Shown piece after piece: positions 1 to 64,000 of a stretch of DNA of 64,000 bases. The notes beneath the pieces were generated by a model. The model worked only from the letters and a program-made list of their open reading frames with translations, was not told the origin of the DNA and searched no databases. Each line of letters starts with the position of its first letter. The stretch's first letter is position 1. Position numbers and translations under genes: made by a program. The stretch is from Xiphias gladius (taxonomy: Eukaryota > Chordata > Actinopteri > Istiophoriformes > Xiphiidae): contig NC_053401.1 of assembly GCF_016859285.1 (NCBI RefSeq), positions 10,891,661 through 10,955,660 of the forward strand. The letters are read 5' to 3'.

Positions 1-2528
1 AACCACAAATACAGTTTTATTATTTGAAATGTAATCACCATAACGTTTCATTAATGCCATTATTATTTGTGCAATCAATAACCATTGTGATGAAAAAAAT
101 CCTCTGTCAGCGAATCTGTGCCTCTATGAAATTAGATCAGAAGTCAGGGAGGCCTGAGTAGATGACCTGACAATGTTCTGCATGAACATATGATTTTTGT
201 TCAGTTCTAAGATCCCTATGAGTCAAAAACCCGAGAGTGGAGGCATTTTATCAAGTCTGCATGTCTTTCAGAAGTTGAACTGTTTGCTGCTCTTGTATTC
301 CTTCCAAATGGGAAGTCAAGGAAACATTCAGGCATTTATTTTTCCTCCGTTTTTCTAACAATAACATGAACCTTTATATATTTTATTTATTGTTCACAAA
401 TACTAACAGAATATACACTTAAAACTGACAAAATAATTTTCCTCATAGGCCACTTGCAGGCAATAGACAAAATAATGTCAACATTTCATAATCAAAGGAA
501 ATTGACCAAATCACTGTTATACACTGTTACAAATTTAGCTCATATGAAATTAATTTGGATACCTATTAGCCAGCCATAAAGCATCTGACAATCAACACCT
601 TTATGTAAGTTTTCCAAATAATATAAGATAGCAACAGACATGGGGCCAAAATCTTTGCCCATATTGTTCAGGCAAAACAAATGGAAAAATATGTAAAAGA
701 AAGTCTCAGAAATCACGAGAAACTGAGGAGAGAAACAGCGATCAGAAGTTGAAATTACGCAAAAGATAAATAACAAGCCTGTATATGGGGGTGGGGCATC
801 TGTTTGCGTCCAAGTTTATGTAACCCACCGTTGTCGAAGTATGTGCCCTGAAGATTTAAATACTTTAGAGTTACTTCAGGGTAATATTGCATTGCCCTTG
901 AGTGTTGACAGTTTTTTGTCTACCTCCTTTACATTCTTGACTGGAATGAATAGCATTTAAAAAATACAATCTTGTGGGAAATGTTAATTAAATTTGGTAA
1001 GTGGTTTATCTTGTAACAAAATAACTTAAATATTTCACATACAGTACAAATACCCATTCTCACAAAATACAAAAATGAAAGTTGTACAAATTGGTCACTA
1101 AAAAGACAATAAACACCAGTATAGTTTGTAGACTTTGTCTACGACAGGAAAACATTTTAATAAAGGTAGATCTTTCCACATTTCATTGACATGTTCTGGA
1201 AGTAAATCATTCGAATACAGAAAATTGTTATTGAAATATTAACCATCCTCTGTAGATGAGGCTACATAGCCTGTGGTTTGGAAAGATTCTTAGCTTGTTG
1301 ATTCATTGGGATCTGCCGACATCAGTCGTGTTTGTAACTGGCATTTCCTCCAGCCTACGGCCAGTTCCTTTGTGACGAGAACAAGCCCTCCTTATGCTTC
1401 TCACTGAGCTCATCCGTCCATCCAGCTATCTATCCCTATCTCCCTCACTTCCTCTCGTCCTGCCTGTCCTGTCACTCGCTCCCTCTCTCTAACACATACA
1501 GTAAGAGAGCACTCACACTCGGGGAGTCATGTTCTCATGACTGAACATGATTGACTCAGTGAATAAGCCATTAAAAACACACTCACTGTGGCCGAGCAGC
1601 AGCTATAGATCACTGGGCAACGGCTTTGAGATACAATGACGGGATTGAAAGCGCCTCTGGCAATGGCTATCTGCCATCTGGTCAGATCTTTCATACACAA
1701 AGTAGAACGCTTGTTGAACTGCTCAGTGTGTTGTTTGTGACTAGCAGGTCCGCAATTTGTGACAGATCACAGATCATAATAATGTCAACAACAAGTACAA
1801 GACGAGCTGCTGTTGCATTTCAGTTATTTTACTAAAGTGAGTATTGGTAGGAATGTACTTCTTTGTATGTGCCCCTAATGCATTTCAGCAGAAGTCAGAA
1901 TACAGGAGCAGGATGGGAGTCAGTATGTTGACTGTCCTATTGATCCTACAGCAGTGAAAGGACAGTCTCCGTAACCACCAGGACAAAGCCAACAAGATGA
2001 TGATAGGAGTCCCATCTCAGAATGAAATGACATCCTCCAAACAGTGTGATATCATTTTGATCTGAGGCTCCAGAGATACTTTTGATTGCAGCTCAAAACT
2101 GGAGCCTGGGAACACCCTGAATGACACCAGTACAGTATGGCAGGAATGAAAAATAAATCAACGTGGTCTGCTCAGCAAAGGCCAGCCAAAATGCTGTTAA
2201 ACGCTGGCCAAGGCGAGACAATAAATGTACTTCACCAGCCATTTTGTCAGATAAACAGCCATTGTGTAGAGAGTTCTTCCTCTATTCCAAAAAAAATCTC
2301 TTTGGGTGGTTAAGTGTTAGAAATGCCTGGGGAAGTTTGTGATACACCCATCTTCACAGCAGGTGAGTTTTCTCTCGTAGCTGAAGTCCACGCACTCAGA
2401 TGAGTGAAAGCAGAGGAGGAGTGTCAGACCACACTCGTTTATCCAGCAGGTTCCTGCCAATCACAGAACAACCTGGAGAGTGAGTTGTTGCTGTCTGAAT
2501 TTCACTTCTCTTATTTGTTAATTGTGCT
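1..2528 (-). other. kitlg 3' flank, probable 3'UTR, no other gene seen
   Basis: This stretch follows the kitlg stop codon in the direction of transcription. It is AT-rich, especially 1-1250, and has several TTTATT words on the plus strand (AATAAA on the minus strand), for example near 16-21 and 382-387. Any of these could be poly(A) signals. I found no splice-consistent coding exon on either strand. A pyrimidine-rich stretch lies at about 1420-1495 on the plus strand. The 3'UTR extent is inferred. Confidence 0.35.
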
Positions 2529-5500
2529 TCATCCACTTTCATGTTCAGGGATCGCCTCCCCCGCTGGCTGAGTGTCAGCAGCGTGGGTGAGTGTTTGAAG
2601 TGGGATGGAGACTGACACACTTGGGATCATGTCAGAAGGTGCCATTTGCCTATTTTCAGTGCTGCACACTGGTAAACGCCTTCCAGACCTGAGCTAAAAA
2701 TAATTTAAAAAAAAAAGACAGAAAATCACTCTCACAGCCTGAACAGTGTTCTTCTATCCTGTTTTCTATGATGGACAAATAGCAGATAAAAAATCTCCGA
2801 AGTAAACATCATTACATTAGGTCATAATGGAGCCTCAAAATACTACTGAATATTTGATGAGCAGTTGATAACTCTACAAGAATTGCCTTCCTGGAAGTGC
2901 TCACTAAAACGAGGGCACATTATCATGCAGGCTTTATAAGACTGAACCACAGAGGCCAAAATGCACAAGAGTTAATGACGCTGATGGAAAATTTAGCACC
3001 AAGGGCATTTTTTTTTTTTTTTAATGGACGCTTCTTATAAAACTTAATATTACAAAAAGTGAGCATACCACTATAGTTGCGGGTATATACAGTTTATGAT
3101 ACAGTATACAGTATACCCAGAACAGCATCCCCCTCTGAATAACTACTTATGGAATGGCTCACAACAGAATTTTTCATACTTGAAAAGTTGGAAACATGAA
3201 GAACGTGCCAAAAAATGCCAGTAATAGAAATAGAAGTTAGTTCTCATTGTGGTATAGAAACTATTCATACCTTCTGAGTTTGACAGTATTGACCTTGTAT
3301 ACATACATGCAATTATTGGCCTGAATAGTGTGATAATTATGTTCTAATACTCACTTTATAGCTATGCTTTTATTTTATTTTTTTATTTTTTAAGGTCTAG
3401 AGAAATTGCTAAAATTGTATTTTAACAACAGTAAGAGCCATGCTAGCAACACTGTGAGGCAGCACTGCTTTGAGCTAAATGCTAACATCAAAATGCTAAC
3501 ATGATTAGTATGACAATGCTAACACGCTGATGTTTAGGAGCTATGTTTACCATTTTCACCATCGTAGCTTAACGCGTTAGGATGCTAGCATTTTCTAATG
3601 AGCAATAAACACAAAGTACAGCCGAGAGTGATGGGGATGACATTAGTTTTCAGGTATTTGATCATAAACCTAAATATTGGACAAAATAAAAATTTTTACC
3701 CAATGAATGTGCTCGTTAATGTTCAGTGACTGTTTTTTTTTGTCCACGTTCCAAAAAAAAAAAAAAAAAAAACCCTCCATTTGTCTCTGTTTTGCTTGTG
3801 TTTGTGTCTTCATATAGATTATTTGAAAATTCATCTTGATGTTTAAAGTAAAAAGTGCTTAACAGGCCACACATCAACCATTACGGGTGAAAATTTGATG
3901 GTGCGTGTACTTACCAGCCACACTATGAGAACAACACAAGCTGTGAAGGGGATGAGAGCCAGGAGTAAGGGCGTCCTCTTTGACCAGCTGTATTTACGAC
4001 TGCCATCCTGACCCCCTGGAGGGAGGGAATATTATTGGAAATTTCATTGAATACTGTTTCACCTTAGAACTCTGATAGTGGGTAGCCCAATCCCCTCGAT
4101 GTTTATTTACTGAACCAGTGGAGAGGATTCTGGTGGGACTCAGGCTTAGTCACAGGCGTTTGTACTACAGAAGTTTTAGTAATTCCAGTTTGGATGTTTT
4201 TTTTAACACATTGCTTCCCCTCTTGAGTTATCAAGTGGCATAAAAGGCTTTAACAAGTTCGACCTGCATGAAACTTGCTTTTCTAATGCAGCTTTTGAAT
4301 ATGCAGTTCCTTTAACTACATATATTCGTCTGTGTGTTCAAGGTTACATATATGATTCCTGTCCACAGCAGTGTGTCCTTGACCCCAAATCCATATGTTC
4401 CCACTGAAAGGCTACTAAGCTGCTATAGTTTTTGAGGCATCCATTCAAAATCAAAAATTTAAATGCAAATGAATGATGTACCTGGTGTTTGTTTAAGGCA
4501 TGGCGGCGGCTTGCACGAGAAGCCGGATGTTCCTTGAGCAGCAGCGTGTAAAACGTCATTGATGTAGTCAAAGTAAAGACCAGACATTAAGCTCCCTTCC
4601 CGGTAGTGACACTGGAAGACTTGCATCGCTGTTTCCTGGGGGATCAGACAACAAGCAATTCTGAAACAACTCAATTACGCAATTAAATGTGCAAAACAGG
4701 CACTGAATGTCCAAAATATTATGCACTCATGCCTGAAACTGAGCTGCAGTGCCTATTTGCGCAATCCACGTTTTAGATTTGTCCCTTAACTTGCTTTGAT
4801 TACGGTCAAATACTGTCTGCCCCCAGGCAGAAGAAGTTGCAGATTACTTACCAGTTCCTCGTGGTCAAAGGTGAAGCGTAAACTCTTCAGCATTGCAATG
4901 AAGACAATTATGTTTTCTTTGTTGGAGGAGATGGCACCGAACATATCGGCCAGCTTCCTAAGACTTTGCTCTAAAGGATAGATATTTAACACCACCCAGC
5001 ACGTGCCCGCCTAGAGATGCAGGTATAAAAACAATCAGCATCTTTTGTTCAGTATTAAAGTTTCATTGCTATTTGACTGGTTCACATTATTTCTGTTTTC
5101 ACATCTTCATACCTACCACTTCTTTGGGAATGTAACTAACAGGTATTTCATAATCAGAGGGGATATTCTGCTTCTACAACGGAAAACAAATGACAGAGAG
5201 ATTCTTACAATGTAATGTGGGTGATACAAGATCCTTGAGTCTCATAGTGACCATTTCTTAACATACAGCACATGTACACAAACAAAGACATCACGTGACG
5301 GCAATATATACTGTATGTGGTATGGATCGGTGTCTATAGCAACTCAGTAATCTCACCAGTAATGACAGCTTGCTCACATCATCAGTTATTGGTGTCCCAA
5401 ATTTTCCAGAGCAGAGATTCAAACTTGTGAACAGACTCAAGAGGAGACAAGGTGCTTTCAAGATCTGAAGGACAGAAAAAGGTAAAGCATGCAAACATCA

Positions 5501-6955
5501 TACAGTATGTTTATACATCAGGTAAAGTCTAATATATTTACTATAGTGTAACAATGACGTTATGACCCTTATGTTTAACTACTGTAGCATTAATTCAGCA
5601 TAACCCCGGTTTACATGAATCCAGTTATATGTTCACACCTGGAAGTTGACCAGTGAAACCAGACTGACACCCACAGTGCCTTGCTCGAGGGTACCACAAT
5701 TGTGTGTTTGTATAGGACAGCACAATCGCTTTCCCCACCCAGTAGGAGCGTAGTGCCAGTATAGTGCTTTTACTTAGCTACCAAGGACTCTTTCTTTCAA
5801 AAGTGCTAGAATTTCTTCATATTAGTTTGCAATTAGTCGCACTGGTGTTATGTTACGTTTCTCAAATGCTGCATATCAAATTTCCTCCATTAGCGACTCA
5901 GTAATCTCACAAAAATAGAGCTGAAATTATTAATCAATTAATCAATAGGTCAAACAACAGGAAATGAATTTGCAACTATTTTTGATAATCGATTAATCAT
6001 TTTGGTAGTCTTCTAAGCAAAAATGCCAAATATTCTCTGGTTCCAACATCTCAAACGTGAACATTTGTGAACAATTGTAAATGGTAGCCCTAATCCAAAA
6101 TATGAACTATTTGGACAATGGATGCATTTTACCCCGTTTATTGTAATAAAAACTACCACCATTATACTACAGACAGCTGTGATGACTCTTAGCTACTTTA
6201 AAGAGTAAAGATTTTAAATGCAAAAAAAAAAAAAAAAAAAAGGCCCAATAAGCTCAAATCTGTTAAATCGTCAGACTTCAAAGTTGCCAGTGTGACAGGC
6301 TGGAATGCGCTCGCTTCAAAGGAATTTTCAGCCTCGTACATATATTTTCTAGCAGCTAAATCATGTGAATATGCAGTTGGATTTCTGGGGGGGAACTGGT
6401 AATCTTCCTTATTCAATATATTGAGTGAAAGCAAAATTAGTCCATGTGTCCTTTCACTTTACTCTCCCCTTTAAAATGGTGCAGCACCAGCAGCGTATGA
6501 AGCAGTTACTGTAGACCTCTTAACACATTAAAATAAGTCTTACTTAGTGCAACAATCATTGGTTTTTATTTTTGAATCTGAACTCCATTTTAAATACTAC
6601 AGGAATATTATTTCATTGCAGTATTTCAGTTTTTAAGGTAAGAATTTGTGTACTTTTTTCTCAACTGAAAAATGACAGTTTATGGTATATATTATAGTGG
6701 TACAAAAATAGTATATATTTATTAATTGTATAGTACAGCTGGCGAAGCACAAAGAATATACCAAAAAATGTGAAAAATCTTAATCTAAATACAAATATTC
6801 CAATATTTAGCAGAGCACAACGCAAGTGGGAATTTAGCTACAGGAAATACCTGCATCAAAATATTAGTCTACACATTTTTACGACACATGAGTAGACCAA
6901 CTACATGCATAAAAAACATCAAGAATAAAATTCAGTTACTTACTTTTTTCCTCAT
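2529..6955 (-). CDS. kitlg: Kit ligand (stem cell factor), single-pass membrane cytokine, seven coding exons
   Basis: This is a ligand of the Kit receptor tyrosine kinase, which in vertebrates supports pigment, germ and blood precursor cells. Exons in reading order: 6955-6944, 5464-5357, 5173-5117, 5010-4852, 4635-4482, 4015-3915, 2693-2529. All junctions are GT-AG, phases agree, and the total is 251 residues; human KITLG has 273. The start reads MRKK and then a donor, matching the tiny first coding exon of mammalian KITLG. Exon 2 gives a hydrophobic signal peptide (about residues 5-21) followed by SGKFGTPITDDVSKLSLL. Exons 3-4 contain PSDYEIPVSYIPKEV, TCWVVLNIYPLEQSL and ISSNKENIIVFI, which resemble remembered fish Kit ligands. 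Cysteines at about 22, 63, 121 and 153 can form the two family disulfides, and there is an extra one at 158. A transmembrane helix lies at about 179-197, followed by a basic RSGRR stop-transfer and a short tail. The last exon rests on splice signals and composition only. I cannot say whether this is the a or b teleost paralogue. Confidence 0.85.
3420..3725 (+). repeat. Dispersed teleost repeat, 'GCTAAC' family, truncated copy
   Basis: The segment has the repeated words ATGCTAAC and ATGCTAGCA, then AACACAAAGTACAGCCGAG and a GACATTAGTTTTCAGGTATTTG-like block. The same order of blocks occurs at 13945-14490, and in reverse orientation at 9597-9745. I recognise this as a very common, non-coding interspersed family in percomorph genomes. 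It sits in the last intron of kitlg. The class (DNA element or SINE-like) cannot be settled from sequence alone. Confidence 0.65.
5925..6085. repeat. Dispersed teleost repeat, 'AATCGATTAATC' family
   Basis: Contains TTAATCAATTAATCAATAG, then GATAATCGATTAATCATTTT, then AAGCAAAAATGCCAAATATTC and CTCTGGTTCCAACATCTCAAA. This is the layout of a well-known non-coding interspersed family in teleosts. A partial copy in the opposite orientation lies near 54090-54195. It sits in kitlg intron 1. Confidence 0.6.
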
Positions 6956-7045
6956 ATGGAGCAAGAATCCGTGGTTACTCAAATCCAGTGCATGAAATTC
7001 TGTGTTTTCAGTTCAAAGACAGAGCTCATCTATGTGTTTGTGTGT

Positions 7046-7092
<47 letters not shown>

Positions 7093-8347
7093 CGTGCGCG
7101 GTCTGTGTGTATTTGTGTAATGTCCAAGCGTGCAGTGAAACTTGAGGATGGGCTGGCAGTCTGCTTTCACTCCAGATAGATTGGTGAGTTCTTTTGACGT
7201 GGTGGAGAGGCCGCCTACAGGCTGAGTCACTGTGTCACACGTTGATGCTGTCTGAGAGTTTTTCCATAAACTCCCACGAATCAATTTGTTCGTCAGGAGA
7301 AAGTGGGTGCTTGTTCTCTTGATGGAATATTTCGCTTAGAATATGTCAAGGTTACTCCCCAAGCTGTTGTTTGTACAGTGAAAATAAAACCGTTAGAGGT
7401 CTATGTTATGTGAAGGGTTTGGGGCCCCAAACTGAGGGTAGTTCAGCTACTCAACCATGTTCTTTGTTCCATTATTTTATGAATTTTAGTTATTGTAATC
7501 CATTTGTATTTATTCTTTTCCACTATTTGGTCAATGTTTTCGCTCGAAGATACACTTCTGCTATTATTGGATTGCTTGAGTGTGTGCATGTAGTTGTGCA
7601 GAAGTTTAGTTGCATAATCTTCTCATGACTTACACTGATGGAATGAATCCATTTAAAAGCTATTATCCATAACTGATTTCCATTATAAAAATCATTACCA
7701 GTCGCAAAGGATGCATTTAAGTAATACAGAGGAGCAGATGAGTTAGAAAATGATTATTAAATGTGAGAACATAATATCAACAATAGTAAGAATATTTTGT
7801 ACATGTAATGCCCTGCAAATACAGCGTGATACGTACACAAACATGTAACGTGCGTTTTGTTTACATGCGATAAAATGACCCCATCTGAAGGAAATCACAG
7901 TGTAGAAAAAAAGGGAAGGACTATTTTGTTCACTGGAGTTGGCAGTGAAATCATGACAGGTATACTCTGAGCTAAGCTAAGCATGTCACATCTAAATATA
8001 ACCCAGACAGTTTAGGACCCCGCAAAACAAAAACACATGGGCTGCGAGCTAGAGCGCTCCAGGGCACACATTCAGATCAGCAGGTGAGAGAAAATGATCG
8101 GACTAACAAGAAATGCCACTTAATTTATGGTATCTTATCAGATGTGACGGAATTATACTAACGTACTCGCATACAACGCCATTGCGAGCTTGAACGGTGC
8201 CAGCGGCCCTTCACAGATAAACAAGTTGCGTGCCTGCAGCATTGGACAAAGCATTAAGTACAGACAGATGACAGCTGTAAAAGAAGCTCAGTGTTTACAG
8301 GGAAACGCATGCAAATCCATGCTTATTGTTTCATGCTTTGTACAGAA
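6956..8347. other. kitlg-asb15 intergenic region, head-to-head promoters and 5' UTRs
   Basis: The two start codons are about 1.4 kb apart and diverge, so both promoters and leader sequences should lie here or in leader exons within it. A TG microsatellite sits at 7037-7089. On the asb15 side, GCTTTGTACAG directly precedes the start codon and looks like a splice acceptor at 8344-8345, implying an upstream non-coding asb15 exon. I recognise no core promoter element. Confidence 0.4.
7037..7089. repeat. TG/CA microsatellite
   Basis: An almost pure TG dinucleotide run with one interruption, about 80 bases upstream of the kitlg start codon. It probably lies in or close to the kitlg promoter or 5'UTR and is likely to vary in length between individuals. 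Confidence 0.9.
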
Positions 8348-11300
8348 ATGGATGACTTTGAGCAGGAAGGCATAAATGAGGAACTGATTGAATTTGCCAT
8401 TCGAGAGAGCATTCAAGAGGCCCACAAGCTGCCATGTTCCTCGCAGACCAACAGGTATGAGAGAGTCCAAATTGTCTACATGTCATTGTCTACCTATCAA
8501 ATGCACTTCTTCGATGGGGTAGTAAACTTTTTACAAAAGATGAGCAGATTCTAAATTCATAGGAAATCTCAAATTATATAACTCAAGGGTAATCAACCCC
8601 AATACTGTTATGAAGCTGTATCATAGTGTTTCTAGAGTAAAATCTTTAATTTGACCCACTATTCTTCTCTTGCTCAAAAGGAAAGAAACAAACAGTGAAG
8701 ACGTTATGAAGATAATGTCTGCCATCCGCAAAGGTAAGGGTCCTATTTAACTTTGTTTATCTAAGAATACATGTGCATGTGGCGTTAGAGTAAACAGAAA
8801 TGAGTGACACTAAGTAGAGTTGCATAGGGCAGAAGCACCCACAAATAAGTATTAATGTTCTTTCCTGTCGATGTAGGTGCATGAACTCACTGTTGTCCAT
8901 GAATATAACAAACCTTTTCCTGTGTGTGTCTGGTATGGGTAATGGTTTGGTCTCCACAGGTGATGTGTCTGCGCTACAGGAGCTGTCAGCATGTGTGTCT
9001 GCCTTCAGAGAGGCCGACAGCAGGGGCTGGCTGCCGCTGCACGCAGCGGCTGTACAGCCACAGTGGGAGATCCTGCATCTGGTGCTGCAGGGTGAGAGCT
9101 CAGTGCAGCCGGCTGGAAAAAGAGAGGGCCTCTAGCGTCTGTTTGATAAAACCATTCTGTTCGATGAGTTGTAGAGTTTGTATATGTCCAGCTTTAAAAT
9201 ACTCTTAATGGTGTGTTTGTAGTAGTGTTGACATCCACAGACCTGAACCTGGAGGAGCAGACGGAGGATGGGGACACGGCTCTGACTCTGGCGGCGGAGG
9301 CCGGCCTGGTGGAAAACGTCCGGATGCTGCTGCAGCACGAAGCCTCCCCACACAACACCAACAGCAGGAACGAGTCTCCGCTGCTCATTGGTAGTACACA
9401 CACAAACTCACTCACTTACTCACTCACTTATCCCTCATTAACAGCCTATTCCTAAAAAGAGTTATTGGTTATTACCACTTTACAAATATGTATTGTTACA
9501 AAATTGTTGATAATATGAATTCATATGTTAATAAAGTAAGTCATTAGTAAAATCCTTTACAAAATGTTCTATATTTACATTGTGTTAAGTACAAATTATC
9601 AAATGTTAGCATGCTAACACGCCAAACTAAAATGGCGAACATTACACCTGCTAAACATCAGCATATTAGCATTGTGAGCATGTTAGCATGCTGATATTAG
9701 CATTTATCTGTGCCCACGTACAGCCTCGAAGAGACGCTAGCATGGCTGAGGACTCATAGTCTTATTAAAACATCAATTACTGCTGTAATCATTAGCCTAA
9801 TAAAGTTCTTTAATAATAAATCCTTCAGTAGTATGGCTTTTTACCATGTCACTATGTGTTTTTGACATTTTGCAGCAGTGAGACAGAAATCATACGACAT
9901 GGTTTCATCCCTCATCATGAGTGGCGCCTTTGTGGAGCAGGTGTGTCTCACTAAGTGGACGGCCACCCATGAAGCTGCGAAGGTGAACAGCGCGGCATTG
10001 ATAGTGGCTAAAGCATGAGAGAATCAGAACTCAACATCCAGGCTAAATTTAACATTTTCTCCTGTCTTCTTCTCCATCTTTCCTACCTGCTTTATTTCCT
10101 TGCTTACACCAGGTGGGTTGTCCAGCTATTCTGATTCTGCTGCTTCGACACGGGGCCAAAGTCACTGCCCAAGACAGACAAGGGGTGACGCCTCTGGGAA
10201 TTGCAGCCGAATACGGCAACACTGAAGCTTTGAACATACTCATTCTGCATGGTAAAACGCTCAAATGCTGTTAAGAAACCTGCTGGGTGTACGTACAATG
10301 CCAAATTTCTGCCACTCATCAGACTGTGTTGTATTTTCCCTGTCCTCCACTAGGTGGGGATGTGAATGCCCAGGCCATTAATGGAGACACAGTCCTGTAT
10401 GATGGAACTGGATCTGGAAACCTGGACTGTATCAATCTGCTCCTGCAGCATGGAGCCAACCCAAATGTGGCCAGCTATGCCTGCCAGCTGCCCATCCACA
10501 GAGCTGCATATGAAGGACACATACTGCGAGTTAACCTTTGTTTTATGAAGCTGTGTGACTGTGCACTGAGCAAAAGAACAGCCAGTCATCATGACTCACT
10601 AGATATGGAGACATTCTCATGCCAAAAGCTTAACAATGTCAAGAAATCCTGAAGAAAGGAATTGCTCAAGACAAATTAACATTCTTTTCCTCCTATTTTG
10701 CAGCCAAATCAATCAAATTCAACATGTCTCTCTCTACCTCACTGCTCTGCAGTGTTTTCACTGTAGTCATTTCCACAAAGAGCCTTCTGTATATCACTGG
10801 TTTTCAGTTCCATCACTGAAGAACACTGTAGCTCAAACCACAATCTAATGATCATTTTTCTCTATGTCCTGTTTTTTTCTTCTAGCTTTTGTTTTTAACT
10901 GTTTCTGTCCCTCACTCTGCCCCCCCCCCTCACTGTAGAGCCCTGAGGACTCTCATCCCCCTCACCACAAAGAAAGCTATCCGTCTCACAGGTCAGAGCC
11001 CCGTACACTCAGCAGCTGACGGGGGACAGGTTGAGTGTCTGAGGCTGCTCATACAGAAAGGATATGATGTCAACGCCCTGCTGCATACACACATCTCTGG
11101 TAGGGCTCAGCTGGATGCAAACGAACGTGTACAGAGGGCAATACTCGTAACAATTTCAACTCAGGCATTTTATTGCTTAGGGCCTAAGCTGTGGACACAT
11201 ACATGTACTACAGGAAAGCATGAACATTAAATGAAGACACATACACACCCACATACACAATCACACTGAACTCTCACTGTTTTGAACCTTGAAATAAAGA

Positions 11301-12858
11301 CGTCACTTGTCTTAGACCGTGGAGTGTCCCTGAATGCACCATCGCTGACAAGTTTTAATTGTCTACTGTAAAAAGTATAAACTCGTGGGGCCCTGAAAAG
11401 TAAAGCTGAAGCTACTGTACTTGAGGATAATAAGCTAAAGCTTGATTCAAACGACAGGCATAGTCCTTTAAGTGTGAAAGATATGACAAAAGTGGAACAT
11501 CAATTACTTTCTTAACACAAAAAAAACTTTGTTCCAGTTAAATACATGAAACAATAATTTATACTCATAACCTTTCCTTTGCAATAGCTTTAACCAAGTT
11601 TTCCAGCGATCTTTTGTAAATATTGTTTCAGAGAACTACGGGGACCTCAGGAAGACCCCTCTGTACTTTGCTGTTTCCAACGGTGATGTGACCTGTGCTG
11701 AGATGCTGCTGGCAGCCGGAGCAAGAACTGACCTGGACCCGCTACCATGCATCCTGGTCGCTATCCGAGCTGAGAGGTGTATGGTGTACATACATTTATG
11801 TGTCCGTTCCTTCATTAATAATATAAAATCGATGTGTGTTGCAGTAACGTTTGACCTTTCTGTTCAGCTATGAACTAGTGCAGATGATGCTGTCCTATGG
11901 AGCGGAGGTGAATTGTTACTTCAGAGTGGTCAGTAACACAGTGTTCCCCACAGCCCTACAGTACTGCCTCAGGGACCATGTCATGCTGCGACTACTGCTC
12001 AACAGTGGATATCAAGCTTACAAGTACGTATACCTACTATAAAATGAAAAGAGCACTAACATTTAATTAGAGATAACACAGCTCCAACACCGGTATTTCT
12101 CAAGTTGGATTTGATGTTTGGGAATTTGAATAAAATGCATTCAAGAACTGAAATTAAAATAATTACGAGGTCATTTTAAAATGTCATCTGTGCAACGCCG
12201 TCTCTACTAGGTGTTTCCAGTGTTACCATAGTAACAGTGAAGAAATGGATAGTACCCGGACTGACCTCCATAACCAAGACCAAATTTACTGTCAACCTAA
12301 CGTCATCGCAGTAAGAGCTGATACAGAAAGACACCTGTCCTCATCATTTCATTCAGCCACTCAACTAATAACCCAGCCTATGCAATAAATCACATCCCTG
12401 ATTTTTTTCTCTCTCTCAGTTCTGTGACTTTGTGTCAGTGTCGTGGCTGGCACATCTGGCGGGCAATGTGGTGAGGATGCTCCTGGACTACGTCAGCCAT
12501 GTCAGCATCTGTCCCAACCTAAACCGCATCCTGGAGAGGAGGCCAGAGTGGGATGAGATATCTGACATACTGAGTAAGACGTCCAATTCATCGCGTTGGG
12601 TAGAAAGAAAACATACATGATGTTAAAGCAGGGTTACATTTGCCTTAACATACAACTCGAGGTTGTATGTCTGTTTGTGTGTGCCCAGGCAAGCCACAGT
12701 CTCTGCAGCACTTGTGTCGACTGGTCATCAGAGGTCGCATGAGCCTCAAGACGCTGAATGACCCTGAAGCCATGGCTGCTGTTCCTTTTCCTCCAAGACT
12801 GAAGAACTACCTGACCTACAGAGAGCATGACCTGTACGGTGACCTCTCCTCTACGTGA
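8348..12858 (+). CDS. asb15: Ankyrin repeat and SOCS box protein 15, thirteen coding exons
   Basis: This is a putative substrate-recognition subunit of an elongin B/C-cullin-5 ubiquitin ligase; mammalian ASB15 is muscle-enriched. Exons: 8348-8454, 8681-8733, 8960-9091, 9223-9390, 9876-9982, 10113-10251, 10354-10525, 10939-11099, 11632-11776, 11868-12023, 12211-12310, 12420-12573, 12689-12858. These give 1764 nt, 587 residues, against 588 in human. The N-terminus has a ubiquitin-interacting-like motif, [15 protein letters not shown]. Ankyrin repeats follow, with signatures [51 protein letters not shown] and [18 protein letters not shown]. The last exon carries the SOCS box ([12 protein letters not shown] ... 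[13 protein letters not shown]). The exon 4 acceptor could be three bases further on. Exon 7 must use a GC donor to keep frame (see findings). The start codon follows a likely acceptor. Teleosts often keep two copies, and the letter suffix is not determined. Confidence 0.96.
9597..9745 (-). repeat. Inverted copy of the 'GCTAAC' repeat family
   Basis: On the minus strand this reads as the same blocks seen at 3420-3725 and 13945-14490: a GCTAGCG-like start, then alternating ATGCTAAC/ATGCTGATGTTTAGCAGGT and the start of the 'ATGTTCGCCAT' segment. It lies inside asb15 intron 4 and does not touch coding exons. Confidence 0.6.
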
Positions 12859-13344
12859 AACACATTTCATTTATGCCTATTTGACTAAAACACTCATAAT
12901 GAAAAAGCACACTTAAATATTTGCTAGCTGGAATATATTTTTTATTTCATGTGTTTTATATGAGCCAGAGAGTCTTGATTAGTAGTGTGTGACTGTGACT
13001 TTGACCCATCTTGTGAACAGTTACCCTCATGTGTCACCAAAGGAAGAGGAATATCTCCTCACAAGTTCAAACAGTTAGAATGTCTCTTTTCTTTAGGGAT
13101 CTACCTATTTAGTATGAACATGTCATGTCCCTTGGCTACATTAAAATTGGGAGAGTCAGCTATGAAATCCATCCTAATTTATCCCTAAACAGATGCAGTA
13201 TATAATGGCTTTGACAAAAACAGTTAACAATTCTGTGTTCTTTTGTTCACTTTGTGTATTATCTATATGGGGTTTGAAAATGAAAAAAAAATAGTATTGT
13301 TACTTAAATATAAACTTCATTTATTAAAACGTTTTGTATTTTGT

Positions 13345-13350
13345 AATAAA
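13345..13350 (+). terminator. Candidate asb15 poly(A) signal AATAAA
   Basis: This canonical hexamer lies about 490 bases after the asb15 stop codon in AT-rich sequence. It is the nearest convincing signal by eye. Use of this site is inferred. Confidence 0.35.
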
Positions 13351-13944
13351 AAAAATTACATTTACAATTTTTTTTCAAGTTTTGCAACGTGTGTTTTGGG
13401 ATGTTTTAGATCCGAATGCAATGATGTGTATCCTGGGCATTACTGACTAAAGCTGAATTCACCAACACAGCAATATTTAGTGTTTTCATTCTATAAGCTG
13501 TTTAAAAGCCCTTAATAATATCAGCATACCGTAATTCCTGTTCATTAAGTTCTCCTGTGCCAGAGTAGAAGAGATTTGGAGCGGTGACGCTGATGATGAG
13601 CTATGTGTGTATGTAGCTCATGTGTCTGTATTTGGAGAGCGTGTACTTATGTGGTTTCTGTTTATACATAAGTGATACACACTGCAGATTTGCACTTTTA
13701 AAACTTCCAGCTGAGTAAATCTGATCTCATCCAGACCTAAATTTTAGAAAATAGAAAAATAAAAATGCCCCAAAATGATCAACCTTTTTGTGAGGTCAAG
13801 CTATTTTCCAACAGAAATCCTTTGATGCAACAGTTATATTTACTTCCTCAAAATTATCAAATGCTGCGCATTACTCTGTTGATCTATTAATTCCAATCTC
13901 ACACATTTGAAAGATCAGATAAGTTGAAAGTATTTATACAAGAG

Positions 13945-14490
13945 TCTGCAGCCAAGCTACCGGCTCTGTGAGACTGTACTTTAAGCTAAATGCTAATGAC
14001 GGCATGCTAATATGCTGATGTGCAGCAGGTATAATGTTTACCATGTGTCCCATCTTAGTTTAGAGTGTTCACTTGCTAACAATTGCTAAGTAGTAATATA
14101 CACAAAGTATACAGCTGAGGCTGAAGGGAATGTCATTAGTTTTGCAAGTATAGTCAAAAAGCAAAGTAGATGAAAAACTAAGGGGATTAGAAATTCTGAG
14201 GGGTGCATGAAAATGTGTATTAAGTTTCATGACAATCCATGCGAGTAGTTGTGACATTTCACTTAAAACCGCAAATGTTAACCTGATTGTGGCGTTACAG
14301 GTAAAGTTAAGGAATGACCAAAGTCAGTAAGATTTAGCCAGTGGGGAACACAAATGTCTGTGCAAAACTTCATGGCAATTCATCCATTGGTTGTTGAGAT
14401 ATTTCAGTCTGGACCAAAGTCCTGGAGTGCCCAGCTTACATACAATGGCCATCTCTTGAGCTGTGCTGGCTAAAAACACAGTAAGCTTGA
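13945..14490 (+). repeat. Longest copy of the 'GCTAAC' teleost repeat
   Basis: Shows the full order of blocks: GCTCTGTGAG, AAGCTAAATGCTAA, CAGCAGGTATAATGTTTACCA, ACACAAAGTATACAGCTGAG, GAATGTCATTAGTTTTGCA, two copies of the 'TTTCATG(A/G)CAAT(C/T)CATC' sentence, and GAGATATTTCAGTCTGGACC near the end. It is non-coding and shared with the copies at 3420 and 9597. Confidence 0.7.
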
Positions 14491-15473
14491 CTCTTGTGCA
14501 CATTACCAGAGGTTAGAGCCTTATGTCTGTATGTATGTGTTGGTTCGTCCCACTCATGTCAAAATTTAAAAACAAGTCAGGAAAAACAGAAAAACAATAC
14601 ACATCTAACCACAGAAAAACAATACACATCTAAGCTCATACCCTTGTCCTGAAGCCACATAACCTTAAAAAAAATCAAAACTACACATCCATAAACCTTT
14701 CAGCTTTAAGCTATCTTCTTTGTCCCTGCTTCCATATGTACTGTATCTCTGCCATGTTATGGAAGTTTTATAATTATCAAAATCACCTGACAATAAGTAT
14801 GGAAGATGTGCCAACACATCTTTGCTGTAAAGATCGACCCTGTGCTGTTTTTTGGGCGATACATTATCTCCGTTTATCTTTCTTGTTCTGTGTATCTGTT
14901 GGGTCCAGTTGGTCTTTTTTTGGCCATGAACAAAGCCAGTCGGGTCGTGGTGACAGACTGCTACGTCGACAGGCCACACATGTCTGAGCTCACATGCTTT
15001 TTGTGGCTCTGTCTCTCAGAGCACTGCCTCCCAAAAAAGACGCTGCATCATGGGGCCCACACTTTGCTACGTTCCCCTCTGATCCCTCTCTTAAGGCCTA
15101 AACAGCAGCTGGGGAGATTAGAGAGGAGAGGACACTGACACACACAGACCCTTCCTCACAGCGATACAGCCAGCCAGGACAGATCTGGTACAGACTGGAG
15201 TGGACTCTCATCAGAAGCCCTTTTTATCTAGACCTAGTACGTCCAAACACCTTCCCTGGCAAAGAACTCCTGGATTAGACTCTGAATTTCCAATGATCCC
15301 ATATGTCCTTGGATCTCCAGCAACCTCACAGTGGACCTTATCTTTCATTGAAATCCCTGTCCCCACACTTCTTTATTTTGGGGTCTACATTAGGTCATAT
15401 GCGACTCAAGAACAGGTCTTTCTGTGTTAGTTTAAACTGATTCTGACTGGTCTGTGCTATTCACGCTTGGGCC

Positions 15474-16175
15474 ATGAGTTGTTTCGGGTACCGTCGAGAG
15501 CTGAGTAAATACGAAGATGTTGATGAGGACGAGCTTTTGGCTTCCCTCAGCCCCGAGGAGCTTGCTGAGTTGGAAAAGGAGCTGGCGGACATCGATCCTG
15601 ACTCCAATGTGCCCATAGGACTCAGACAGAGAGATCAGACGGACAAGACCCCTACGGGCACCTTCAGCAGAGAGGCTCTCATGAAGTACTGGGAAAACGA
15701 GACACGTAGACTGCTGGAGGACGAGATAAGTGGAGGGAGCCCCAAACCGGTCAGTGATGGTGTTTAATTAGATTTGCCTGGCATTTGTAAAATGTGCCAG
15801 AGGCAGCTTGTTTGAAGTTGTATCAGATGAAACTCCGGAAGGATTACTTAAAAAAGCTAAAAGTAAGAAGTCGTTTGAATTTTCTAAAAGGAAGGAAAAT
15901 CATAGCAAATAGCTACAGCTGCCTTAAAACCACTTGTGTTATTTTTGTTTTACACTATATATGATATCTAAGTTTTAAAGAAAACAAATACTCGTAATGA
16001 GAATACTGCATTTCAAACACTGAAGGACTTTTTCAAAATACAGGATGAAGAACAAGAGGAGTGTGTGACAGAAGGAGGCAGTGAGACAGAGGATGAAAAA
16101 GATGACGAAAATGAGAAAGAACAGAAAAAGTATGAAAGGAAAGAAGAAGAGGAAGAACAGGATGATGAGGATGAA

Positions 16176-16210
<35 letters not shown>

Positions 16211-19200
16211 TGACAGTGAGGAAGAGGAGGAAGCTATAACAGAGGAGGAAGAGGAGGAAGATGAGGAGGAGGAGGAGGAACAAGATAATAAATCAAAACC
16301 TGAACCCTCAAATTATTGTGGCACATCGCGGGCCGACACCCCAAAGCTACTAAAACCTCAGAGGGTGGAGCCCATTAGGCTGACTCCTCCCCCTCCACCT
16401 GCTGACACCAACACGACCGGAAACCCGACTGTTGTCGACGAAGCTCTCCAAAAAGTCCTTAGCGACGACCCTGAACTCACAGAGGTTAATCTCAACAACA
16501 TTGACGACATCTCACAGGTATTAGTACAGACTGGCACGCCTTTCATGACAAAATGTACGCCTGTCATGGAAAAATTGCAAAACACTAAACACTTCTTCGC
16601 AATATTTGTCATTTTTCCTTCTTACCCAGAAGAAGTCTCATTGATGCTTTTTTGCTGTTTTATTTTTAAAAGTTATGTTAGCAGCTACATTAGCCTAGCT
16701 TAACTCTTATTGGAAGTCTACGGTATCAGTAAGGACAGGAAAATAAACATCCTATAATATTAGGGGATCATTGCTCATAATTTAAAGGTTTTTCTCAAAT
16801 TATTCACATCTGCCAAGAATAGTGTAGTTTAGAAATATCTTTTTTGATGTGGACTCATTACTTTAGTGGTGAAATTAACAATTTAGTAAATCATGATATT
16901 AAGTCTATTGTATTAGTCAAGAATTGGAAGTTTGAATGTGTCTTTCAGGAAAGACTGTAAATATCAAGTAATTAAACCTAAAATATTAGTAGTATCTAAT
17001 GCAGTTATAGCATTAAAACAGGTATGAAGATATGAACTCCTTTATGAAGGTAAAAAAACTGTCTAGTTAAGTTCTACATTTTTCACCAAAACAGTAGATT
17101 AACTCTGAGTTTCCAGTGGTAGAGTTTCCTCAGTGGTAGAAATGCATTAGCTTCCAGCTTGCTGGGATTCTGCTCTTCATTGTTGAGTATCTTTTGATTG
17201 TGTGCCATCTTATTTTTAGAAAAAGGCATCTTGTCATGGATTATGTAATGGAGGGCATACTTCACATTATTTGATACAAACACTTCCTATGACTGGAAAG
17301 TAAGCAAACACATGGTGTCCTTTGACAATTTTTAAGTTTTCTGTCTGCACCTCAAGTTGAATGCTACCTGTGGTTTACTCAATGGCAAGTAGTAGCTAGG
17401 AAGATTATTTTACTCAATTTGTTACTATATAGAATGGCAAGAGGACAACTGCCTCGCAATATGGGTTCAAGCTCTTGTGTTGACTTGGTAAATAATGGCC
17501 TTACTGAAGTGTTAAATTTTTTTCAGGATGCTTTGACCTCTATGTGGTGGTGGTGGCAGCGGAGAACGAATGGTCCTAATCATAACCATCCATGTAATTA
17601 AATTAACTATAAAGCTCCTTGTTTCAAAGTTTCAAAAAGTTTAAGTGGGGTATATAATTTGTTGTAAGACAGGTCAAATGATATGCTATATGATCTAATG
17701 TTTCAAGTTCTCACATGTTACGGAGAATGTAAACATTCCAATTTTCTTCTTAGGAAACCCTAATCCGATTTGCTGAAGCACTGAGATCCAACACACATGT
17801 GCGGATCTTTAGCCTTGCAAACACCCGAGCCGACGACCCCGTGGCTCTGGCCATCGCTAAGATGCTTAAGGAGAACTCGTCCATCACCAGTCTGAATATA
17901 GAGTCCAACTATGTGACCGGGAAGGGTGTAATGGCACTGGTTCAATCACTCCCGGGAAACAACACCCTGACTGAGCTCCGGTTCCACAACCAGAGACACA
18001 TGTGTGGAGGACAGGTTAGTTCTCTTCCCTCACCTCCCATTATGGTTCCTTCATTTCCTGCATTTGTGAGGTGTAACCCTGTCTTCCCTCCTTAAACTGC
18101 ATCCCACAGGTAGAGATGGAGATGGTGAAGATTCTGAGGGAAAACTACACCTTGATCAAGCTGGGTTACCAGTTCAACCTCCCTGGTCCCAGAATGAGCA
18201 TGACAGGAATCCTCACCAGGAACCAGGACCGCCAGAGACAGAAACGATTGCAGGAGCAGAGGCAACAGCAGCAGGACAAACAAGGGGTGACAGAGGGAGC
18301 TGTTAACCCCCGAACCACTGCACTGGTACTTAACTTTGCTCCTAAAAGAGACATATCACAAAAGTGGATCATTTATAAGCTGTTCTGACTGGATTGCATC
18401 CCACTGGCAGATGATTGCATTCTTTTTTAGTGATTTATGTTTTCGTATTTATCTATTTCCCTGTCTCTGTCTCTAGAGAGGAACGCCTAGTTCATCACCT
18501 TACAGCTCACCCAGAGCTTCTCCTTGGTCCTCACCCAAACTCCCCCGGAGCGACCTGGCTAAAAAACAGACTCCTCCAGCTCCACCTCCTCCTCCCCCTC
18601 CACCACCTCCTCCTCCCCCACCTCCTCCACCACTGCCGCCTCCGCAGCAAGAGAAGAAGAAGCCCACCAGGATGATCGCAGAGGTCATCAAGGCGCATGA
18701 GGCGGGCAAAAAGAAGGTGACAAAGACAAAAGGGAAGAAGGGCAAGAAGGGGAAGGAGAAGGAGTCTGGGAAAGATGAGACGAATAGCATCCTGAAGGAG
18801 CTCAAGAACGTGCTGAGGCCTGTGTCGGTGGAGAGGAGAGGGGAGGAGGGCAGCCGGCCATCCACGCCAATGAGGTCAGCCCACGACCAGCTGATGGAGT
18901 CCATCCGCAACAGCAGCATCCGCAGCCTGAGACGGGTGAGTGGAGGGATTTATGCGCCAAAATTAGCTGTTAATTTTTTCACTTCCACCTTTGTTATCAG
19001 TGGTATTGTCCCCTAAACACTGTATCAAACTGAAGATGGATTATTTAGAAAAGTATTGAGTGAAAAGTGGCAAAAAACATTCTTCCTCCACAAGCAGTTC
19101 AGCAGTGTGCTTAGTGAAAAACTGCAGGGTCCCGTTATAGTCAAACTGAACAAACAGGAAGATTAATTTAGATGAGGATGACACAGAGTTGGTGGTGTCT

Positions 19201-20084
19201 GAGTCATCTCTGTGGCTGACATGGTATGTTCTGTCTCTACATTGGGGGAGGCAGGCGAAAGGCTGCTAACACCAGCCAGCACTGCACTGTGGTATGGTCA
19301 CACTTTTTTTACCACGTGAGAGAGAGACACAGAAAAGCCAACATATAGCCTATAATAGCTTCAGCCAAGCCGGTCAAGTATTGTCAACCTGAAGAGGAAG
19401 ATAAGTTGATACAGAGAGGAGGGATGGAAAACAAAGATAACCATCCCAAAAAGGAACAAGAAAGAACTGGTACTGTAAAGAAAATCGGGTACGTGTGTAT
19501 TATTTTGAGTGCTTGCTATTTTAAAAGAGAGACAAGCATTACCTTGAAGCTGAAGCTTTAGCACAGCTTGTTACATGTGTGGAGTGGAAAATCAGCTCTG
19601 CCCTCAGATGGCGGGGTCTCCTAACTGTGAAATTCCCTGCCACTTAGTGCAGGTATTTTTAGAAACTGTTCACCAGAGCTTTGATAAAGACATCTAAGAT
19701 ACGTTACCACAGCACGCAACGTACAACAAACGCTCGACAAAAGAGCCCAATGAAACATTATCTGTTGATACCACTAATGACATCTTGATGCACTTCTCAA
19801 GTTTGTATTAGTCAAAACCCATAATCTCAAAACTCAACAATAAGAAAGGTGTACATAACTAAATTGTTTTGAAAACTAAATTCTTGTAACTGTGGCTCGG
19901 AAGTCGTAATTTCTCATTTTTGGATGTGACTCAGTCATGTCCATTCCTCTCATTCCTATCTTTGCTGTCACCATCATATTTCTTAAAAAGCAGGAAAGCC
20001 TTAAAAATATCTGTCAGGCCCCGCTTTTAAAACTCACATGCCATTGTCATTTTCCAGGTGGAAATCCCACGTCATCTACGATAA
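15474..20084 (+). CDS. lmod2: Leiomodin-2, actin filament nucleator of striated muscle, six coding exons
   Basis: Leiomodin-2 nucleates actin and elongates thin filaments at pointed ends in sarcomeres. Exons: 15474-15749, 16044-16517, 17754-18014, 18110-18325, 18477-18935, 20058-20084. All junctions are phase 0, giving 570 residues against 547 in human. The N-terminus [20 protein letters not shown] is the tropomyosin-binding segment, followed by [15 protein letters not shown]. Exon 2 is a long Glu/Asp tract, then [19 protein letters not shown] leading into NLNNI. Exons 3-4 hold the leucine-rich-repeat actin-binding domain ([41 protein letters not shown]). Exon 5 has GTPSSSPY, a polyproline run, Lys-rich sequence and the WH2 motif [16 protein letters not shown]. 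The terminal exon adds VEIPRHLR, like VEVPEALR in human. The split of the central region into four exons is unlike the mammalian gene. The a/b paralogue is not assigned. Confidence 0.97.
16140..16290 (+). repeat. GAA/GAG/GAT trinucleotide-rich acidic coding tract in lmod2
   Basis: A purine-only low-complexity stretch inside lmod2 exon 2 that encodes a run of mostly Glu with some Asp. The acidic region is a family feature, but its length varies between species. The opposite strand reads as an artificial Phe/Leu-rich frame. Confidence 0.8.
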
Positions 20085-20133
20085 TACAAGCAGAAGTAAA
20101 AGAGGTTCATTCATTGCTGTGGAAAGCTGAATA

Positions 20134-20158
20134 ATGATGATGATGATGATGATGATGG
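20134..20158. repeat. ATG/GAT trinucleotide microsatellite
   Basis: Eight or so tandem GAT units about 50 bases after the lmod2 stop codon, so within its probable 3'UTR. Confidence 0.85.
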
Positions 20159-20817
20159 AGTGACCAACAGTGATGAAGGCACAAGGTGAAAACGTGGTGG
20201 GATGACTGAGGAGGCAAAAACTGAATTCTTACTCATGAAAGAGAAAATATACTGGCAATTTGCACTGCAGTAACAGCTTTACATTTTAATAATATTTAAG
20301 TTTTTTAAAAAATATTTATGCATTATACAAAACAGCATTTGTATTTTAATTTTGAAAAAGGTTGACTGAACTGTTTACTGATAAGCTCTCTAATTCACTG
20401 TTTTCTTGTAAAATTGTAAATATGATCTGTTGTAGGTTGATTTATGTATCAATATCTAAATATAGCCATTTGGTGTTTACAGTACAACTAGTCAAAGGAA
20501 AGTAGGCTGCTTTTTTGTTATTCTTTGGTTACTGGATGAGTTCCATTTGAAAGAAACGCTGTTATTTAGAAGGACAAGTAGCGCACATAGCCACTGTTTT
20601 TATCAGCTTACCGGTCAGGCACCACTGAGGCATTTTCCCACTCCAACACATTCACAGTACACCCACTCCAGTTACCACGCTTTAGAACAGGGCTTTTGTG
20701 CACTTTGTCTGAACAATTCACAATGCATGACAAGTAAAGGGAATTAAAAGACACTCACTACCTCTACCAGCGACACCACAGAAGAGACATCAGCTTTAAA
20801 CAAATATCACAGGATCA

Positions 20818-20823
20818 AATAAA
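20818..20823 (+). terminator. Candidate lmod2 poly(A) signal AATAAA
   Basis: A canonical hexamer about 735 bases after the lmod2 stop codon. Its use is inferred. Confidence 0.35.
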
Positions 20824-20869
20824 AAGCCTTGGGCCGCTTAAAAGCTGCAAGCACAAAATACCTTTCAAG

Positions 20870-21260
20870 TGAGACTTTTGAAACTTTTGAAAAAAGAAAT
20901 AACACGTTCTTCCTCTAAAAATGGAAAGGTAGATTCATAAGAAGTAAAACACACCCTTGCTCAGTCTAATACACTCGGGGGTTTTCAGCCTCACTTGGTC
21001 TGTCTTGACCAGTAGCTTATGACGGCTAATGTTAGCTAATGCTAGCAAACTTTGGCTCTACAGTATTAAATGAGGCCTAGTAAAAGACCCATTTCATATA
21101 TCATTTAAAACGAGCCAGTGTAACTTGCTGAACAGCTGTCAATGGGGCTACAAGTGACGATTGCATGATGATGCTAATGCTAAATCTGTAGTACAGAAAA
21201 GTCAGCAAAATGTTTGTTATGGGGCAATATCTACATTAAGTTTGCTAACATTAGCTAGAC
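20870..21260 (+). repeat. Dispersed repeat, first of two copies in this gap
   Basis: Shares an ordered set of blocks with 25385-25770: CTTTTGAAA(A)AAGAAATAA, GTAAAACACACCCTTG, CTTGGTCTGTCTTGACCAGT and GCTAATGTTAGCTAATGCTAGC. The copies are diverged but in the same orientation. I infer an old interspersed family that I cannot name. Confidence 0.5.
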
Positions 21261-24200
21261 TTAGCCACCGTAAGCTAGTGGTTTTATTGATGAAGTCAAC
21301 TGTTTATTACTAATAGGAATATGTCATTTCTTCTTTAAAAAGTTGCACTGTTAAAGGCTATTGGGTAGTAGCATCTACTGGGTCAGTGGGATTACGTTTG
21401 GTTGACGAGGCCCAAAAACCAACGGATTTGCCAATTACCACGGGGGTGCTCGGTCAAGAGAGACATATTGACATGAGAGAAAAAAGGGGAGGGAGAGACT
21501 GAGTGAGGGAGATGATGAATCAGACACAAGAGAGAGAAGTGACAGGTTGGGAGGGAAAGATCAAGAGCAAGTGAGAGGGGGAATGACGGATGAGAAAGTG
21601 TAAACAAAAGACTAACAGCTATTGAGACTGAGAGATGTGAGCTATTAGCATCACTCATCCTAATCCTGCCCCTGCATTTGTTGATGTGTCTTGGAGGAGT
21701 CCCCCAACTCCTAAATCCACAGTGCAGCTGTTCAAAGACGGAACAGTCAGGGGCTCAGAGGTGGCAACAACGAGAAAACTACAAATTACATTATGGCAAA
21801 TCATTTCTCAAAGTATACCAGAAGTTTTTAGACTGTTTTTCTAGATTACAGGCATTCCATCAACCCCAGTGTGGTATGAAAAATCCTCTCTGTGGATTCT
21901 TGAAAATTGCATCAGATTCGTATTGAAAAATTGGCTACTTGCATCTGAGAGCATAGATTATTTTGCAGGCTTGCATGTTGGTGCGATTGCTTGTGAGAAC
22001 TTCTGACATCCAAGACCTGCTTAATTGAAACCCTTTTTAAAACAGGGAGCTACCAAATTTAAATATTCATTTTTATGAAGTCAGTGCTTGTTTAATATTT
22101 TTCTCCTGGGATTTATTTTTCCAACAGCATAGATAGTTAACATAGTTTTGCAGTGTTGCTGTTTTGCTCTGTACTTGAATGCAGCACCTGTAGAACTTGT
22201 CAAAATAATCCATTCTTTCAGCTACCTTAACAGGATATTATATAACAACTTTGCCATAAAAAAAGAAAGAAAAAGATGAATTAATAAACCGATAGTTGTA
22301 AGTCTCAGCACATACATTTCCTTGCCATAATTGCTACCTGGAAGCTTGGTAAAACACATTCATTAGTGTAAAAACTATGGTAGATGAGTGAAAATGTTGG
22401 ACAGTACTGTATAATACATGTAGACGATAGTTTATTGTATGAAAAATTAGCATTTAGAAGAAAAATCCAACCTTAAACTAGAGCTATGAAAGGTTTGGAC
22501 GGAAGTGAGTTAAGCAGGGCACACTCCCCACCAGTCTGCTCAATGGCCTTCCCAAGTACAGCAGCTCATTATGCACAATGCATTCCTTCAGCTAAGCATC
22601 CTAAGAATAAAACTTCCTCTACTGAACTACAGCACTTTGTCATATCTGGCACACTGTCAATGGAGGGACCCTTCCATAAAGTTCATCCATAAATTGTATA
22701 GACTTCCTGCTTGTAAATGGGGTCTGTGCACTCAGGGTGGTCACTGCATTATCCTCTTAGAAAATTTTAGGCATTATTTTCAAGGCATACAGGGGTTTTC
22801 ATGCTCTGTAGGGAAACGTAATACCAGTCTCAGAACCAAAGCAAAGTTGTCAAGTGTGAGAGTTTGCATGTTTTCCTTTAACACTGAGCTACAGACTACC
22901 CCTTAAGCTTCTCAGTCACAACACTCAGGCCCTTTGACCTTTGCATTTCTTACTAATGTATGCATGCCATGCTGCTGTTTCACGCATGACAGCTATTCTA
23001 CTGCACTGCTTCCAAGCTGATGCATTCTAAAAATGCTAATCTAGCTGCGAGTGTATTAAAGGGTAATTTCACCCATAATTGACAAAATATTCTACTCTTG
23101 TAATAGCAACAAAGTCATGTAATCATACCTAAATCTTGCTATTATATAACTATTATTATATAACTAACTTGCTATTATTATAACTATTACACATATGCAT
23201 GTTCATGTCATCTATATGCAACAAACATTTAGTGGCACTTTTGTATTACTGTATTATTTATGCGCTCATCAAGCCGAGCAAAAAAACAAAAACAAAACAA
23301 AAAAACCCCCCTGTTGCTTCTATAAATGTTTTTTTGTTTTTTTGCATGCGTGTGTATGTGTTGGTCGGCGTCTCTACGGAAGCAATGTCTCTGCAAAGTG
23401 CTGCCATACTAGTGGAAAGTGCCATACCTGCGCTAATCCCTCTCATGAACTGTGCAGCAGAGAACTGATACAGGGTCAGTATTGTGCCAGCTGATGAGGA
23501 CATCGACTAAAAATAAATGGTAAAGGCACTGAGTTGTTGTGTTTGTTGTTGTGACTGGTTACAGTTAATTATAGGGGTCTATTCTCGCAGTGGCTTCGAA
23601 AAGTATTGCTGAAAAGCCACTTTTTAGTTCCTCACTTTTTTCATTCTCCTGGAAGATGGTCGCTGTAGGCATCTTCTGTTCCTGCTGCATGCCTTCTTTT
23701 CTTACAGTATGAGTCTTTGTCAGCTCACATGCACATAAAGTTGTTGTTAAGAAACCCTGATGTTTGTTTGTGATTCTACTATGCTCCTCTCTACCTGGAA
23801 AACAGATTAGGTAGAGGTCTTATGAACTTGCTTTCTCTTTGAATTAGTCTGTCCCACATATACAAGAGAAACAGGGTAACAGATTGACTCAAAACAAACG
23901 GGAGTGTCCTCAATATTCAGCTATTTCTGTCTCTCACACACCGAGATTCACTTTTATAGCTGCATATGGCTATTAATAGATACACAAGGGGGGTCTAGAC
24001 TCATTCCAAGAAACTGAATGCCTTTTCTTCCTCTTTTTTGGAAACTGGAGTTTTACAGACACACACAGACACACACACAGACACAAGTTGTTACAAAGAC
24101 ATACCAGCTGTACTTCTGCTTTCTCCCTCACTCACCCAGTTTTCATTTCTACCTGGCTCAGTGGGTGAAATGGTAGCAGTAAAGGGTGTGATAATCCTCT

Positions 24201-24282
24201 GCTCAGCTGTTACCAGATCTATCCAACTCCCTGTCTCGCTGCCTATTGCAGGTGATGAGGTAGGCCTGTATTTATCACTCCC

Positions 24283-24293
24283 TACACACACAC

Positions 24294-24341
<48 letters not shown>
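24283..24341. repeat. AC microsatellite
   Basis: A near-pure AC dinucleotide run with a short AAAACAC interruption near its start. It lies between lmod2 and wasl. Confidence 0.9.
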
Positions 24342-24345
<4 letters not shown>

Positions 24346-25384
24346 TAGATGCAAATTATCAAATTACATGCTTGACAGAGATGATTGTGCTCTCTTACAC
24401 GCAAGTGCAACAATGTCTGTGTGAATAAAGCATCATGTTCTTTTGTCAGCTAAGATCAAATCCATGATGCCTCAATAATTAATACACTGTAAATGCTAAT
24501 CATCTAATCAAGTTAGACAGGAAAAGGTAACACTTCTAAACCCTAAGCACAAAAATGTCAGCTGTCTCAATGTAAAAGAAGCCCAAATACCAAAGTATTT
24601 AAATATCAACCTTTTATTGGAGTGTACAATGTAGAGTTCTTTATTTGTCCAGCCTGCTTGATAAGGCTCGGCGTCCATGACATCGTATTAACCGAGTTAC
24701 CTACAGAAGCTAACATCAGCGAAAACATGGCTAGGTTTTTTTCCCCAAGAAGCATCTCGATATTTGACAGAAGAGGTCAGTTCTCACATCAAACAAGTGG
24801 TAATTTGTCCCTCAAAGACAGAATGTAAAGAGGACACCAACATTCCTCTTTTCGCTCATGGGAAAACAGAGAAAAAAAAACACTACAAAAAAGGAGTTGA
24901 GAGACATTTCAACATATAATTCCGTCATTTTTCTTTTCTGGATATTTGTCACATTGTAGGTAAAGTTTCAGTTATTGGCTCTTCAACAACCCGAAAAATA
25001 TCTTAGCAGTATGAGCATGCTGCTTGTTAGCATGTTCTTTTTTTTCCCCATGTATAATTTTCAGGCCTAGCTGCAGAGTGCTACGCAGCTCATTTTCTTG
25101 ACGAAAATGGTAGTGTTGTTACAAAATGTTCTTGAGGATATTTGAAGGACTACTCTGTTAATTAACGTCACATTAAAAACCATGACCTACTGTAGTGCTA
25201 ATTTAATACCAATGCTTCTGGGAAACAAAGCCTCGGATTAACAGGTTCTAGAATAGACACAAACCATTAGTCTGGTTGAACGACTGACCGAAATTTAGTA
25301 TCTGCACAACTTTAGATGAACCAAAGAGCACACGAAGCAGCGAAACATAGAGACTACTGTAGCGCTAACATGGCTGCCATGCCT

Positions 25385-25770
25385 CTGTTGCCCTTCGATG
25401 CGGAGATTTAAAGCAACTCTACACAACTTTTGAAAGAAGAAATAATACATTATTCCTCGTACATATGAAAAGTTGAATTCATTAGCAATAAAACTCACCC
25501 TTGTTTATTTCTATTCACTCAGAGGTGTTGCTGCTACAGCCTTTCTTGGTCTGGTATGACCAGTTAGCATATGCTGGATAATGTTTGGAAACTCTAAATA
25601 GATGTTGCTTTATGACAGACAGTATTCATACCTCTCCATGTTTGCTACAGTTACAGCAGATTTTAGCATTTAGCACTTTCCCATTGTCACGTGTGGCCTC
25701 AGAAGCTGCTGTTTCACAAAAGTTACACACTCTTACTTTAAAGAGAGACGCAAATCTACTCTGGTTGGTT
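25385..25770 (+). repeat. Dispersed repeat, second copy
   Basis: Diverged second copy of the element at 20870-21260, recognised by ACAACTTTTGAAAGAAGAAATAA, AATAAAACTCACCCTTG and TCTTGGTCTGGTATGACCAGT in the same order. Confidence 0.5.
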
Positions 25771-26361
25771 AGCAAGCAATGTGAAAGTCTCCACATTAGG
25801 CCATAATGTAAAGAGCTGCTGAAATAGCATCTACAAATGTTACTTTCTCTAACTTTTAGCCCATTTTGAGCCTGGCTGGATGGGTTTAACACACCGGGCC
25901 AATTTGTAGTCCCAGAGCAGTTGTCAATCATGATTTTTTAAAATCCTTTCTTGTGACTGATGAAACAATCTAGCATTATCGGTAGTATCCTCTGTGGGAA
26001 ATCCACCTATAAACAAAGCACATTATTTATGTGAATAAAACACGTTGACATCTTATTATTTGGTCTTTGCAGGGAATAACTGACCACTGTCTGAGTTTTT
26101 ATATAAGCGCTTCTTATGTTACACCTCATGATGTAATAGTTAGTCAAGACAATATTGATACTTGTTTGAATAATGCCATTAATCTAATGTTAACTGTGTC
26201 AGCACTTAGTGTCGAGAACAGGGAGAACACTACTTTAGTCCTGCTGTTTCTGTACAGTAACTTAGCATATGGACCCATTATAAGCATCAGGTATGTAAAA
26301 CTAAAATGTCTTTATTCCTCAAGCTTTACGTGGTGAATGACCAGATTCCAACCAACAGGCA

Positions 26362-26367
26362 TTTATT
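26362..26367 (-). terminator. Candidate wasl poly(A) signal (AATAAA on minus strand)
   Basis: TTTATT on the plus strand, about 1.05 kb past the wasl stop codon in the direction of transcription. It is one of several possible signals; the choice is a guess based on position. Confidence 0.25.
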
Positions 26368-27416
26368 GATACTCTGCTTGCTACTGTAAAAAAAAAAAAA
26401 AAAAAATTCCACTCTATCTGTAGTGTGACAGTGACAAAAAAAAGAACTAAAATTCACAACAGATAGCCAGCCATAACACTGTGGGCTACCTCCATGTGTT
26501 TACCGTATGTGGTATGGTGCGTTAACGGTTAAAGATGTTTAATGTCCAAGTGTATTGTGCCTCAGTATTTAAAGCATATGTATGTTCCATAATGATACAG
26601 ACCTGAAACTGTCCTGTATTGATGCAGCGAGTCTCCTCTTTCAATCTGTGCAAAAATATAACAAGACTCAAACTCTGGAGCAAATTTACAGTCGACAGCA
26701 AATGAAGCTAAATATTCCAAAAAAGAGCATATTCTTTTTTTTCTTCTTTGTTTTAAGAAAATATGAGTGCTAAACTAGGATTGTTTGAATAAGTAAAAAT
26801 AAACTACAGAGCAATAGGGTATGAAAATAGTTCAATTTTTTTTTCCTCCTGAAGAACAATGATGACATGATTGATGAAGGATATCTCGCAATTTGTTTTG
26901 TAAGCCCTCCCTTCAATCCATGACCAAAAGAAAAAAAGAAGACGAAGAAAAAAAAAGGACAACTTGATGTAAAATTGCACGTTAATCTGGAGATTGTGTG
27001 ATGGGATGCTGGGTGACAGATGGAGGTGATAAACGTCAAAGAGTTGGGAACATGGGAGTCGGGAAAAGAGATACAGAAAGATGGAAAAAAGCAGAACATA
27101 GTTAAAATGACCGATGAGACATTACTATCAAGAGACAGAGATGGAGGCAACAGGAACACAGACAGACATGTTGAAGATAAAGAAATAACAACCTAAAATA
27201 TGAGAATGACAAAACATTTACAGATTAAATGAGGTATTGCACAGATTAATAAAAAAGCATAAAGGCAACAAAAATATACAGCAAATTGATAGAACATTTA
27301 CATTTATAATTTTGAAATTAAAGATATCCTTTTAGAAAGACAAGAACAATTTTTAGTGTCATAATCATCCAGGGGTTGGGAAGGGGAGAAAAAAAAAAGA
27401 AAGAAAAAAAAAATTG

Positions 27417-49413
<21,997 letters not shown>

Positions 49414-52400
49414 TATTGGGGATCAATGTATAAAGTATGCACCGACTCTAACTCGTTATACGAGATCCAAAAAGATACATAAACAATCCCTCGGTCATCC
49501 GTGGCCTTCCTCCGACCCCCTTACACCGGTTCGGTTTATCCCGGGGCTCTGCAAGACTGGGGTGCCAAAAAAATGTATGCCGTTCGGGAATGCCGTGCAA
49601 TGTCCCGCACCCCTTTAAAATAAGGTCAAATTTGCAGCGACCGAGCGAAGTCGTAAAACGGCAAAAACTTTCCTGGGAAGTCCGGCCGCTAGAGAGCCCG
49701 GAGCCAGTTCCATCCAACATGGCAGTGTTAGGACGAGTCCACTATCTGGGAATGGGGTGCAAGCGTTTTCCCAACCGTGCCACACATAATCACCGAGAGA
49801 AAATCTCGGCACGGCAGACGGTGAGAGGTCTATATATAACCAAGTTTAATTTTAGAGTGTATTTTGTAAAAAAAAACAGATGGACGTTTTCTGCTTTACA
49901 AAGTTACAATTCTCAGCTCGCGCTCCACGGAGATGGTTTTGTCCTGTCCGCCCGTGGCTTTTATGACAGGAATGTGTGCGAGAGCAGAATGGGAGGAGAT
50001 AAGAAATAAGGTGCAAGTCGCCACGATAATGTAATAATGCTCCTTGTGAGAGGAATTGAAATTAATGCAAAGCTAAGCCTACGCTTAAATCAGCACCCTG
50101 TAGCTGAATAGATGCTTTTAAAAGAACCACGGAAATTTTAATTAGCCTCCGATGATAGTAATGGGCTTTTTTTCTTCTTGAAGTCAGAGAGGTCAGGGCA
50201 TGGTTCAGGCCCTACGATGTCCTAGATGATGAACATTTCCTGGACTGATTTGCCTCCCTGAACTGAAACGCCTCTGTGTCGATACAAAACTAATTTCCTT
50301 TATTGCAATAAACTATAAATGGACTATAAATAAAGTGCAGTAAAATTAAGACTGCTCCAGTTACTGTACACAGCTTCAGGGGTAAGGTTGCCACGTCTGA
50401 CATATGCTTCAATGTGTACATATCTGTGTGTGTCACCAGAATCCTCACCAACTGATAATTCAAAATAAAACACTACTATTGTTCTCGATGTATGACACCT
50501 TGAGCATGGGCAGCATCAAAGGCTAGTACATATTTTACTGATGCGCCTAAGGGTGTTTGTAATGCCCTGCAACATGCTATATCAGGCCTATAAATGGGTG
50601 TTGTGTGCAGGATGGCAATCATTGAGAAGTAATACAAAGAAAAGACTTTCCTTTGTGATCAATACACTCCAGGAGTGATTGTTCTATTTTTTATTTATTT
50701 GTGCAGCTCTTAGAAACATGTTATATACTTTTTTGAAATAAATTCCTGCACAGTACAAGATTTTATGTAGTCCTATGTCAGGTGTGTCCCTTTACTTGCT
50801 AAGTGTGCTGTTGAATGTTTGTAATTAAAATCAAAATTACTTTTAATTGCTAAGTACATAATATGTACAAGGAATCTGACCAACTAAAAGTACTAAGGGT
50901 AAGTGTAAATTATATAAACCTCTACCAGAAAGTCAAAGTTCGAGTCACATTTTTTATGTAGCTAATGTGAAAAACGGAATCTGATTCTGATTTGCATAAT
51001 GATTCGTGAGGAGCTTGACATGAAATAAGCTCCCTCGTAATCTTCATGAACCAGATCTCAAGCCCTGTTTGATATATTCATAGATGGTACAGTGGTTAAA
51101 CAAACTCACGAGGTCTTCATTCTCGATGTAGACCTCATATTCAAATGTCACTTTTGTTGATCTGTGTTTAATCACTGCATACAGTTCACTTAAATCACTG
51201 TGGATGCTGTCAGCTGCCAAATAATGTAAACACCGGCCATCAGACTGGGGTGACACATCACCTTAATCGAGCACAAATTTCATTTAATTGAAGCCAAGCT
51301 GTCTGTCAGTGTATCATAGAGAGGTTTCTTTTGGACTTTCACTGAGGAAAATATTTTTCTGCCTGTTTTTTGCTCCCAAATTTCACAATACTTTGTTTTG
51401 ATCATGACAAAATCCCTTGGATGTTCCAAGGACTTTATTTTGATCTCTGTAAGGGTCTGTACCTGTTTTTTTTTTTTTTTGCAGGTATACATGAACATAT
51501 GTGCAGGTGTATTTGATCATGCGTACAAGAGTCTGTCACAACCTCATTTATCTTCTCTTGCTGGGTCAGTATAGGGGTAAAGAAGGTTCCTGTGGCCTTT
51601 ACAAAGACGACAGCTTCAAATGTCACTCGTAACACCTGTTGTGTATGACACTGCACTATCACCAAACACAGCAAGAATAGTCCATATTACTTCTTCCCTT
51701 GCAATTCTGTTCAATTTGTTTGGATTTGATGGATGAATATGAGCCATTTTTCCTACAGTATGTTCCAATATTTTACCCTTTTTTAACAATAAAATCTGCA
51801 TTTTACTTTGCTATATTTGCCTAATTGCAGCAGCCCGAACATGGAACATAAACTCAGGATACATTTTTGAATAAAAAAAAGATATCTACACTCCAATACA
51901 TTACTTTTTAAGCAAAGCTGATAGTGAGGTGCTTGTGTTTGAATAAAGGGCGGCTTGCTGCACTCTTACAGATAGCCACATTACCACATAGAGTGGGCAG
52001 TTTAATGAGGGAACACTACAGTATGTTCGCATTTAGATAAAATGTCTTCCTACTTTCATTACTTTCTCCTATAAAGAATCGCAATGAATCACTACTTGAT
52101 CTTGAAAATTTTTTCTCAAAACTTTAATTTGAATAATAGTTCAACACGTCCTGTACATACTCTTCTACACTTACTTCCATGTACTTCCACTTGGTTTAAC
52201 CAAATCCCCTGCTCTTCAGAGCTCCTCGGAGTCTTGTCGAACTTGAAAAACCTGACCGACAGGCGGAGAAACCCCTCGGGATACTCTCCACCTAGTCTTG
52301 GTTTAGCGAGGTGTACAAGTGTTAGAAATGACTCAGCCGGATTAAGTGGTTATAGGAGCACTTATGTTATTTATGCAGGGGGAATGGAAGAAGTGGCCTT

Positions 52401-54089
52401 TCAGAGCAGTTAATGAGAGAAAGAAGGGTGGGAAAGAGAAAAAAAGCAGATGGACAGGGTGAAAAGTAAGAGTGGGGCGGGGATGAGCTGGAGATGGGAA
52501 ATTTAAAAAGAAAGTAAGCAAAAAGAGAAGCTGTCAAACCTGGGAGTCTCTTCTTCCAGGAACCTGCCACATCATTCAAGATGATGTTGATGGCGTGAGC
52601 TGGTGAACTATGATGATGACTGTGATACCGCACAAAACCCATAATGCCAATAACAAAGACAATCCTCATTACTCCATTGTGAATAAAAGAGAACTTTGAT
52701 GGGTTCAGTTCCCTTTGGTTTATGAAAATGGTTTCTAAACTTCTTGTTCCTAACTCGTGCTGTGGACGTGCATAATACCCAAATTTCCGAAAGGCTGGTG
52801 AAACGTAATTGAGTAATTACGTAATTTTGGAAGTAAATTCGGCTTCCATCCACATACTGAGGAGGATACAGATGCGCTATTCACAGAAATTCAATGATGC
52901 TGACAGCTAATACTGCTTGGTACGCACTTACTCACACAACAACAAGAGAAATGAACTGAGAACAGATACCGTTGCTTGAGTAGGACACCTCACTGACTTT
53001 TCTGAGCAATGCTGACAAGAACGTTCATTTCAGTGCATGTGAATGTATGTTTTAGTATGCCCGTATGTGTTTGTAATGTTTTCTGCGTATTTGAGGAATG
53101 GAAAGCTCTTTGTTATCTAGATGTTTATGGTGCATTTGTTTTGGGGGTTATTTGTACCAGTGTAGACAAACCTTCTGGGGCTACCGTTCAATTTGACCCA
53201 CTTTCCCCAACAAAAGAGAATTGAGGTTATGAGGGAAGGAGGGAAGAGGACAACATGAATATTATATTTTGGATTCTGGAGAAAGACATCGCCTACAGGG
53301 CTCTGTATGAATATTTAATAAAGTTGGCCTTTCTGCATCTCTTCAGCATGTTCTACAATATGGATTTTGGGGTCACCTACCTAAACAGAAATATATTCAA
53401 ACAGGCAAGTATTGTGGTGTGCCTTCCGATTAAGGATTAGATGATTACATAGGTTTGCATACATACAGTAATACACACATACACACTGATTCACAGAAAA
53501 AGGTTAGAAAAGGTTAGGGAATTATTATCAGATTTAGTGGCAGTAACAGTGACTGACAGTGCTTTCTGGCAGTTTATTTCAACACATATACTCTCACATG
53601 CATATAATGCTTCAGTTTCTTGTCAATACAGTGATGATGGTAATGTAAGAGAATGAGAACTAGACTACGTGATTCATGTGATAATTCTGAGATGATGAGT
53701 GAAATCCAAAACCAAAAACCAAAAACCAAAAAACAAACATATTCCTGTTGTGCAAAACTGTTATTGCTTTCAAACTCTTATACAGTATTAGCTTTTTATT
53801 GTGAAATACTGAATGCTTTTACCAAGTGGGTCTTCTAAAAGAGTTCAAAGGAAACAATCTGAAAATTGATTTATAGACATATGTAGGAATATCAGTTATC
53901 AATACACAGTAAAATGTGCCAAAAATTGGGTGGAAGACAAGGGTCCAAGGGGATTGCCTCAAATTTCTTGTTATGTCTGCCAAAAATCCAAAGATATTCA
54001 GCTTACAATGCAATTAAACAGATAGAGGCAGAAATCCTCACATATGAAAAGCTGAACCCAGAAATATTTGATATTTTTATGTGAAAAAA

Positions 54090-54195
54090 TGGTTGAAATG
54101 ATTAAGAGATTAATACTAGATTATGAAAATATTTGCTAATATTTACCTGTTGATCGACTTATCAATTGGTTGACCAATTGTTGTAGCTCTAGACA
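54090..54195. repeat. Fragment of the 'AATCGATTAATC' family, opposite orientation to 5925
   Basis: Ends with TGTTGATCGACTTATCAATT, then GGTTGACCAATTGTTGTAGC and CTCTAG, which is the outer end of the same teleost repeat family in reverse. Confidence 0.5.
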
Positions 54196-55015
54196 TATGC
54201 CTGTGAGAACGGGTCATGAGTAAACACAAGCCAGGACTGCACTGTCAGCTACTATATATTATATGTGTCAGTACCTAATAGGTGGTGACATTTTTCCTAA
54301 CTTGCGTACTCCTCCTCCTGGTGACTCTGTAGAACCTTGGCCCATCTGTACAGCTAAACCACAAGATGGCAGCGTTACACTGGGCTAAGATACTACACCA
54401 CTGATGCTGGATGTGCCCTCACCACATTGGTTAATGTTATCAAATTACATTTGCCCCACACCTATACCAAAACAGAAGATCCACTCAGTGCCGTTCTGCA
54501 TAATGCTGCCTGCATATGCCCTCATACAGCAGGGAGAATGACGATGAGTGAGGAGTCACCACCCATCTGTTGGAGCAATCATCAAAGTGTTAACAGTCTG
54601 AACAATGGAGGTTGCCGTGTTGCAGTGTTATTGTATGGGAAGAAAACAAAGCAGCTCGTGCAGCCATGCAAAGCATTTGTGGACGCGCATTCAGGGCTTG
54701 GTGGTTGAGGCTTCCTGTAGCCTGACGGGAATACCTAGGAATAAATTAATCTCGTGTTTATTTTGACAGTGTGCAAACCACTACTGAACAATTTGAGATT
54801 TTATCTATCAGCTGGCTGCAGGGTGCCCACCTGTAAAGGACGACAGAAAAACATAGAAGGCAATATGAATAGAAGAAATATGCTCATTTTACATTACATT
54901 AGTAAAGTTTTGTTTTGTTTAATCCATGATTAACCAAAAACTATTACAGTCTTTAGTATCAAACCTGTCTGTATTTGAAAGTACTGAGCTGGAGCTAGCC
55001 AGAAATGCTAGTATT

Positions 55016-55048
55016 AATCTAATCTAATCTAATCTAATCTAATCTAAT
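55016..55048. repeat. TAATC pentanucleotide tandem repeat
   Basis: Six consecutive copies of the unit TAATC, seen directly. Confidence 0.95.
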
Positions 55049-57211
55049 TTGGCCTATAGTGGAGTGCAGCATTTACAGGTCTTTTATTTTAGTGCTCTTG
55101 TACATTGGAAAAAACATGATACAAAGAAACGTTCTTCTTGTACTATTTGTAAGAAATATCAGAGACTGCCATCTTGTGACCATGGTAATGATCATTTGAT
55201 CATAATCATAACAGCTCCAGTCTGGAGAAAAAAATCTTATGGATGTGATTTATCAAGGGAAAGTTACACTCTAAATCACAAAATACTGAACACATTTGAT
55301 CTAACCCCAAATCCTGAGAAAATACAATTACTTTTAAATTAAATTAAATTGATTTATGTATTTATTGTTACTGAGACATTATTCATTTTACCTTACACAA
55401 GTTTACTTGTAGTATTATTTTAACAGATATATACACAGGTACACACACCGCCCTCCAAAAAAAATGACTAGTAGGGTCAAAGGTCATTGCCCCACTGTTC
55501 ACACTGTGTCACTAACTTGTGAAATAACCACCACCATTTGGTATTGCATGTCCCTGACCAGACACATAAACACATATATTACAGACAGGGTAAACACAAG
55601 TTCAAATGTATCTATCCCTGACAATGTACAAACATGTGCAACATGGACGAGAGAGGGCTATTCTTTGTTCTATTTTTAGTTATTTTTGTCTGTAAACTTC
55701 TAAGTGTTTCAGATTTAATTACATTGTCATAGAAAAGAGAAGTGCTTTTATTAATGCCATCTGTAAAGAACTCCTCTCTTACCACCTAGATGTCAAACAG
55801 CCCGGTCTCCTAGCTGTAGGGGGGAGAGTGTAAGGAATTTTGGCTGCTGTTTTAATAGCATTTAGCATATTGTGCATTTAAAAAAAAAAATTAGACCACT
55901 CTGTCACCCAATAGGAGTGTTATTTAAATGCTGTATTACCTAATTTACATTTGCTTGTATCCTTTATAGATGAAAAAAAACAACACATTGAACATTGCAT
56001 ATTTGATGAATTTTGCATCAAAACAGGTGGTTATGGATCTGACAAACCCACAACCTCCATTGTCAAAATCGCATTAAATGCCATTAATATACAAGCAGTT
56101 TTAAGTCCAAAGAGGATGACACCAACTGCACATGTAGTTTTTACTTAGTGAATTTCAATCCCAAATTGCCTCCATTGTTGTCATTTTTTTGTTTACTCCA
56201 TCCCAGGTGACAAGCACAAGGATCAGCACCGGCGCAGTAACAGTCTCGGTACGCTACACTATGAAGACAGAGCACGCTCCATAACCTCACACCAAGGTGT
56301 GCCTTCCTCCACTGCTCCAAGTCAAACTTGGCATATGGCGGACAAAACAACAAGTTTTTTTCTGACACAAACAAATGAGAGCAGAGTGCGTCCTTGTACA
56401 CAGCTCAGCCCATCATGCCACCCCTCCCCTACCTTTATCGGACAGTATCATTTTTGTAAGGGTACTCTCACTGTCTGCACTCTAGTCAACACATCTTATG
56501 GTTGCGATGGTTCCTCTGAAGGCATGTCCAGGTATTGTGTCTTTTTAAAATTTTTTTTTACATAGTCCGTAAGTCAGTTTTGCGTTAAGTTGTGTACATC
56601 ATGGATATCAGGATCTGTGGTTTGTGGTTTATGTTTGGCAAATCATGGAGAGTGAAATTGCGCCAGGTATGGCGGGATGGATACAAATTTGGGGGACTGT
56701 GCTGGAATCTTTAGAAAAATGAAAACAACTCTGGTTTATGTCAAAACAAGAACAGACTTGTCGTTGGTCTGTATAAGTGAAGATTTCAGGTTAGACTTGA
56801 TAGACTAACCTGAAACCTGAAGAAGAGCCTGTGAAATTATGTTCCTTTTCCTTCGTCAGAGCTTCTAAATGATGCCACAAATGAATGATTCTAAAGCTAC
56901 AGCTAATTAGCAAATGACTTATTAGATGGTTTGGTTTTAGATTATATATTTAATTTAAATATTGATATAAACTAAAGAAGCTATAGCAGCCACTGGGATA
57001 AGGCACATCAGACTGCCACTGCATAATTTTGGGGCATTAGTTAGTTCTTGGTCTTTTTTGTTTACACCAAACATATTCAAAAGTGTGCCCTGTACATCTT
57101 GAAAGACTTAAATTATCTTGCTTGTTTCAGTATATTTCCTGATGGCTTAGGTATGGATTTTCATGGTCTCTGTTTTTGTTTTATGCTGTTTGTCTTCAGG
57201 CAGGTGAAAGG

Positions 57212-60200
57212 ATGGTTTCTGTCACAAAGAAGAGCAGAAGTTGTGTGCTGCTGCTTCTCTCAGTCACACAGTCAGTCCTTCCCCCTCTGCCCCGCTTTTT
57301 CTTCACCGTAATAACCACTTCTGTCTGGCCTGCTCTTGCATTAGCTGCCCTGAGGACACCAAAAGCCGTGACACTTCCTGTTGGTGACACAAACAAATCA
57401 ACCTTCATCCTACCAGCTACCTTTTCGCCTGCTTTTACCAATTCTGCTATCAAAAGATCATCCACCACCACACAGTCCTCTAACTACTTTTCTCTTACTA
57501 CCATTACCCCATCTTCTTCGTCAAAAAACTCTATTACAGTTCCCTCAAATTTGATGTCAACTGCCTCTACAATGTCAGTGTCACTCCTTGGCCAAACATC
57601 CCCCAGAGATGATGTCCTCATAACCTCACCGAAAGCTTCTACAATAGCTGTTTCCCCTCAGTTTGGCAAAAAAGCCTCTCTGAGTCCTGATTCAGTCCAT
57701 TCTCATCCAGTATCTCACTGTCTTCTTCGACCCCTAAAACAAAGTTCAAGGTTGCTACCTCACCCCTGCAAACATTTGACTCTGTCCCTCAAAACTATGG
57801 CACCTTCTTTGCACGAAAACCTTCAGTCTCCTCTGTCCAAAATGTCTCTGTATCCTGTGTCTTCTGAAAAAGTTGCTCTTCAGCCTCCTAAGCCTCCTAA
57901 ACCTCAGCCTCCCATCTCATCAGCCTCACTGATTTCTCCCTCCAACTTAACTTTGCTTCCAAAAGGTTTGCCATCTTCTAATTCTTCAAACAAGCCTCCT
58001 CCCAGAGTCCCACCCATTCCTCTCCTCAAAACCTCACCATCTCCTTCAGAAGGAACAAGCTTTCGCCAGCCCAGACTACCACCGCTCCGATCTCTCCCTC
58101 ACACCAAAGGTCCGCTGTTTGAGCACCAGCCTTTCACTGTCAGTTGGAACATCCCTGATCTGGTGTGTAACAGATACAAGATCTCACTGGACACTTCTCC
58201 CTTTAAAGGAGTGGCCACACCTGCTAAGGTAAAGGGACAAATATTTCAATGTTTTCTGTTGGAAATGGGATTAAACTCTTCTTTATTCACATTTTTACGT
58301 GCACATCCATTGCTGCAAAACACATGCTGTAATCAAACTGCAAAATCTATGTCATCTTCTGAATCTCTGGTTTGCTCCGTGTCTTACATGTATGAAAAAA
58401 AAAGAGTCTAGGTCTTGTTTCTACATGGTGTCACCACATGAAAAAAGGCATGAATATTTACAATTTAATGTCCATGCGGGCCTCTTTAAGTTGAGGTTAT
58501 AAAGCTGGTTTTCTTCCTGAAATCATCATGTTACACTGTACTTATCCAAGTAAAATTTAAAAGTTGATGCACTTTGTCCTGTTTTGGTTGTAGGTTCCAG
58601 GCCAGTTCCTTAGTCTGTTCTACAGAGACCGACTGGGTCTTTACCCACATGTAGATCTCACTAGTAGAAAACTGTTCTATGGCGGCATTCCTCAGAGAGG
58701 TAACCTGAAAGCCAGTATGAAGAAGGCCAGAGCAGATATTAACTACTACATCCCATCCAAGTGAGCCGATCTAAATCTCATAATTTCACCCTTTGATACA
58801 TTTGGCTCTGATTTTTATCCTCCTCCTCATCCTCCTGTTTTCATTCCAGGACAAGTCGGGGCTTGGCCGTGATAGACTGGGAGGAATGGCGTCCCCTATG
58901 GGACAGAAACTGGGGCACTAAAAGAATCTACCAGACCTTATCTGTGGCTCATGTCATGCAGACAAACCGCTCCCTCACAGTACAGCAGGCTACAGAAAAA
59001 GCCAAACAACAGTTCGAGGTCAGAATTAACTGTGAAGGTTGATGAAACTAATTATTCAGTTCTAATGAATATTGATGAATAGCTCTTCCTTTCTAGCTAG
59101 CAGCCAGAAGTCTGATGTCAAGGATGTTAGCAATGGGCAGTGCTATGAGACCCAACTACCTCTGGGGCTTCTACCTGTTTCCTAACTGCTATAACTATGG
59201 CTGGTTGGAGCCAGACTACACAGGCCAGTGCTCCAAGGAGGTGAAGAGACAGAATGATAAGCTGCTGTGGCTCTGGGAGTCCAGCACTGCCCTCTACCCC
59301 TCTGTGTATCTGCAGGTTGGTTAAAAAAAAAAAAAAGCTGTCCCAAATTTTATTTTCAGATTTTAGACTCCTCAGGCTGATTTTTCCCTGTGTTCTTGCC
59401 CTGTTTGAGGCCTCTTTGTCAGATAATCCCAGAGCTGCCCTGATGGTGAGAAACCGTGTGAAGGAAGCTTTGAGAGTGTCGGCCCTGCCAAGACAGAGGG
59501 GCACTGTGCCCGTGTTTGTTTACATGCGACCTGTCTTTGTTGATCAGAACAGACGCTTCCTCAGCCAGGTAAATAGGAGTGACTGAAATGGTGATTTGTT
59601 TAATACATGTGTCTTTCACAGAGGTATTAATCTAAATGGTACATGGCATGAATCCCCAATGATGCAAGGGAGCGACCACACACTTGACTAGATTAGATAT
59701 ATCTTAGGTTACTTCTTCATCTCAGCAGTAAGGTGTTTCCAGCTGATTTTAAAGAGGAGTTTGGTTTCTTTGGTGTAACAACACCCTGCCCAGGTGGTAA
59801 CCCCCACCTGAATGTGTAATCCTTATCCTCTCTTCTCACTTTGTACAATGTGTATTACTATTTTTATACCTAAGTGTGTATAAAACCGAACAGTAGAAAA
59901 GTCTGTGCAGCATGTATTCATTTGTGAATGCCTGTGGCTTTTTTCGTTTTCTTTTTTTCTTTTTTTTCTTGTATTTTTGTATGTGTACAGAGGACTTAGT
60001 GAACATGTTTAACCATTTGTGTCCAGGGGGACTTAGTCAGCACCATTGGGGAGAGTGCAGCAGTGGGAGCGTCGGGTGCTGTGCTGTGGGGGGCCAGCGC
60101 TGACTATGATGACCGGGTAACATCACACCGCAGACCTCCACTGGACCGCTGAAAGACATGGCAGTGTACTGATGGCATGTAGTCAGAAAGAGACAAAGGG

Positions 60201-61000
60201 TTCAGTGAGATGGTCTAGGAGTCTGATAATCTGATAATAGCGGCTGACTGATTGTGGTGGTTGCTGCTGTGGTGATATTAGTTAATCCATGGCAGGGAAG
60301 CCAAGATTAGCTTGATGATAGTGACTTTCAATTGATTTTTAGAGTCTGTTTAAAGACATATATGAAGGTGGTCTCAATCTTCTCATCTAACCATGGGCTT
60401 TCCTTTAATCATAAGTAGGCATAGTAACAAATATGAGGACTGATGAATTGCTGTGGTGTTCCTAAACAGACATATAGTGATATATACAAAGTATATATTT
60501 AGTTTTGAATGATTGATTGCTCTTCTTGTTCCTTTTTCCACTCTCTTTCCCTTGCTCCCCAGGCCTCTTGTGAATCCCTCTCATCCTACCTCTCCTCCAC
60601 CCTCAACCCTTACATCACCAATGTCACCGCGGCCGCCCAGCTCTGCAGTGACTTCCTGTGCCAGGGGAATGGCCGCTGTGTCCGCAAAAACTACAACTCC
60701 AATCACTACCTCCACCTAAACCCTGAGAATTTCAGGGTCATGCATATCCAGAACCGCTACTTTGTTCTAGGGAGACCAACCTTTGCAGACCTGAAGACTT
60801 TGAGCAGGAGATTTACCTGCCAATGCTACAAAGGACTGAGCTGCACTCCCAGGACATACAGTGAACTTGCCAAGGCCCTGATATTAAGTTTGAAACAAGG
60901 GCTGCAACAAAAAGCCCATACTCTGAATAAAGCTGTGTTGGATGATCCGCAACAAGCTAGTATTGCTAAGGACAATGTTAAGAAAAACTTGAAAGTTTAG
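57212..61000 (+). CDS. hyal4: Hyaluronidase (PH-20/HYAL4 type, glycoside hydrolase 56) with long Ser/Thr/Pro-rich N-terminal extension
   Basis: This endo-hyaluronidase cleaves hyaluronan (HYAL4 prefers chondroitin sulfate); the symbol follows synteny and HYAL6/SPAM1 are alternatives. Exons: 57212-58228, 58594-58760, 58850-59018, 59097-59315, 59410-59568, 60027-60116, 60563-61000. These give 2259 nt, 752 residues; family members are usually 430-510. The start follows acceptor TTTGTCTTCAG, with AAAGGATGG around the ATG, and residues about 11-26 look like a signal peptide. Residues about 30-300 are Ser/Thr/Pro-rich. The hyaluronidase domain begins near residue 307 (PFTVSWNIPDLVC). The catalytic pair is in LAVIDWEEWRPLWDRNW (D404, E406), and NYLWGFYLFPNCYNY, WLWESSTALYPSVYL and VRNRVKEALRVS are conserved. 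The 90-nt exon is a family hallmark. The last exon holds the EGF-like region (CQGNGRCVRKN ... CQCYKGLSC). There is no hydrophobic GPI tail, so a secreted product is likely. Catalytic residues are intact. Confidence 0.9.
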
Positions 61001-61047
61001 CTTGTTACAGTTTTCCTTTCTGACCTTTTTTTTCAGGAGAAGAAACC

Positions 61048-61053
61048 AATAAA
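61048..61053 (+). terminator. Candidate hyaluronidase poly(A) signal AATAAA
   Basis: A canonical hexamer only 48 bases after the stop codon; another lies at about 61567. Which one is used is unknown. Confidence 0.4.
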
Positions 61054-63256
61054 CCAAACTATTCTGTCCATTCAGACAAGGGAAATACACAGTCCAGTCG
61101 CAATCTAGGGCTGGACACTTAAAATCTAGATGATCAAAGGGGGTGTCTTTCCATGTTTGAACCATAGCTTGATTTGTATGGCCAGTGATTAAAATGAAAA
61201 CACACACAGGCTTTGCTCAACTGGAGCACAAAAGCAGATTGCCATCACAATGCAATCTTAATGAACAAGGGCCTACTAGTTGAAGGGCTCTTCTTCTTAA
61301 TCTTCATGCAATTGCCCCCATCATAAATACATTTATTAGGAAAATTTAAAGGACTCAGGATGCATCACATATATAAAGCCTTCATACTCTGACCACTGAC
61401 AGAAGGTATCATGTTGCGTTATCTTGCCGAAGAACAGGGGTTTGTCTGCAGTTAAGTATCTCCTCAGCAGGTCAAACTTGGAGGAAACACTAATAAAGTC
61501 TGTGCTTTATCAAAGACATATCATATTATTCCCAATAGGCATATGTATATGATTTGACTGTATGTAAATAAATAAAAAGAGATAAGACGCAACATTGTTA
61601 CTGTTAATTTGTTGAGCTTGCTTCTCACAGAAACAATTTGTACAGACTGAATAGGTTAACCCGATATTTTCAATATTCAGTCTTAAAATGTGATTAATGA
61701 AATTAATTGAATTTTGCTTTATTTGTTTAACTTAATTAGTTTTTAATATTTGGTCTACATTCTTGCTCTGTTTTAAAAGGTGGTCACACCCCCATAGGTG
61801 TTTTAACTCATCGTACCTGATGGGGAGCTCTTCTCAGTGCCTTGTGAGCCCTTTTCACTGCAGACATTTTAACTTGTCTTAGCAGAAAAGGCACAGATGT
61901 TGCCAATAACATTAACAATGCCGGCTAAATTTTATTCAAGCGCCTCTTTAAGCTATGACAGTGTGACAGTGAGCAAGCATTTATAATATGATTCCCTTTT
62001 GGCTTTTCATACTGTGACATGTCCCCAGGTGTTTTGTAAAAAAAAAAAAAAGAAAAAAAAAGCCTCCCCTGCTGCTGTAGCCGTGAAGGCAGGACAGTTC
62101 CCACCTTTACTGTTTTAGGCTGTTGGAAGGTAGAAGAACTCCACAACAAACTAAAATTGTATCACATTGTCAAGACGTTTTGGCTAGCTAACTTGTTAGC
62201 AAGTGGTTACCTACTTACTAGCAGGTTGTGTATAGTGTCTTTATTTAAGCTTTTTTTTTTTTTGCTGAAAACTGCTGTATGTTGCTCCTGGAAACCAAGA
62301 GCTGGGGTAGATGTAAATGTACATAAATACATTTATGTAAATACTGTACAGCAATTGTGCTGTAAAGCACAAACAGAGAGCTTGAAAAAAAAGCTAAAAA
62401 ACAAAACAAACAAAAAAAACAACATTAGCATTCATTTGGGGAAGTGCTTCTAACCACTCAGCAAATGTATGTCGAATATTTAATAATCCTTTTGCTCAGT
62501 TTTGGTCTCCACCAGCTCCTGAGAGAAATAACTGAGTCTTTGGGTTACTCAATGTTTGAGCAGTTAAAAGCCTTTTTTTTTTCTTTTTATGAAAACAGCT
62601 GCCTGTTGCTACTGGAAACTGGGTCCATAAGAGCTCAGATATGTAAGTGTGTTAGTGACCTCTTTCACATTAAACATAATGTTAGTAATTATGAATAAAA
62701 CATAATTAATGGAGCTTTACCAGTTGGACTGGTCAACCTACAAAGTACATTACAAGGTTCATTTTTCAGGTGTTTAAATAGTGTAATAGTGTAAGTAATA
62801 GTGACGCTTATCAGTAGGCAAACAATTTGCATCTAACTTCTTGTTTCCATCTCTGTGAAACCATGTTTTCATGTTTGCACTCAGCAGCCTTTGTGGAGCA
62901 GATAAGTGTATGGTATTCCCATTGTGGTGTTGTCAGCAGATACTGTGGGTCATTGGTGTATTCAGTCAGGGTCCTCAGGGTGGTGAGTGTGCGATGTGTC
63001 TGAATGTGTGCTTTTGCCTGTGTCACAATGATCTCCTCGGTGGTATTAAGAAAAACAGAACAGTGTGACATAGTTTTGATTTTGCACCCCAGCTTTATCA
63101 CTTATTGGTTGCTCAGTGATTAATGTTAAGGTACCATATGGTTGTCACTCTTTGCTATGAAAACATACACTTAACTCATACAAACTTTGCTTGTTGCAAA
63201 TTACTATAGACCAGCTGGGTGCTATCATGCATCTAAATCTTGCAACCAATCAACCA

Positions 63257-63299
63257 CACACACACACGCACACACACACACATTCACACACACACACAA
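63257..63299. repeat. CA microsatellite
   Basis: CA dinucleotide runs with CG and TTC interruptions, seen directly. Confidence 0.85.
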
Positions 63300-64000
63300 T
63301 GGTGCCTTGACAATGCTCCACATATATAAACTGCAACAAAAAAGCACAGTAAGCATCAGAAAACTAAAATATCCCTATAAGTTCAGGGCACATACAGACA
63401 TCAAGTAAAATTTAAAGTGTGGGCTTTTGCTTGACTTTTCTTGCTTCCTTGTCCATGTTTCATTTGTTTAATTATCACAGCAGTGCCGCAACAAGGAAGC
63501 AGCAATGAAACAAACAGCTTTTTTGTGTAACAGGAACTGGAGTGTGTGTTCTATTGTGGAAACCGACGTACGGGAAACCAACATTACCTGTTTTGGAGGT
63601 GGACTATGCTGACACTTGTTTCATGCCTGAGATAAGATATGACTAGATAGACCAACCCAAATGTACAAGCAACTGCTGCCTACTGTTGACAACACCACGT
63701 CAGTGTTATGAGTCAGCCAGAAAATAGGTTACAGGCCTTTATTTACTGGTAGCCTATGATAGTGAACAGAGATAAAACACCAAAGAAAGAAAGAAGAAAA
63801 GCTGAATTTTTTTCCCTTCTTGCACAATCCCTCTCTAAAGGCCTGCTTCATTTTACTTTACACTTCTCAATTACAGCTGAAATGGTAAAATAATAGGAGA
63901 TCATAGCTTTTATGTGCATCCTCTTTGTCTATTTTATGACTAGAGCCAGTAATATCTGATACACAACTTAGAGTGTGACAGAGTGCAACTTATTTGCCCA

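Follow-up and report, generated by a model that had tools for sequence, protein, structure and literature searches.

A hyaluronidase gene of Xiphias gladius with a long, stop-free Ser/Thr/Pro-rich frame ahead of its catalytic domain

The window analysed here is a stretch of 64,000 nucleotides (C2:10891661-10955660) of the 690.8-Mb Xiphias gladius assembly, and it contains a hyaluronidase gene. Upstream of this gene, matches to the Ank, Tropomodulin, PBD and WH2 domains were found, and from these domains and their order the neighbours are assigned as ASB15, LMOD2 and WASL (minus strand). The human gene order is described as ASB15, LMOD2, WASL, HYAL4 and SPAM1 on chromosome 7 (PMC4074351), and the human hyaluronidase genes are described as forming two clusters (PMC11275217). 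The window gene, which adjoins asb15, lmod2 and wasl, has the setting of the HYAL4/SPAM1 locus. The assigned lmod2 includes a long acidic stretch rich in Glu and Asp (window positions 15972-16700); a Nop14 match at the same positions scores under the curated cut-off and probably reflects composition.

The spliced hyaluronidase gene encodes 752 aa in 7 coding exons on the plus strand. The coding part of exon 1 (57212-58228) comprises 1017 nt and runs without an in-frame stop from the Met start into the GH56 domain, and the exon is bounded by an acceptor before 57200 (score 5.9) and a donor after 58228 (score 3.6). ATG 57212 is the earliest in-frame Met and lies in a good Kozak context, with A at -3 and G at +4. 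It opens a signal-peptide-like N-terminus (residues 1-45, 57212-57346), recognized from its sequence and a cleavage matrix, which is followed by the extension proper (residues 46-305, 57347-58126), a single-copy stretch rich in Ser, Thr and Pro. In total, 305 residues lie ahead of QPFTVSWNIPDLVC, the start of the domain, and exon 1 ends with the first 34 hyaluronidase residues (306-339, 58127-58228). A sequence-only reading of this DNA had described an uninterrupted in-frame coding exon of 1017 nt, a signal-peptide-like start, about 300 residues including PPKPPKPQPP, and good splice sites. The exon and its length are borne out, the open extension is joined in frame to an intact hyaluronidase, the motif lies at residues 225-234 (57884-57913), and the exon 1 splice sites reasonably fit their description.

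The catalytic domain continues in exon 2 (58594-58760, acceptor 4.3), exon 3 (58850-59018), which carries D404-x-E406, exon 4 (59097-59315), exon 5 (59410-59568) and the 90-nt exon 6 (60027-60116), where it ends. Exon 7 (60563-61000) encodes the Cys-rich C-terminal part and the stop. Weak splice scores were obtained for the acceptor of exon 5 (0.9) and for both sites of exon 6 (acceptor 1.4, donor 0.8), and the boundaries of exons 5-7 were fixed by reading frame and homology. The modelled junctions are supported by the few gaps in the alignments with PH-20 and HYAL1. PF01630 is matched across its whole profile (1-335 of 335, E 7.8e-129) by protein residues 301-632. D404 and E406, which we take to be the catalytic residues of a GH56 hyaluronidase, stand in an AVIDWExW context and align with those of PH-20 and HYAL1. 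Judged by its sequence, the window gene encodes an intact GH56 hyaluronidase. Its C-terminus has no hydrophobic tail, the best 15-residue window in the last 60 residues reaching 0.69.

A Pfam search of the genome returned at least 24 GH56 exon matches, a lower bound, which were grouped into ten genes. These genes, at least ten in number, comprise the window gene on C2, four on C8, three on C21 and two on C18. In the nine others found, a signal peptide lies shortly before the domain and inside the exon that starts it. The residues ahead of the domain number about 31-53 in eight of these paralogs and 76 in the ninth (C18:9.40 Mb), as against 305 in the window gene, which thus departs from the conventional architecture in which the domain follows soon after the signal peptide. 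The contrast with conventional hyaluronidases that had been proposed earlier is therefore upheld within the animal's own genome, among the nine other GH56 genes found. Across the eight paralogs with shorter N-termini, signal scores run from 3.8 to 10.8, and the lowest belongs to the closest paralog. The 76-residue N-terminus of the C18:9.40 Mb gene (L023, about 6440-6775, minus strand) has PDPEPEPEPK before its hydrophobic segment. The genes at C21:14.485 and C21:16.201 Mb (L028 and L029) lie on opposite strands, 1.7 Mb apart; they are mutually closest (bootstrap 100), a sign of recent duplication.

The closest paralog was identified in a tree with ultrafast bootstrap, built from eight fish paralogs including the window gene and two human proteins, with the two C18 genes (split) and HYAL4 left out. 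The window gene and C8_28642 (C8:28.64 Mb) are joined at bootstrap 100 and share 51.8% identity, and human PH-20 joins C8_28631 with a support of only 49. C8_28642 has a conventional start and holds the counterpart of window residues 294-576 in one exon, as a single match. In seven of the nine other genes found, profile positions 1-3 to 276-280 lie in one open frame; the domain is split by introns in the window gene and both C18 genes, three of the ten found. The introns inside the catalytic stretch of the window gene measure 365, 89, 78 and 94 bp (58229-59409). The position of intron 1 in the window gene is a few residues away from that of the first intron in the C18:9.858 Mb gene. In mouse, Hyal6 is described as having four exons, with the ATG in the second and the stop in the fourth (PMC9141766).

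The four C8 hyaluronidases lie at 28.63-28.68 Mb, and the same chromosome carries an lmod2 copy at 28.733 Mb (73% identity over 86 residues) and an asb15-like copy at 28.741 Mb (60% over 78 residues). Within the paralog loci examined, which hold little besides hyaluronidase genes, the asb15, lmod2 and wasl queries found no match, a result that carries no information on the neighbourhood. The C2 and C8 regions appear to be duplicated segments and probably derive from the teleost genome duplication. Since C8_28642 has neither the extension nor the introns, both would have arisen in the C2 copy.

The extension has a biased and uneven composition. Residues 49-305 contain 19% Ser, 9% Thr, 16% Pro and about 12-12.5% Leu, and the net charge of residues 46-305 is +19. 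The first third is rich in Ser and Thr (40%), and the other two thirds contain 22-24% of these residues. The last third, in which PPKPPKPQPP lies, has 26% proline and 22% S+T. Three N-glycosylation sequons occur, at residues 61, 245 and 257. By the charge-hydropathy rule, both the extension and the catalytic part fall on the ordered side; the residue bias of the extension leans towards disorder (0.57 disorder-promoting versus 0.47). An AlphaFold2 run on exon 1 as a single sequence gave no fold (mean pLDDT 39), which says little.

Nothing like the extension was found elsewhere in the genome. A second copy was absent at E up to 1 both as protein (14 candidates scored) and as DNA, in a search that skips simple repeats. 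An origin from a repeat or from another gene was accordingly rejected, there being no second genomic match in either form. Derivation from the N-terminus of the closest paralog was also considered, as residues 29-60 resemble its signal peptide and linker by eye, and was rejected: 16-66% of shuffles reach the four protein scores and 26% reach the DNA score. A search of viral contigs with the 447-residue catalytic part as query gave 17 pattern matches, none confirmed, and one of contigs from other genomes with the first 524 of the 752 residues gave 48, again none confirmed.

The central question is whether the extension is translated. It has no stop in the coding frame, and the two remaining plus-strand frames contain 13 and 9. 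Dinucleotide shuffles of the extension contain 9.0 stops on average and at least 1, none of 5000 being stop-free, which agrees with the earlier claim that such a length is unlikely by chance. The chance of such an open frame would be about e^-9 per exon, and a few cases per genome may occur, so the open frame by itself is strong evidence without being conclusive. Against 3000 shuffles purged of stops, none matched the 42.3% S+T+P of the extension, its C content at codon position 2 (0.456) or its base periodicity. Periodicity was also seen at p < 0.05 in 7 of 11 overlapping 150-nt blocks. This block test is given little weight because it flagged the 900 bases upstream as well (p 0.016) and did not detect modelled exons 2, 4 and 5; among the other stretches covered, it gave p 0.008 for exon 7 and p 0.285 for intron 1.

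Codon usage points the other way. A model trained on 1931 codons, mainly from the catalytic exons of seven paralogs, scored the extension at -0.20, inside the range of 100 non-coding windows (mean -0.29, sd 0.07, maximum -0.107), a set that may hold some WASL exons. The other two frames of the extension outscore frame 0 (-0.139 and -0.020), which ranks top in only 1 of 11 blocks, and the catalytic part reaches +0.14. With synonymous differences only, the scores are -0.197 for the extension, -0.252 for the non-coding mean and +0.049 for the catalytic part. GC3 is 0.397 in the extension versus 0.595 in the catalytic part, and the introns have 0.372 GC. The codon usage of the extension argues against a long-standing coding constraint. 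Taken together, codon usage and GC3 are read here as a sign of young or weakly constrained coding sequence, but are equally compatible with an untranslated stretch.

These values support the reading in which the extension is not translated. A separate first exon further upstream, bringing its own signal peptide, would then splice in near the domain, for example at 58050, or transcription would start internally, and the frame would be a chance product of a C-rich, G-poor stretch. The short N-termini of the nine other GH56 genes found speak for it as well, as does the internal acceptor at 58050, whose score of 4.8 is on par with the exon 2 acceptor (4.3). Only two of 44 internal AG score at least 4, at 57264 and 58050, and none of 41 internal GT scores at least 2, so the extension would be hard to splice out and splicing within it is disfavoured. 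The splice scale behind these values is coarse, built on base frequencies and giving 0.8-4.8 for the six modelled donors and 0.9-8.1 for the seven acceptors. Against an untranslated extension stand the missing stop-free shuffles, the protein-level composition that exceeds stop-purged shuffles, and the signal-peptide-like start with good Kozak context, which stands at the end of the frame opposite the domain. Among the extension's five in-frame Mets, Met 1 has the highest signal score (6.39), a score reached by 14 of 234 background ATGs, and the strongest 19-residue hydrophobic windows all fall within residues 8-49, at the distal end of the extension. Hyaluronidases require a signal peptide, and the signal-peptide-like sequence at this far end favours translation. 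On balance we regard an untranslated extension as unlikely, and consider from the features of the sequence that the extension is quite probably translated.

If it is translated, its hydrophobic N-terminus may be cleaved or may stay as an anchor. Residues 29-47 form the most hydrophobic 19-residue window (1.82; the next non-overlapping one outside the N-terminus reaches 1.22), and positive charges precede them. Uncleaved, they could act as a signal anchor, and the product would be a type II membrane hyaluronidase carried by a Ser/Thr/Pro-rich stalk, where PH-20 relatives have a lipid anchor at the C-terminus instead. The absence of a hydrophobic C-terminal tail would suit such a protein. The cleavage matrix gives good sites after residue 21 (6.39) and after residue 45 (5.14, with Ala at -1 and -3), however, and Thr, Ser, Trp and Pro occur within residues 29-47. 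An uncleaved anchor is considered a serious alternative, though quite an unlikely one. An artefact of the assembly or gene model, by which unrelated sequence became joined to a hyaluronidase gene, is highly improbable: the sequence was judged from the assembly alone, but the window contains no N, the extension is single copy in the genome, and frame and homology run unbroken into the domain.

The most probable reading of the extension is a basic spacer, lineage-specific and probably O-glycosylated, on a hyaluronidase that is secreted. In the scheme that we favour with moderate confidence, this gene of the asb15-lmod2-wasl-hyal locus would be a duplicate of the C8:28.64 Mb gene, probably through the teleost genome duplication. 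In its own lineage, four introns would have been inserted in the catalytic exon and the N-terminal extension gained in frame. The protein would enter the ER by its N-terminal signal, with cleavage near residue 21 or 45, and its Ser/Thr-rich part would be O-glycosylated. It would then be secreted with a flexible spacer of about 260 residues and charge +19 ahead of the catalytic domain. Such a spacer may hold or slow the enzyme on the polyanionic glycosaminoglycans of the matrix, and may also shield it and keep the catalytic domain off other surfaces.

A bolder version holds that after duplication the hyaluronidase was rebuilt as a stalked enzyme, with an anchor or secretion signal and a glycosylated basic stalk of 260 residues that came de novo from non-coding DNA and replaced the lipid anchor of the PH-20 type. 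A recent non-coding origin of the extension fits its non-coding-like codon usage and GC3, its lack of a second genomic match and the plain structure of the duplicate. As a whole, this version is very unlikely to be correct. Should the extension have come from non-coding DNA, an old gene would here have been extended de novo at its terminus. If the variant is real, the extended gene and its extension-free duplicate would offer, within one genome, a clean pair for testing how a spacer affects the stability of a matrix enzyme, its range and its binding to substrate.

The usual description of a vertebrate hyaluronidase is that of a catalytic domain preceded by a signal peptide and followed by a C-terminal module. 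The titles and abstract openings covered in the literature, with most subscription papers outside that scope, gave no account of a long N-terminal hyaluronidase extension. The best solved relative of the window protein is human PH-20/SPAM1 (PDB 9jub), which matches residues 301-700 with 414 bits and shares the catalytic D-x-E. In its matched chain the domain starts near residue 6, and no 305-residue extension precedes it there. PH-20 carries a C-terminal GPI anchor, and the window protein differs from this type in the absence of a hydrophobic C-terminal tail. Mouse sperm HYALs are likewise described as GPI-anchored (PMC9141766). Human HYAL1 (PDB 2pe4) belongs to GH56 by sequence and matches residues 299-700 with 320 bits; it scores below PH-20, its domain begins near chain residue 4, and it falls in a separate clade of the tree. 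Fish venom hyaluronidases, including stonefish SFHYA1 and those of lionfish, are described as closest to PH-20 (PMC4448160, PMC8225006). The lionfish enzymes are given as 483 aa (PMC11856947) and the stonefish enzyme as 62 and 59 kDa (PMC4448160, PMC8225006), so that, compared by these descriptions, they are of conventional size, unlike the window protein.

The sequence-only reading had called the extension mucin-like, which holds in part. Richness in Ser, Thr and Pro is common to the extension and to mucin (PTS) domains, for which the threshold is S+T of at least 40% over 100 residues; the extension reaches 0.40 in its single best window of that length (residues 70-169, 57419-57718). A Drosophila survey (PMC2515642) required that S+T exceed 25% of the protein and that four or more repeats be present. 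S+T over the entire window protein is 19.4%, and the repeat search of exon 1 returned a single 16-nt pair plus a 9-nt unit in 2.7 copies, with no mucin-type repeated units. The extension further differs from mucin domains in the lower S+T of two of its thirds, in its Pro-rich last third and in its 12.5% Leu. From its sequence, "Ser/Thr/Pro-rich basic spacer" appears to describe the extension better than "mucin domain".
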